Virus record (IMG/VR): IMGVR_UViG_3300046167_000334
Location: 1-46,724 of that record
Origin: a virus
Strand: one strand, 5' to 3'
Length of the DNA stretch: 46,724 nt
Position numbers and translations under genes: made by a program. Below, piece by piece: positions 1-46,724 of the stretch. Numbering within the stretch: the first letter of the stretch is position 1; every line of letters starts with the position of its first letter. A model generated the notes under the pieces. It had not been told where the DNA came from. It was given only the letters and a program-made list of their open reading frames with translations, and ran no database searches.

Positions 1-1
1 G

Positions 2-76
2 GTGAAAGAAATTATCGCAGGCGTTGCCTTCACAGTCATTGTAGCAATTGTCGCCATCGCAATGCTCTCCCTTTAA
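2..76 (+). CDS. Small hydrophobic membrane peptide (possibly a truncated gene end)
   Basis: A GTG-initiated frame gives a 24-residue peptide that starts VKEI and continues as one hydrophobic stretch rich in Ala, Val and Ile, ending MLSL before TAA. It is long enough for a single transmembrane helix. It lies at the window edge, so it may be the C-terminus of a longer gene; the GTG and the natural length of a membrane mini-protein also allow it to be complete. A strong terminator follows directly. I do not recognise a family. Confidence 0.4.
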   Translation: MKEIIAGVAFTVIVAIVAIAMLSL

Positions 77-104
77 TCAATGGCAATTAATGGGAGTTGA
101 CATC

Positions 105-130
105 AAACCCCGATTCGTCGGGGTTTTTTT
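105..130 (+). terminator. Rho-independent terminator
   Basis: A 9-bp stem (AAACCCCGA with TCGGGGTTT) closes on a TTCG tetraloop and runs into seven T residues. It ends transcription entering from the left edge before the packaging operon begins at 201. Confidence 0.9.
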
Positions 131-200
131 ATCACAAGAACGACAGCCCTTTTTTTTAATTTAATTTTGCATTATATGAAAATTAAAGGAGGGCCGCATC

Positions 201-827
201 ATGGCGAAAAAAACAACCAAGAAACAACCAGCCAAAAAATCTGTCGGTAGGCCAAAGTTTGAAATCACAGAAGAAGTGATGTCAGAGGTTAAAACCCTTG
301 CGGGGCAGGGATTGACTGTCGAACAAATCGCATCTTGCTTGGGAATTTCACCCGCCACCTTCTACAATAGGCAGGCCGAAAACTTAGAGTTTATGGAGAC
401 TATAAAAAAGGGAAAGGCAATTGCCCTGTCAAAAGTCACCAATGCCCTGTTTGAAAATGCTGTGGTCGAGCGGGATAATGTCGCCATCATTTACTACCTA
501 AACAACAGAGACAAAGAAAACTGGTCGAACAAGCATGAGGTCGCAACCACTGTCGAGCATACAAATGTCATAGATTTAACAAGGATGAGCGATGACCAAC
601 TCAGCGCAATTGCATCAGCTTTTAAGCAAGCTGACACTGGAGCAAGTTCAAGCGGAGCGTTACCGCAGATCATTGAGGGAGTTTACGAAAGCGCATGGCC
701 GACGATTGAACCGGGCGTCAGACTTCCAAAACAATTGGCACCTAGATGCAATCAGCGATCACCTCCAAGCAGTGGTCGAAGGCGACATCAAACGCCTGAT
801 CATCAAACGTGCCGCCACGCCACATGA
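201..827 (+). CDS. terS: Terminase small subunit (C-terminal end uncertain)
   Basis: Likely DNA-recognition subunit of the packaging motor. A Lys-rich N-terminus (residues 1-17) is followed by a helix-turn-helix-like segment around residues 36-58 (GLTVEQIASCLGISPATFYN). A helical segment comes next, containing YYLNNRDKENWSNK, which is typical of phage small terminases of this type. A strong GGAGGG ribosome site at 188-193 supports the start. The large subunit begins inside this frame at 592. From about residue 150 onward the frame reads through large-subunit sequence (SAWPTIEPGV is a large-subunit motif), so the natural stop has probably been lost to an indel. The last 50-60 residues should not be trusted. 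Confidence 0.8.
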   Translation: MAKKTTKKQPAKKSVGRPKFEITEEVMSEVKTLAGQGLTVEQIASCLGISPATFYNRQAENLEFMETIKKGKAIALSKVTNALFENAVVERDNVAIIYYLNNRDKENWSNKHEVATTVEHTNVIDLTRMSDDQLSAIASAFKQADTGASSSGALPQIIEGVYESAWPTIEPGVRLPKQLAPRCNQRSPPSSGRRRHQTPDHQTCRHAT

Positions 828-973
828 AATCCATTCAGCGTGGCCGTGGCGCTGCCAGCGTGGACGTGGGCACACCAACCCTCACAAGAAGTTTCTCTAC
901 GCCTCCTATGCGCTCTTCCCTGTCCATCAGGGACAGCACCAAGTGTCGCCGGCTGATCGATAGCCCGTGGTAC
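592..973 (+). pseudogene. terL: Terminase large subunit, N-terminal ATPase part, broken by about seven frame changes
   Basis: The ATPase half of the large terminase is recognisable but scattered over all three frames. In order it reads ERYRRSLREFTK, SAWPTIEPGV, FQNNWHLDAISDHLQAVV, then the Walker A-type segment NVPPRHMKS (about 806-830), SVAVALPAWTWAHQPS, KFLYASYAL and SIRDSTKCRRLIDSPWY. It then enters the intact frame at 967. Five switches fit single-base insertions and two fit single-base deletions; they total +3, so the start and end frames agree. The start at 592 has an AAGGA element just upstream and overlaps the small subunit. A phage cannot package without this gene and the rest of it is intact, so consensus errors are more likely than a true pseudogene. 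Confidence 0.8.
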
Positions 974-2106
974 AGGCGCACTTCGGTGACAAGTTTAAGC
1001 TGACCGACGATCAAAACCAGAAGCAGCGGTTTGAGAATGATCACACAGGCTATAGGATCGCCACCAGTGTTGGCGGCGCTTTGACCGGAGACGGGGGAGA
1101 CGTTATCTGCATTGATGACCCCCACAATTCGATAGAAGCCGACAGCAGCGCCGTCAGGGAGGGTGTGCTGGAGTGGTGGGATCAGGCCATGCAGACGCGC
1201 CTTAACGATCCAAAGACGGGCGCGTTTGTCATCATCATGCAAAGACTGCACGAACAAGACCTCACGGGCCATATACTCGCAAATGAGCTAGGCAATGAGT
1301 GGGATCACCTGTGCCTTCCTGCCAGATATGAGATCGGCCATCCCACGCCCAACAGATCAACTCTTGGCTTCACAGACCCCCGCACAGAAGAGGGGGAGCT
1401 TCTGTGGCCCGATAGGATGGACGAGAAGACCCTGACTACCCTAGAGCGGTCTCTCGGCTCCTACGCAGCCGCAGGGCAGCTACAGCAGCGGCCAAGCCCC
1501 AAGGGCGGTGGTATCCTCAAGTCAAGCTGGTGGGTGCCGTGGGAAAAGGAAAATTTACCCGACAATATCGAATATGTAATTCAATCTTGGGACACAGCCT
1601 TTGAAACAAAGGAAAGCTCCAGCTTCAGCGCCAGAACAACTTGGGGCGTATTCAAGTATCAAGGATACGACTGCGCCATCGTGCTAGAGGCGTGGTACGA
1701 TAAAGTTAACTACCCACAGCTACGCAAGCTGGCGCAGGAGGCATACGATGACTGGGAGCCAGACGCAGTTTTGATAGAGAAGAAGGCTTCGGGAAGCAGC
1801 TTGCTGCATGATTTGAGGCAGGCAGGGGTGCCAGTGCTGGCGTACAGCCCAGACCGAGACAAAGAAGCTCGCGCACACGCCGCATCTGCCCTGCTGGAAG
1901 ACGGCAGAATATTCTATCCCAAGCGCAAATGGGCCGAAGATTTGATCTCAATATGTGCCGCCTTCCCCGCTCACCCAAATGATGATATCGTTGACACTTG
2001 CACCCAAGCATGGCTAAGACTGAGAAAAGGATGGTTCTTAGGCCACACTGAAGACCCCGACGAGGACGATTATCAAGAACCGCAAAGGATAACTCTCTAT
2101 GGCTGA
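967..2106 (+). CDS. terL: Terminase large subunit, Walker B to nuclease portion
   Basis: This is the intact remainder of the DNA-packaging motor ATPase/nuclease. Walker B VICIDD is at residues 46-51 of this frame, followed by the coupling-type segment VIIMQRLHEQDLTGHIL. The C-terminal RNase H-like nuclease domain carries QSWDTAFE (Asp209), VLIEKKASG (Glu271) and PNDDIVDT (Asp339/340/343) as probable metal ligands. The protein cuts concatemers and pumps DNA through the portal into the prohead. The apparent GTG start at 967 is not the real start; the N-terminal ATPase lies in the disrupted region upstream. The 3' end overlaps the portal gene by 8 bases, implying translational coupling. Confidence 0.93.
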   Translation: MVQAHFGDKFKLTDDQNQKQRFENDHTGYRIATSVGGALTGDGGDVICIDDPHNSIEADSSAVREGVLEWWDQAMQTRLNDPKTGAFVIIMQRLHEQDLTGHILANELGNEWDHLCLPARYEIGHPTPNRSTLGFTDPRTEEGELLWPDRMDEKTLTTLERSLGSYAAAGQLQQRPSPKGGGILKSSWWVPWEKENLPDNIEYVIQSWDTAFETKESSSFSARTTWGVFKYQGYDCAIVLEAWYDKVNYPQLRKLAQEAYDDWEPDAVLIEKKASGSSLLHDLRQAGVPVLAYSPDRDKEARAHAASALLEDGRIFYPKRKWAEDLISICAAFPAHPNDDIVDTCTQAWLRLRKGWFLGHTEDPDEDDYQEPQRITLYG

Positions 2107-4561
2107 TCCAAATGTAATCCCGTTTGCCGAAGGCGCACCCGCAGATGACCTGATGGTCGAGACCCTCCCAGACGGTGACGTGCTAATCGGTGATCCAGAG
2201 CTTGACGTAATCGAAGAAAGCGACAACGGCTTTGACGCAAATCTCGCAGAAGAGATCGACGCACGGGAGCTATCGGCAAAAGGCGCAGAGCTTGTATCGT
2301 ATTACGAAAACGATGAAGCGGCCAGAGACGAGTGGAAAACACGCTACAAGGCAGGGTTGCGTACCTTAGACCCAGACGGAGGCTTAGATGAAAGCGAAGA
2401 CGAGAGGGCCACCCGTGGCCTGTCTATCGTTGTTCACCCCCTAATCGCAGAAGCGGCAACGCAATTCAATGCCAAGGCCATTGCAGAACTTTACCCGTCA
2501 GGTGGCCCAATCAAGACGGTCATCATTGGTCAGCCAGACGAGGAAATCGAAGAGCAGGGCCGCAGGGTCAGAGAATTTATGAATTATCAGATCACAGAGG
2601 AAATGCCCGAATACTTTCCCGATCTGGATCAAATGCTGTTTCACCTACCGCTGGTCGGCCAGACGTTCAAAAAGGTTTGGTGGGACGTAAACCTCGACAG
2701 GCAATGCAGCCAGTTCGTCAAGGCAGAAGACTTTTGCGTGGCTCCAGAGAGCAAAGACCTCTACACATCCCCACGCTATACTCACCTCATCAGAATGCCG
2801 AAGAACGACTACAATCGCTATGTTCAAAACGGCTACTACCTCCAGACCAGCGATGCAGGCAGCGATGATGTCGATCCAGCCGACAGCGTTATTGGCGAAA
2901 TCGAAGGCGTTGATGAATACGACGATAGCAACGATGACATAATCACACTGCTGGAGATGCACGTCTATGATTTGTTCGACGGCATTGATGGCGAAGAAAT
3001 GGATGAAGAGGATGAGGACGATAATGCTGTCGCCCTGCCCTATGTCATTACCATTGATTACGACAATCAAAAGATCGTGTCGGTCAGGCGCAATTGGCGC
3101 GAAGACGATGAAATGAAAAAACGCCGTGACTGGTTTGTGAGCTACAAGTTCTTGCCGGGTTTAGGATTTTACGGCTTTGGCCTATATCACATGATCGGTG
3201 GGTTGGGCAAAGCGGCGACAGGATCGCTTCGCGCTCTGCTCGACAGTGCCGCATTCAGCAATATGCAGGGTGGGTTCAAGTTGCGTGGCCGTGTTACTGG
3301 CGGCGATGTGCAAGTTAACCCCGGTGAATTTGTCGATCTCGACAGCACCGTCGATGACGTTAACAAAGCCATAATGCCACTGCCGTTTAAGGAGCCGTCA
3401 GGGTCGCTGTTTAATTTGCTGGGCTTTATGGTCGATGCAGGCCAACGCTTTGCATCCACAGCCGATCTTAATGTCGGTGACGTAAATCCCAACGCCCCAG
3501 TGGGATCGACGGTTGCCTTAATTGAGCAGGGATCGAAGGCGTTCAGCGCAATTCACAAGCGCTTGCACTACTCGCAGGGCCAAGAATTTAAACTCTTATC
3601 AAATCTAAACGCAGAAAATCTGCCAGAAGAGTTTACCTTCTCACGCGCTGGAGCAGCCGAAACGGTCTATGCCGCCGACTTTGATGACCGCATTGACATC
3701 GTGCCTGTGTCCGACCCCAACATCTTTAGCACCGCCCAGCGTATCGCGCAGGCACAGGCCGTGCTGCAAATGGCGCAGGCCGCACCGCAACTGCATGATA
3801 TGTACGAGGCGTACAAGCGGATGTACGAGGCGATCCGCATTCAGAACATCGATGAAATATTAAAAAAGCCAGAAGAAGCCGTCCAGATGGACTGCATCGA
3901 TGAAAATATGAGCGTGATGTATGGCAAGCCAATCCGCGCCTTCATTGAGCAAGACCATGAGGCGCACATCGCGGTGCATATGCAGTTTCTGCAAGACCCA
4001 TCTTTGGCTGGCAACCCCGGCGCTAAAACCATGCAGCCGATCTTAATTGCACACATCGCAGAGCATATTGCGCTGCTGTATCGCCTGAGAATGCAGGCCA
4101 GTGTGGCAATGCCACTGCCGCCACTGCCCGACTTTAAAGACCCCAACTTTAAGTTTGAGGACGTTGATCCAGAGCAAGATCGCTTAATTAGCCAACGGGC
4201 CGCAGAAGTGGTCAGGGCCGCACCCCAGATGAAGCAGATCGAAGCGATCAGGGGCGTTGGTCAGCAGGGTCAAGGTCAGGGCAATCCATTGGAATACGCG
4301 CAGCAATTGGCAAAGTTGGAGACCGAAGCCCTTACGGCCAGAACACAGGCGCAAATTGCTGCCGATCAGGCCAAGGCTCAATCGAACATTCAGATCAAGC
4401 AGGCAGAGGCCAAGCAAGATATGCAGATCGAAATGGCAAAGGCGCAGGCCGACTTGCAGGCGAAGGTCACAAAGCTGGAGGCCGAATTGCAGCTTGAGCG
4501 GGAGAAGAACGCAGCAAAACTAGAAATGGAGGCAATGAAGAATGTACCCCCCACGATATAA
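2099..4561 (+). CDS. Portal protein (P22/T7-like, 820 aa)
   Basis: Forms the dodecameric ring at one head vertex through which DNA is packaged and ejected. The length and domain order fit large podovirus portals. The N-terminus is acidic. A central core contains GFYGFGLYHMIGGL (about residues 356-370) and NAPVGSTVALIEQG (about 464-478), both characteristic of this portal type. Residues about 720-816 form a long Gln/Ala/Lys/Glu-rich coiled coil, likely the barrel or an internal extension. An acidic insert around residues 285-305 is rich in Asp and Glu. It is coupled to the terminase upstream and overlaps the next small gene. Confidence 0.9.
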   Translation: MADPNVIPFAEGAPADDLMVETLPDGDVLIGDPELDVIEESDNGFDANLAEEIDARELSAKGAELVSYYENDEAARDEWKTRYKAGLRTLDPDGGLDESEDERATRGLSIVVHPLIAEAATQFNAKAIAELYPSGGPIKTVIIGQPDEEIEEQGRRVREFMNYQITEEMPEYFPDLDQMLFHLPLVGQTFKKVWWDVNLDRQCSQFVKAEDFCVAPESKDLYTSPRYTHLIRMPKNDYNRYVQNGYYLQTSDAGSDDVDPADSVIGEIEGVDEYDDSNDDIITLLEMHVYDLFDGIDGEEMDEEDEDDNAVALPYVITIDYDNQKIVSVRRNWREDDEMKKRRDWFVSYKFLPGLGFYGFGLYHMIGGLGKAATGSLRALLDSAAFSNMQGGFKLRGRVTGGDVQVNPGEFVDLDSTVDDVNKAIMPLPFKEPSGSLFNLLGFMVDAGQRFASTADLNVGDVNPNAPVGSTVALIEQGSKAFSAIHKRLHYSQGQEFKLLSNLNAENLPEEFTFSRAGAAETVYAADFDDRIDIVPVSDPNIFSTAQRIAQAQAVLQMAQAAPQLHDMYEAYKRMYEAIRIQNIDEILKKPEEAVQMDCIDENMSVMYGKPIRAFIEQDHEAHIAVHMQFLQDPSLAGNPGAKTMQPILIAHIAEHIALLYRLRMQASVAMPLPPLPDFKDPNFKFEDVDPEQDRLISQRAAEVVRAAPQMKQIEAIRGVGQQGQGQGNPLEYAQQLAKLETEALTARTQAQIAADQAKAQSNIQIKQAEAKQDMQIEMAKAQADLQAKVTKLEAELQLEREKNAAKLEMEAMKNVPPTI

Positions 4562-4821
4562 TTTGCCCCCCATTAATCCTGCCGCCTTCGGCGGTTTGCC
4601 GAAAGAGCAAGCGCAGGGTGCGCGGCCCCCGCCCTCCCTCCCAAGGTGGGGGTCAGCAGCCCATAGACATGAATAAATATTTAATGAATAAAGTAGCTGA
4701 GATTCGACAGCGCATGGGCGCTGGTGATATGGGTGCCTTGACGGCGATATCGGACGCCGCACAGGTTCCAGTACAGCAGCCCCCTATGCAGGGGCCACCT
4801 CAAAGACAGGGAATGGCGTAA
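4542..4821 (+). CDS. Small Pro/Gln-rich protein, probably one frameshifted gene
   Basis: An ATG at 4542 with a GGAGG site at 4528-4532 opens a frame beginning MYPPRYNLPPINPAAFGGLP. Near 4620-4640, in a stretch of C5 and G5 runs, the sensible reading moves one base and continues as GGGQQPIDMNKYLMNKVAEI to the stop at 4821. Read together this gives a protein of about 90 residues: a Pro-rich head, a short helix and a Pro/Gln-rich tail. The single-base insertion needed matches the disruptions elsewhere in the window. A Lys/Arg-poor frame from 4618 alone has no ribosome site. Function unknown. It overlaps the portal gene and touches the next gene (TAATG). Confidence 0.55.
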
Positions 4822-5387
4822 TGGATGAAAAACAGGGCGCGTTTGCAGATTTAGATTTTAAAGATAAATTTGATGATTTTGATTTGCCTGTTTCTGGCAA
4901 CATTAATATTGACGGCACCTCAAATGAACCACGTTCTGAATTGGATTTATACAGAACATTTGATGGTAGGATGGGCAGCATTAAACCCTCAATCGGCTAC
5001 ACTATTGAAGAAACAAAATCCAGAGATGGCATGGCTGACGTTAGAAACAAGGCCAGAACTGTGCGTCTTGGTCTGGATGGATCGACCACATTGGGGCCAG
5101 TAGATTTAAGCGGAAACGTCATGGGCAGCAGAACCATGCAGGACAAAACCTATACGTTTCCCTTTGCCACTTTCACGCAGGGAAGCTCCAGCACATTTTC
5201 AAAGCTAGGCGCAGCGGCCAAGATGGGCGCGTTTGATTTTGAAATCAACAGGCAAAAATCAAGCGGCATGGAGCCAGTATATTCTGGATCGATTGGCATG
5301 AATTTTGGTGATGGTGGTCGCATTAGCTACTCTGACAGCAGCACTGGCGAACCAAGAATTGACGCCAGATATCGAATGGAGTTTTAG
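4821..5387 (+). CDS. Beta-rich protein with outer-membrane-barrel-like pattern, 188 aa
   Basis: No enzyme motif is visible. The sequence is a succession of short strands with alternating polar and apolar residues separated by Gly/Asp/Asn turns (VSGNINIDGTSN, VRLGLDGSTTLGPVDLSGNV, YSGSIGMNFGDGGRISYSDS). It ends in RYRMEF, with a terminal Phe as in outer-membrane beta-barrels. It has no signal peptide. Similar Gly-rich beta proteins occur near structural genes of marine phages, from memory. A virion-carried protein that acts at the host envelope is possible but is inference. It starts on the TAATG overlap of the previous gene. Confidence 0.7.
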   Translation: MDEKQGAFADLDFKDKFDDFDLPVSGNINIDGTSNEPRSELDLYRTFDGRMGSIKPSIGYTIEETKSRDGMADVRNKARTVRLGLDGSTTLGPVDLSGNVMGSRTMQDKTYTFPFATFTQGSSSTFSKLGAAAKMGAFDFEINRQKSSGMEPVYSGSIGMNFGDGGRISYSDSSTGEPRIDARYRMEF

Positions 5388-5389
5388 AG

Positions 5390-6247
5390 ATGTGCGGTGG
5401 ATATGGTGATACAGACAGCAACAGAGATGGTGAAGTAACTCTTGCTGATTTCTTCAGAGACATTACAGACGGCGGTGGTGCGGGATATTCTGGCGCACGG
5501 TTTGGGGGCGGTACTGGCTCTAGTGTATTAGATGACAACAATGACATGTATGTATCCGAAGCAGAATATATGCGGGGGCAAAAAGCATATGAAGCCAATC
5601 AACGAGAGGGCATCGAAGATGGTCGTTTCGGCAATGCATACAGGGACTCTCAAAACATATTGAGCAAGTTTAGCAATACCTTTGGCGCACTGCCACGGGG
5701 ATCGATACGCCAAGAGGCTGCATTGGGGCCAGAATATGGATCACCAATAGAGACAAAAAATATGGCTAGTTTTTTGCAGGGCGGTGGCTTTACGGGCGCT
5801 GCTATCAGGGGAGTTAGTGGGTTTTTAGGTGGGTCGGCTGACGCTGCTGGAGATATGGCTATGGCTCCAGTTCGGGCGTACAGGGGCGAGGGCGCACCGC
5901 CCGATCCTGTTGTAACACCAGAGCAGCAGGCAATAAGTTATGACAGCATCTTTAACACAGGTTCTTCTCAGTTCGATAAGTTACCAGAGGCTCAACGAAA
6001 CGCTATCATACGAGGTACACGGTCTTTAAATTCACGTCTGGGACGGCCCGTGTCTGTGCCTGCGAATGTGCCTGTCAATAATGTGGAAGTGTCTACAGCC
6101 ACAAACACAGCAGATGCGTCTGGCACACCATACGTTGTGAATGCTGAAGATATGGGGGGAGGTATGGTTAAGGTATTTTATGGAGATAATTCATCTGAAA
6201 TTATGCCAGCAATAAATTACCAATTAATGATGCAAAATTATGTATAG
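5390..6247 (+). CDS. Protein with two N-terminal EF-hand-like calcium loops, 285 aa
   Basis: Two canonical 12-residue calcium-binding loops are visible. DSNRDGEVTLAD at residues 9-20 has ligand positions D1, N3, D5, G6, hydrophobic 8 and D12. DDNNDMYVSEAE at residues 48-59 has D1, N3, D5, V8, S9 and E12. Both are followed by aromatic residues, as in EF-hands or dockerin-like repeats. The rest is Gly/Ala-rich with a hydrophobic Gly-rich stretch around residues 125-160 and a beta-like C-terminus. A calcium-dependent structural or protein-docking role in the virion is a reasonable guess. The gene lies in the packaging-to-capsid accessory block and is preceded by a two-base gap. Confidence 0.75.
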   Translation: MCGGYGDTDSNRDGEVTLADFFRDITDGGGAGYSGARFGGGTGSSVLDDNNDMYVSEAEYMRGQKAYEANQREGIEDGRFGNAYRDSQNILSKFSNTFGALPRGSIRQEAALGPEYGSPIETKNMASFLQGGGFTGAAIRGVSGFLGGSADAAGDMAMAPVRAYRGEGAPPDPVVTPEQQAISYDSIFNTGSSQFDKLPEAQRNAIIRGTRSLNSRLGRPVSVPANVPVNNVEVSTATNTADASGTPYVVNAEDMGGGMVKVFYGDNSSEIMPAINYQLMMQNYV

Positions 6248-6256
6248 GAGAACGAC

Positions 6257-6823
6257 ATGAACCCCGACCTTGAACTAATTAAACAGTACGCACAGGCCAT
6301 ACAGGCCACTGGATTGCTGGAAGAAGACACCGTAAATGGCATTACCGCAATGGTTGATCGGGCGAGAGATCAGTTTAGAGTTGCTGATGAGCAGGGCATT
6401 CCGCGAGAAACCCTACAGCTTTTGCCTGACGATCAACGCGCAGCAATGCAGGAAGTTTTAATGCAAGTGCAACGATCTTATGGCGCACGGTCTGAAGGCG
6501 AAATGATGAATGAGCGGTCATACCAAGTTGATGATCGCATGGAAAGAATGACGCCTGCTGAAATGCAAAGACAACGGGCATCTGGCGCAATCAGTGAAAA
6601 CGAAAGATCATACCAAGTTGATGATGGAATGATGAGTATGCCACCAAGTCAAATGGCTGAAATGCAGCGCAAGGGCGAAATATCTCCCGACACTATTTAT
6701 GAGAATATCGATGGATTAGACATTGCGCGGAGACCTACTGCACCAGCAACATCGCCACGGCCAAAGATGCGCCCAGAAAATCTAGGCACAATGGGACAGA
6801 CGCGCCCACAACTGCGACCATAA
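6257..6823 (+). CDS. Met/Gln/Arg-rich helical protein with internal repeat, 188 aa
   Basis: Not recognised. The N-terminal 70 residues are helical. Residues about 80-140 contain two copies of a 30-residue unit, each with NERSYQVDD followed by a Met/Gln-rich helix (RMTPAEMQRQR and MSMPPSQMAEMQRK). The C-terminus is Pro/Arg-rich (ATSPRPKMRPENLG). Ribosome site AGGAG lies at 6247-6251. It probably belongs with the virion or head-associated accessory proteins around it. No enzyme motif is seen. Confidence 0.65.
   Translation: MNPDLELIKQYAQAIQATGLLEEDTVNGITAMVDRARDQFRVADEQGIPRETLQLLPDDQRAAMQEVLMQVQRSYGARSEGEMMNERSYQVDDRMERMTPAEMQRQRASGAISENERSYQVDDGMMSMPPSQMAEMQRKGEISPDTIYENIDGLDIARRPTAPATSPRPKMRPENLGTMGQTRPQLRP
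6518..6625 (+). repeat. Direct repeat with 90-bp period inside a coding region
   Basis: The 18-base string TCATACCAAGTTGATGAT occurs at 6518-6535 and exactly again at 6608-6625. It encodes the repeated SYQVDD peptide, indicating an internal duplication of a 30-codon unit. Confidence 0.85.
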
Positions 6824-6834
6824 AGGAGGCCGAC

Positions 6835-7131
6835 ATGGCACAGGTAGAAGTCGAAAACATGGAAGAAAATGCAGACCTTTTTATGGCAAAAATGGGCTTT
6901 CCCCATGATGCAGAAGGTTTGGAAATGTCAGACGATCAACTCGTTAATTTTTTGCTGCTGTGCCATCAAGACATGATGGGCGTTGATGGCGAAGATTACG
7001 GCGAAGACTACGAAGAGGTCGATGATCAAATGATGGATATGCCCCACGACAGTGACGTAAAGGTCAAGGTCATGAAGCTCGACGGCGGCAATGTCCAAGA
7101 GATGATGAACAAGCTGCTTGGCGGTCACTAA
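6835..7131 (+). CDS. Acidic protein of unknown function, 98 aa
   Basis: Strongly acidic, with the run DGEDYGEDYEEVDDQMMDM in the middle and a short basic/hydrophobic C-terminus (VKVKVMKLDGGNVQEMMNKL). An AAGGAGG ribosome site precedes the ATG at 6835. The stop overlaps the start of a very basic 44-residue protein (TAATG), so an acidic and a basic protein are made as a coupled pair. No family recognised. Confidence 0.7.
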   Translation: MAQVEVENMEENADLFMAKMGFPHDAEGLEMSDDQLVNFLLLCHQDMMGVDGEDYGEDYEEVDDQMMDMPHDSDVKVKVMKLDGGNVQEMMNKLLGGH

Positions 7132-7265
7132 TGCCCGTTATGAAGGTCAAGGGCGGCTATCGCTGGGGCAGCAAGGGCAAGGTTTATAAAACCAAGGCCG
7201 AAGCTGAAAAGCAGGGTCGCGCTGCCTATGCCGCTGGATATGGCAAAAAGAAAAAGGGCAAGTAG
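7131..7265 (+). CDS. Small basic protein with GGYRWGSKGKVY motif, 44 aa
   Basis: Starts MPVMKVKGGYRWGSKGKVY and continues through KTKAEAEKQGRAAYAAGYG to a Lys-rich tail. I recall this pattern (GxYxWGxxGKVY, then KQGRAxYAxGYG) as a small conserved protein in many podophage structural regions; no function is known to me. It overlaps the preceding stop by one base and ends one base before the next start. Confidence 0.8.
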   Translation: MPVMKVKGGYRWGSKGKVYKTKAEAEKQGRAAYAAGYGKKKKGK

Positions 7266-8426
7266 ATGATGAAGGCTGGGGTCGATCTATTTTATAGACT
7301 TGCATCTGAAATTGCCAAAGTTGGTGTGACTGAAGTTCAACAAAAACTTATTGACGCTGGTGATGTTCGCGTTCTTGCCGAAATATTTAAACGACCCACA
7401 AAGCCAATGCTTGATCCTATGGGCTTGGGCAACGTAAAGCTGCCAGATTATGTAGAAAATATTGAATATGACTTTGCGCCAGATGGAAGTCTGCAGCCCA
7501 GAAAAGAAATAGATATTGGCGCGTTGCAAGGAACAATGCTGATACCAGCGTATGGAGACAGAACTTATGCTGGTGGCGCTCTTAGGGGCATTGGAGGCAC
7601 TACATTATCCCAGCCTGTTAATATGCAAGGCGGCAATCAATTTATGCGATCTGCTGGTGGAGGCATATGGGCGTCTGAAGTATCGCCAATGACTTCAAAG
7701 GCTGACTTTGCAGAGCTTTTGAAAAATCAAGACGGTGAAGATATCCGATTGATTTACACTGCTATGGCTGGTCAATCTGGCGATTTTTCTAAAATGATGT
7801 CAAACGCCACAATGGGAATGATTGAACAAAGCAAAATTACCAAGAAAGCTGCAAAGGAATATGATGATTGGGTTAGATCGCCCAACACAAAAGATTCACC
7901 AAACGACCCAAATTGGCCCGGTATTTTAAATCCAAATGCTCGTGATTATGTAAACAATAAAATGGTAGGCACAAAAAGACGGTTGTTGTGGCAGCAAATG
8001 GACAAAGACAAATATGTCAAAAAAGGATTTCCAAATATCGGGGTAATTAGAGCGGCAATTACAGAAAGAGGACTTTTGACCGCACCCAATTTTGCAACGG
8101 GTAGATCAATTGGCACTATGGAGGGTGCAGCCAGAGAGGTGCAACCAAGAAGGGGTGCGAATACAACTGACCCTACAAAATTGGTTTTTGCGCCACATGA
8201 AACATACAGCCATCAAGTTGAGGGCGAATATCTGGGCGGTTTGCCACAAGATGTACCGGGAGGTATGGTTTTTAGAGATTATTTTTCATCACGCAGGGCG
8301 TCTGGAGCAGGAACGTCAGGCGATCAAAGGTCGTTTCTGATGTCGCCATACAATAGGCAAAGGGTGGATCAGCAAATGATTGATGAAATTAGCCAATATC
8401 TTGAGAGCTTAAAGCAATTGGAGTAA
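7266..8426 (+). CDS. Polyvalent-protein-associated domain protein, 386 aa
   Basis: The segment about residues 90-140 (MLIPAYGDRTYAGGALRGI, then LSQPVNMQGGNQFMR and GGGIWASEV) resembles a domain I know from very large multi-domain 'polyvalent' proteins of phages and conjugative elements. There it is linked to ADP-ribosyltransferase, protease and helicase domains. Here it stands alone. The remainder is helical, with a C-terminal YNRQRVDQQMIDEISQYLE helix. It starts one base after the upstream stop. It belongs to a group of four split polyvalent-type genes (7266-15070). Its biochemical role is unknown; domain assignment is by pattern memory only. Confidence 0.65.
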   Translation: MMKAGVDLFYRLASEIAKVGVTEVQQKLIDAGDVRVLAEIFKRPTKPMLDPMGLGNVKLPDYVENIEYDFAPDGSLQPRKEIDIGALQGTMLIPAYGDRTYAGGALRGIGGTTLSQPVNMQGGNQFMRSAGGGIWASEVSPMTSKADFAELLKNQDGEDIRLIYTAMAGQSGDFSKMMSNATMGMIEQSKITKKAAKEYDDWVRSPNTKDSPNDPNWPGILNPNARDYVNNKMVGTKRRLLWQQMDKDKYVKKGFPNIGVIRAAITERGLLTAPNFATGRSIGTMEGAAREVQPRRGANTTDPTKLVFAPHETYSHQVEGEYLGGLPQDVPGGMVFRDYFSSRRASGAGTSGDQRSFLMSPYNRQRVDQQMIDEISQYLESLKQLE

Positions 8427-8430
8427 TTTA

Positions 8431-8610
8431 ATGGCGGCAAAGAAAAAAAAGAAAGCGAAGCGAGACGCCTGCTACAGTAAGGTCAAGGCGAGATACACGC
8501 GCAACGGTGGCACATGGCCGTCAGCTTATGGCTCTGGCGCTTTGGTGAAATGCCGCAAGGTCGGCGCAAAAAACTGGGGCAATAAAAGTGGCAAAAGCAA
8601 AAAAAAGTAG
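8431..8610 (+). CDS. Small Lys-rich protein with CYSKVKARY and KCRKVGAKNWG motifs, 59 aa
   Basis: Starts MAAKKKKKAKRDACYSKVKA, contains WPSAYGSGALVKCRKVGA and ends in KSGKSKKK. Two Cys sit in conserved contexts (Cys14 and Cys41). I recall the CYxKVKxRY, WPSAYASGALVKCRKVGA pattern as a widespread small phage protein family. The highly basic composition would suit nucleic-acid binding. It overlaps the next gene, whose GTG start is at 8588. Confidence 0.8.
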   Translation: MAAKKKKKAKRDACYSKVKARYTRNGGTWPSAYGSGALVKCRKVGAKNWGNKSGKSKKK

Positions 8611-8827
8611 TAGCAGCGATGGTCTGCGAAAGTGGTTTGGCCGCAATAAAGGCAAGGGCTGGGTCAATTGCAAAACTGGTGGCCCCTGTGGCCGCAAGAG
8701 CCGCAAGTCTGGTGGATCATATCCCGCCTGCCGTCCCACAATGGCGCAATGCAAAAGCAAGTCGGCCAAGTCGGCAGCAAAGCGCAAGACATCTGCAAAG
8801 CGCGTAAACTGGAAGGGCAAGAAATAA
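8588..8827 (+). CDS. Small basic Cys-containing protein with GLRKWFGRNKGKGW motif, 79 aa
   Basis: The GTG start gives MAKAKKSSSSDGLRKWFGRN, then WVNCKTGGPCGRKSRKSGGS, YPACRPTMAQC and a Lys/Ser tail. Four Cys in CxxxxxC and CxxxxxxC spacing may bind metal. The GLRKWF plus PCGR plus YPxCRP combination is a recurrent small phage protein, from memory; function unknown. It overlaps both neighbours, so the three basic genes are translationally coupled. Confidence 0.8.
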   Translation: MAKAKKSSSSDGLRKWFGRNKGKGWVNCKTGGPCGRKSRKSGGSYPACRPTMAQCKSKSAKSAAKRKTSAKRVNWKGKK

Positions 8828-9000
8828 TGGCTAAAGGCGTAAAGCACTATTTTAAGAACGGCAAAGAGCATACGGGCGCAACACACAAAGACGCAAAGGG
8901 CAGGGTCATGTCTGGCGCACGTCACACGGCGTCCAGCAAATATTTGGTTCACCTAAAAGACCTGTCACCCACCGCAAAGAAAAGGGCGAAAAAAGCATGA
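8827..9000 (+). CDS. Small basic protein, 57 aa
   Basis: ATG at 8827 overlaps the previous stop. The product starts MAKGVKHYFKNGKEHTGATH, contains MSGARHTASSKYLVHL and ends PTAKKRAKKA. The HYFKNGKxHxGxTHKxxKG and MSGxxHTxxSxxLxH patterns suggest a small conserved fold of unknown function. It overlaps the next gene by four bases. Confidence 0.8.
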   Translation: MAKGVKHYFKNGKEHTGATHKDAKGRVMSGARHTASSKYLVHLKDLSPTAKKRAKKA

Positions 9001-9110
9001 CAAAACTAAGCAAAGGCCAGAAGAAAATTGCTTCTAAAGCACCACCTAAAAACAAAATCACAGGTGCTGACTTTAAAAAGCTAAAAAAAATGCGCGGCAA
9101 AAAGAAGTGA
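8997..9110 (+). CDS. Very small Lys-rich protein, 37 aa
   Basis: Starts MTKLSKGQKKIASKAPPKNK, followed by ITGADFKKLKKMRG and a Lys tail. The KxQKKIAxxAPPxxKITxADFKxL pattern is one I recall in marine phage genomes. ATGA overlap with the previous gene supports translation. Function unknown. Confidence 0.75.
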   Translation: MTKLSKGQKKIASKAPPKNKITGADFKKLKKMRGKKK

Positions 9111-9113
9111 CGT

Positions 9114-9326
9114 GTGGTACACGTCTTCGCCTTGGTTCTATATATCGGTATTGCTGATGATCGTAAGCTGGTCAGCGATGATATGTTGTTTCGCAGCATA
9201 GAAACGTGTACATATTTTGCGAAAGCAATCGTCGGGCGATGGGGATACCACAGTAATCCAAAAGATTTTGGCGTTGCATATTGCGTCCCACGGCTGGTCG
9301 ATCCTGATAAGGCGAGGATTTATTGA
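9114..9326 (+). CDS. Small protein with hydrophobic N-terminus and paired cysteines, 70 aa
   Basis: Residues 1-13 (MVHVFALVLYIGI) are a hydrophobic, signal-like segment. The remainder has FRSIETCTYFAKAIV and AYCVPRLVD, placing two Cys that could pair if exported. The GTG start at 9114 lies three bases after the preceding stop. Organisation resembles the - strand gene at 37044 (hydrophobic head, then F-[RK]-x-x-[ED]-x-C). A membrane or periplasmic location is inferred; no family function known. Confidence 0.7.
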   Translation: MVHVFALVLYIGIADDRKLVSDDMLFRSIETCTYFAKAIVGRWGYHSNPKDFGVAYCVPRLVDPDKARIY

Positions 9327-9584
9327 ATGGCAAAATACAAAGGCAAGAGCGTCACACTGAACAAGCCGCGCAGGATTGCAAAGGGCGAAACCAGCTACGG
9401 CAAGAAAAAGTCTGTGGTGTACGTTACGGACGGCGACAGGGTAAAGCGAGTGACCTTTGGCGACCCCAACATGAAAATCAAGAAAAACCAAAAGGGGCGC
9501 AGAAAGAATTTTAGGGCGCGTCACAACTGTGATAACCCCGGCCCAAAAACCAAGGCCAGATACTGGTCATGTAGGGCTTGGTGA
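9327..9584 (+). CDS. Small basic protein with FRARHNCDNPGPKTKARYWSC ending, 85 aa
   Basis: Contains SVVYVTDGDRVKRVTFGDPN, MKIKKNQKGRRKNFRARHN and a C-terminus ending ARYWSCRAW. This VxFGDPNMxIK, FRARHNCDNPGPKxKARYWSC pattern is strongly conserved among phages of several groups, from memory, without a known function. The two C-terminal Cys and His (HNC...SC) could bind metal. It starts at 9327 on the TGAATGG junction and sits at the end of the basic-protein cluster, just before the ADP-ribosyltransferase genes. Confidence 0.8.
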   Translation: MAKYKGKSVTLNKPRRIAKGETSYGKKKSVVYVTDGDRVKRVTFGDPNMKIKKNQKGRRKNFRARHNCDNPGPKTKARYWSCRAW

Positions 9585-9588
9585 TAAT

Positions 9589-11034
9589 ATGAGCAAAAAA
9601 ACATTACTTGATGCAGGGTTAAATATTGCCCAAGAGGTTGCTGGAAAAGTCCTTGACCTTTTAAAGTCAGGCCGTGGCGATGAAGTCACCCCACAAATGT
9701 ATTCAGCCGCTGACAAGCAGTTTTTAGTGGAGAACTATGATCTGCCGACTGACACGGCCAGCAGGCTGGAGCGTGGACGTGAAGGTGGCTTTGATTTTAA
9801 CACGGGTCGGTATCACGGTGGCTTTGATGAAATTGAATACATGGCCGATCCCAATGACGTGTATATGAACCCACAGGCCAAGCTGGAAGGCACAGAGAGC
9901 GGTACATACAGCGGTCAGGCGCACAGTGGGGGCGGTCTATACACATCCACTGACCCTAGTGATGCAGGCGATAATTATGCGTCCCTGACAGGCCCAGACG
10001 TGAGAAATGAAGTCAGTATGGAGCTTGATAGAATTACTGACAGCAGTAATTTGTATGACGCCGCTAATTTTATGTTTGATGATATGAACAAGGCTGAAGT
10101 GCAGCTAATCCCCCAGCTATTGCAGCATCAGGCCATTAGAAATTCAAACATCGATCCCAAGAATGCACAGAAAGTTGTTGATCGTTACAATGAATTAATG
10201 AGCCGTGGTACTTTTACAACGGGTGACAAAATTGAATTTGAAGAACTTGTTGAAGATGTTTTTGGCACCGCAGACCCAGATAGTACGGTTAGGTCAGGAT
10301 CGTTCCCACCCGGCTTTATGCAGGCACTGGCAGAGTACAGAATTACGCGAGGCGGTGGTCAAGTTATTAAGCTGGTGGATCGCGTTGAAAACCCCGTCAT
10401 AATTGGAGGGCCGAAGGCCACCGTATTTAAGGGTGGACGCAGGGAGCTAGACCCAGCGGATTACATTGACGATGCGGAGCAACAAATCGATCAGTCGGCA
10501 TACCCCGATAAGATTGAATACCGTGAGGCCGTACAAGAACGCGCCGAAGAGCTTGCCAATAATGATAGTTATAGTTTTGAGCGCGAGGGGCCAGCGGTTG
10601 ATATCATTGAAGACTTACTGGACAATATGCCAGACGATGGTTCTGTTTTATATGACGATCTTCGGTCTGCCCTATATATGCATCTTGATGACTATGGCGA
10701 AATAGATGCCGAAGACTTAGAAAGAATATTTAGAACCAATTACAACAGTAATTACTATGACCCCGACCAAGCGGGGCCGGGCCAGATTTTAAATGAGGTG
10801 TATCGAAACGCAGGGTTTGATGCCATTGATTTGCCAAGAGCGGGAACAACTTTTGGCTTTGGCCCAGCGGGAGCCACGCATAGGGTTGAGCTTGATCCAA
10901 CAAAAATACGCAGTCCAAATGCAATGTTTGATCCGCGCCTTTCGCATCTTCCAAACTTGACGGCAGTAGCGACACCAACGGCGGTTGGTCTGGGCGCGTT
11001 AAGCCAGATAGATGAAGACGAGGAGACGCAGTAA
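9589..11034 (+). CDS. ADP-ribosyltransferase-like polyvalent-type protein 1, 481 aa
   Basis: Residues 60-131 carry the start of an ART fold: ERGREGGFDFNTGRYHGG (YHGG at 75-78) followed by GGGLYTSTDPSDAGDNYA (114-131). This is the H-Y arrangement of ART domains in phage polyvalent proteins. The C-terminal part has GFDAIDL and then KIRSPNAMFDPR at 439-450, the hallmark closing strand of that family. Between them is a roughly 280-residue helical insertion. The tail AVGLGALSQIDEDEE is hydrophobic then acidic. Start chosen at 9589 (MSKKTLLDAG), since upstream residues overlap the previous gene. Modification of host proteins after entry, or of phage proteins, is inference. The gene abuts the second ART gene (TAATGG). 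Confidence 0.8.
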   Translation: MSKKTLLDAGLNIAQEVAGKVLDLLKSGRGDEVTPQMYSAADKQFLVENYDLPTDTASRLERGREGGFDFNTGRYHGGFDEIEYMADPNDVYMNPQAKLEGTESGTYSGQAHSGGGLYTSTDPSDAGDNYASLTGPDVRNEVSMELDRITDSSNLYDAANFMFDDMNKAEVQLIPQLLQHQAIRNSNIDPKNAQKVVDRYNELMSRGTFTTGDKIEFEELVEDVFGTADPDSTVRSGSFPPGFMQALAEYRITRGGGQVIKLVDRVENPVIIGGPKATVFKGGRRELDPADYIDDAEQQIDQSAYPDKIEYREAVQERAEELANNDSYSFEREGPAVDIIEDLLDNMPDDGSVLYDDLRSALYMHLDDYGEIDAEDLERIFRTNYNSNYYDPDQAGPGQILNEVYRNAGFDAIDLPRAGTTFGFGPAGATHRVELDPTKIRSPNAMFDPRLSHLPNLTAVATPTAVGLGALSQIDEDEETQ

Positions 11035-12182
11035 TGGCAACTGGATCAGGCATAAAGGCAGGCTTTAAAGCTGCCAAAAATCTTGTTGGTAATGCCGTGG
11101 ACTATTTGGGCAATAAGTTTGGCGCTCTTCCAGAGGGGGAGCCTGCTGGAATTGGTCACAACAATCCACCGCCAGAGTTTAGAATGCCGACAGCTTTGGG
11201 TGCGCTGCAAAGATCGCCAGAAGATCAAGCATTTTTTGAAGAATTTCGGCCAGAAATGTATTATCACGGCACCCGTGGTGACTTTTCAGAATTTAACCCT
11301 GCTATGCTGGACTTGGGCGTACACGTTGGCACACCAGAACAGGCCAATGAGCGTTTGCTGGACGTGGCAAGAATGAAGGGTGAAATACCCAGCTATGGTA
11401 ATTTTGATAGCGACAAACCACCAGTCATCCCAGAGGCAAGGGTTATGCCTGTTCGTGTAAACGTGCATAATCCACTTAGAATGCCTGACGTTGGTAATTG
11501 GAAAAGCAGTTCCAAAGTAATTGAAGAGCTTGAAAAGCAACAATACCAAAACTCTGGAATAGATATAGACGAAATAATGCAAGCCTACGATGACATTGCA
11601 ATGAGCGATCCCATTGGGAATTATAGCGATCCAGATGATTGGATTGAAAGCATGGAAAACAGGGAATTGCTTGAGATAATTAACGAAGAAATCCAAAAGG
11701 CTGGATACGATGGCATTGTGTATAAAAACATCGTGGAAACAACGTCGATGGGTGAGGGCGAAATTATGCCCGAAGCAAAGGCCAAAATTGCTGAAATAAA
11801 AAAAGAATTATTGGTTATAAATGACGCCGCGACTGCGCGAATGGAGGCGACAAGGCCACTAGAGGCAACAGTTCCCCGTGCAGCAAATGAAACATTAACC
11901 GCATCTGAAGTAATGAAACGCATCAAGGCGGCAAACGATTGGGACATACAAAACTCTCCAGAGGCTTTTAAAACCCCAGAAGAAATGGCCCGTGAAGATC
12001 AACTTATGGATTTGCGCGATGATTTGGAAACGCAGAGATATTCGCCTGACAGCATGATTATTCTAAACCCAGAAGACATTAGATCACCCAATGCGGCCTA
12101 TGACGTAGACAGGCGGGACAGTTATGACATAATGTCGGACGCAGGCGCATTGGCTGGCATTCAAAACACAGGGATCGCGTAA
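11034..12182 (+). CDS. ADP-ribosyltransferase-like polyvalent-type protein 2, 382 aa
   Basis: A complete ART signature is present. YYHGT is at residues 76-80, LGVHVGTPEQANERL at about 94-108, a strand RVNVHNPLRMPD at 141-152, GYDGIVYKN at 224-232, and DSMIILNPEDIRSPNAAYD at 339-357. The YHGT/GYDGIVYKN/IRSPNA series is characteristic of ART domains of phage and plasmid polyvalent proteins. Near the N-terminus lies GIGHNNPPPE (39-48), a motif I recall at the N-termini of many alphaproteobacterial phage proteins. The enzyme would transfer ADP-ribose from NAD+ to a protein or nucleic-acid target; the target is unknown. Translational overlap with both neighbours. Confidence 0.85.
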   Translation: MATGSGIKAGFKAAKNLVGNAVDYLGNKFGALPEGEPAGIGHNNPPPEFRMPTALGALQRSPEDQAFFEEFRPEMYYHGTRGDFSEFNPAMLDLGVHVGTPEQANERLLDVARMKGEIPSYGNFDSDKPPVIPEARVMPVRVNVHNPLRMPDVGNWKSSSKVIEELEKQQYQNSGIDIDEIMQAYDDIAMSDPIGNYSDPDDWIESMENRELLEIINEEIQKAGYDGIVYKNIVETTSMGEGEIMPEAKAKIAEIKKELLVINDAATARMEATRPLEATVPRAANETLTASEVMKRIKAANDWDIQNSPEAFKTPEEMAREDQLMDLRDDLETQRYSPDSMIILNPEDIRSPNAAYDVDRRDSYDIMSDAGALAGIQNTGIA

Positions 12183-15070
12183 TGTCTATTTTTACAGCAA
12201 TAGGTAGGGTTCTTAGGTTCGCAGGCAATGAAGTTTTAGATGTTGTCACTGACGTTATTACGCGCAGGGCTGACGATGATTTGGTTGATATAACGCCAGA
12301 AGTTGACGGTGATTTTCAAGACCTTGGTGCGTTGGAGAATTTGGGGCAGGCACAGCCACAAATGACCATTAACATCACGCCAGAACAGCAGGCGGGTATT
12401 GATGCCATCAGGGAGAGAAACGCAGAAATACTTAGAAATACAATTGATGTAGATCAGTTTTTGTCTGATCCAACAAACGAAGCAGAGGCAAGAGCGCAGG
12501 CCGCATTAGAATTAATTCGTGCTGGCAGACTAGATGAAGTTCTTGCAAATAATAACCTTGTAGATGCCCTGACAGATGGAGATGGGGAGGCATATATAGC
12601 GAGGCACTCAACCAGAAGGTATGACGCTGACGCTGACGATGACATTGTTGACGCTGACTTTGAAGATATTGATATAGCCAATGCGGAGGAAGAGGCCAGA
12701 AACGCTAAAGGAATAGAAATTGCCCTGCGTGTTGACCCCGCATTTCAAAATCCCCAAGTTAAGCTGGATGTGGAGCAGCTTAGAGTAAGTGGGTCAACAA
12801 ATTCTGAAATACGAGAATATCTTCGTGCAGTTAAAAGAGAGTATGCAGACGCTGGACGCCCAGTAAGCCGCGCCATAGACGCAAAGAATACAGATCAATT
12901 GCGTGAGCTTTACGACAGATATGATCTGCCAATACCCAAAACAAATGCAGAAGCAGCCGCCGCTAATTTAATTATAGAATCGGCTAGGGGCGTTATTAAT
13001 ATTGGCCCTGCTTTGCGAAGAAATATCGACATTAATTACTTAAAGGCCCACGCGCCAGAAGATGTCTACAAAAAGCATGGCCCGACAATTCTTGAGGCCA
13101 AGCTGGCGCAACAGGCGTCTGGAGACTTGGATGTATTATCACCACCATTTGCTTCTGATTATCCGTCTAATTCTAGAGGCTTTAGGCAGAGAGTTGCGTT
13201 TTACAGTGCCGCACAAGATGCTGTGGAAAACCTCAAGGTAAAAAGCGGCAGCTATGAAAAGCTCAAGAAACTGGCGCTCAAGCAGAGCGGCGTAAAAGCT
13301 AAAGAATTTGAGTGGTCGGGGGCCGATGAGGCGTTTGAGGGTCGCACAGACGTTACTCCAGAAGAGCTTGCAGAATATTTACAACAAAATACAGATTTAA
13401 TTAGAGAAGAAGAAAAAATGGCGCAAGGCGTAATGAGAAGTGCGTCTTCTGGCGGCTACGATGACGGTATAGACGAGTTTTTAGATAGTCCAAATGGACA
13501 GGATTATATTAAAAATTATTTGGAAATGCTGGAGGAAGGTTTTAAAGAAAACTTTACCTATCAGACAAATATGCAAGACATCAGCAGTTACGTTGCTGCT
13601 GATAATTTTGATGCACTAGATGAATTTGCAGAGAAAGCTGGAATAGATGGCGTAAGCAATGGCAGAGAGCTTGCTGAAAAATACCCCGATGGATGGGTGG
13701 CAACTGATGCCTACTATAACACTGGGTTTGAAGCAAAAGTTTTTGGCTCAGAAGAAGCTGCCGCAAATTGGGAATGGCGGGACAACATAGACAGTTATGA
13801 GCAACAGGCCCGTGAAGGCGCAGAAAATAATCTAAACGAATTGCGCGTTTTTGATCCATACGATTTTAACCTGACAGTTTACGGGTCTAATGCCCCAGTA
13901 GCCGACCCCGCTGAGTTGGAATACGCAGGATACTTTCCCAGTGGCGGCACAGACATGACTGAAACCAGATATGTCTTTGATGATCCCACGGGCGATCTTC
14001 CAGAAGGATATTTCAAAGCGGGTCACTTTGATGATGACGAAAATGTTGTTGCACACGCACGAACAGGGCAGTTTCCAATAGCAACTGGCGGCACGGCATA
14101 TCACTTGGGTGAGGCTCAGTCTGATGTTCAGCAGGCGGCAAGAAAGGCAAAATCTAAAGGCACTGCGGGGCCAACAAGAACCCGTGAGCAGGAGCTTTTT
14201 AAAGATAATTATGACAATGTAAAAGACCTTTTTAGACAATATGTGGTGGGGTCTGAAAATGATTTAAGTCATAAAATTTTTGGGTATGGAATAGGGCGAA
14301 CTGGCATGAGGTTTCGTGACAATCCAGAAGCCCTTGCGGAATACAAAACAATTGTTGCTGATTTTTTAAATAGTCGTAATGAAGCAAGAGGGAGAAGCCC
14401 ACTATTTGTTAAACTTCAACCAGAAGATATAACAGATAATCATTCATTTTTTGACATCGCCAAGGGCGACACAACTAAATTAAATGTTAGATTGAGTGAA
14501 TTTGCTAAATATATTCAAGAAAATAAAGACAAACTGCCAAGGCCATATACTGCGTGGTCTAATACTCATACGGCATTATCACCCACCATACAAAAACAAT
14601 CTGATGAATTGAAAAAACTTGAGGCGTCTGGCATAAATGTGGAAAACACAACCGTGGGCGCACCAATGCTTGAAAGCACAGATGCGTGGCTCGACATGGT
14701 TCTTCGCAGGCAGCTAAATGACGCTATCGCAAGTGGTGCAGATTATCTAACGCTGCCAAACCCACAAATGGTTAAAGACTACACGGGTGGAGACTTTGAG
14801 GGACACAGGCAGTTTTATGGAAATATCGCGCCGAAAAACTTAATGAATATTGTAAAGCCTGCTGACCCAACGGCAGATTTCGTTCCCTTGAGAATGGTAA
14901 CAGGTAAGCAGCCAGAAGATGTGCTGGGCCTGCCACTGACAAAAGATTTAATGCTTGGCCTTCGCAAAATGGGTATGCCAAAGTATGTGGTGCCTTTTGG
15001 GGGAGTTGGCCTTGGTACATTGGGGGCAGTTACCGAAGATGAAGAGATGGCAACAGGAGGTGGCTTGTAA
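12182..15070 (+). CDS. Large polyvalent-type protein, 962 aa
   Basis: The N-terminal 300 residues are acidic and helical. Residues about 580-870 contain a domain typical of polyvalent proteins: a strand pair ETRYVFDD, then ENVVAHARTG (about 619-628), AYHLGEAQSDVQQAARK (about 639-655), and STDAWLDMVLRRQLNDAIAS (about 833-852) leading to GADYLTLPN and an FYGNIAPKNLMNIV segment. In other phages the equivalent reads HVRF...EEIQSDW...TDAW...YDKI. The C-terminus GVGLGTLGAVTEDEE resembles that of ART protein 1. No signal peptide is seen. Its size and location suggest a virion-borne or early-acting effector, but this is inference. It starts on the TAATG of the previous gene. Confidence 0.75.
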   Translation: MSIFTAIGRVLRFAGNEVLDVVTDVITRRADDDLVDITPEVDGDFQDLGALENLGQAQPQMTINITPEQQAGIDAIRERNAEILRNTIDVDQFLSDPTNEAEARAQAALELIRAGRLDEVLANNNLVDALTDGDGEAYIARHSTRRYDADADDDIVDADFEDIDIANAEEEARNAKGIEIALRVDPAFQNPQVKLDVEQLRVSGSTNSEIREYLRAVKREYADAGRPVSRAIDAKNTDQLRELYDRYDLPIPKTNAEAAAANLIIESARGVINIGPALRRNIDINYLKAHAPEDVYKKHGPTILEAKLAQQASGDLDVLSPPFASDYPSNSRGFRQRVAFYSAAQDAVENLKVKSGSYEKLKKLALKQSGVKAKEFEWSGADEAFEGRTDVTPEELAEYLQQNTDLIREEEKMAQGVMRSASSGGYDDGIDEFLDSPNGQDYIKNYLEMLEEGFKENFTYQTNMQDISSYVAADNFDALDEFAEKAGIDGVSNGRELAEKYPDGWVATDAYYNTGFEAKVFGSEEAAANWEWRDNIDSYEQQAREGAENNLNELRVFDPYDFNLTVYGSNAPVADPAELEYAGYFPSGGTDMTETRYVFDDPTGDLPEGYFKAGHFDDDENVVAHARTGQFPIATGGTAYHLGEAQSDVQQAARKAKSKGTAGPTRTREQELFKDNYDNVKDLFRQYVVGSENDLSHKIFGYGIGRTGMRFRDNPEALAEYKTIVADFLNSRNEARGRSPLFVKLQPEDITDNHSFFDIAKGDTTKLNVRLSEFAKYIQENKDKLPRPYTAWSNTHTALSPTIQKQSDELKKLEASGINVENTTVGAPMLESTDAWLDMVLRRQLNDAIASGADYLTLPNPQMVKDYTGGDFEGHRQFYGNIAPKNLMNIVKPADPTADFVPLRMVTGKQPEDVLGLPLTKDLMLGLRKMGMPKYVVPFGGVGLGTLGAVTEDEEMATGGGL

Positions 15071-15261
15071 TGGCTAAGGCGGCAGTAAAAAGAGTGGCGC
15101 AGGCAGAAATCAGAGCCGCCAAGAAGTTTCTGGAGCGGCGTGGTTTAAAATCCGACGATGTATCGCCACGCAAGTTTGCAATGGCGGCAAAAGAACTGGA
15201 CAAGGGTTTTGCTGATACCCTAAAAATATTGGCAAGAGAATTGTCTGGAGGACAGGTCTGA
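15070..15261 (+). CDS. Small basic helical protein, 63 aa
   Basis: Begins MAKAAVKRVAQAEIRAAKKF, is helical throughout and ends LARELSGGQV. It overlaps the preceding and following genes by one base each. Charge pattern suggests an amphipathic helix or nucleic-acid contact. Not recognised. Confidence 0.7.
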   Translation: MAKAAVKRVAQAEIRAAKKFLERRGLKSDDVSPRKFAMAAKELDKGFADTLKILARELSGGQV

Positions 15262-16256
15262 TGGCTGAAACATATAGAAGAGATGGGCAACTCATGCCTG
15301 ATGAATTGGTGACTGAGCGTTTTGGAAGAAACTTAATACGTCCTGACTATACAACAATGTCTGAGCGTCAGGAAATATTTAAAAATAAATTTGGCCCCTA
15401 CATTGAAGCTAAAACTGAAGAAAAATTGCCTGACGGCCCTATAACCCTTGGCAGTGCAGAGGGAATTGATGTCCCTTTCAGCACAACGCCGACAAGAGAC
15501 ATGGCTGTAGAGAAATACGCAAGGCAGATTGGGGGCGAAAACTACAGCGCAGAAGACTACAGAAAAGCAGGCAATATGTTCGGTGGAGAGGGCCGTGGGT
15601 TTTACGGTATGGGATACATGGACATACCTGTGGTCGGTGGTGCTATGGACGCAATAGATGCGTCTGCGAGGCTTCAAGAAACATACGAAACAGATGATTT
15701 TTCCCTCGCAAATGACAGGGCAATGGAGCAGTTACCATTTACTGTAAGATTGGCCGCACTGTTGACCCCCCAAGATAATGTTATAAAGCAATATTATGAC
15801 GGCAAAAAAATGGACACTGCTGAAATTTATATGGGAATAGGCGAGGTGATGGCTATTCCATCTGGATTAGGTTATTTGGGCTATAAAACTATGGATTTTC
15901 TTTCAAAGTTCGCCCGAAAGGCAGAAAATGCGCTACCCGCCACTTTTGAAAGTATGTTAAAATCTGCAATGCCAAAAATGCCAAATGACTTTGCGTCAAT
16001 AGCACAGGCTGACGCTATTAGTGGTCTAAAAAGAACGAATGGCAATCTGTATGACGTTCTCAGGCCACCAAATGTTAATACGTCTGGCGCACTAGCAAGC
16101 CTAACTAAAACACCACGGCCACCACAAGTTATGACACCAGACGCACAGCGCACAAGAGAATTAATTTATGGCGAATTTGATCGCATGACAGCCGCTGAAA
16201 ACGCAAAAATGATGGAAATGCAAAACCCCGTTGGCGATTACGATGTCACTCAGTAG
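15261..16256 (+). CDS. Putative virion-associated protein with hydrophobic segments, 331 aa
   Basis: Not recognised. A Gly-rich central region (FGGEGRGFYGMGYMDIPVVG, residues about 110-130) is followed by MGIGEVMAIPSGLGYLGYK (about 191-209), which could associate with membrane. A Lys/Pro-rich C-terminal third follows. This plan resembles phage internal or ejection proteins. The gene begins on the TGATGG overlap of the 63-residue gene and closes the ART/polyvalent block. An AT-rich gap with a tiny poly-Lys gene follows. Confidence 0.6.
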   Translation: MAETYRRDGQLMPDELVTERFGRNLIRPDYTTMSERQEIFKNKFGPYIEAKTEEKLPDGPITLGSAEGIDVPFSTTPTRDMAVEKYARQIGGENYSAEDYRKAGNMFGGEGRGFYGMGYMDIPVVGGAMDAIDASARLQETYETDDFSLANDRAMEQLPFTVRLAALLTPQDNVIKQYYDGKKMDTAEIYMGIGEVMAIPSGLGYLGYKTMDFLSKFARKAENALPATFESMLKSAMPKMPNDFASIAQADAISGLKRTNGNLYDVLRPPNVNTSGALASLTKTPRPPQVMTPDAQRTRELIYGEFDRMTAAENAKMMEMQNPVGDYDVTQ

Positions 16257-16290
16257 AGCCAGCTTTCCCTCACTGATGAAAGGAAAAAAA

Positions 16291-16374
16291 ATGAAATATG
16301 GTAAAAAGAAAACTGCAAAGGTTGTAAAAAAGAAAAAAAAGAATAAAAAGAAATCAATGAAAAGGGGATACTGA
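16291..16374 (+). CDS. Poly-lysine mini-protein, 27 aa
   Basis: ATG at 16291 follows an AGGAAAAAAA element and encodes MKYGKKKTAKVVKKKKKNKK, ending KSMKRGY; over half the residues are Lys. TGATG overlap with the next frame. Very short, so it could be chance in an A-rich stretch. It matches the style of the other Lys-rich mini-proteins in this block. Confidence 0.5.
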   Translation: MKYGKKKTAKVVKKKKKNKKKSMKRGY

Positions 16375-16496
16375 TGACAGACAATAAAGATGTAACGGTA
16401 CACGTCACAGGCGTCTCCATGTCGGGAGGCGTTAAGAATGACAATAAGCGATCTGCTCCAGCAGATCAGAAACAATCTGGAAAAGAGACGGCTTGA
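16374..16496 (+). CDS. Possible small protein, 40 aa
   Basis: Overlaps the poly-Lys gene through TGATGA and has a GGGGA element at 16365-16369. The product starts MTDNKDVTVHVTGVSMSGGV and has a Lys/Gln-rich tail. It overlaps the next gene (16438) in another frame by 59 bases. Not recognised; moderately supported by position only. Confidence 0.4.
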   Translation: MTDNKDVTVHVTGVSMSGGVKNDNKRSAPADQKQSGKETA

Positions 16497-16635
16497 AATA
16501 GCTGACAGTATGCTTCGGGGTCGAATGTCTGACTTTGAAGCATATCACAAAAACGTGGGTATTGCAGAGGGGCTAGAACAAGCATCTGACGTAATACATG
16601 ACACGATCAAAAGCATAAACAAAGAGGATGAATAA
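16438..16635 (+). CDS. Small helical protein upstream of the co-chaperonin, 65 aa
   Basis: Begins MTISDLLQQIRNNLEKRRLE and contains MLRGRMSDFEAYHKNVGIAEGLE. The latter is a helical pattern I recall in small proteins next to capsid genes of several phages. GGGAGG at 16425-16430 is a good ribosome site. Function unknown; a capsid-assembly partner is possible. Confidence 0.7.
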   Translation: MTISDLLQQIRNNLEKRRLEIADSMLRGRMSDFEAYHKNVGIAEGLEQASDVIHDTIKSINKEDE

Positions 16636-16637
16636 CC

Positions 16638-17042
16638 ATGTCTCATCAACATGACCGTATATACACAGATGAAGAAACCAGTGCGACCATTGGTTCCCAT
16701 CAAATCCCAATTCCCATGAATTGGAAGGTCTTGGTTCAGCCAAATCAGGTAAAAATGAAGACCGCAGGCGGCATTCTGCTGCCAGACACCTCAAAGGACA
16801 ACGAGGAATACCTGACCGCCCACGGCACCGTCTGTGCAATGGGTGACTTAGCGTATCGTGACCGCGACACAGGAGAACGCTGGAAGTCTGGCGTATTGCC
16901 ACAAATCGGTGATCGCGTGACCTACGGTAAATACGCTGGTCAGAAAATCGTTGTGAAGGGCGTAAAGTTTTTATTGCTTAATGACGATGAGCTAACGTCC
17001 ATTTTACCAGACGGCGTCGAAGTCGCCGCATATTTGGGGTAG
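16638..17042 (+). CDS. GroES-like co-chaperonin, 134 aa
   Basis: Phage-encoded 10-kDa chaperonin cap. Residues about 24-42 match the first GroES strand (IPIPMNWKVLVQPNQVKMK). TAGGILLPDTSKDNEEYLT follows, aligning with the GroES mobile loop. HGTVCAMG, QIGDRVTYGKYAGQKIVVKG and LLLNDDELTSIL follow the order of the GroES fold. It is longer than bacterial GroES (about 97 residues), with an N-terminal extension and a DRDTGERWKSG insertion in the roof region. It sits directly before scaffold and capsid genes. It likely pairs with host GroEL to fold the capsid protein, as T4 gp31 does. Co-transcribed with the head genes. Confidence 0.88.
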   Translation: MSHQHDRIYTDEETSATIGSHQIPIPMNWKVLVQPNQVKMKTAGGILLPDTSKDNEEYLTAHGTVCAMGDLAYRDRDTGERWKSGVLPQIGDRVTYGKYAGQKIVVKGVKFLLLNDDELTSILPDGVEVAAYLG

Positions 17043-17046
17043 AGCC

Positions 17047-17967
17047 ATGTCGGAACAAGAGAAAATTCTTGAAGAAATCGAGGCCGAAATCCAAGCGGCC
17101 AAGGAAGGCAAGGAAGATGATTTTGAAATAGAAATCACCGACGAGCCGAAGCCAAAGCCTGAGAAGCCACAGGAAGACCCTGTGGAGGCCGCTGATGATC
17201 AGGAGCCAGACTATGGGCCAAAGGTGCAGAAGCGCATCAGCAAGCTCGTAGCGCAGCGCAGAGAGGCTGAAATACAAGCGCGGCAAATACAAGAGCATAA
17301 CGCGCAACTGCAAAAGCGGCTAGAGCGTCTGGAGCAGGGATCGCAGCAAAACGCTGAACAGGAATTTAATTCCCGATACCAGCAAACAAAGCAGGCGCTG
17401 CACAAGGCGGTTGAAGAGGGCGACACAGAGGCCCAAGTCAATTTCCAAGAGCAAATGGCAGACATGAGAGCGGCCATGCGCGTGGCACAGGCCACCGATC
17501 AGTATCGGCGGCAGGATATGCAGCGTCAGCAGCAACGCCAACAACAGCAGCCACAGCGTCAGCAACAGGCGCAAGGCAATCAGCCACCTGAGAAGGCTAT
17601 GGGTTGGTGGCAGCAAAATAACTGGTTTAATGCCACAGGTTTTGAACGAGAAACAGCCGCTGCACGGGCCATAGATGTGCAATTAGATTTGGAAGGGTTC
17701 GACAAGAATAGCGACGAATATTACGCGCAACTTAACGGACGTTTACAAAAAGTATTTCCTGAGTTAAAGTCAGGGCCAAGTCCGAAGCAAAGACCAAAAG
17801 GTAGGTCTCCAGTCGCCCCCACTACGGGCGGGTCTTCAGCTTATAAGGGCAATCGTGTGCGTATGACGCAAGAGCAGCTTAGAATGGCTAGGGAACTTGG
17901 TATAAACGATGAACGTGGTCTCAAGAAATATGAAGCCGAAATTCGCCGTCAACAGAGGGAACAATAG
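17047..17967 (+). CDS. Probable capsid scaffolding protein, 306 aa
   Basis: Acidic N-terminus (EEIEAEIQAAKEGKEDDFEI), then a long predicted coiled coil (about residues 50-150). A Gln-only-type stretch follows (QRQQQRQQQQPQRQQQAQ, about 160-176), and then a short C-terminal domain with a basic end (KKYEAEIRRQQREQ). Position between co-chaperonin and capsid, acidic coiled-coil build and a basic C-terminal helix are the hallmarks of podovirus scaffolds, which guide prohead assembly and then leave. Identification is by composition and position; no sequence motif defines this family. Confidence 0.8.
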   Translation: MSEQEKILEEIEAEIQAAKEGKEDDFEIEITDEPKPKPEKPQEDPVEAADDQEPDYGPKVQKRISKLVAQRREAEIQARQIQEHNAQLQKRLERLEQGSQQNAEQEFNSRYQQTKQALHKAVEEGDTEAQVNFQEQMADMRAAMRVAQATDQYRRQDMQRQQQRQQQQPQRQQQAQGNQPPEKAMGWWQQNNWFNATGFERETAAARAIDVQLDLEGFDKNSDEYYAQLNGRLQKVFPELKSGPSPKQRPKGRSPVAPTTGGSSAYKGNRVRMTQEQLRMARELGINDERGLKKYEAEIRRQQREQ

Positions 17968-17969
17968 TC

Positions 17970-18452
17970 ATGCCTGAGAAAAGAAATGTTCGTGCAGAAC
18001 AATCACGATCTTCCACCCGCGACGAGCAATCTCGCACAGAAGCGGCGTGGAAACCACCAGCACTGTTGGACGCACCAGAAGCCCGTCCCGGCTATGTCCA
18101 ACGCTGGGTCGCAACCTCGATTCAAGGGAAAGACACCCCCGACAACGTGTATAAAAGAATGCGCGAAGGTTGGGAGCCACGCTCTGCTGACACTGTGAAA
18201 GAAAAGTTGTTTCCGACTATCAATCATGGGCAGTGGACAGGATCAATTGGGATTGAAGGAATGTTGCTTTGCGAAATGCCAAAGGAACGTCATGCCGCGC
18301 AAAAACGGTATTACGAAGGCAAAAACGAAGAGCAAAATGAAGCAGTCTCAGGAGAGCTTGATGCGTTTGGACGGCGTAGTGGGCAGACGTTCTATCAAGA
18401 ACGTAAGTCCGAAGTAAGTCGCGGCAGAACACTTTCTGCCATGAGCGATTAA
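17970..18452 (+). CDS. Conserved head-region protein, 160 aa
   Basis: Charged and Arg-rich, with WKPPALLDAPEARPGYVQRW, a segment around VYKRMREGWEPR and MLCEMPKERHAAQKRYYEG. The PRPGYVQRWVxxxxxGxxDxxNVxKRxxEGWEPR pattern is one I recall in marine podophages between scaffold and capsid genes. No function is established to my knowledge. It starts two bases after the scaffold stop. Confidence 0.75.
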   Translation: MPEKRNVRAEQSRSSTRDEQSRTEAAWKPPALLDAPEARPGYVQRWVATSIQGKDTPDNVYKRMREGWEPRSADTVKEKLFPTINHGQWTGSIGIEGMLLCEMPKERHAAQKRYYEGKNEEQNEAVSGELDAFGRRSGQTFYQERKSEVSRGRTLSAMSD

Positions 18453-18475
18453 CCTTAACGCTATAGGAGCGAAAA

Positions 18476-19027
18476 ATGGCAAATGTAGACGCCGCATTCG
18501 GGTTTGTACCCGTCCGTCACATGAGCGGTAATGCACCTCGCACCAATAAATATACCATTACGTCTGGTTTGGCTGAGAACATCTTTTCGGGTGATCTCTG
18601 CATTCTGACAGCAGATGGGGTTATCACACCTCACACTGCGACAGAAACCAACAATATCGGTGTATTTGACGGTGTGTCGTACACTGCCTCTGATGGTTCA
18701 TATGTATACAGTGAGTATTGGCCGTCAGGAACAACAGCTACAGATATATGTGCATATGTTTATGACGATCCATATATCGTGTATAAAGTCCAGTCTGATG
18801 GAGCGCCTGCACAGACAAATATCGGCAACTGCGCCGATGTTGTTGCTGGAACAGGTTCCACAATAACTGGAAGGTCAGCGTTTGAGTTGAACTCAACAAT
18901 GGGTACTGGCACAGCAAGTGCCAAAATCATCGCATTGTATGATTCACCAGATAATGCTTTCGGCACAAATGCTGTGGTTGAGGTGCTTGTAAATGAGCAT
19001 GTTCTAAAAGACAGTGCTGGTATTTAA
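18476..19027 (+). CDS. Probable head decoration or minor capsid protein, 183 aa
   Basis: Starts MANVDAAFGFVPVRHMSG and consists of beta strands with small residues (YTITSGLAENIFSGDLCIL, GVFDGVSYTASDGSYVYSEY). It ends in VVEVLVNEHVLKDSAGI. The size, beta content and location directly before the major capsid gene suggest a decoration protein that stabilises the capsid. Ribosome site AGGAG at 18465-18469. Confidence 0.7.
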   Translation: MANVDAAFGFVPVRHMSGNAPRTNKYTITSGLAENIFSGDLCILTADGVITPHTATETNNIGVFDGVSYTASDGSYVYSEYWPSGTTATDICAYVYDDPYIVYKVQSDGAPAQTNIGNCADVVAGTGSTITGRSAFELNSTMGTGTASAKIIALYDSPDNAFGTNAVVEVLVNEHVLKDSAGI

Positions 19028-19041
19028 GGAGGGTATGAACA

Positions 19042-19944
19042 ATGGCTATGAATAGAGCAAATTTTGCTAAAATGCTTGAGCCGGGTCTGAATACTCTTTT
19101 TGGACTCGAATATGACAGCTATCCATCCGAATATGAGGCGGTTTTCGAATCAAATACTTCTCAGAAGGCATTTGAGGAAGACGTTCTTTTATCAGGTTTT
19201 GGAAATGCTCCAACAAAATCAGAGGGTTCTGCGGTTTCGTATGACGCAGCCTCTCAGCAGTGGACTGCGCGTTATCAGCACGAAACAATCGCTTTGGCTT
19301 TCTCAATCACTGAAGAAGCTGAAGAAGACGGCCAGTATGGTTCGATTGCTTCTCGCTATACAAAAGCGTTGGCTCGCTCAATGGCCTCTACTAAAGAGAT
19401 CAAAGCGGCTAACATTTTGAATACCGCGACAACCGCTTCAGGTGGGGATGGCGCTACTCTATTGAGTGCATCACACCCAACCCAGAACGGCAACCAGTCT
19501 AACGTGCTTGCCACGGCGGCTGATCTGTCCGAAACATCTCTTGAATCGATCCTGATTAACATCAGCGACATGAAAGATGATCGTGGCCTTCGCATTGCGG
19601 CGCAGGGTATGCAATTGGTTATTCCAACTGCCTATCAGTTCACCGCAGAGCGTCTGCTGGAATCAGCATTGCGTCCAAGCACTGCCGATAACGACATCAA
19701 CGCGATTAAGGCTGGTGGTTATTTGCCACAGGGCTATCACATCATGCGCCGTTTGACTGATGCTGATGCGTTCTTTATTAAAACTGACGTTCCAGATGGT
19801 CTGAAGCATTTCACCCGTTCAGCAATGAAAAAGGGTATGGAAGGCGACTTTGAGACTGGCAACGTCCGTTACAAGGTGCGCGAAAGATATAGCTTTGGCT
19901 TCACCGATTGGCGCGCCTTATTTGGAACCGAAGGCGCAGCATAA
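19042..19944 (+). CDS. Major capsid protein (HK97-fold type), 300 aa
   Basis: The N-terminal region MAMNRANFAKMLEPGLNTLF is followed by an assembly core containing LALAFSITEEAEEDGQYGSI-like strands and helices, a loop with SHPTQNGNQSNV, and LVIPTAYQFTAERLLESALR. The C-terminal part ends KVRERYSFGFTDWRALFGTE. This arrangement matches Mu gpT-like or HK97-fold capsid proteins of comparable length. GGAGGG at 19029-19034 is a strong ribosome site. A strong terminator immediately follows, suggesting high-level expression that is separated from the tail genes. Confidence 0.85.
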   Translation: MAMNRANFAKMLEPGLNTLFGLEYDSYPSEYEAVFESNTSQKAFEEDVLLSGFGNAPTKSEGSAVSYDAASQQWTARYQHETIALAFSITEEAEEDGQYGSIASRYTKALARSMASTKEIKAANILNTATTASGGDGATLLSASHPTQNGNQSNVLATAADLSETSLESILINISDMKDDRGLRIAAQGMQLVIPTAYQFTAERLLESALRPSTADNDINAIKAGGYLPQGYHIMRRLTDADAFFIKTDVPDGLKHFTRSAMKKGMEGDFETGNVRYKVRERYSFGFTDWRALFGTEGAA

Positions 19945-19980
19945 ACAACCCACTCTCCTCTTCCTTGTTGGGTCAAACTG

Positions 19981-20009
19981 GGGCGGTCTTCGGATCGCCC
20001 TTTCTTTTT
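19981..20009 (+). terminator. Rho-independent terminator after the capsid gene
   Basis: An 8-bp stem (GGGCGGTC with GATCGCCC, one G-T pair) with a TTCG loop at 19989-19992 is followed by TTTCTTTTT. It ends or attenuates transcription between the capsid and downstream virion genes. Confidence 0.9.
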
Positions 20010-20087
20010 GTTCAGACCTGTTGTATTGTGCCGACATCCCTGACAGCCGCACAATGTGGCTGACACTTGCCACGACAGGAGATCATC

Positions 20088-20570
20088 ATGGCTAATACAA
20101 CATTCACAGGCCCAGTACGGTCTGAAAATGGCTTTCAAGACATTACGAAAAATACAACAACAGGCGCTGTCACAAGCACAATGACGCTTCAAACATATGA
20201 AGCAACCATAACTGTTGCAAATGGCGCAACCACAGGCAAAGAAGCGGCCATTGGTATCCCAGTTAACTTTATTCCTATGGGCGTAACCATTGCAGTAACT
20301 ACTGCGGCTGCAAATGCAGTTAATCTTCAAGACATTGGTACTGATGCAGATACAGACGGTTATGTAGACGGCATTAGTGTTGCAGTCAACAGCGTAGGAT
20401 TTAAAGGCTTCTTTGGATGCAACGGTGTGTTGGGCATGTCAGGCTTTACGACAGGCGCAAGTGGCCTTGTAGGCGATGAAGTTGAACTTGTTGTGTCAGG
20501 TGATCCCGGTGGTGATACAGTAATTGTTCTAAAATTCTTTGGAATATCTAGCTCTTCGGATGCATCTTAA
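20088..20570 (+). CDS. Beta-rich structural protein, 160 aa
   Basis: The start at 20088 (MANTTFTGPVRSENGFQDIT) is set by AGGAG at 20077-20081. The product alternates strands and Gly/Asp turns, with a conserved-looking centre AIGIPVNFIPMGVTIAVTTA and ends VIVLKFFGISSSS. This type lies downstream of capsid genes in many marine phages, from memory, and is probably a virion component. No enzymatic motif. Confidence 0.7.
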   Translation: MANTTFTGPVRSENGFQDITKNTTTGAVTSTMTLQTYEATITVANGATTGKEAAIGIPVNFIPMGVTIAVTTAAANAVNLQDIGTDADTDGYVDGISVAVNSVGFKGFFGCNGVLGMSGFTTGASGLVGDEVELVVSGDPGGDTVIVLKFFGISSSSDAS

Positions 20571-20594
20571 TTGGTGGGGCTTCGGCCCCATCAA
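20571..20594 (+). other. GC-rich TTCG stem-loop without a U tract
   Basis: TTGGTGGGGC pairs with GCCCCATCAA (one G-T pair) around a TTCG loop, directly after a stop codon and before the next ribosome site. No T run follows, so it is more likely an RNA-stability or processing hairpin than a full terminator. Confidence 0.75.
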
Positions 20595-20615
20595 CAATTT
20601 ATAGGAGGGTCATAG

Positions 20616-21029
20616 ATGGCTAACATTACAAGCATAAAAACGATTACTGAAAACACCAGTGAAGTAGTCATGGCATTCCAATTGCAATATGTTGATACTG
20701 GCGATGAAGATGCCGTGAAAAAAGTTGATGTCTCAACTCTGGCAAAAAGCGCAAACGGTGCGTCCTGCAATTCGGTAAGTCTTCTGGAGTGCTGGTGGAT
20801 AATCCAAGGCATGACAGTCATGGTGGAAGCAGACGCAGGCACAGATGTCATTATGATGCACATGGCTGCTGATGATATTGGATACCAAGACTTCAGCAAA
20901 TTTGGTGGATTGCCATCAACGGTAGAATATGGAAGCACAACTGGTGATGTCCTATTCACAACAACTGGCCTTGGGGCCGCTGGCGATACATATAATATCG
21001 TCATGCGGATGAAAAAACATTACGCATAG
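20616..21029 (+). CDS. Beta-rich structural protein, 137 aa
   Basis: Begins MANITSIKTITENTSEVVMA and has strands ending YNIVMRMKKHYA, a pattern of virion proteins that follow the capsid gene. AGGAGGG at 20603-20609 is a very strong ribosome site. It is not obviously homologous to the preceding protein by eye. Function unknown. Confidence 0.7.
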   Translation: MANITSIKTITENTSEVVMAFQLQYVDTGDEDAVKKVDVSTLAKSANGASCNSVSLLECWWIIQGMTVMVEADAGTDVIMMHMAADDIGYQDFSKFGGLPSTVEYGSTTGDVLFTTTGLGAAGDTYNIVMRMKKHYA

Positions 21030-21038
21030 GATTGCTTC

Positions 21039-21722
21039 ATGGCACTATCAGGCACAGTAGCGTTTCGCCCAGATGTTGAAGAAATCATCGCAGAGGCATT
21101 TGAGCGGTGTGGGATTGATCCGCAAACCCAAACAGGTTACAAGGCTGTGTCTGCACGGCGCAGCCTAAACCTGTTGTTTAGTGAGTGGGCCAACAGAGGC
21201 ATCAATTACTGGGCAGTGGAGCAAAGAACCCTGACGCTGGTAAAAGACCAGACAACGCCGTACACGCTTCCTGCTGGCACTATCGACATTATGGACGCCG
21301 TCATTAGAGATAGCGCAGGCACAGACACGTCCGATCAAATCATTAATCGTGTGTCCATTGCGGATTATAACCAACTGCCAAACAAAACATCTTCGGGAAA
21401 GCCATCACAGTATATGCTGGATAAGCAATATACGCCGCTGATTTACATCTGGCAAATACCAGACGTGACCACATACAGCTTAAATTATTGGTCAGTAAAC
21501 CAACTAGATGACATCACGGCCAGCAATCAAGACGCTGACGTGCCATATCGCTGGAGCGACTGCATCTGCGCGGGTCTTGCAAGCAAGCTGGCGTTGAAAA
21601 ACGCCCCCGATAGGTTTCAAGTCTTAAACGAAATCTACGAAAGGGCATTCACGTTTGCGGCAGCGTCAGATAACGATGGCGTAAGTTTGAGGGTTCAGCC
21701 AACTGCGCTGAATTTATATTAA
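21039..21722 (+). CDS. P22 gp4-like head-tail adaptor, 227 aa
   Basis: The N-terminal half has VEEIIAEAFERCGIDPQTQT and AVSARRSLNLLFSEWANRGI. The second half has YTLPAGTIDIMDAVIR, PSQYMLDKQYTPLIYIW and LKNAPDRFQVL. These are the conserved elements of the P22 tail accessory factor gp4 family, which binds the portal and begins the tail. The C-terminus is a helical segment facing the next ring. The stop overlaps the next start (TAATGG). Confidence 0.85.
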   Translation: MALSGTVAFRPDVEEIIAEAFERCGIDPQTQTGYKAVSARRSLNLLFSEWANRGINYWAVEQRTLTLVKDQTTPYTLPAGTIDIMDAVIRDSAGTDTSDQIINRVSIADYNQLPNKTSSGKPSQYMLDKQYTPLIYIWQIPDVTTYSLNYWSVNQLDDITASNQDADVPYRWSDCICAGLASKLALKNAPDRFQVLNEIYERAFTFAAASDNDGVSLRVQPTALNLY

Positions 21723-22693
21723 TGGCAAAATACGCACGGGGCAAAAAATCTCAAGCGATAAGCGATAGAAGTGGCCTTCGGGTTCCCTATACGCAATTAA
21801 AAACGACTTGGGACGGCCTGCGCGTAGCGCCAGAAGATTGGGAGCCAAAAAACCCACAATTAACGCCTGCTAAAAATGTTGTTGATGCCACGGCCCTGTT
21901 TAATCCACGGCCAGACAATGACCCAGAAAATGTCGAAATATTTATTGGATTTAATTACGACATATTTGCTGATCGCAGATTAACAACTAATGTTGGGATT
22001 GCTGGAACAGCGTTTACGGGGCAAACATCCAGCTTTGAAGTGATCAACACAGCCCAGACTGGCGTTGGTGGCACAGCAGCGGTTGGCAGCACGTCACTGC
22101 TTATCACAACAGACTTTAGCGCGACAGGCGTGGGTGGGTCTGGCGAAGTTGCAATAGATGTAGCAGCGGTGCAAACTTTGGCAGTGACAGTGCAAAATGT
22201 TGGTGGGGCAAACAAATACTTTATCGCTGGCGTTCAGCAAGACACGCTGGAATTAATGGAAAGCAGGACGTATTATTTTGATCAATCAGCCAGCAGCAAT
22301 TCTGGGCATCCACTCAGGTTCTCATCCACTCCAAACGGAACGCATGCTGGGGGAAGTGAATACACCACAGGAGTGACAACGTCAGGGACACCGGGGAATG
22401 CCGGGGCTTACACCCAGATAGTTGTCGCAAATTCTGCACCAACACTTTATTACTACTGTACCCAACACTCTGCTATGGGAGGTCAGGCAAATACACCTGT
22501 CTTTGCATCAGTTGTAGTTGAACTAAGTGATAGTGTGACTGGCGCAAGTGGAACAGGTGCTGTTGGAACTGAGACAATTCTGGGTTCACCTCTTGCGACA
22601 GGTGCGGCTGGAACAGGTGGCGCTGGCACAGCAACAGCAGATGCTTTAGGTTGGGGTCAAGATGCTTGGGGCCGAAGCGGATGGGGAACATAA
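21722..22693 (+). CDS. Virion protein with a cupredoxin-like domain, 323 aa
   Basis: Basic N-terminus, then Gly/Thr/Ala-rich beta repeats (VGGTAAVGSTSLLITTD). Residues about 165-270 form a compact domain with TYYFDQSASSNSGHPLRFSS (His196) and LYYYCTQHSAMGG (Cys246, His249, Met252). This H...C-x2-H-x2-M set reproduces the ligand pattern of small blue copper proteins such as amicyanin. The domain with SGHPLRF and YYYCxxHxxMGG is common in marine phage structural proteins, from memory. The C-terminus is Gly/Trp-rich (GWGQDAWGRSGWGT). It is likely a tail or head-surface component; metal binding is inference. Confidence 0.75.
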   Translation: MAKYARGKKSQAISDRSGLRVPYTQLKTTWDGLRVAPEDWEPKNPQLTPAKNVVDATALFNPRPDNDPENVEIFIGFNYDIFADRRLTTNVGIAGTAFTGQTSSFEVINTAQTGVGGTAAVGSTSLLITTDFSATGVGGSGEVAIDVAAVQTLAVTVQNVGGANKYFIAGVQQDTLELMESRTYYFDQSASSNSGHPLRFSSTPNGTHAGGSEYTTGVTTSGTPGNAGAYTQIVVANSAPTLYYYCTQHSAMGGQANTPVFASVVVELSDSVTGASGTGAVGTETILGSPLATGAAGTGGAGTATADALGWGQDAWGRSGWGT

Positions 22694-22694
22694 A

Positions 22695-23321
22695 ATGAGC
22701 TACACAACACTAAAGGCCAACATCCAAGCATTTTTGGAAGATGACTCGACAGAGTTCGTTGCATCAATTGACACAATCATAGCGCAGGCCGAAGAAATGA
22801 TCTTTCAGCGACTGCCAAATTTGCCATGCTTCCGCGCTACATCTAGCGCGGCAAATCTTGTGGCAGGCACAGCGTCATACACAATACCCACAGCGCGGAT
22901 GATCCGACAAGTATCAATTACCGACACAAATGTTGTGACGTATCTTGACCATAGAATTGATTCTTACGTCAGAGATTATTGGCCGAATGCGACAACTCAA
23001 GGCACCCCACGCATGTACAGCACAGATAGCGCAGGAACGGCTGGGACAGTTATTACATTAGCACCTACGCCGTCAGCAGCGTTGGCCTATAGCGTGGATT
23101 TTATTGCGCCTGAGACGGGACTCAGTTCATCTAATGCTAATACATGGATAGACACTAACGCGCCTGCGGTTATGCTTGCTGCGGCTCTGTACGAGGCTTC
23201 TGCGTTTTTAAAAGCGCCAGAGACGCTGTCACTATACAAAACGCAATTTGACGAGGCGGTGCAATCTCAGGTACAAGAGATGCAACGCGATTACGCAGCA
23301 GAATACAACGGAGGCATATAA
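22695..23321 (+). CDS. Head-tail adaptor-like structural protein, 208 aa
   Basis: The start at 22695 (MSYTTLKANIQAFLEDDSTE) is preferred because an earlier in-frame ATG lies inside the previous gene. It contains IDTIIAQAEEMIFQRLPNLP, then strands TASYTIPTARMIRQVSI, GTPRMYSTDS, TVITLAPTPSAAL and a helical C-terminus. The FI..AE..I...L.VP..R and P..Y plan resembles a phage adaptor/gp4-related family that connects portal and tail. It overlaps the next gene start (TAATGG). Confidence 0.75.
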   Translation: MSYTTLKANIQAFLEDDSTEFVASIDTIIAQAEEMIFQRLPNLPCFRATSSAANLVAGTASYTIPTARMIRQVSITDTNVVTYLDHRIDSYVRDYWPNATTQGTPRMYSTDSAGTAGTVITLAPTPSAALAYSVDFIAPETGLSSSNANTWIDTNAPAVMLAAALYEASAFLKAPETLSLYKTQFDEAVQSQVQEMQRDYAAEYNGGI

Positions 23322-23761
23322 TGGCTATCACACAAGCGATGTCCACACTTTTTAAAAAAGATGTTCTGTTGGGTGATCATCACCTAGACAGTGACAATAT
23401 TTACATTGCGCTATACACCAGCAGCGCGACACTGAGCGCGGCAACGGATGGTTACATAACCAGCAATGAAGTTGCCAACGGCAATGGGTACACGACAGGC
23501 GGCAATGCGTTGGCGAGTAAGGCGGTGACCGAAAACAGCACAAGTGGTGTTTTTGATGCGGCTGATCCAGAATGGACAAGCGCAACATTCACAGCCCGTG
23601 GTGCTTTGATTTACAACAAAACGCTGGGCGATGCATCTTCAAACGCAAGAGGAGCGATAGCAATTCTTGATTTTGGCGGTGACTTTTCTGTTTCTGGAGG
23701 TACTTTTAAAATTGTATTCCCCGCTGCAACCAAAGACACTGCAATTGTAAGGATCGATTGA
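23321..23761 (+). CDS. Conserved beta-sandwich virion protein, 146 aa
   Basis: Contains IYIALYTSSATLSAATDGYI, TSNEVANGNGYTTGGNALAS, and WTSATFTARGALIYNKTL. It ends FKIVFPAATKDTAIVRI. The YTSSAxLxxxTxxYxxxNEVxGxGYxxGGxxL and FTARGALIYN patterns are widespread among phages, including cyanophages, from memory. It probably sits at the tail or fibre base. It is one base from the fibre gene. Confidence 0.8.
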   Translation: MAITQAMSTLFKKDVLLGDHHLDSDNIYIALYTSSATLSAATDGYITSNEVANGNGYTTGGNALASKAVTENSTSGVFDAADPEWTSATFTARGALIYNKTLGDASSNARGAIAILDFGGDFSVSGGTFKIVFPAATKDTAIVRID

Positions 23762-23762
23762 T

Positions 23763-26132
23763 ATGGCTTCAACCTATGACAATGACTTACGCCTCAATGA
23801 AATGGCGACTGGCGATCAGTCCGGGGCATGGGGTACGGTTACAAATCTGAACTTAGAAATGATTGGGGATGCCTTTGGTTACGCCACAGAGGCGATTACC
23901 ACAAACGCTGACACCCACGCCACGGTTATAGCTAACGGCGCGGCAGACGCTGGTAGAGCAATGGTGCTGAAGTACACAGGGGCGCTCGACAGCGCGTGTA
24001 CAATCACAATATCTGGTGGCGATGCTTCGACATTCACAGTGTCCAAGCTCTGGTACATTCACAACGCCACCAGCGGATCGCAGAACATTATTATAACTAG
24101 CGGCTCTGGAGCAAACATCACGATTGCCAACGGCCAGACAAAGTGCGTATATACCGATGGTGCTGGCGCTGGTGGCGCGGTCATTGATACCTTCGCGGCC
24201 CTGTCTGTTGTTGATTTGTTTGTTGATGATGATCTGACGGTAACTGACGATTTGACGGTTGGTGGAGATATTGACCTTGAGGGCAGCATTGACGTTAACG
24301 GCACAACAAACCTTGATGCCGTGGATATTGACGGTGCTGTTCAAATTGATGCAACAGTAAATGTTGGAGTTGATGACACTGGTTATGATGTTAAGTTTTT
24401 TGGAGATACTGCCAGTGCATACATGCAGTGGGATGCAAGTGCAGATGATTTAATCCTTGGTGGCGCGGCTGGATTGGTAGTGCCTCAAGATAAATTAACT
24501 ATCGCGTCAACAGCGGTCACCAGCACGGGCGCAGAACTAAACCAACTGGATGCCATTACTCGCGGCAGTATTCTGTACGGCAATGCTTCTGGAGCAACGG
24601 CTAGATTAGCCAAAGGTGGCGCGAATACAGTTCTGACTTCGGATGGCACAGATATTAGCTGGGCTGAAGCTGGGGGTGGCGGCGGTGAACAGACATTCAC
24701 TGCGACAGGCGCAGTATCTAATGGAGATATAGTCGGACTTAATGGTGATGGAACTATTAGTGTGATGACAAGATTGGCAGGATCATTTGTCAAAATTAAT
24801 GATGACGGTTTTCATTATTCAGCGTCAGTTGCGTATGACTCTACAAACAATAAAATTGTTTATTTATATCTAGACGATGGTAATAATGACTACCCTATGG
24901 TAGCCATTGGCACTGTATCGGGTTCTTCAATTAGTTTTGGAACTCCAGTGCAAGTAGCAAGCACAGATGGCTATGTCGGCCGGACAAGATGTATTTTTGA
25001 TTCTAACGCAGGAAAATTTGTTGCCATTTACACTGTCTTCGGCGGTAGCAACTCAGGCAGCGCAAAGTGTAAGGTGGGTACTGTCTCAGGAACGTCTTGC
25101 TCTTTCGGCTCTGAGGCCACGGTTCAAAGTGGAAATGCAAGTGGTGAAGCTGAGTCGTATGACGCTTGTTATGATTCTGGTTCAGATAAAATTATTTTCT
25201 TCTACATAACAGGTACTAGAGCATACATAAATGTTGGAGATATTTCTGGGACAAGCATTTCTTGGGGGTCGAGAGTTGACGTTGGCCCTGCCCAAGTTAG
25301 AGCACCAAGAGTTACTTATGACAGTTCTGCAAATAAAGTTATTTGTACATATTTGGACGTTACCACTACTGATTACACCTGTTATTATAGAGTCTGCACT
25401 GTTTCAGGAACTTCCATAACCCTTGGAACTCAAGGAACAGTTGCTAATTCAACTTCTGGTGTAGCTGGTTACAGCTATATTGATATTGAATATTGTTCAG
25501 CTAGAAATAGACTGTTTGTTGCAGGTGAATTTCAAACCGTAGGTGATGTGATATACGTTGGAAGTTTATCTGGAACAACGATTACGTTTGGCACACCAAT
25601 TACAAGCCCTATAGCCTTTAGTGGTGGGGGTTACATTACTATGGTGGATTGTCCTGATATTAATGGAGTCGTGTTACAGTACAATTACTACTATAATAAT
25701 ACTTTTCTTAATTTAACGTGCGCCGCTGGCACAAACAATCCGCAAGCATTTTCTCCTAAACAAATTACAGGAGACGCCACAACAGGAACTGCCACTTATT
25801 ATTATGGTTCAAGTTTAGCATATGACACTACTGCTAACAAAGTAATATTTGCGACTATCAATGATACGGAGGATGATAATCCAACAGCAGTTGTATATAA
25901 TCCATTAGTCCCTGACCGATGGGTCGGGCTTGCCGCTGAAGCAATATCAAACGGCGCAAGCGGAAAGGTTACCATTGTTGGTGGTATAAACACAGGGCAG
26001 TCAGGATTAGTGTCAGGAGTTGAATATAAAATATCCAACTCATCAGACACTTTAACCACTACAAGTGGAACAGTCGTGGGAGTGGCAACTTCTTCATCAA
26101 CCATTTATTTAACAAAGGCTGAAATATTATGA
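23763..26132 (+). CDS. Tail fibre/receptor-binding protein with propeller-like repeats, 789 aa
   Basis: The N-terminus (NDLRLNEMATGDQSGAWGTV) is a conserved fibre attachment domain. Residues about 150-210 are short strand repeats (DDLTVTDDLTVGGDIDLEG) that suit a trimeric stalk. From about 350 to 716 there are six or seven repeats of about 45-60 residues. Each has an AYDSTNNKIVYLY-like strand and a VGTVSGTSxSFGxxxxV-like strand, consistent with blades of a beta-propeller. The C-terminal domain (about 720-789) has LAAEAISNGASGKVTIVGGI. Likely host recognition. The stop overlaps the next start (ATGA). Confidence 0.85.
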   Translation: MASTYDNDLRLNEMATGDQSGAWGTVTNLNLEMIGDAFGYATEAITTNADTHATVIANGAADAGRAMVLKYTGALDSACTITISGGDASTFTVSKLWYIHNATSGSQNIIITSGSGANITIANGQTKCVYTDGAGAGGAVIDTFAALSVVDLFVDDDLTVTDDLTVGGDIDLEGSIDVNGTTNLDAVDIDGAVQIDATVNVGVDDTGYDVKFFGDTASAYMQWDASADDLILGGAAGLVVPQDKLTIASTAVTSTGAELNQLDAITRGSILYGNASGATARLAKGGANTVLTSDGTDISWAEAGGGGGEQTFTATGAVSNGDIVGLNGDGTISVMTRLAGSFVKINDDGFHYSASVAYDSTNNKIVYLYLDDGNNDYPMVAIGTVSGSSISFGTPVQVASTDGYVGRTRCIFDSNAGKFVAIYTVFGGSNSGSAKCKVGTVSGTSCSFGSEATVQSGNASGEAESYDACYDSGSDKIIFFYITGTRAYINVGDISGTSISWGSRVDVGPAQVRAPRVTYDSSANKVICTYLDVTTTDYTCYYRVCTVSGTSITLGTQGTVANSTSGVAGYSYIDIEYCSARNRLFVAGEFQTVGDVIYVGSLSGTTITFGTPITSPIAFSGGGYITMVDCPDINGVVLQYNYYYNNTFLNLTCAAGTNNPQAFSPKQITGDATTGTATYYYGSSLAYDTTANKVIFATINDTEDDNPTAVVYNPLVPDRWVGLAAEAISNGASGKVTIVGGINTGQSGLVSGVEYKISNSSDTLTTTSGTVVGVATSSSTIYLTKAEIL

Positions 26133-26305
26133 GTACAGCAGCAGAAGTTCGGGCAGAACGTGATAAACTATTGCAGGAATCAGATACTATGGCTCTTGCA
26201 GATCGTATAACCGAGGAATGGAGAATGTATCGGAATTTGCTAAGGATTGTCCCAGAGCAATCAGGCTTTCCAAATGACGTTCGTTGGCCTCGTAAGCCTA
26301 TTTAG
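26129..26305 (+). CDS. Tail-assembly-chaperone-like small protein, 58 aa
   Basis: Begins MSTAAEVRAERDKLLQESDT, followed by a TEEWRMYRNLLRIVPEQSGF helix and an ending VRWPRKPI. The RxxRDxLLxxSDxxxxADxxxxxEWxxYRxxLRxIPxQxGFPxxVxWPxKP arrangement is that of small phage tail-assembly/fibre-assembly proteins encoded next to fibres. It overlaps the fibre stop by four bases. Confidence 0.85.
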   Translation: MSTAAEVRAERDKLLQESDTMALADRITEEWRMYRNLLRIVPEQSGFPNDVRWPRKPI

Positions 26306-26318
26306 GAGTAACAAGTGT

Positions 26319-26513
26319 ATGGATAAACGCACAGTGGCCTCTGCACACAGCAGAATTGATGATTTAAATATTACCTTTGCATCCCTTCGCACAGAGGTGA
26401 CCATACAACACAAAGAGTTGTTTACGAGAGTAAAGCGTTTGGAAGCAATTATGATCGGTGCCAGCGCGGCAATTATCTTAATGCTTATAACTGTGCTAAC
26501 AAAAATGGGGTAG
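26319..26513 (+). CDS. Small single-pass membrane protein, 64 aa
   Basis: The start at 26319 (MDKRTVASAHSRIDDLNITF) is placed behind GGAG at 26305-26308. The upstream in-frame ATG would run through the previous gene. A coiled N-terminal part is followed by a C-terminal hydrophobic helix IMIGASAAIILMLITVL. It leads a cluster of membrane proteins and an endolysin, so it is likely part of the lysis cassette. Confidence 0.7.
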   Translation: MDKRTVASAHSRIDDLNITFASLRTEVTIQHKELFTRVKRLEAIMIGASAAIILMLITVLTKMG

Positions 26514-26517
26514 GATT

Positions 26518-26721
26518 ATGACACCAGAGACGTTTGATAAATTCAAAGTTTTGCCGCGAATAATGATGTTGGCTGTTACGGTGCTGACGTATCAAAGTGT
26601 TCACTGGTTTATGTCTATCCCCCCAGATCAAGTAACAAATGCCCAAGCGGGTTTGGTTAGCGTCTGTATGGGCGCACTTACTGGCTGTTTTGGCATCTTC
26701 ATAAACGGTGAAAAAGCATGA
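26518..26721 (+). CDS. Putative holin-like membrane protein, 67 aa
   Basis: Two hydrophobic segments, VLPRIMMLAVTVLTYQSVHW and LVSVCMGALTGCFGIFI, are joined by a polar loop; the C-terminus NGEKA is charged. The size and two-helix layout suit a class II holin or an anti-holin. It overlaps the 3-TM holin gene by four bases. Confidence 0.65.
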   Translation: MTPETFDKFKVLPRIMMLAVTVLTYQSVHWFMSIPPDQVTNAQAGLVSVCMGALTGCFGIFINGEKA

Positions 26722-27173
26722 TGGCTCTTCTGGGAAGTCTGCTAGGCTTCGGATCATCGTTTCTGCCGTCAGTGCTTGATTACTTTAAGGCCAATCAGCA
26801 GCAAAAGCATCGCATTGAAATGATGCAAATAGAAACAGAGCTTGCACAAAAGCGGTCTGAAATGAAGCTGGTCGAGCTAGATAAGAAGGCAGACATCGAA
26901 GAAACAAGGGGCTTGTATGAGCATGATCGATCTATCGACGCTGGAGGATTTATCAACGGTCTTCGGGGTTCTGTTCGTCCTATTGTTACTTATGCCTTTT
27001 TCGGATTGTTCGTAGCTACGAAAGTAGTAATTATGGTCAAAGTCACGCAGGCTGGTGGAGACTGGATGCAGGCCGTCGATCTCATGTGGGATGGGGAGAC
27101 ATCTGGATTATTCAGCGCAGTTCTGGCATTCTGGTTTGGAAATCGGGCAATCAGTAAATATGCAGGGAAATAA
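26718..27173 (+). CDS. 3-TM holin of the gene-transfer-agent release type, 151 aa
   Basis: The N-terminal amphipathic/hydrophobic segment LLGSLLGFGSSFLPSVLDYF is followed by a charged coiled coil (residues 25-70). Then come VRPIVTYAFFGLFVATKVVI and a C-terminal helix LFSAVLAFWFGNRAISKYAG. The 'helix, basic coil, RP(I/V)xTY helix, FWFGxR helix' plan is that of the GTA_holin_3TM family known from alphaproteobacterial gene transfer agents and phages. It likely permeabilises the inner membrane to release the endopeptidase encoded next. Confidence 0.82.
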   Translation: MMALLGSLLGFGSSFLPSVLDYFKANQQQKHRIEMMQIETELAQKRSEMKLVELDKKADIEETRGLYEHDRSIDAGGFINGLRGSVRPIVTYAFFGLFVATKVVIMVKVTQAGGDWMQAVDLMWDGETSGLFSAVLAFWFGNRAISKYAGK

Positions 27174-27175
27174 TT

Positions 27176-27628
27176 ATGGGCTACAAGTTAAGCAAACGAA
27201 GTCTATCTAGGCTGGACGGTGTAGACGAAAGAATGGTGGCTGTTGTTAAGTACGCCATAGGTGTTACCAAACAAGACTTTTCGGTAATTTGTGGACTGCG
27301 AACAATAGACGAGCAACGTGCTTTGGTTGCAAAAGGAGCTTCGCAAACCATGAAGTCAAAACACATCGACGGTAACGCTGTTGATCTTATGGCTTACTGC
27401 GATGGCGGCAGATGGGAACTGAACCTCTATGATGAAATTGCAGACGCCATGAAAGAAGGCGCAGAGGCTGTGGGCGTAAAGCTACGCTGGGGCGCTGCGT
27501 GGACTGTTAATGATCTAGGTGCTTGGGAGGGTAGCGCAGAGGACGCTATGAACAGCTATATAGACATAAGGCGCTCACAGGGACGTAGGCCCTTTATCGA
27601 TGCTCCACATTTTGAGACCATGTTCTGA
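27176..27628 (+). CDS. M15-family L-alanyl-D-glutamate-type endopeptidase (endolysin), 150 aa
   Basis: Cuts peptide cross-bridges in peptidoglycan. Zinc ligands are His63 and Asp70 in SKHIDGNAVDLMAY and His145 in DAPHFE, the typical M15 H-x6-D...H set. CGLRTIDEQRALVAKGAS precedes the site, as in phage M15 endolysins. No signal peptide, so it depends on the adjacent holin. The stop overlaps the next start (TGATG). Confidence 0.9.
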   Translation: MGYKLSKRSLSRLDGVDERMVAVVKYAIGVTKQDFSVICGLRTIDEQRALVAKGASQTMKSKHIDGNAVDLMAYCDGGRWELNLYDEIADAMKEGAEAVGVKLRWGAAWTVNDLGAWEGSAEDAMNSYIDIRRSQGRRPFIDAPHFETMF

Positions 27629-29541
27629 TGTCACTGCAATTGCTGAAATACAACGCTGGCATCGTCAAAGATACCACAGAATATTCTGCTGGCAAAAACG
27701 GCCCATTTTATGTGGACAGTGACCTTGTTCGTTTTGTTAACGGATACCCAGAGAAAATTGGTGGATGGGAAAAAGACAAATTTTACGCATTAGATTCGTC
27801 TGGGCAAACAACATCTACTGAAGCTACGCTGACTGGCATTGGCCGAAAAATAGTTTTTTGGAGAGCGTCTGATGGTGTTGACAGAATAGCTGTCGGGACA
27901 GACAATCATCTTTACATAATTCAAAACAACGCGATTTATGACATTACGCCGCTGCGAAAAACCACAAGTAATCTCTCTAATCCTTTGGTTGTAACAAGTG
28001 GCAGCACAACTATTACTGTAACCGATAACTCTCATGGAGCTTCAAACGGTGATTTTGTTGTAATAAATTCTGCCACTGCCACAGGCGGCATATCTGCCGA
28101 AACAATTAACAGAATGGCAGGGTATCAAATAACTTATATTGACTCTAATTCTTATTCAATACAATCGCCCGATGCAGCAACAAGTGGTGCCACAGGCGGC
28201 GGTACAACAATAGACATAAAATATCTTATTGGTTCTGCCGAAGGATTAGGCACACAAAGTGCTGCTCCCGCGCTTGGTTGGGGTGTTGGTGGATGGAATG
28301 AATCAACTTGGAACACACCAAGGTCTTTGTCTTTGTCTCAAGTAAATCTTGAAAACTCTTCATGGAGTTTAAATATTTGGGGCGAAGATTTAATTGCCAA
28401 TGTCAGAGGCAGACAGATATATTACTGGGATACATCTGGATCAACAACAGCAAGGGCCGTTCTTGTGTCCAGTCTGGCAGGAGCAGCGTCTGTGCCTGCG
28501 GAAGTTCGGGCAACTGTTGTCAGCTTTCCCGACAGACATTTTATTGCCGCTGGAGCCAGTGTATATGTTGCCGCCGATGGAAGCTCTGGAACACTAGACC
28601 CAATGTTAGTGCGTTGGTCTACGCAAGAAGATTTTACAAAATTTGCTCCAACAGCACTCAATACTGCTGGCGATCAAAGGCTTGAAGTTGGAACCAAAAT
28701 TGTTGCCTTGGTTAACACGCGAGAAGAAACAATTATATCCACCGACGAGGCTGTGTATGGCATGACATTCGTTGGTGAGCCATTTATATTTTCGTTCAGA
28801 TTACTTGGTACTGGCACTAGCGCAATTGGCTTAAACTCTATGATTGCAATTGACGGCAATACATACTGGATGGGCAATAGATCGTTCTATATATACGATG
28901 GTGTAATTAACGAAATACCATGTCCATTAAAACATTTTGTCTTTGATAGATTGCAAACGCAATTTTTTGATAAAACTGTGGCTGGTCATAATGTCGAATT
29001 TAACGAAGTAACGTGGTTCTATGTCTCTGACCAAAATACAGCAGGGACAACTAATCCAGAGCCAGACAGTTATGTGACCTATAATTACAACGAAAAAGTA
29101 TGGTCGATTGGATCAATGGACAGAACGGCTTGGAACGATGCATTCGGCTCACGCGAAAAACCATTTGCATTTAGCCCTCAAGGCTTTTTGTACAACCATG
29201 AGACAGGAACAAGTAACGATGGTGCAGCGATGACTGCATTTATTGAGGCAGCGCCCCGTGAAATCACAGCAGAGGGCGAAAACCTTTACATGGTGGATCG
29301 GATTATTCCTGACGCAACGATGGGGGCCAATAGCACCGTCTCGCTATACATGAATACGCGCAAGTATCCCAACGCCATCGAGACCATAAAGGGGCCGTTT
29401 AATATTACGTCTACAACAGAGAAAATCAGCACTCGCGTCAAGGGTCGGCAAATTGCTTTGAAGTTTGAAAGCACAGGTACGCAAGACGAATGGCGGCTTG
29501 GTGACCTTCGGATCGACACAAAGATGGATGGATTACGATGA
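27628..29541 (+). CDS. P22 gp10-like tail hub / DNA stabilisation protein, 637 aa
   Basis: Rich in beta strands spaced as propeller blades. The N-terminus YSAGKNGPFYVDSDLVRFVN is followed by PEKIGGWEK. Later segments are GWGVGGWNESTWNTPRSLSL, FPDRHFIAAGAS, LVRWSTQEDFTKF, TGDQRLE-like and VGEPFIFSFRLLGTGTSAIG. These features match the packaged-DNA stabilisation/tail-hub family that sits beneath the gp4-like ring. It closes the portal channel and anchors fibres. It is separated from the other tail genes by the lysis cassette. Confidence 0.8.
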   Translation: MSLQLLKYNAGIVKDTTEYSAGKNGPFYVDSDLVRFVNGYPEKIGGWEKDKFYALDSSGQTTSTEATLTGIGRKIVFWRASDGVDRIAVGTDNHLYIIQNNAIYDITPLRKTTSNLSNPLVVTSGSTTITVTDNSHGASNGDFVVINSATATGGISAETINRMAGYQITYIDSNSYSIQSPDAATSGATGGGTTIDIKYLIGSAEGLGTQSAAPALGWGVGGWNESTWNTPRSLSLSQVNLENSSWSLNIWGEDLIANVRGRQIYYWDTSGSTTARAVLVSSLAGAASVPAEVRATVVSFPDRHFIAAGASVYVAADGSSGTLDPMLVRWSTQEDFTKFAPTALNTAGDQRLEVGTKIVALVNTREETIISTDEAVYGMTFVGEPFIFSFRLLGTGTSAIGLNSMIAIDGNTYWMGNRSFYIYDGVINEIPCPLKHFVFDRLQTQFFDKTVAGHNVEFNEVTWFYVSDQNTAGTTNPEPDSYVTYNYNEKVWSIGSMDRTAWNDAFGSREKPFAFSPQGFLYNHETGTSNDGAAMTAFIEAAPREITAEGENLYMVDRIIPDATMGANSTVSLYMNTRKYPNAIETIKGPFNITSTTEKISTRVKGRQIALKFESTGTQDEWRLGDLRIDTKMDGLR

Positions 29542-29723
29542 CCCGCGCAGCACCCCTTGCAATCTTGCGACTGCCGTCACCTCCCCAGCAATATCAGCAG
29601 GGTTATATGGGGCGATTGGTAAACACTCTGGAGCTTGAAAAGCAGGCGACATATTTTGCAGCATCGCAGGGGTTGCAGACAGCCGTTGATCAGGCCGAAG
29701 CTACAGCGTGGTTCATGGGCTAA
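29538..29723 (+). CDS. Small Pro-rich N-terminal protein near tail genes, 61 aa
   Basis: Begins MTRAAPLAILRLPSPPQQYQ, followed by MGRLVNTLELEKQATYFAAS. The LPxPPxxYxxxYMxxLxxxLExE pattern is a frequent tiny neighbour of tail-hub genes in marine phages, from memory. ATGA overlap with the hub gene and TAATG overlap with the next gene. Function unknown. Confidence 0.75.
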   Translation: MTRAAPLAILRLPSPPQQYQQGYMGRLVNTLELEKQATYFAASQGLQTAVDQAEATAWFMG

Positions 29724-30046
29724 TGGCTAATAATTACAAAAATGCCAAGGTCGATTTAACAACGACAAATGTCACAACGCTGTATACTGCACCCAGCGCA
29801 ACCACTACTTTGATCAAGTCGATCCTAGTGTCCGAAGACAGTGGGAATGCGGATACAATTACGGTCACAATTACAGACGCATCAGCCGCTGTATTTTCTT
29901 TGTTTAAAGTTAAGGCAATCGGTGCTAATACAACGGCAGAGCTTTTGACCCAGCCTCTTACTGTTCAAGAGGACGAAATCATTAAGGTCACGGCAGCAAC
30001 GGCCAACAGGCTGCACGTTGTGGCTTCACTATTGGAGATAACCTGA
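29723..30046 (+). CDS. Small beta-rich virion protein, 107 aa
   Basis: The start at 29723 (MANNYKNAKVDLTTTNVTTL) couples to the previous stop; an upstream in-frame ATG at 29708 lies inside that gene. Contains TLIKSILVSEDSGNADTITV and a C-terminus of strands with LTVQEDEIIKVTA. This matches small phage structural proteins with a fibronectin-like or jelly-roll pattern. Overlaps the next gene by one base. Confidence 0.75.
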   Translation: MANNYKNAKVDLTTTNVTTLYTAPSATTTLIKSILVSEDSGNADTITVTITDASAAVFSLFKVKAIGANTTAELLTQPLTVQEDEIIKVTAATANRLHVVASLLEIT

Positions 30047-31101
30047 TGGCAGTTCAGTATGACGCAAATGGCATTGCTCTCACAGATGAGCGCGGGATTG
30101 CTCTCCCAGACCCATATGGCAATCTAGGTGTTTTGCCACCAGCAGAGGACGGCATGGAGACAGTAGATGTCTATCAAATGCAGTCTCAAGTCGCACCAGA
30201 ACTTGCTGAAGGCTTGCGCCTGCAAGACGTTTACGGCACTGCCGCCATGCCAATGTATGAATTTGTAAAGCCCGTCAAGACAGGCACACGCACGTTCTCC
30301 ACTGTGCCAGACTTTGGTGGCGTGACATTTGAAGGTGAAGAGGCTCCCTTTGGAACCGCAGGAAACACTGATTTTAATACGTCAAGCCAGAAAGAAGCTG
30401 CCAGACGAATGCAACAAGCAGCGGCTGGCGAATTGGGCAGTATGGTTGGCGGTAATATTGGTCGGCAGTTTTTGTTTGGTGGTACTGGCGGTGGTCAAAT
30501 GTCCAGCATAACTGATGCTATTGTACCGGGCGTTAAATCATCTTTCGCTTTCGGAAAAGATGCAAGAGCGCCTATGGGAACAGGATTTCAACCGAATGTT
30601 GGCTATGGTTACGGCATAGGTCGCACGGTTGGCGGTTTGCTGGCAGGAGAAGATTTTAAAGATGCAGCAAAGTCTGGCGTTAAATCAGGCGTTGGCGCGG
30701 CAGTCGGAAGTTTTTTTGGCCCTGTCGGCAGCTTTATCGGCGCGTCCATTGGTGGACGTGTGATCTGCAACGAACTACAGCGGCAGGGCGTTATGAGCAG
30801 ACAGAACGTATTGCTGGACTATCGCTTCACCAGAGATTACCTGACGCCACAACACGTCAATGGATATCATATATGGGCCGTACACGTTGTGAAGCAAATG
30901 CGTAAAGGTAGAGGCGTCAAGCTCTGGCGTCACCTAGCCCAACACAGAGCCAACGAAATCGCCTATATCTACGGTAAGCGCGACAAGCCCGACTATCTGG
31001 GCAAGATTTATCGAAAAATTCTGGAACCAATCTGCTGGTCGGTTGGCTTCTTCTGCGAAAAAACTGACTGGTCTGTTCTATATAAAGCGAAGGAAGCGTA
31101 A
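30046..31101 (+). CDS. Internal virion-type protein with Gly-rich membrane-active region, 351 aa
   Basis: The N-terminal 60 residues are polar. Residues about 215-245 form a Gly/Ala-rich hydrophobic stretch (GVGAAVGSFFGPVGSFIGAS). The C-terminal 110 residues hold a conserved-looking domain: VICNELQRQGVMSRQNVLLD, YHIWAVHVVKQMRKGRG and a WSVGFFCEKTDWSVLY ending. CNELxRQGLM and GYxIWAxxVVxxMRxxxG occur in proteins near podophage ejection genes, from memory. Association with host membrane during ejection is inferred. Confidence 0.65.
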   Translation: MAVQYDANGIALTDERGIALPDPYGNLGVLPPAEDGMETVDVYQMQSQVAPELAEGLRLQDVYGTAAMPMYEFVKPVKTGTRTFSTVPDFGGVTFEGEEAPFGTAGNTDFNTSSQKEAARRMQQAAAGELGSMVGGNIGRQFLFGGTGGGQMSSITDAIVPGVKSSFAFGKDARAPMGTGFQPNVGYGYGIGRTVGGLLAGEDFKDAAKSGVKSGVGAAVGSFFGPVGSFIGASIGGRVICNELQRQGVMSRQNVLLDYRFTRDYLTPQHVNGYHIWAVHVVKQMRKGRGVKLWRHLAQHRANEIAYIYGKRDKPDYLGKIYRKILEPICWSVGFFCEKTDWSVLYKAKEA

Positions 31102-31439
31102 TGCCTAATAAAGATATGATGAAAGCAGAAATGCCAGATATGCCAGATATGCGTGGCGCAAATATGCGAGAAGAAAGACGCCCACAAAGAGACATGGGCC
31201 AAGCATCGCCAGAAATCGCGGCTGCTCTCGTATCGCGTCTGGGTGGCATGTCTGAGCAAGAACTTGCAATGCTCGACAGTGTTATCACACCAGAAATAGC
31301 CTCAGTGCTTATGAAGCTGCTGCCAGAGCTTGCAGAGCTTATTGCGGCCATAGAGGGTGGCGCAGGCGGTGGACAAGCCCCTATGCCTCGTCAGATGGCG
31401 TCTGAGGGTCAAATGGGCGCATTGGGCGGCATGGGCTAA
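31101..31439 (+). CDS. Met-rich helical protein, 112 aa
   Basis: The N-terminus is repetitive in MPDMPDMR. The centre ALVSRLGGMSEQELAMLDSV and VLMKLLPELAELIAAIEGGA is helical, and the C-terminus is Gly/Met-rich. It overlaps both neighbours by one base. Possibly a chaperone-like partner of the ejection proteins; function not known. Confidence 0.65.
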   Translation: MPNKDMMKAEMPDMPDMRGANMREERRPQRDMGQASPEIAAALVSRLGGMSEQELAMLDSVITPEIASVLMKLLPELAELIAAIEGGAGGGQAPMPRQMASEGQMGALGGMG

Positions 31440-31876
31440 TGATGATCAGAGTGGCGACACCTCTGGATATATCTGCATTGTACGGAATGCTGCACGTCAT
31501 GCATTCCGAAACGGTTCACGATGTGTCGCCAATCAGGTCTGATAAATTGGTCGCTGCCATTAGCAAGTGCATCCACGATGGCGTTGTTCTGGTCGCTGAA
31601 ATAGACGGCAGAATTATTGGATCAATTGGTGGTGCGGAAATGACCGACTGGTGGAGCGACAAAAAGTATCTGGCTGATAAGTGGTTTTTCGTCTATCGAC
31701 AGCACAGAAAGTCTACCATCGCCACTCGACTGATTAAAAAGTTTATGAAAATCGGTCAGGAGGCTGGCGTCCCAGTTAAGTTGGGCCACGTCTATTCTGG
31801 CGATATAGATCGCAAAGATAATTTTTACGAGCGGCTTGGCTTATGCAAAGTCGGTTCGTTATTTACGGAGGCTTAA
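31439..31876 (+). CDS. GNAT-family N-acetyltransferase, 145 aa
   Basis: The first strand and helix MIRVATPLDISALYGMLHVM and strands VVLVAEIDGRIIGSIGGAEM lead into motif A-like KWFFVYRQHRKSTIATRLIK (acetyl-CoA pyrophosphate contact). The end FYERLGLCKVGSLF matches GNAT motif B. GNATs of this size lie beside internal virion protein genes in many podophages, from memory. The substrate is unknown, possibly a virion or host protein. Two adjacent ATGs at 31439 and 31442 are both usable. Confidence 0.85.
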   Translation: MMIRVATPLDISALYGMLHVMHSETVHDVSPIRSDKLVAAISKCIHDGVVLVAEIDGRIIGSIGGAEMTDWWSDKKYLADKWFFVYRQHRKSTIATRLIKKFMKIGQEAGVPVKLGHVYSGDIDRKDNFYERLGLCKVGSLFTEA

Positions 31877-32875
31877 ATGGGCAGTTTCTGCACACCATCA
31901 TATTCGGAGCTACCAAGCTCATCTGATACATATAGCGCAGATGAAGTTCCATCTTGGGTCTCCTCCGCTGGCCGATCATTATTTGAAAAAGCTGCCGAAA
32001 TAGCAGCGTCTGACTATCCAACATATTCGGGTGATCGAATTGCGACATATGGCGATGATAACAGCAAACTGACAGATCAAGAGCGCGAGGGCATGGAAAT
32101 GCTTGGCACTCTTGATGATACTTTCCAGCCGTATTTGGATAAATACGAGGGCGTTGCTGACACGCTGGGCCAAGGCTATGACGCAGCAACACGCGAAGAG
32201 CTTATGGGTGATCCATTTAGCATGGACACAGCGCAGCCGTTTATGGATATTTACCAAGACGCCATGAACCCTGCCGTGCGTGAAATCGAAGAGCAAACTA
32301 TTCGCGCTCAAAACGAGGCCAGAAGCCGCGCTGCAAGAGGCGGTGGTGCTTTTGGCGCACGTCTGGGCATTATGGAAGGCACAGCGGCAGGAGAGGGCGC
32401 ACAGGCCGCTGGAGACCTCAGAGCAAGGGCAGGGCGCGAAGGATTGGACTTTGCTGCTGGTCGCTTCGACACAGAACGTGCCAATCGGTTTAGCGCAGAA
32501 AACGCGCTACGAAGTGCATTCGAAACTGAAGAGGCGGCACGGGCTGGGCAAATGGATGCATATGGATCGGCTGGTACACTGGCGGCTGACTTGCAGGCGC
32601 AAACGGCGCAGGGTCTCATTACATCTGGCGAGGCTACGCGCCTACTTGATCAACGGGCGCTTGATTTGGCTTACGCTGATTATCTTGATCAGCGGGATTA
32701 TCCACAGGAGCAGCTTAATTTTGCTCTGGGAGCATTGTCCCAAACGCCGTACAGCAAGGCGTCGAGAGGCTTCCAGACAGGCACACAGATGGCTGCTGAT
32801 CCTTCGGTATACGGCCAGACACTTAGCGGTTTGGGCAGTCTGTACAGCGCGTATAAACTGATGAACCAAAAATAA
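31877..32875 (+). CDS. Ejection/internal virion protein, 332 aa
   Basis: Highly helical and Ala/Arg/Glu-rich, with TQPFMDIYQDAMNPAVREIE-like and IRAQNEARSRAARGGGAFGA segments, then long amphipathic helices to about residue 300. The pattern Y.N..V.......(..A)..RG.FGGSR.A is typical of podophage DNA-transfer proteins, which enter the host with the genome. The first of three consecutive large ejection-type genes. Starts one base after the acetyltransferase stop. Confidence 0.75.
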   Translation: MGSFCTPSYSELPSSSDTYSADEVPSWVSSAGRSLFEKAAEIAASDYPTYSGDRIATYGDDNSKLTDQEREGMEMLGTLDDTFQPYLDKYEGVADTLGQGYDAATREELMGDPFSMDTAQPFMDIYQDAMNPAVREIEEQTIRAQNEARSRAARGGGAFGARLGIMEGTAAGEGAQAAGDLRARAGREGLDFAAGRFDTERANRFSAENALRSAFETEEAARAGQMDAYGSAGTLAADLQAQTAQGLITSGEATRLLDQRALDLAYADYLDQRDYPQEQLNFALGALSQTPYSKASRGFQTGTQMAADPSVYGQTLSGLGSLYSAYKLMNQK

Positions 32876-32888
32876 TAGGGACTAAGGC

Positions 32889-34367
32889 ATGGAAGAAGAA
32901 ACATATGGTGTAAGCGGAACAAACCCAAATAAAGAATTAATGGGTGCGTTGGCAATGCTTGCAAAAAGTTCTTCGGGTGGTCAGAAAGCCTTTGACGCAG
33001 CCAGCGCCATGTACGCCCCCGTTGAAGAGGCCAATCCTTGGGAGGCTTCCCTGCGGTTCTTTCTGGAAATGGGCAAGCAGGCATCACAACCGGGTGCCAC
33101 AGTCCTTGGCTCTGCCGTAGGCTCTGGCCTTGTGCCGCTTGACTACCTGACTGCCAAAAAGAAAGAGAAGCGCGACAGAGACCAGAAGGTGGCCTCTACG
33201 GCGATGTCCCTTGCGCCAAGTCTTGCGCCGAAGGCGGCGACATACCGCGATCCGAAAGAATACATGATTGAAATTCCAGTCTTGGATGACAAAGGCAAAC
33301 CAACTGGAGCTTTTCAACCAGCATACCGTGACTTCTTAACAGCCAAAGGCTTTGCCGATCTGCAAAAACAAGGCGCAAGATTTAAAAGTGTTGATAAGAC
33401 AACTGGGACAGCAGGCAAAGTAAGTCTTAATAAATATTTAGACCCATCACGGATAGATAACCCTGAAACAAAAACTGTTAATGAGCAAATAATACAGTTA
33501 ACCCCTGCTGAATACCAAGCACGGATGGCCGCAAACAACCCTGTTTACCCACTGGCGGCAACTGATAGTGCGTTGATCGACCCAGTAGATACAAGTCTGG
33601 GTAAAGCAAGAAAAACAGTTATTTACGGCAACGGCACAACTTTAACTACATATGATAGTGGCTCTGTTTTAAGAGAGGGCGGCAGTAATGATGCTGTTAC
33701 TGTAGAAAACTTTAATACTGTGATGGATGAAGCCCGTCTATCTGGCGTCACTGACACTATAAGAGGAGCCGCAGCCGCAGAATCTGGCAGGAGTGCTGTT
33801 GAAATTGGTGTTGCCGCTCAGAAAAGTATTGGGCAACTAACAAACTCAATTGAGCTTTTGAAAGAAGCTAGGGTGCTTGTGGATTTGCCAGAAGGTGGAG
33901 CCAATACTGGTTGGCTTGAAAGTAAGTTTCCAAGCGTTTTTGCGTCATCTATTGCTTTAGACACTATCCGAAACGAACTTGGTTTGGCTGTCGTTGGCAT
34001 GAATACATTTGGAGCATTAAGTGAGGGCGAATTAAAAATGGCGCTGGCAACTTCTCTTCCAAATACAATGCAAGAGGCAGAGCTTTCACAATGGATTTCT
34101 GATAAAATTGCCGCGCAAGAAAAGTTAAGAATACACTATGCAAAAGCTGCCGAATACTTAACTGATCCACTGGGTGGTGGGATTTCTAAATGGGTGGAAA
34201 TCCAAAGAAATAGATTTGAAATTGAGCAGGGTGAAGAAGCACGAAGAGCGGCTGATGTTATAACAAATATGTCAGATGCAGATTTTAACGCAATTACTGC
34301 TCAAGATAAAATGGCAATGACAACAGCGGAATTGCAAGCATATTTAGCAAGATTGCAGGGGCAATAA
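32889..34367 (+). CDS. Ejection/internal virion protein, 492 aa
   Basis: An Ala/Gly-rich N-terminal region (GSAVGSGLVPLDYL and neighbours, about 75-90) is followed by a long helical C-terminal half. Strand-rich inserts such as KTVIYGNGTTLTTYDSGSVL occur around 240-260. No lytic transglycosylase signature is visible. Placement between two other large helical proteins indicates a component of the internal core. Assignment rests on position and composition. Confidence 0.65.
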   Translation: MEEETYGVSGTNPNKELMGALAMLAKSSSGGQKAFDAASAMYAPVEEANPWEASLRFFLEMGKQASQPGATVLGSAVGSGLVPLDYLTAKKKEKRDRDQKVASTAMSLAPSLAPKAATYRDPKEYMIEIPVLDDKGKPTGAFQPAYRDFLTAKGFADLQKQGARFKSVDKTTGTAGKVSLNKYLDPSRIDNPETKTVNEQIIQLTPAEYQARMAANNPVYPLAATDSALIDPVDTSLGKARKTVIYGNGTTLTTYDSGSVLREGGSNDAVTVENFNTVMDEARLSGVTDTIRGAAAAESGRSAVEIGVAAQKSIGQLTNSIELLKEARVLVDLPEGGANTGWLESKFPSVFASSIALDTIRNELGLAVVGMNTFGALSEGELKMALATSLPNTMQEAELSQWISDKIAAQEKLRIHYAKAAEYLTDPLGGGISKWVEIQRNRFEIEQGEEARRAADVITNMSDADFNAITAQDKMAMTTAELQAYLARLQGQ

Positions 34368-34368
34368 A

Positions 34369-36780
34369 ATGGCTGGAAAAGACATAAAAGGCATGAGCAA
34401 AGATGAATTGCACAGGCAGATATTGCTTTTAGAGGCATTAAAGGTAGCAGAAAAAGATCAGGCCGAAACCGCCACCGCACCCGTCACTGCTGACCCAATG
34501 GTTCCACGCGCTGATGATGGCACGGTCACAGTGCAACCTAAAAAAGCCTCTGTTCCACTGCGTCAGCAAATGTCCCAAGAAGGGCGTGAACTGGCTGAAC
34601 AGGCAGCAACAGGTTTTAACATGTCTGGTGAGGGTGGCATTGTTGATGTACCTGATGAAGTCTTGCTGTACGGCTACAGCGATGCTCAGAAGGCCAAAGA
34701 CCCGTCATTAAAAGACGGCCCCATGATTTCCATCCCCCAAGCCGTTCAATTGGCTTTGGAGCTTATTGGTGATTCAGCGTTAACCGTGGCAGGCACCGCT
34801 TCAGAAGGTGCTGGATACGTTATTGGTGGCATTGCAGACCTGTTTATGAAGGCAGGCATGAGCGAGGGAAACGCAACAAGATTTGCGCGTGACATGATGG
34901 CAATGCCAGACGCCTTTATGGGTTCTCCAAGCTCTCTAATGCGTGGCCGTAAAATGGTTAATCCAAGCGTGGGCGGCATAACAGAGGCACAGGTGGCTAG
35001 ACAGTTTACGCCTGATGAGATCACCGCAATGCGTACTGTTCAAGCCCCTGCCCCCGTTGCAGCGGCTCCCACGGCACGGGCGGCAACACAGACCACAGCA
35101 CGGGCGGCACCTACCCTAACTCCAGATGCGTTGGGCGAGTTAATTCGTGTGGCTTCCACTGGTGGCAGAGGCTCACAGAAGGCAGCGGAAGCTCTAGCGG
35201 CAGCGGCTAAAGTAAATCCAGACGCAGCGGCAGCGGCAGAGCGCCTTGGCATTGACGTGCCAGCAGATATTTTAAGCAATGACACGCAGCTAAAAAGTGC
35301 GGCTGGTCTAAGCCGATCAATTGCAGGGTCGGAAGCCGAAGCAGATTTTAGAAATGTTGTTGTTGCTGCATCTAGACGCGCCAATGAAGTAATGGCAGAA
35401 ATGGATGCCACGCCTGATATTTCGACAGTGGCTGCAAGAATTAAAACAACTGTTTTGCAAACAAGAGCAGAGTTAGAAAGAGCCGCAAAAAGGTTGTACA
35501 AAGAAGTTGACGCAGCAGTCCCAGCAAGCTCATTGGTAGAGCCACAAAATAGTGTGATGCTTTTGAATAAAATGCTTGAAGACCTTGGCGGCGTAGGTGG
35601 CTTGACAGGAAAAGAAAAAATTCTTTTCGATAAATTAACAGACCCAAACACGCCTTTGACTTACGCCGCACTGAAAAAATTCAGAACCAGCATTGGAAGA
35701 GCCGTAAATCAAGGTGAAGGCGAATATGCTGATATGGATATAGGAACCGCAAAACGTATATATGGAGCATTAACCGAAGATTATCTTGCAACGGCGCAGA
35801 AGGTTGGTGGAGATGAAGCTAGAGCCACACTGCGTTTGGCAAATCAAACAACGGCGAAACAAAAAGCTCTAGAAAAACGTATGATTAATTTCTTTGCTAA
35901 AGATGGCGAAAAAAGTATAGCCAGCGTTTTAACAGCAGCAATGTCACAGGGATCAAAAAAGGGAGATATTACAAATCTAAACAGGATTTTAAAATTAGTT
36001 CCCCAAGAAATGCAAAGAGAGGCATTGGCAACTGCACTTGGCGCAATATCTAGGTCTGATAATCAGGCATTTGATGGGCCGTTTGATTTTGCCAAATTTT
36101 CGTCAACTTTTAATGCGCTTAAAATAAACGATGACGTTTATAAACGGGTGATTAAAATTCTTGGCCCCGAAACGGAAAAGGTCTTCAACGATCTCAATGA
36201 CATCTCCAAGCTCATCACGCAGGGCCGTGCGGCGGTTATTCCGACAGGTAAGGCCAATCAAGCTGTGGTGCAGGCGATTACTGCCGAAGGAGCCGTAAAA
36301 ACTGTTTTCCAAAGAATTATGAGGAATAGAATTGTTCGTGCTGGCGTTGGTTATGCGGGTGGAGGCCAAGCTGGGGCTATGGCTATGGACACTCTGGGTG
36401 ATATTTTGTTGTCAAAAAAAGACAAAATTAAAATTGCTGCGGCGGGTGATTTCTTTAATAGCTCTACGTTCAAAAAACTTGCAGTCTCAGCGTCTGAACC
36501 AGAAATTGCTGCTGCGATTAAAACGCCTGCGTTTAAACGACTGGCAAATGCTCTCAATATTAGTGATGGCCGTGGGTTCTTGGAAGCTGCACTGTTGGCG
36601 TCTTCAACAAATGAAAGTAGCGTAGGGCCAGCAGAAGCGGCCACACCAGAGGCACAGGCTATGTATGACAGCGTGAAAGTACCGACAATTCAATTTGATG
36701 CAGACGGGGCTACAGCGGCCCTCATAAGGTCTCTCAAAGGCACTGACGCAGCGGCACAGCTACAAGAGGCCGCTCAGTAG
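34369..36780 (+). CDS. Large ejection/internal virion protein, 803 aa
   Basis: Ala-rich and helical. The N-terminus has MSKDELHRQILLLEALKVAE. A hydrophobic segment SALTVAGTASEGAGYVIGGI lies at about 138-157. An Ala/Thr/Pro linker (about 222-245) is followed by long helices, including LTYAALKKFRTSIGRAVNQG (about 423-442). A second Gly/Ala membrane-like stretch AGVGYAGGGQAGAMAMDTLG lies near 653-672. Large size, paired membrane-active segments and last position in the late operon fit a DNA pilot protein. No enzymatic domain is recognised. It ends one base from the convergent early gene. Confidence 0.7.
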   Translation: MAGKDIKGMSKDELHRQILLLEALKVAEKDQAETATAPVTADPMVPRADDGTVTVQPKKASVPLRQQMSQEGRELAEQAATGFNMSGEGGIVDVPDEVLLYGYSDAQKAKDPSLKDGPMISIPQAVQLALELIGDSALTVAGTASEGAGYVIGGIADLFMKAGMSEGNATRFARDMMAMPDAFMGSPSSLMRGRKMVNPSVGGITEAQVARQFTPDEITAMRTVQAPAPVAAAPTARAATQTTARAAPTLTPDALGELIRVASTGGRGSQKAAEALAAAAKVNPDAAAAAERLGIDVPADILSNDTQLKSAAGLSRSIAGSEAEADFRNVVVAASRRANEVMAEMDATPDISTVAARIKTTVLQTRAELERAAKRLYKEVDAAVPASSLVEPQNSVMLLNKMLEDLGGVGGLTGKEKILFDKLTDPNTPLTYAALKKFRTSIGRAVNQGEGEYADMDIGTAKRIYGALTEDYLATAQKVGGDEARATLRLANQTTAKQKALEKRMINFFAKDGEKSIASVLTAAMSQGSKKGDITNLNRILKLVPQEMQREALATALGAISRSDNQAFDGPFDFAKFSSTFNALKINDDVYKRVIKILGPETEKVFNDLNDISKLITQGRAAVIPTGKANQAVVQAITAEGAVKTVFQRIMRNRIVRAGVGYAGGGQAGAMAMDTLGDILLSKKDKIKIAAAGDFFNSSTFKKLAVSASEPEIAAAIKTPAFKRLANALNISDGRGFLEAALLASSTNESSVGPAEAATPEAQAMYDSVKVPTIQFDADGATAALIRSLKGTDAAAQLQEAAQ

Positions 36781-36781
36781 C

Positions 36782-37051
36782 TCAGAAGCCGTCCCTTAAC
36801 CCATCCAATATCTCACTTAGCGTTGGGCGCTTGTCTTTCTTCTCATAGACGCACTGAAAAACACGGGGGCATTCGGAAAACGACAGCGTTGGATAGTGAT
36901 ATCCAAGCCCCCCAAATCCCGCTGAGAAGCGATAGACGCAAATTTTCTGACCAGTATTTTTGTCAATAATCCGCTTCCACAAACTGCACGGTACGTGGGT
37001 GGGATTTGCAACACCAGCCAGCGTTACGGACATCAATAAAACTTTAAGCAT
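36782..37051 (-). CDS. Small secreted Cys-containing protein, 89 aa
   Basis: Begins MLKVLLMSVTLAGVANPTHV, a short signal peptide with a probable cleavage after GVA. Four Cys follow in CSLW, ICVY, ECPR and QCVY contexts, suggesting two disulfides in the periplasm. The -CVY- and SxCPRxF patterns I recall from small phage proteins near lysis or superinfection genes. It is the last gene of the - strand arm and overlaps the upstream gene by eight bases. A role in the host envelope is inferred. Confidence 0.7.
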   Translation of the reverse strand: MLKVLLMSVTLAGVANPTHVPCSLWKRIIDKNTGQKICVYRFSAGFGGLGYHYPTLSFSECPRVFQCVYEKKDKRPTLSEILDGLRDGF

Positions 37052-37253
37052 TCTGCCCTGCCCTCTGACATGAAAAACTGCCCCTCACAGGGACGCCAAA
37101 AATATGTGAAGTTTTCTCTAAAAGATGCGGCCCTTTTATCATGCCTGCGGCCCAGCAATGATCTTCTGTTTTAAATCTTTCATCATTTTCCAACACAATC
37201 GTCTCACCATTTACAAAGAATATAATAATGTACAGCACCCAAGCGCCTGTCAT
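37044..37253 (-). CDS. Small membrane-anchored or secreted protein, 69 aa
   Basis: The hydrophobic N-terminus MTGAWVLYIIIFFVNGETIV is followed by FKTEDHCWAAGMI and a C-terminal FSCQ. The two Cys and the layout echo the + strand gene at 9114. ATGA overlap with the upstream gene. Function unknown; location in or beyond the inner membrane is likely. Confidence 0.7.
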   Translation of the reverse strand: MTGAWVLYIIIFFVNGETIVLENDERFKTEDHCWAAGMIKGPHLLEKTSHIFGVPVRGSFSCQRAGQNA

Positions 37254-37726
37254 AGCGCAAGCGCAATCAGATAAAGGCCACCGCCCAGCACGGCCACAAT
37301 GCCCAAAGCCAATCCCGTGATTGCAAGATTGTTTGCCATTTGGCGCTTGCTCTCCATTGCGGCATATACCGTGCGCTCTCGTTCTGCCCTGATTTTACGT
37401 CTCATGCCAAGCATCTCGTCATAGGTTCCCAAACCGAAACGATAGTCCAACATAAATTTAATTTCAGATTCAAATTCTTTTAATTTTTTGGCGCGGATCG
37501 TGATGTCCATCGCCTGCTGTTCAATTGATGCTTCGCCGTGCTGTTTTTTTTCCAGCCACGTTGTGTTCTTGCGTTGCGATTCGGCGCGAGTAATGTCAGC
37601 AACAGCGCCATACCAAGACCCAAGATGTTTTGAAACGTCTTCAATATCCTTGCCAGCCTGTATCAACATTTTAACGCCCTTATAGGCGGCTGTGGCGGCG
37701 GCGTAGGCGCTTACAGGATCGATCAT
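37250..37726 (-). CDS. C-terminally membrane-anchored helical protein, 158 aa
   Basis: Starts MIDPVSAYAAATAAYKGVKM, has a long charged helical middle (SIEQQAMDITIRAKKLKEFE) and ends in one TM helix LAITGLALGIVAVLGGGLYL. I recall this MIDPxSAxAxATAAxxGVKxLxxAGKDxEDVxxxLGxW family from marine phages, without a known function. It is a tail-anchored protein facing the cytoplasm, possibly holin-associated or for membrane recruitment. Confidence 0.75.
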   Translation of the reverse strand: MIDPVSAYAAATAAYKGVKMLIQAGKDIEDVSKHLGSWYGAVADITRAESQRKNTTWLEKKQHGEASIEQQAMDITIRAKKLKEFESEIKFMLDYRFGLGTYDEMLGMRRKIRAERERTVYAAMESKRQMANNLAITGLALGIVAVLGGGLYLIALAL

Positions 37727-37767
37727 GGGTCATCACCCCCTAAATGGAATTGGGGGCATTATAGCGG

Positions 37768-37902
37768 CTATTTGGGCTTGTGAACAGAAGCAAGCTGTCG
37801 CGCCTGCTCCCTGATCAATTCACGCTGCTTTTCAAGCTCAAGAAACTGCCGATCAATGTCAGAAAGAGGTTTGGGGAATTTTACTACTTTCTCATCGCTC
37901 AT
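37768..37902 (-). CDS. Small helical protein, 44 aa
   Basis: The start at 37902 (MSDEKVVKFPKPLSDIDRQF) is preferred because GAGGAGG lies six bases upstream; a longer frame to 37980 would cover the neighbouring gene. The rest is a charged helix ending ASVHKPK. It overlaps the zinc-ribbon gene. Function unknown. Confidence 0.65.
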   Translation of the reverse strand: MSDEKVVKFPKPLSDIDRQFLELEKQRELIREQARQLASVHKPK

Positions 37903-38056
37903 CTTCATCCTCCTCAACTTCGCCACTGCCATCACAGTAATCGCAATCGACCCATTCTCCAACAGGCTCCAGCGTTCCACCGAAACGCTGGTACAATGTT
38001 TTTTCTACTCGGCCTTTGTGGCCTGTGTAATCACATTCTGGGCAGGGGATCATCAT
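37892..38056 (-). CDS. DnaJ-type zinc-ribbon mini-protein, 54 aa
   Basis: MMIPCPECDYTGHKGRVEK provides CxxC at residues 5-8. VDCDYCDGSGEVEEDEDE provides the second CxxC followed by DGSG, as in DnaJ zinc modules (CxxCxGxG). GGAGG lies just upstream of the ATG pair at 38056. Probably a zinc-stabilised adaptor binding unfolded protein or nucleic acid. It overlaps both neighbours. Confidence 0.7.
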   Translation of the reverse strand: MMIPCPECDYTGHKGRVEKTLYQRFGGTLEPVGEWVDCDYCDGSGEVEEDEDER

Positions 38057-38256
38057 GCTGTCTTCCTCCCTGTTTTTAAATTGTACTCAAACCGCAAGCC
38101 GCCCAAGCAATCGCGGCAACGGATGTAATCGTAATGCCCTTCTGTCTTCATTGCCTCATGTGCGGCTTTTCCCGCTTTGGGGCTGCTGACAGTATCGACC
38201 CATTCTTCCGATCCACCGTCTTTAATTCCAAAAATTTTAAAACTTCTACGTGCCAT
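38053..38256 (-). CDS. Small protein with CRDC motif, 67 aa
   Basis: Starts MARRSFKIFGIKDGGSEEWV and has YDYIRCRDCLGGLRFEYN, a single CxxC. An AAGGAG ribosome site precedes the start. The second of three adjacent genes with CxxC motifs. It could bind zinc as a dimer; function unknown. Confidence 0.65.
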   Translation of the reverse strand: MARRSFKIFGIKDGGSEEWVDTVSSPKAGKAAHEAMKTEGHYDYIRCRDCLGGLRFEYNLKTGRKTA

Positions 38257-38275
38257 TTTTTTCTCCTTGATTGGT

Positions 38276-38293
38276 GGGGGCGCGATGGCCCCC
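38276..38293 (-). other. Intercistronic GC hairpin
   Basis: GGGGGC and GCCCCC pair around a 6-base loop between the stop at 38301 and the next - strand ribosome site. No U tract follows, so RNA processing or attenuation is more likely than full termination. Confidence 0.5.
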
Positions 38294-38300
38294 TATTAAA

Positions 38301-39140
38301 TTACAGACCCCAGTTTTCAGCACAGATCGGGCCGATGCCACGCTCAATGCTTTCTTTGTTGGTCAGTTCGCGGCCACAGCAAGCACAGGTGCCTGTTGTG
38401 CGGCCATAAGCTACGGCTGATGACAGTGGGTCAGCGGCCAGAGCTTGAAGGGCTGTGGTGATGCTCTCAGGCGCTGTACGCACCTTATGAAATTCACCAC
38501 CAATTACTTTACCAAAGTAATCATCTTCAAACGCTGGGCCAGCCTTGACGTAAATCGCGCCAGCGTTTCTGCTGTTTGCGCCAGCCAAGCTCAGTACCAT
38601 TCCATCAAGGCGCAGCTTTGGGAATTTTTTGCCTGCGTTTTTGGCAGTGGCAAAGATTTCTTCGACACGCGCCAGATCAACTTTGGCCTTTGGGGCAGCG
38701 TCTGCGGCAGCGCGTTTTGCGTCACGCTCTGCTTGGCCTGCAAGGATTGAACGAGCGAACCGCACCTGACCCTCAGTCAGTGATCCCCACTTTTCAAATC
38801 CAGCCAGCAAAGACGATGCCTTGCTGTGCCACTGCATGGCCTGCAAGCCTTCGATCAGACCCTCGTTTGCGGCAATGAAATCGGCTTTTTTGTTGGCTTC
38901 ATTTTTGGCCTTACGAGCCACGCGCTGGGCCTTGAGCTTGCTGCGATCTTCGCGGCTATTCAAGAAGTGGCCGTTGCCTTTGCAGGCCAAGCACTTGTTG
39001 TTGCCGTGGCGATTAGTGCCACCTGACCAGAGGCCAGTACCAGCGCACTGGCCGCAAGGAAATGTCTTGCGCGGTGCTTCAGTTTCGGCTGGCAGTGTTT
39101 CATTCGCCAGTTCTGCGGCCCATGTGTCAAAATCGTTCAT
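38301..39140 (-). CDS. Zinc-finger protein with C-terminal DUF6011-like domain, 279 aa
   Basis: The start at 39140 (MNDFDTWAAELANETL) is set by GGAGA upstream. Two zinc parts are visible. An N-terminal DnaJ-like pair CGQCAGTGLWSGG and CLACKGNGHF lies at about 29-61. A C-terminal CACCGRELTNKESIERGIGP with ICAENWGL fits the short DUF6011 pattern. The middle is basic and helical (SKLKAQRVARKAKNEANKKA). Likely binds nucleic acid or unfolded protein. Its promoter carries a dyad candidate operator, so it may be the first gene of a regulated early unit. Not recognised beyond the zinc modules. Confidence 0.75.
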   Translation of the reverse strand: MNDFDTWAAELANETLPAETEAPRKTFPCGQCAGTGLWSGGTNRHGNNKCLACKGNGHFLNSREDRSKLKAQRVARKAKNEANKKADFIAANEGLIEGLQAMQWHSKASSLLAGFEKWGSLTEGQVRFARSILAGQAERDAKRAAADAAPKAKVDLARVEEIFATAKNAGKKFPKLRLDGMVLSLAGANSRNAGAIYVKAGPAFEDDYFGKVIGGEFHKVRTAPESITTALQALAADPLSSAVAYGRTTGTCACCGRELTNKESIERGIGPICAENWGL

Positions 39141-39182
39141 TGTGGTCTCCTTGGATTTTTGAATTTTTGATCTTACACAATA

Positions 39183-39210
39183 CATATAATGATACCCCAA
39201 GATATATCAA
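39183..39210 (-). promoter_or_regulatory. Sigma70-like promoter for the - strand arm
   Basis: On the - strand TTGATA (39205-39210) and TATATG (39183-39188) are 16 bases apart. Downstream lies a 25-base box (39164-39188, including the -10) repeated exactly at 40944-40968. The leader continues to GGAGA and the ATG at 39140. Confidence 0.65.
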
Positions 39211-39218
39211 GGGGTATC
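39191..39218. promoter_or_regulatory. 28-bp dyad, candidate operator
   Basis: GATACCCC (39191-39198) and GGGGTATC (39211-39218) are perfect inverted arms. The centre reads AA-GATATATC-AA, where GATATATC is itself palindromic. The dyad covers the -35 element and spacer of the promoter, so a bound dimeric protein would block RNA polymerase. Confidence 0.7.
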
Positions 39219-39231
39219 TTTAAATAATTTA

Positions 39232-39678
39232 TTAGCGGGGTGCTTTTATTTCCCACGCATAGCCCACGCGCTTGCGGCGGTGCTTGGATTTGCGAACGCT
39301 GTGCCATTCGCCAGACTGGTTGTCGATGGTTTTGTCGCCCGACACCACAATGTAGTGGCCCGTGATATTGACCAGATAGGTCTTCTTGCGATCACGGGTC
39401 TTGAGCCAAGCCGCCAGCGTAGGATTGTGTCTGGCATACGATCCAACATCACGGCAGTAGTGTAACGTCATCTGAATGCCATTGGCCCCCATGACCGTCT
39501 TCATGAGCTTGTTGCTCATACCCGTGATCTTGCCGCGAAACGTGTGACACAGGCACACTTCATATGCGGCGTCATAGTGCTGACGCATGAACACAGCAGC
39601 GGCGTATGGGCCACACCATGTGTGGCGGCTCTTGCTGGTGCGAAGGGGGGTGTGGGCTTGGGCAGTTCTTGGAAGCAT
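39232..39678 (-). CDS. Papain-like/C39-like cysteine peptidase candidate, 148 aa
   Basis: Catalytic-type residues appear in papain order. Cys22 lies in TWCGPYAAAVFMRQHY at the start of a helix, His108 in NITGHYIVVSGD, and Asp119/Asn120 follow in KTIDNQSGEW. CGPxAxA plus HYIVV is the pattern of C39-like and related papain-fold proteins. No signal peptide, so it would act in the cytoplasm, perhaps on host or phage proteins early in infection. Basic C-terminus (RKSKHRRKRVGYAWEI). Ribosome site GGAGA. No family was verified by search. Confidence 0.65.
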   Translation of the reverse strand: MLPRTAQAHTPLRTSKSRHTWCGPYAAAVFMRQHYDAAYEVCLCHTFRGKITGMSNKLMKTVMGANGIQMTLHYCRDVGSYARHNPTLAAWLKTRDRKKTYLVNITGHYIVVSGDKTIDNQSGEWHSVRKSKHRRKRVGYAWEIKAPR

Positions 39679-39720
39679 TGGATGGTCTCCTGATTGGATA
39701 GTGGGTGGGTGGGGCGGTGG

Positions 39721-39948
39721 TTAATATTCCGACAATTCTTGTTCGGTCAGGCTGGCGTAAAACTCAGCAAATTCGTTTTTCAAGTTCCTATCGCCAATAT
39801 ACTCTTCAAAGCTCTCGACCTCATAACCACAAGCGCGACTTTCGCTCTTGTAATTATAATAAGCCTCCCGCTCCTGCTCCAGAAAACGCTGGCGCACATG
39901 ATATTTGATGTGCTTTGCGATGGCTTTGGCTTCGGCGATTGTTGTCAT
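39721..39948 (-). CDS. Small charged helical protein, 75 aa
   Basis: Starts MTTIAEAKAIAKHIKYHVRQ, continues as charged helix with FEEYIGDRNLKNEFAEFYAS and ends ELSEY. GGAGA ribosome site upstream. Not recognised; likely an early host-takeover mini-protein by position. Confidence 0.65.
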   Translation of the reverse strand: MTTIAEAKAIAKHIKYHVRQRFLEQEREAYYNYKSESRACGYEVESFEEYIGDRNLKNEFAEFYASLTEQELSEY

Positions 39949-39992
39949 AGTCTGTCTCCTGATTTTTGATTTTTTCTCTTAAAGCCCCGTTT

Positions 39993-40319
39993 TTAATCGT
40001 CCAGCAATTCATCGACACGGTTCATGTAGATCGCCAGAGCGTGGCTCAAATCTTTGAGCGATGCTTTCTCAGCGCACTCGCGGATGGTCACCCAAGGGTG
40101 TGGTCGGCCCTGTGGGTGGCTTGTCACCCTCTCAGTGACCACTGGGGCTGGCATTGGCTCCGCTGGCAGGCCAAGGGCATTTGCAGCCTCTGTCCTGTTA
40201 TTGAGCCACGCCAGCAAGCTGGGCTTGTCAGTGGGAACATCAGTCTGCTCCGCGCCAATTGTCTTGGCTTCGGCTTGCGTTCCGACCCACTGGCCTTTTG
40301 AGTTGGTATAAAGTCTCAT
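39993..40319 (-). CDS. Hypothetical early protein, 108 aa
   Basis: The N-terminal strand MRLYTNSKGQWVGTQAEAKT resembles a small 'YTNxxGxWxGTQAxAK' module found at the start of several phage proteins, from memory. A Pro-rich linker (LPAEPMPAPVVTERV) and a helical C-terminus (LKDLSHALAIYMNRVDELL) follow. Function unknown. Confidence 0.65.
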   Translation of the reverse strand: MRLYTNSKGQWVGTQAEAKTIGAEQTDVPTDKPSLLAWLNNRTEAANALGLPAEPMPAPVVTERVTSHPQGRPHPWVTIRECAEKASLKDLSHALAIYMNRVDELLDD

Positions 40320-40348
40320 TTTTTGATCCTTTCTAGATCGTTGGATGA

Positions 40349-40362
40349 GGGGCCGAAGCCCC
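40349..40362 (-). other. TTCG-loop hairpin between early genes
   Basis: On the - strand GGGGC-TTCG-GCCCC forms a 5-bp GC stem just after the stop at 40371 and before the next gene. No U tract. Similar in sequence to the hairpin at 20571-20594. Confidence 0.6.
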
Positions 40363-40370
40363 CCGTTGGA

Positions 40371-40922
40371 TTAGAAGTTGTAGTCGTAGTGCTTGATAGC
40401 CGCAGTATGAAGGCTGTGACGCCCGTGGCTGCTTTTCCACGAACCGTCCTTCTGGAGACGAGCGCGAACTGTGTAGCCTTCTGGGTCTGACTTAATGATC
40501 CAAGCGTTGCGCTGATCGCCATTGTTGGTGCAATGACCAGCGAAGCCACCTGAGACAAACTCAGGCTTCCAGTCGGGGTGCCGCTCTGCGCTCATGGAGC
40601 GCAATTCGATTGTTTTGTTGGAGACAACACGCACGATCTCAAATGGTGTTGTATCGCTATAGCCGTTCTGATTGGCGTGAGTGTAATTGATCTCTTCGAT
40701 CTCGTAAGAATGTTTTTGTGGGAAAGCACCAGCACGGCGTACTGGAAGCTCTTCGATTACCGCTTCAGCTTCAGCAGCGGTACTCCAAGTGGCCCGTGGG
40801 CTGTTTGAACGGCGAAGAAAGTCACGCTTTGCCTTATACTCAATAACATATTCTTCTTGTGTATTGGCTTCTGGCGCGGCGATAAATCTGCTAGTAACTT
40901 TGATTGCGAATTTCTTGAACAT
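40371..40922 (-). CDS. Conserved hypothetical early protein, 183 aa
   Basis: The N-terminal MFKKFAIKVTSRFIAAPEAN is followed by a helical section. The conserved-looking C-terminal half has KPEFVSGGFAGHCTNNGDQR and a final VRARLQKDGSWKSS with HYDYNF end. The EFVxGGFAGHCxNN and KxGxW...YDYNF patterns I recall from several phage hypothetical proteins. His and Cys in GGFAGHC could be catalytic or metal ligands, but nothing proves it. First gene after the 25-base promoter box. Confidence 0.65.
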   Translation of the reverse strand: MFKKFAIKVTSRFIAAPEANTQEEYVIEYKAKRDFLRRSNSPRATWSTAAEAEAVIEELPVRRAGAFPQKHSYEIEEINYTHANQNGYSDTTPFEIVRVVSNKTIELRSMSAERHPDWKPEFVSGGFAGHCTNNGDQRNAWIIKSDPEGYTVRARLQKDGSWKSSHGRHSLHTAAIKHYDYNF

Positions 40923-40962
40923 TGGGTCTCTCCATTTTTTGAGTTTTTGATCTTACACAATA

Positions 40963-40990
40963 CATATAGGCATTCTGATCGGAGATACAA
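40963..40990 (-). promoter_or_regulatory. Second - strand promoter with the shared 25-base box
   Basis: TTGTAT (40985-40990) and TATATG (40963-40968) are separated by 16 bases on the - strand. The 25-base box 40944-40968 is identical to 39164-39188. No dyad overlaps this copy. Confidence 0.6.
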
Positions 40991-40999
40991 TAGCAGAAT

Positions 41000-41090
41000 A
41001 CAAATTAAATATATTTAATTAATATATGGGGGGAATATATGGGGGGAAAATGGGGGGAAGCCAAAATGGGTGACTTTCCCCCGATGCAAC
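41000..41090. repeat. AT-rich palindrome next to three ATGGGGGGAA repeats (possible origin or structured element)
   Basis: An 18-bp perfect palindrome AATTAAATATATTTAATT (41003-41020) sits in a nearly pure A/T stretch. Beside it are three ATGGGGGGAA units with G6 tracts at 41028-41033, 41041-41046 and 41052-41057, plus GGG at 41068-41070. The layout of short G-rich iterations beside an AT-rich block resembles small replication origins; a G-quadruplex on the + strand is the alternative. It lies in the largest gap of the - strand arm. Confidence 0.5.
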
Positions 41091-41420
41091 TTATGCTGCG
41101 ATTTGATATAGCCAGCAATTCATGTGGCCTTTGCCCCCGTTTCTTGATCGGACGTGAGCTTTTTTAACAACCAAGCCAGCATCAACAGCGTGGCGAATCG
41201 TTCCACACACATTGTGAGAGTTTTTCTTCAGCAGCCGTGCAATGTCTTGGCTCGTCATTGGCCCATGCTTTTCCAACACTCTCAAGATCGGCGTAAACGC
41301 GCCAGTATCTGTCCGACTGCGCTTTTCCCCTCTATCGCACGGCAGCGGTGGTCGCAGAGGCTTGCCGCTTGGGCCTTTCGTTCTCGCTTGTAGTCTTTCA
41401 AATTCCAGCCATTTATTCAT
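41091..41420 (-). CDS. Winged-helix DNA-binding protein, 109 aa
   Basis: The basic N-terminus is followed by a winged helix at about residues 40-100. ILRVLEKHGPMTSQDIARLL gives helices 1-2, NSHNVCGTIRHAVDAGLVV the recognition helix, and SRNGGKGHMNCWLYQIA the wing strands. This resembles MarR/LexA-like or phage replication/regulatory winged-helix proteins. It could bind the adjacent AT/G-rich element or the 39191 dyad; that is inference. Confidence 0.7.
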   Translation of the reverse strand: MNKWLEFERLQARTKGPSGKPLRPPLPCDRGEKRSRTDTGAFTPILRVLEKHGPMTSQDIARLLKKNSHNVCGTIRHAVDAGLVVKKAHVRSRNGGKGHMNCWLYQIAA

Positions 41421-41432
41421 CTGTTCTCTCCC

Positions 41433-41615
41433 TCAGATTTGGTAATCGTTTTGTCTCAGTCCACTCACAAAGTTTTTAAGCTCCTGTCGCGCCAACCAAA
41501 GATCGTTCTGTGCATCTGGCACTGGGCTTGTGCGATAAGCCTCCCCCTCTAAACGATCAACTTGGCCTCTCAAATGGCGCAGTTCAGCCTCATGGGCTGG
41601 CGTTAGTTTTTTCAT
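41433..41615 (-). CDS. Small helical protein, 60 aa
   Basis: Two charged helices (MKKLTPAHEAELRHLRGQVD and LWLARQELKNFVSGLRQND) separated by a Pro-containing linker. ATGA overlap with the upstream acetyltransferase. Not recognised. Confidence 0.6.
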   Translation of the reverse strand: MKKLTPAHEAELRHLRGQVDRLEGEAYRTSPVPDAQNDLWLARQELKNFVSGLRQNDYQI

Positions 41616-42208
41616 TTTTCTACAGCCTCCTCAATAAATTTACGATAATCCACCGTTGATTTTCCACGGCGAAAACTGTTTTGTGAAAAGCCTTTTTTCC
41701 TGCCTTTCGCCCAAACGGAAGCACTCTTTTTTTTATTCGATGGCTCAGTGGTCATCATTGGGAATAGTGTAGGTTGCAATTGCAGGAACCAGTGATTTAT
41801 ATCTCGTCTGCGCCGTATCCCACCTTGCGTGATGCGCTCACACTCAAACCCCATTGATCTCCAAAAACCATTCGCTTCTATGTCCGATCCGCAGCGCAAT
41901 GAAATTGCATTGCTTGCCATGCCACTTGCCATCTTTATTAAAAAACGAACAAGCTCTGCACCATAAAGTTTTCCGCGCAAATCGTATTGAATACATGCTT
42001 GGTGTATTTTCAAAGTTTCTCCAAACGAGCCATGATAAATATATCCAGCAGGATCATTATTCACCCGTGCCAATAATATTCTGTGGTTATCGACTTCACG
42101 CTCAAAAACTTGCTTTGGATAAAATGCTAACTGTTCAGCGTTCTTTCTTTGGAGGCTGTCGATATACGTCAAATCAGACGCAATGGCAGGAGCAACTTCA
42201 ATGGTCAT
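41612..42208 (-). CDS. GNAT-family acetyltransferase, 198 aa
   Basis: The start at 42208 (MTIEVAPAIASDLTYIDSLQ) overlaps the end of the VRR-NUC gene; an upstream extension belongs to that gene. Strands NHRILLARVNNDPAGYIYHG and helix RGKLYGAELVRFLIKMASGM correspond to GNAT motif A. NGFWRSMGFECERIT is motif B. A basic C-terminal tail (about 150-198, NKKKSASVWAKGRKKGFS) is added. It modifies an amine on an unknown target. A second GNAT in the window after 31439. Confidence 0.8.
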   Translation of the reverse strand: MTIEVAPAIASDLTYIDSLQRKNAEQLAFYPKQVFEREVDNHRILLARVNNDPAGYIYHGSFGETLKIHQACIQYDLRGKLYGAELVRFLIKMASGMASNAISLRCGSDIEANGFWRSMGFECERITQGGIRRRRDINHWFLQLQPTLFPMMTTEPSNKKKSASVWAKGRKKGFSQNSFRRGKSTVDYRKFIEEAVEK

Positions 42209-42535
42209 TTTTTCAAAAACTCCAGCACTTGCTTCGACGCATCGCCTGCGCCTTTCCCAACAATCACAGTGTGGCCCACTGATCTCAGATATTCGATAAC
42301 TTTTTTCTGATCGGGAGACAGCCTGCCGCCCGTGGCCCTCTTCATTTCCACCCAAAGATTGCAGGAGGGGATATAAAGATCAGGGTATCCCCCGTGTAAC
42401 CCCCTCTGCCTTCAGCCGTGTCGCCACGCTGATCGATGCGCTTCTCACCGTTGGGGATTGCAAAGATCAAAGTGTGTGGATATTTGGCCCGAAACCAGTT
42501 CACAAAACCCACCTGTTCAGCTGTGCTCAGAGTGC
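42205..42535 (-). pseudogene. VRR-NUC nuclease, split over three frames
   Basis: Three frames together give the VRR-NUC fold. AEQVGFVNWFRAKYPHTLIF and AIPNGEKR come first. TRLKAEGVTRG is in the next frame. GYPDLYIPSCNLWVEMKRAT, GGRLSPDQKKVIEYLRSVGH and TVIVGKGAGDA follow in the third, ending at 42205. PD, E-x-K and the Gln of the RLSPDQK helix are the PD-(D/E)XK catalytic elements. Two single-base insertions explain the shifts. The start is unclear, near 42535. VRR-NUC enzymes act on structured or recombination DNA. A consensus error is more likely than decay. Confidence 0.75.
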
Positions 42536-43809
42536 TTAAAACGGTATGTCTTCGACACCCCAGTCAGCGATTGGGCCTTCTTGCGTCTCATATTTTCTCT
42601 CCACTTTCGTGTAATCAAACTGCACAACTCAAAATATTTCGGATTGTATGTGCTTGGTTTTATTTTGATGCGGCTGGGCCAGTTCCAAAAGTGGCACTCG
42701 TCCATCGCCTCGTCTGTCGTGTCAGCGCCAGAGGCCAGCAGTGACCGCCGCGCCTGATATCTGCTGGCCGCATAGCCACCGTGATTTGGACAAAGCCATT
42801 CGTTTACGCTTCTCATCCCGCAGTAGTACGTGACCTTGACTGAATCAGGTTTGCCCTCCTTGCGGTGGCGGTGATAAAGGACGCTGTCCACGTCCACCCA
42901 TTCGGGTTTTGCTTGGCCCGACAGCATGGCACCATCATAACTGCTGGAGTTGTGGTTTAGCGTTGGTGGTGGAAACTCATGGCCGCAGACGTGGCATTGC
43001 AGTGCCGCCGCAAAGCACATCGTCTGGCAAGACTTACATTGCTTCACGGGTGCCGTACCCTCGCCTGCCCCCGCAGATTTATCTTTGGGTTTCACCCTAT
43101 CTATGAAACCCAAACGCTGTACATTTGAGCCGAAGTCCAGAATGAGGGCATCAGTCTTTCCTTCGGCAATCCTAGTGCCACGCCCAACCATTTGGACATA
43201 CAAACCAGCAGATGCTGTGGCCCTGACCAACGCAACAACATCGACGGCAGGGTGATCAAATCCAGTCGTTAAGACGTTTACATTAATTAGGCAGCGGATT
43301 TTGCCGCTCTTAAAATCGGCAATGGTTTTCTGGCGTACTTTGTTGCTGTTGCCGCCAGTGATCACAGCGACCTCAATGTCGTGGTAATCAAACTCATTTG
43401 CCAACATATGCGCGTGATCGACGCCGCTGCTAAACACCAACCAACTTTTGCGATCTTCGCTCAGTTCTACAATTTCTTCGACAGTTTTTCTCACCAATTC
43501 GGGATCGGACGCAGCAGTGGCAAGGTCGCTTTCAATAAACTCACCGCCCCGTTTTTTTACGTTGGTCAGATCAATCTGGTTCAGACCGCCCTTCGATATG
43601 ACAGGCGACAGGTAGCCCTGCTCCATCAACATATCTATTGGAATGTCATGGGCAATGCCGTCAAAGATAGCGCCCTCGCCTTTGTGGAGATAGCCACTGT
43701 CCAATCGATAGGGTGTCGCTGTCAGGCCCACCACTTTTATCGCGGGGTTGCAAACTTTCAGATCGGCAATAAAGCGATTGTATCTGGTCTCAGTATTCTT
43801 GGGCAACAT
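42517..43809 (-). CDS. DEAH-box superfamily II helicase, C-terminal part
   Basis: Contains motif III GLTATP (residues 28-33), LVFSSGVDHA (124-133), motif V LTTGFDHP (180-187) and motif VI QMVGRGTR (206-213). A four-Cys zinc ribbon follows (CKSCQTMC... and CHVCGHEF, Cys258/261/272/275). The motif set matches phage SSL2/UvsW-like DNA helicases that unwind or branch-migrate DNA. Near the C-terminus a one-base deletion (about 42640) moves the natural end to another frame: ERKYETQEGPIADWGVEDIP then Phe and stop at 42536. The last 30-40 residues of this frame are therefore wrong. Confidence 0.88.
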   Translation of the reverse strand: MLPKNTETRYNRFIADLKVCNPAIKVVGLTATPYRLDSGYLHKGEGAIFDGIAHDIPIDMLMEQGYLSPVISKGGLNQIDLTNVKKRGGEFIESDLATAASDPELVRKTVEEIVELSEDRKSWLVFSSGVDHAHMLANEFDYHDIEVAVITGGNSNKVRQKTIADFKSGKIRCLINVNVLTTGFDHPAVDVVALVRATASAGLYVQMVGRGTRIAEGKTDALILDFGSNVQRLGFIDRVKPKDKSAGAGEGTAPVKQCKSCQTMCFAAALQCHVCGHEFPPPTLNHNSSSYDGAMLSGQAKPEWVDVDSVLYHRHRKEGKPDSVKVTYYCGMRSVNEWLCPNHGGYAASRYQARRSLLASGADTTDEAMDECHFWNWPSRIKIKPSTYNPKYFELCSLITRKWRENMRRKKAQSLTGVSKTYRFKHSEHS

Positions 43810-44193
43810 ATGCGCCTCATCGATTAAGATCAGGTCTGGTGCAGGAATGATGTCATAGCGCCCTCTCCCAGACCGACTGGATGCCTGCGAAGGTAATGGG
43901 GCGGTCTAAGACCTTCTGTTTCAGCCCCGCACTGTAAACCCCGTAATCAGCCTCTGGATACATTTTCAGCAGGCCATTGGCCCCCTGCTCCAGCAAGCTC
44001 TTTTACATGCGTCACAATCATTACCCGTGTGCCAGCAAATGACATAGCGTCCTTTACGATCTGCGCTATGATAGGCCGTCTTGCCCGATCCAGTGGGTGC
44101 CACGATCAATGGATTATCGCCAGCCTTGCTTGCCCAATAATTGTACAAGCCATCGACGGCTTCTCTTTGATAATCGCGTAATTCAAAGGTCAT
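43810..44193 (-). pseudogene. DEAH-box helicase, N-terminal part with three frame changes
   Basis: Starts at 44193 with MTFELRDYQREAVDGLYNYW and Walker A VAPTGSGKT (residues 31-39). The sense then moves frame to IIAQIVKDAMSFAGTRVMIV, again to LLEQGANGLLKMYPEADYGV, VLDRPITFAGIQSVWERA, and finally to YDIIPAPDLILIDEAHMLPK, which holds the DEAH motif and joins the intact part. Each step fits one inserted base (three in total, restoring the frame). The Q-motif region and motifs I and II are therefore all present. Confidence 0.85.
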
Positions 44194-44785
44194 GGGACAG
44201 AACTCTTTTTTCCGCTTGTAGCCTTGCAGCCACTGCCTCGTTCATTGTTAAAAACGTACCAAGATTGGTTTTCTTTCCATCAATATTCATCGATGCCCTC
44301 CACTTGCCCTTGTCTTTTAAAAAGCTAACGCCTTTGACGCCTGATGTGTTGGACTTACTCAATCCAGTATTAGCTGACTGCTCTCTCGCCGTGACCTCAC
44401 GCAAATTTACGATCCTGTTATCGCAGCCATCTCTGTTGATATGATCCACAGAGTTAGGCCATTGGGGATAATGACCGTGATGCAAAAAGAAAGCCACGCG
44501 ATGCGCCTGCATTTTTTTGTCATGGCCGCGATAAGAAATGCCACCGCATAAATAGTAGCACGTCGATCTCTCAGTCTTTACCCTGCGGTTCATAGCCAGC
44601 TTGCCACTGCGTTCTTTGTTATATTTAGCGGCAGCACCCGCAGCACTAACAAATGAACTGCCCTCGCCAGTGTCGTAAAAATCTTCCTCTGATCGATCCT
44701 TTGCGTAAATCAATCCAGTCTTTGCATCATAGCGAAACAAACGCCGCATCAATTCCAAATCTTCCCACCAGTTTTCCAATGTCAT
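44183..44785 (-). CDS. HNH endonuclease with AP2-like DNA-binding domain, 200 aa
   Basis: Residues 94-140 give the HNH core: AHRVAFFLHHGHYP, SVDHINRDGCDNRIVNLREV with His95, Asp114-His115 and Asn123, then an REQSANT segment. Residues about 145-193 (SGVKGVSFLKDKGKWRASMN and LGTFLTMNEAVAARLQAEK) match the AP2-like DNA-binding domain common in phage homing endonucleases. It likely makes a sequence-tolerant break and may be mobile. It overlaps the start of the helicase by 11 bases and the upstream gene by four, so it is integrated into the operon. Confidence 0.88.
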   Translation of the reverse strand: MTLENWWEDLELMRRLFRYDAKTGLIYAKDRSEEDFYDTGEGSSFVSAAGAAAKYNKERSGKLAMNRRVKTERSTCYYLCGGISYRGHDKKMQAHRVAFFLHHGHYPQWPNSVDHINRDGCDNRIVNLREVTAREQSANTGLSKSNTSGVKGVSFLKDKGKWRASMNIDGKKTNLGTFLTMNEAVAARLQAEKRVLSHDL

Positions 44786-45066
44786 TTTACAATTTTCCCC
44801 AGAAAGTCATCAGCATCTTTTTGCGCTTTCAAGATTGTCTCTTGGCTCATAATTGGCACACCTATTTCGTCAGCGTCCAAATCGGCTGAGATGTTGTCTG
44901 CGACATTGTTTGACACACGATCTTTTATTTTATGCCATTCCAAATTTAACCCAAACATTCCAAGCAGCACCGTAAAAATGCAGGCCATTTCTTCCTGCTC
45001 AATTTCGTCAGGCAAGGTTAAGTACAGAGCATTCACGATATCCATCATTTCACTTGGCGTCTTCAC
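44782..45066 (-). CDS. Hypothetical early protein, 94 aa
   Basis: Begins MKTPSEMMDIVNALYLTLPD and has IEQEEMACIFTVLLGMFGLN, an acidic centre and a helical C-terminus. The start overlaps the end of the Cas4-like nuclease gene. Acidic and helical, possibly a partner protein for the neighbouring nucleases. Not recognised. Confidence 0.65.
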   Translation of the reverse strand: MKTPSEMMDIVNALYLTLPDEIEQEEMACIFTVLLGMFGLNLEWHKIKDRVSNNVADNISADLDADEIGVPIMSQETILKAQKDADDFLGKIVK

Positions 45067-45979
45067 TAAACTTCTCCCTCAATTCCTCGCTGTTGTCTTG
45101 ATTGCGAATGACGCCTTTCGGTGTTTGATACTCCACGAAATCATCTCCAGCGTCTATGATTTCCCAATCGTCAGGAACCATAAACGGATTAAACAGGTGG
45201 CCCCCCGCGCCCTCCTTGCGGCTCCAAGTGCCGTCCCTCTCTGGGGTGCTGTGGGCGTCCGTCCGATCATTAACCTCTGGCAATTCACCACCGTGGCAAA
45301 TCGGAATATAATTGCAAAACCGACAGGCAAACTTTGACGGGTCGTGGCTGATCTTAGACGGTGGCTTTTCATCAAAGATGATATTGCTGGCCTTGCTGAT
45401 TAGCATCTCACCCTCTGCCCGATCCCGCTTGATCCGCTCTGCGTAAATCTCATCTGTGTTTTTATTCACCGCAAAGAAATAGCAACGATCAATGTCAGCC
45501 AAGTGCATTCCAACTTGGCACTGCGCCCAGTAGATCGGCTTGCTGATCCTGACGCCCTTCATCTTGGTCTGAGCAAAGCTCTTGTCGTTCATCGTTTTAA
45601 ATTCCAGCGTATGTGTCTCTTTGCTTTCTGGGAAGCCAACGCCAATTCCATCTAAGCTAAGTCCAAAATGACCACCACAGGCCGTGTAATTAATCTGTCG
45701 GCCCGTTTCTGGATCGACCTCCCACACCTCGACACCAATCGCCCTCAAGTTTGCCACAATCCGCTCTTCCTCGCGGTCACCCGTTTCAAACAGGCGCAGC
45801 ATACGCCCCTCAAAGCTCTGTGAGCTTGCGTGTCGAAACTGATACCACAATGCCCGACTGCACGGGTTGCCTATCTGGCTCCCCCCCAGATGCGGCCTGT
45901 GGCCGTTCTCGCGGCTGGTCTCGTAGTGTTCGTAAATTTTCTGCACTGTGGTGGGCTGCATATATTTTTCAAGGTTCAT
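45050..45979 (-). CDS. Cas4-like PD-(D/E)XK exonuclease with Fe-S cysteines, 309 aa
   Basis: The nuclease core is GHFGLSLDGIGVG (Asp110), HTLEFKTMND (Glu126, Lys128) and IYWAQCQVGMHL (Gln153/155), the RecB-family order. Cys40 (IGNPCSRALWYQF) with Cys219, Cys222 and Cys228 (FACRFCNYIPICHG) makes the split four-Cys set that binds a 4Fe-4S cluster in Cas4, AddB and Dna2 proteins. It probably resects DNA ends for the phage's recombination system with the neighbouring DUF669 and Sak4-type proteins. The acidic C-terminal tail is variable. GGAG-type ribosome site. Confidence 0.87.
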   Translation of the reverse strand: MNLEKYMQPTTVQKIYEHYETSRENGHRPHLGGSQIGNPCSRALWYQFRHASSQSFEGRMLRLFETGDREEERIVANLRAIGVEVWEVDPETGRQINYTACGGHFGLSLDGIGVGFPESKETHTLEFKTMNDKSFAQTKMKGVRISKPIYWAQCQVGMHLADIDRCYFFAVNKNTDEIYAERIKRDRAEGEMLISKASNIIFDEKPPSKISHDPSKFACRFCNYIPICHGGELPEVNDRTDAHSTPERDGTWSRKEGAGGHLFNPFMVPDDWEIIDAGDDFVEYQTPKGVIRNQDNSEELREKFSEDAK

Positions 45980-46036
45980 CTTGGCTCCTCTCTATTTGTA
46001 AATGGGGCAGCAAAAGCCACCCCATTGCAAAATAGA

Positions 46037-46480
46037 TTATCTTTTCCAAGGTGGAGCAGCCGCCGCCTGTGGTGCAGCCGCTGGAGCCGCACCAGCACTT
46101 GCATACCCCTTAACGTCATTACTGGCTTCATAGCCATTAGACGCTGGCCGTACCGCCAGCTTGACCATCAGTGGCTTGTCCAGCAATTCCTCCGAATTAT
46201 GCAGAGGAACCTGCAACGCCGCGCCAATAGACTTGAGAGTGCGAGTTGCGATCTCAACGGCGGTGGCGTTAGGGTTCTCAAGGTTCAATCTGTCGAACAC
46301 CACACGGCCAGTGTAGTGGCCCTCAATCACTTCAATCTTCAACTGAAGATATGATCCAGTCTGCGCCTTCGTAGGCTTCTGTTCGTGATCGGTAATCACG
46401 CACTTGTAATTGCCTGCTGGCAGCGGCTCAAACGATGGTGCCACTTCCACTGCGTCGAAGTTAATATTGCTAAAGTCCAT
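46037..46480 (-). CDS. DUF669-like single-strand-binding candidate, 147 aa
   Basis: Starts MDFSNINFDAVEVAPSFEPL, PAGNYKCVITDHEQKPTKAQ and GSYLQLKIEVIEGHYTGRVV, then the VFDRLNLENPNATAVEIATR and LKSIGAALQVP pattern of the DUF669 family. The end is an Ala/Pro-rich flexible tail (about residues 125-147) finishing WKR. DUF669 proteins usually accompany phage recombinases and are thought to act as SSB-like partners. Located between a Sak4-type protein and a Fe-S nuclease, it fits that role. Confidence 0.87.
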   Translation of the reverse strand: MDFSNINFDAVEVAPSFEPLPAGNYKCVITDHEQKPTKAQTGSYLQLKIEVIEGHYTGRVVFDRLNLENPNATAVEIATRTLKSIGAALQVPLHNSEELLDKPLMVKLAVRPASNGYEASNDVKGYASAGAAPAAAPQAAAAPPWKR

Positions 46481-46491
46481 TTTAGTTTCTC

Positions 46492-46724
46492 CTACTCTGT
46501 TAAAAAGTCTGCAAAAGGGTTGCGGTCAAAAGTGAACGGCAGCGGCTCACTGATGTTGAAACGATTTTTGGTGATAGATGCCGCCTGCGGATGGCAGATG
46601 ATTTCGCGCTCACCCGTACTAATTGCACGTTTCTTGTCGCCCTCGCCATTTCTGACGAAAGTCTTTAGCCTGATCATCGCCACAAGATCGACATTGTCTG
46701 TATAGTGGGGTAGTGACTTTCTGT
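46492..46724 (-). CDS. Sak4/AAA-type recombinase or ATPase, C-terminal fragment (cut by window edge)
   Basis: The reading frame is open through the right edge. Only the C-terminus is present: VDLVAMIRLKTFVRNGEG, KRAISTGEREIICH, SITKNRFNISEPLPFTF, NPFADFL. This matches the last strands of phage AAA_24/Sak4-type RecA-like proteins (RLK, RE(L/I)xC, xSKNRFxIxEPLxF). The ATPase motifs lie beyond the edge. A short frame starting at 46683 is not its true start. Next to DUF669 and a nuclease, it completes a recombination module. Confidence 0.75.
   Translation of the reverse strand, partial: RKSLPHYTDNVDLVAMIRLKTFVRNGEGDKKRAISTGEREIICHPQAASITKNRFNISEPLPFTFDRNPFADFLTE

Follow-up and report, generated by a model that had tools for sequence, protein, structure and literature searches.

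The window analysed here is a virus contig of 46,724 nucleotides (a 46.7 kb record) close to the roseophages CRP-901 and CRP-902. TerS, TerL, a portal, a major head protein, GroES and ejection-type proteins were identified on it with PHROGs and Pfam. The gene studied, hereafter named the loop gene, lies between the portal gene (2099-4561) and the major head protein gene (19042-19944), on the portal side of the head genes, as stated by a first-pass annotation that had assigned it to the head region. Its product is rich in Gly, Asp and Ser. Two EF-like loops of 12 residues, 39 residues apart from start to start, had been reported in this product, and both are present in the + strand open reading frame (Table 1). 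No transmembrane segment or hydrophobic signal was found in the loop protein, no hydrophobic segment was found in its neighbour proteins, and no EF-hand match was obtained in the proteins encoded next to it. The neighbour at 4821-5387 (+) is a 188-aa protein with an alternating, strand-like sequence reminiscent of a beta-barrel and no family match. At the start of the window, the large terminase gene is split into 592-963 and 967-2106 (+), with about 800-970 disrupted between the two parts. The gene is intact in relatives (e.g., L034:746-2254), and the split is either a sequencing error or a real lesion.

Table 1. Coordinates in the window of the loop protein, its segments and a probable lysis cassette.
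Feature	Position	Strand	Residues	Description
Loop-protein ORF	5390..6247	+		285 aa, ATG start, Gly-rich; AF2 mostly low-confidence
Loop 1 DSNRDGEVTLAD	5414..5449	+	9-20	PS00018 match; lineage-specific
Conserved linker D..DGGG..(Y/R)SGARF	5459..5503	+	24-38	
Loop 2 DDNNDMYVSEAE	5531..5566	+	48-59	Family-wide, EF-hand-type; D1/D5/E12 invariant
Helix leaving loop 2 (predicted)	5558..5608	+	57-73	Mean pLDDT about 60
Conserved SN..GA.PRGS segment	5672..5704	+	95-105	Closes the core module
Probable lysis cassette	26518-26721, 26718-27173, 27176-27628	+		67-aa and 151-aa membrane-type proteins, endolysin

The collection of relatives from IMG/VR started from the window protein, from two alignments and from three distant members. 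One further relative was taken from the bacterial-genome collection, where the single match lay on a contig binned as Flavobacteriaceae; this is probably a phage contig, because phage-like genes are found on it. The resulting core alignment contained 33 rows, with identities to the window protein down to 31%. The nearest relative, L004, is a fragment with 100% identity. In a CRP-901-type group, which includes L067-L071, the portal is 83-100% identical to that of the window where the locus includes it. More distant groups comprise L030, L041-L050 and L064-L066, and the portal of L041 shares only 42% identity.

The location of the loop gene varies among these relatives. It follows the portal in CRP-901-type relatives and precedes an SLT transglycosylase in L030. 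In L041-L049 and L057-L066, the next gene downstream encodes a small membrane protein of phrog_2524, and an endolysin gene comes after that (phrog_465, or GH19-type in L041 and L066); in most of these loci, a 71-74 aa membrane protein is encoded just upstream of the loop gene. The loop gene is portal-side in some phages and lysis-side in others, and position does not decide its function. The lysis-side loci, together with the transglycosylase of L030, would suit a lysis or envelope-stage protein that acts late with the small membrane proteins and the endolysin, and whose loop fills when the envelope is breached. We consider this rather unlikely, given the post-portal position in CRP-901-type relatives and a product devoid of signal or membrane segment. 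Moreover, the homologous cassette of the window (26518-27628), whose endolysin is a homologue of the M15-type enzyme found in distant lineages, lies 21 kb away and contains no loop gene; lysis was for this reason set aside as the main reading for the window. For the window phage, an accessory protein that is virion-associated or co-packaged seems to us more likely than one acting in lysis.

The two loops were then compared with the PROSITE expression PS00018. Loop 1 together with F21 fits this expression, and the sole mismatch of loop 2 is at loop position 6, which is Asn or Gly in 31 of the 33 family members and Met in the window sequence only. When the loop protein was shuffled at constant composition, at least one PS00018 match arose with P = 0.0009 and at least two loose EF patterns with P = 0.00025. 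Over all window proteins (10,513 aa), two PS00018 matches were seen for 0.07 expected, and four loose matches for 1.07 expected. Of these PS00018 matches, one falls in an acidic portal stretch (DDSNDDIITLLEM) and probably arose by chance, and the EF pattern alone is therefore not decisive. Taken on its own it is suggestive, and what makes loop 2 convincing is its conservation among relatives.

The core common to all members reads D[MI]xDGGGxGxSGARF, a short spacer, DxNxDNY[IV]SExEY and then SNxxGAxPRGS. In loop 2, Asp occupies positions 1 and 5 and Glu position 12 in 33/33 cores, position 3 is Asn or Asp in 32/33, position 9 is Ser or Thr in 33/33, and the hydrophobic position 8 is Ile or Val in every core. 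Positions 2, 4 and 11 vary widely in the same alignment, and codons at the invariant positions still differ synonymously among members. Linker residues D24, D27, G28-30, G35 and F38 are likewise invariant. A Pfam scan of the 33 members matched EF-hand_1 in 28 (best E 4.7e-5) and EF-hand_5 in 23 (best E 3.1e-4), and EF-hand families were the only ones to recur. The window protein alone scored E 0.16 to 0.015 against Pfam EF-hand families, with 12-15 bits, below the curated cut-off of 25.4. A search of the PDB with the family profile returned almost only EF-hand proteins as top matches (calaxin, calsenilin, calsensin, NCS-1), with a marginal best E of 0.0013 and an alignment covering residues about 47-68, i.e., loop 2.

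The marginal single-sequence scores, the poor structure models and the Gly/Asp/Ser-rich composition could also indicate an acidic-rich coincidence, in which no calcium is bound and the conserved residues serve, for example, a turn or a protein contact. This is improbable in view of ligands that are invariant at the exact EF spacing, with I/V at position 8, in 33 members, and of a family scan in which nothing but EF-hand families recurs. We consider the conserved EF-hand-type calcium loop very probably real for the family, and somewhat less surely so for the window copy because of Met53 at loop position 6, which may weaken the putative Ca2+ binding. Overall, Ca2+ binding by loop 2 appears well supported by the sequence. 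The proposal of EF-hand calcium loops is thus supported for loop 2, with its invariant ligands and profile match, and not supported for a working pair.

Loop 1 is lineage-specific. Its intact EF form is found in the window, L004, L007, L031 and L033, and it is absent from L001-L003, L010, L024, L034-L050 and L064-L071. Other relatives carry altered versions (DSNKDGTVGGF-like or DTDGDGKSDG-like), or a rebuilt form, DTDGDGKSDGIG, with loop 2 kept. As loop 1 is altered or missing in most relatives, the EF-hand pair is not a family feature, and the hypothesis of paired EF-hands was dropped; a calcium-binding pair would be confined at most to a small group of close relatives. The altered loop 1 of several relatives (DTDGDGKSDG, DIDGDGRAD) presumably resembles thrombospondin type 3-like DxDxDGxxD calcium motifs. 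Unlike thrombospondin type 3, it is present as a single copy and forms no array, and loop 1 of the window has the EF form instead.

Structure prediction had been suggested as a check for paired, helix-flanked loops. The AF2 full-length model (12 sequences) had a mean pLDDT of 35, and the core model (33 sequences) a mean of 45, with 52-62 over residues 50-90. At this low confidence (pLDDT 35-62), both models place a helix after each loop, at residues 18-26 and 57-72/73, and neither places a proper helix before loop 2, where the core model has a four-residue turn at 44-47 and the full-length model nothing. The inter-loop linker (DGGGxGxSGARF) is Gly-rich and ranks with the best-conserved segments of the family, an argument against a pair of helices between the loops. 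The core model marks residues 34 and 54 alone as bridge residues, which hints that loop 2 touches the linker rather than loop 1. No significant match was found by Foldseek with the core model (best E 2.7). Two working EF-hands forming a calcium-sensing pair would agree with the fit of both loops in the window, L007, L031 and L033. Such a pair is nevertheless a distinctly improbable reading, since most relatives have a rebuilt loop 1 or none but retain loop 2, a Gly-rich linker without any predicted entering helix fills the spacing, and the low-confidence bridge residues point to a contact between loop 2 and the linker.

Loop 2 has the ligands at positions 1, 3 and 5, the acidic residue (Glu/Asp) at position 12 and the hydrophobic residue at position 8 of a classical EF-hand loop, and its consensus DxNxDNY[IV]SExE fits the loop and exiting helix of EF-hand_1, EF-hand_5 and EF-hand_6 (PF00036, PF13202, PF13405). 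Unlike classical EF-hand pairs, the loop protein has no predicted entering helix and no conserved partner loop, and the window scores are below curated cut-offs. Judged by its sequence, it belongs to an uncharacterised phage protein family and is not a classical paired EF-hand. Loop 2 is similar to the sites of the LysGH15 CHAP domain and of type I dockerin, with a 12-residue loop, ligands at positions 1, 3, 5, 7 and 12 and, in the low-confidence models, one flanking helix. The predicted arrangement fits the "EF-hand-like, loop-F" pattern as used for LysGH15, from which the "EF-hand-like" definition was taken (PMC4022735), with model confidence too low to claim it. The LysGH15 CHAP is an enzyme domain with its site near the active-site groove (PMC4022735), and neither this fold nor that of dockerin, in which the loop-helix unit is repeated and binds cohesin, was recognised in the loop protein. 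A dockerin-like adaptor with a cohesin-like docking partner among the neighbouring phage proteins, as first suggested, is very improbable and was dropped: the loop followed by a helix and the DxNxDG motif recall one half of a dockerin, and one family member matches Dockerin_1 at E 0.26, but the record contains no match to Dockerin_1 (PF00404, E<=1) or to Cohesin (PF00963; a diverged partner is still possible), the second segment is not conserved and no duplicated loop-helix repeat is seen across the family.

The closest named counterpart is CRP-902 gp76 (WED25172.1, "hypothetical protein"). Like the window protein, it has an MC start and a post-portal locus, its module being separated from the portal by a single small gene. 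It shares the module DIIDGGG...F...DLNGDGYITNEEAY...SGATPLGS (hhalign probability 94%) with a canonical loop, DLNGDGYITNEE, and the window ORF carries the corresponding core-module pattern of the CRP-902 gp76 family, D[MI].DGGG...G..F...DxNxDxY[IV][ST]xxE...GA.P.GS. Gp76 differs in its length (491 aa), in its N- and C-terminal modules and in lacking loop 1. It came to light only by way of L030, a distant member, and of synteny; no match came from PHROGs or from a direct tblastn search of named phages with the window protein. The CRP-902 genome paper mentions neither calcium nor EF-hands (PMC10149686). Our literature search found no paper linking EF-hands with pelagiphages, and the combination of EF-hand, dockerin and bacteriophage returned lysin and unrelated papers only.

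The core module is absent from CRP-901, HTVC023P, HTVC027P and DSL-LC04, so related phages manage without it. The region from portal to GroES, in which the loop gene lies, is long and variable, running from 4.6 to 16.6 kb in the window and being much shorter in HTVC023P and DSL-LC04. It also encodes in the window, at 11034-12182 (+), a protein that matches ART-PolyVal weakly (E 1.9e-4, below the curated cut-off). ART-PolyVal is an ADP-ribosyltransferase domain known from phage polyvalent proteins.

We propose, with about an even chance of being correct, that the ORF belongs to an undescribed family of marine-phage late accessory proteins that have a single loop-F Ca2+ site and are virion-associated or co-packaged. 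This proposal is built on the sequence, its conservation, the EF-hand profile match and the gene position, from which we infer Ca2+ binding, folding on Ca2+ and virion association. The shared core (residues about 20-105) would contain one EF-hand-like "loop-F" site, made of loop 2 and its exiting helix, with Ca2+ liganded by D48, N50, D52, the backbone at Y54, S56 (directly or via water) and E59. Binding of a single Ca2+ ion would give order to a Gly-rich segment that is otherwise flexible, and would anchor it to the invariant DGGGxGxSGARF linker; loop 1 could provide a second site in the window protein and in a small number of close relatives. The protein would be made in the cytoplasm, where free Ca2+ is low, and its site would fill on meeting the periplasm or seawater. 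Given cytoplasmic synthesis and the lack of a signal or membrane segment, calcium would most likely be a structural or folding element. The product is most likely a late accessory protein with a core module ordered by one Ca2+ in seawater or the periplasm.

A more speculative extension, which we regard as improbable, is a phage calcium switch, i.e., a protein disordered in the cytoplasm that folds only once Ca2+ is available and thereby couples lysis, or virion maturation or entry, to calcium. The trigger could be envelope breach, release into seawater or, in reverse, injection into the low-calcium cell, and the gene, lying beside the portal in some phages and within the lysis cassette of others, would be a module reused to this end. 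If the main proposal is true, the family would supply a candidate for a calcium-dependent phage protein outside the lysins and the obvious adhesins. Its importance would be moderate, and it would make a modest and testable addition to known EF-hand-like sites.

Several other proteins of the window and its relatives deserve mention. In L041, a 103-aa small membrane-type protein (L041:5070-5381), encoded immediately upstream of the loop protein, carries an EF-like loop, DLNDNGKIDPEE (EF-hand_5, E 0.013). In L030, a 986-aa phage protein (L030:1987-4947) begins with a dockerin-like segment, DLSGDGKVTKKDIL, suggesting that such loops may recur among marine phage proteins. An N-terminal module, HMLAYI[NT]P.E...GP.G[IV]P.[YF], is shared by L030, L034-L040, L071 and CRP-901 gp72 (L052:10688-13261); it is joined to differing C-terminal parts, so these proteins are mosaics. 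Finally, a 148-aa ORF of the window (39232-39678, -) contains a WCGPYA motif resembling that of a cysteine peptidase.

Follow-up and report, generated by a model that had tools for sequence, protein, structure and literature searches.

The question raised by this locus is why an inverted repeat should lie inside the core of a predicted phage promoter. The window, that is, the whole stretch of DNA analysed, comprises the 46,724 bases of a virus record, and the repeat, here called dyad A, is found at positions 39191–39218 on its minus strand, in the gap between the stop of gene 39232–39678 and the start of gene 38301–39140. These positions read GATACCCCAAGATATATCAAGGGGTATC. The dyad is built of GATACCCC TTGATATATCTT GGGGTATC, with perfect 8-bp arms and a palindromic centre, GATATATC, and 12 of its 14 position pairs are complementary; the 28-bp dyad that the preliminary description had reported here is confirmed. 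On the minus strand, from 39218 down to 39183, the sequence is GATACCCC TTGATA TATCTT GGGGTATC AT TATATG. The predicted −35 of promoter A (TTGATA, 39205–39210) is thus contained in the dyad, which ends 2 bp before the predicted −10 (TATATG, 39183–39188), placed 16 bp from the −35. The same description had put the dyad over the −35 element; it does cover that element, together with the spacer and not the −35 alone. By itself, the symmetry is of moderate significance only, because 8-bp arms are not rare: plain dyads with such arms number 24 in the window and 14.5 in shuffles, and at least one turns up in 126 of 2000 shuffled versions of the 92-bp gap. Stretches of 28 bp with 12 of 14 pairs number two in the window, dyad A and an AT-rich one at 40998, whereas 20 shuffles average 0.1 of them. 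The only site in the window with at most three mismatches to GATACCCC-N12-GGGGTATC is 39191–39218, matches being found in 8 of 100 shuffles. Dinucleotides were kept in the shuffles for symmetry and arm frequency, as well as in those behind the fold z-scores of A, B, C, L004 and L052 given below. The main argument for dyad A is its conservation and position, rather than its symmetry.

The −10 belongs to a 25-base box, TATATGTATTGTGTAAGATCAAAAA, which comprises the −10 and the start of the leader (39164–39188, minus strand). A second copy at 40944–40968, also on the minus strand, is the same at 25 of 25 bases, with none expected by chance at up to three mismatches; both the identical box and the existence of a sister promoter, promoter B, had been proposed before and stand. 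A generic sigma-70 scan, requiring four of six bases per hexamer and fixed −10 letters, listed neither promoter A nor promoter B, so the promoter call rests on TTGNNN-N16-TATATG, which is common to all three promoter types described below; the shared core is presumably of the sigma-70 kind. Promoter B, with its predicted −35 TTGTAT at 40985–40990, had been described as lacking the dyad, which is true of dyad A; it has a structure of its own, however, the weaker dyad ATTCTG-N16-CAGAAT (40972–40999, minus strand), which lies over the predicted −35 and the spacer and whose left arm is variable among relatives. A GC-rich hairpin, GGGGGAA...TTCCCCC (41053–41082, minus strand), kept in relatives, is found between the winged-helix gene and promoter B, an intergenic GGGGCTTCGGCCCC hairpin (40349–40362, minus strand) lies between genes 40371 and 39993, and more GC-rich hairpins separate other early genes of the window. 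Beside promoter B, positions 41020–41060 contain two to three copies of a ATGGGGGGAA(TAT) repeat whose copy number differs among relatives, possibly a replication or regulatory repeat.

When a 6-kb early query was compared with 50,697 phage records, the only DNA matches were CRP-902 and CRP-901, Roseobacter CHAB-I-5 phages of 52–53 kb, with about 65% identity over 24% of the query. The same early genes and dyad A are also present in L185, a contig binned into a Rhodobacteraceae MAG. Together, these similarities point to a likely host in the Roseobacter group. CRP-901 and CRP-902, the nearest cultured relatives, are reported as strictly lytic (PMC10149686), and a lysogeny switch was rejected on that ground, though not an early shut-off. 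In the window, the helicase gene is split into several frames at 43853–44193 (minus strand), whereas in L093 it is open over 551 codons; the split reflects frameshifts, which are perhaps assembly errors.

Box and dyad were searched for in 2.9 million viral contigs, and the matches, read for promoter type, revealed that the same core and box stand behind three different upstream stem-loops, A, B and C, the last being TATCTGGG-N11-CCCAGATA, and that TTGNNN-N16-TATATG is retained in all of them. Promoter and stem-loop form one unit, the stems of A and C overlapping the core. Among 35 chosen loci, 10 contigs contain all three types, and in every one of these they are arranged B, C, A, in the early region and with variable genes behind each. 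Each slot is marked by a conserved gene: B is preceded by the winged-helix gene, C by gene 39993 and A by gene 39232. The window keeps two of the three types. A search of the window for the C pattern gave no match, and the lost promoter has left a scar at 39949–39992 (minus strand), recognized by aligning the window with L156–L158, where the leader AAGAGAAAAAATCAAAAATCAGGAGACAGACTATG persists before gene 39721–39948 and the stem-loop and −10 are missing. The idea that one of two promoters is under repression is not supported by this comparison, as relatives have three sister promoters; since each has its own stem-loop, the contrast of promoters with and without an operator becomes one between stem-loops.

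The conservation of dyad A was assessed starting from the protein encoded by gene 39232–39678 (minus strand; 148 aa, phrog_3754), the 3' end of which precedes the dyad in all close relatives with DNA there. Dyad A was found downstream of the homologous gene in 22 of 22 such relatives, two more being cut, so that the predicted promoter of the zinc-finger gene does contain a conserved dyad. Fifteen of the 22 copies are identical, five have AATACCCC, one has a C-to-T change (CCTC) and one lacks a G. Pairwise diversity over 18 unique sequences is 0.0145 in dyad A, 0.077 in the upstream coding DNA and 0.155 in the leader (MAFFT alignments, gaps skipped), which makes the dyad about five times less variable than the adjacent coding DNA, although apparent conservation is inflated in the type, family and diversity sets of A, B and C, collected in part by exact box or dyad patterns; in the diversity set for A, one filter removed rows without gene 39232 upstream. 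The count of 22 is unaffected by this bias, beginning as it does from a neighbouring protein, and so is the corresponding count for the C slot, in which gene 39993 protein led to C in 15 of 18 close relatives (at least 79% identity). The remaining three have a plain GGGGC..GCCCC hairpin in its place, with a UUCG loop in L164, and four distant or partial matches to gene 39993 have other sequence. In this slot, the hairpin seems to be the constant and the promoter the option. Among 10 unique sequences of C, 0 of 16 arm columns are variable, against 3 of 11 in the loop. In L174, L175 and L176, distant relatives of gene 39993 are followed near positions 2660–2720 by a dyad, GCCATAGTGT...ACACTATGGC, overlapping TTGACA. 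The 148-aa protein has no Pfam match; it contains CGP and GHYIVV motifs reminiscent of a papain-like/C39 peptidase.

The genes behind the promoters are exchangeable. In the window, promoter A is followed by the gene of a zinc-finger-like protein of 279 aa (38301–39140, minus strand) with a DUF6011 domain at its C-terminus (Pfam PF19474, E 9.7e-16), and promoter B by a gene of 183 aa (40371–40922, minus strand). A survey of the window and loci L073–L116, L129, L185, L002, L046 and L070 found seven unrelated gene families behind A, the zinc-finger gene among them (28 promoters, 26 contigs), seven behind B, including that of the window (28 promoters, 28 contigs), and six behind C (13 promoters, 13 contigs), the contig counts being perhaps one or two too high owing to contigs split or duplicated over loci (L101/L102/L003, L104/L108 and L001/L074). 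Two families are shared between two promoter types, and three promoters have no readable gene. The zinc-finger gene is found behind B in L074 (on the contig of L001) and in L002, where the region upstream of promoter B has no match to the proteins of the window; a crossover within the common box would give such an arrangement. In L099 and L103, dyad A occurs twice, with different genes behind. Upstream of the 40371 homologue in L056 and L057, three GCTAGC-centred repeats replace the dyads found elsewhere.

Whether the repeats are read as RNA or as DNA was approached through their folding. As RNA, dyad A folds at −15.7 kcal/mol (z −3.8) and the promoter B dyad at −9.0 kcal/mol (z −3.2); z is −3.3 and −3.8 for C, −5.2 for L004 and −5.5 for L052, the last two having unrelated stems at the same place. 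A uniform search for core promoters in the relatives, CRP-901/902 and L174–L177 yielded 18 distinct ones, of which six have hairpins unmatched by 200 shuffles and seven lie at a shuffle fraction of at most 0.025, namely types A, B and C and those of L004 and L052; in these shuffles, and in those for the CRP hairpins below, only base composition was kept. The hairpin of one promoter on the L004 contig (TTGTAATATCGATAGGAGTTCTTATATT) is not significant. Drawn as 12-bp stems with a fixed 3-nt loop, C (from L076), L004 and L052 have 36 pairs, 30 of them Watson–Crick, six G–U and none of another kind, a pattern more in keeping with RNA than with DNA symmetry; in L100, a single A–C mismatch is present in C. 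In dyad A, the two pairs that are not Watson–Crick are U–U, not G–U. Its centre GATATATC is a palindrome that does not vary from one A copy to another, although a loop would require neither property. Substitution types in the arms of A, B and L004, counted by eye, keep a G–U pair in three of five cases; as about half would be expected from transitions alone, arm changes do not separate selection on RNA from selection on DNA. Dyad A has the GC-rich stem of an intrinsic terminator but not the U-run, the next eight bases being AUUAUAUG, and it is absent from the output of a terminator scan.

On balance, dyad A is probably the stem-loop half of a composite cassette, resembling the promoter-early stem-loops (PeSLs) of other phages, that stands at the entrance to an exchangeable gene slot. 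Host RNA polymerase would start at TTGATA-N16-TATATG and produce the mRNA of the accessory gene behind, and read-through from the upstream gene would copy the dyad into an RNA hairpin that may end, slow or cap the incoming transcript. Each accessory gene would then be a unit of its own. Different phages have the −10/leader box and the conserved flanking genes in common, so the cassettes may serve as joints for accessory-gene exchange, with the box as the presumed site of recombination. Several of the results above count against the cassette reading: the absent U-run, the palindromic centre and the U–U pairs of dyad A, the A–C mismatch of C in L100 and the L004 promoter whose hairpin is not significant. 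The operator-like dyads of CRP-901/902, described below, do so too. It is also conceivable, if doubtful, that the three stem-loops are address tags, each slot having its own stem next to the promoter box that all of them share. When phages co-infect, homologous exchange would in that case put a new gene into the matching slot, the genes between slots would not be deleted and the slots would be transcriptionally insulated, so that the early genes of a lytic marine phage, possibly for counter-defence, would be kept as an ordered plug-in array.

The main rival to the cassette reading, though we consider it rather unlikely, is that dyad A is an operator at which a repressor, dimeric or tetrameric, would occlude the −35 and spacer and silence the accessory gene. 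A symmetric DNA site lies exactly over these elements, with 12 of 14 symmetric positions including the palindromic centre, and its low diversity relative to the adjacent coding DNA is what such a site would lead one to expect. The same site does not recur at the other promoters, however: it is the only one in the 46.7-kb window, the absence of a second full copy there being tempered by the double occurrence in L099 and L103, and the dyads of B and C differ. To serve all three dyads, a genome would have to encode a regulator for each or a single one of very loose specificity. In addition, plain RNA hairpins substitute for dyad C at the same slot. Better operator candidates are found elsewhere in this group of phages. 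In CRP-901/902, a TTGTAA-N16/17-TATAT core occurs in four copies per phage with a dyad in the spacer; 8 of 8 such promoters have TGACA-NN-TGTCA, whose arms are conserved and whose centre is variable; the promoter reads TTGTAATCT[GA]TGACA-NN-TGTCA at four places each in L130 and L131, before four early genes. This dyad makes a poor RNA hairpin, a fraction of 0.05 to 0.43 of shuffles folding as well in six distinct cases, and is a candidate for the shared operator of one regulator.

Two proteins were considered as possible binders of dyad A. The winged-helix (MarR-like) gene at 41091–41420 (minus strand; Pfam MarR_2, E 2e-6), a conserved upstream neighbour of promoter B by synteny, had been put forward as a candidate binder and was rejected as the leading idea. 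Its recognition region, KNSHN[VI]CGT[IV]RHAV with near variants, is present in most relatives; in L129 it is KSWQSISTTIDNCI and the second half of the HTH is different, yet dyad A is identical to that of the window and it is the B spacer that differs. L087 has the recognition region of L080 and nevertheless a different B spacer, so the link to the B spacer is broken too. No winged-helix match was found in the 9.6 kb of L004 at E 1e-4, despite a comparable dyad, and binding of dyad A by this protein is accordingly unlikely. A Cro-like HTH gene, beyond the end of the window and seen in relatives, was rejected as well: both CRP and window-type phages retain its helix, as SHPTVKA or SHPTVKS, and the gene adjoins its own conserved 27-bp dyad, TTTAC-N17-GTAAA in most, which differs from dyad A and lies over a likely divergent promoter (L130 14309–14418; L131 13641–13762; the regions upstream of the HTH gene in L049, L088, L093, L099, L101, L106, L109 and L111). 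As a possible phage operator, this dyad is more convincing than dyad A. A host operator borrowed by the phage was sought by scanning genome contigs with ACCCC-N2-GATATATC-N2-GGGGT. Eight places were found. One of them, on L185, the 4.2-kb contig assigned to a Rhodobacteraceae MAG, represents the phage, whereas the remaining seven belong to other phyla, several resembling A/T-flanked terminator hairpins; this explanation was discarded. So was an activator site, as the distance from dyad centre to −10 varies, by our own count, among A, C, L004 and CRP, which argues against a fixed activator face.

A double role, with the stem-loop acting on RNA and some copies serving also as binding sites, for instance in early shut-off, appears improbable: dyad A does unite a hairpin and a palindromic centre, and one promoter per CRP phage combines its spacer dyad with an upstream GGGGCTTCGGCCCC hairpin abutting the −35, but no regulator was identified for it and the reading is less parsimonious. 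That the dyad is functionless, an old hairpin retained only through its overlap with a selected promoter, is very improbable, for even if 8-bp arms are not rare in the window and the arms differ in the AATACCCC, CCTC and G-less variants, the distal arm outside both hexamers is conserved as well, the arms of C are invariant where its loop varies, and L004 and L052 have unrelated stems in the corresponding position.

The cassette reading marks three slots at which unrelated small early genes are swapped, a good hunting ground for new genes of host takeover or counter-defence, and DNA probes based on the conserved cassettes could be used to collect the slot genes. In a literature search covering open-licence papers, no descriptions of such cassettes in roseophages were found. 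The start-associated sequences (SAS) of cluster K mycobacteriophages are a repeated motif, with an inverted repeat, before many small genes; SAS has a Shine–Dalgarno-like part and ESAS consists of 17-bp inverted repeats beside it. The repeat of the window group differs in lying within the promoter and in varying between cassettes. In the haloarchaeal virus HGTV-1, a TATA-like box and an inverted repeat precede most ORFs of one side of the genome, a motif likened to PeSLs by its authors (PMC3950731). The combination of box and inverted repeat is similar, by description alone, and the promoter is archaeal. CRP-901/902 share with the window group a core with a spacer dyad, repeated four times per phage, but theirs is one short, common dyad with weak RNA folding, and any hairpins are separate and upstream.

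The closest likeness is to the PeSL cassettes reportedly described by Arbiol in 2010 in the T4-type phages RB49 and phi1. PeSL stem-loops are reported to act as terminators, and mini-circles are known for them. Among 15 strict TTGAC[AG]-N15-18-TAT cores in the first 50 kb of RB49, 6 have arms of at least 6 bp over the core, compared with 46 of 500 random 43-mers; these stem-loops, which from their position and look we take to be PeSLs, differ from promoter to promoter, and five of the six are without a U-run. In both groups, a sigma-70-like core is overlapped by a stem-loop, the stems differ within a genome and the cassettes exchange early accessory genes. In the window group, the cassettes number three, each specific to its slot, and their order is fixed, whereas those of RB49 and phi1 are many and scattered, and the stem lies over the −35 and spacer, instead of in the spacer or over the −10 as in RB49. 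Since the window phage is not T4-type, its cassettes are named PeSL-like and not assigned to the PeSLs of the described group; a cassette known from T4-type phages would extend to an abundant, mostly uncultured marine group.
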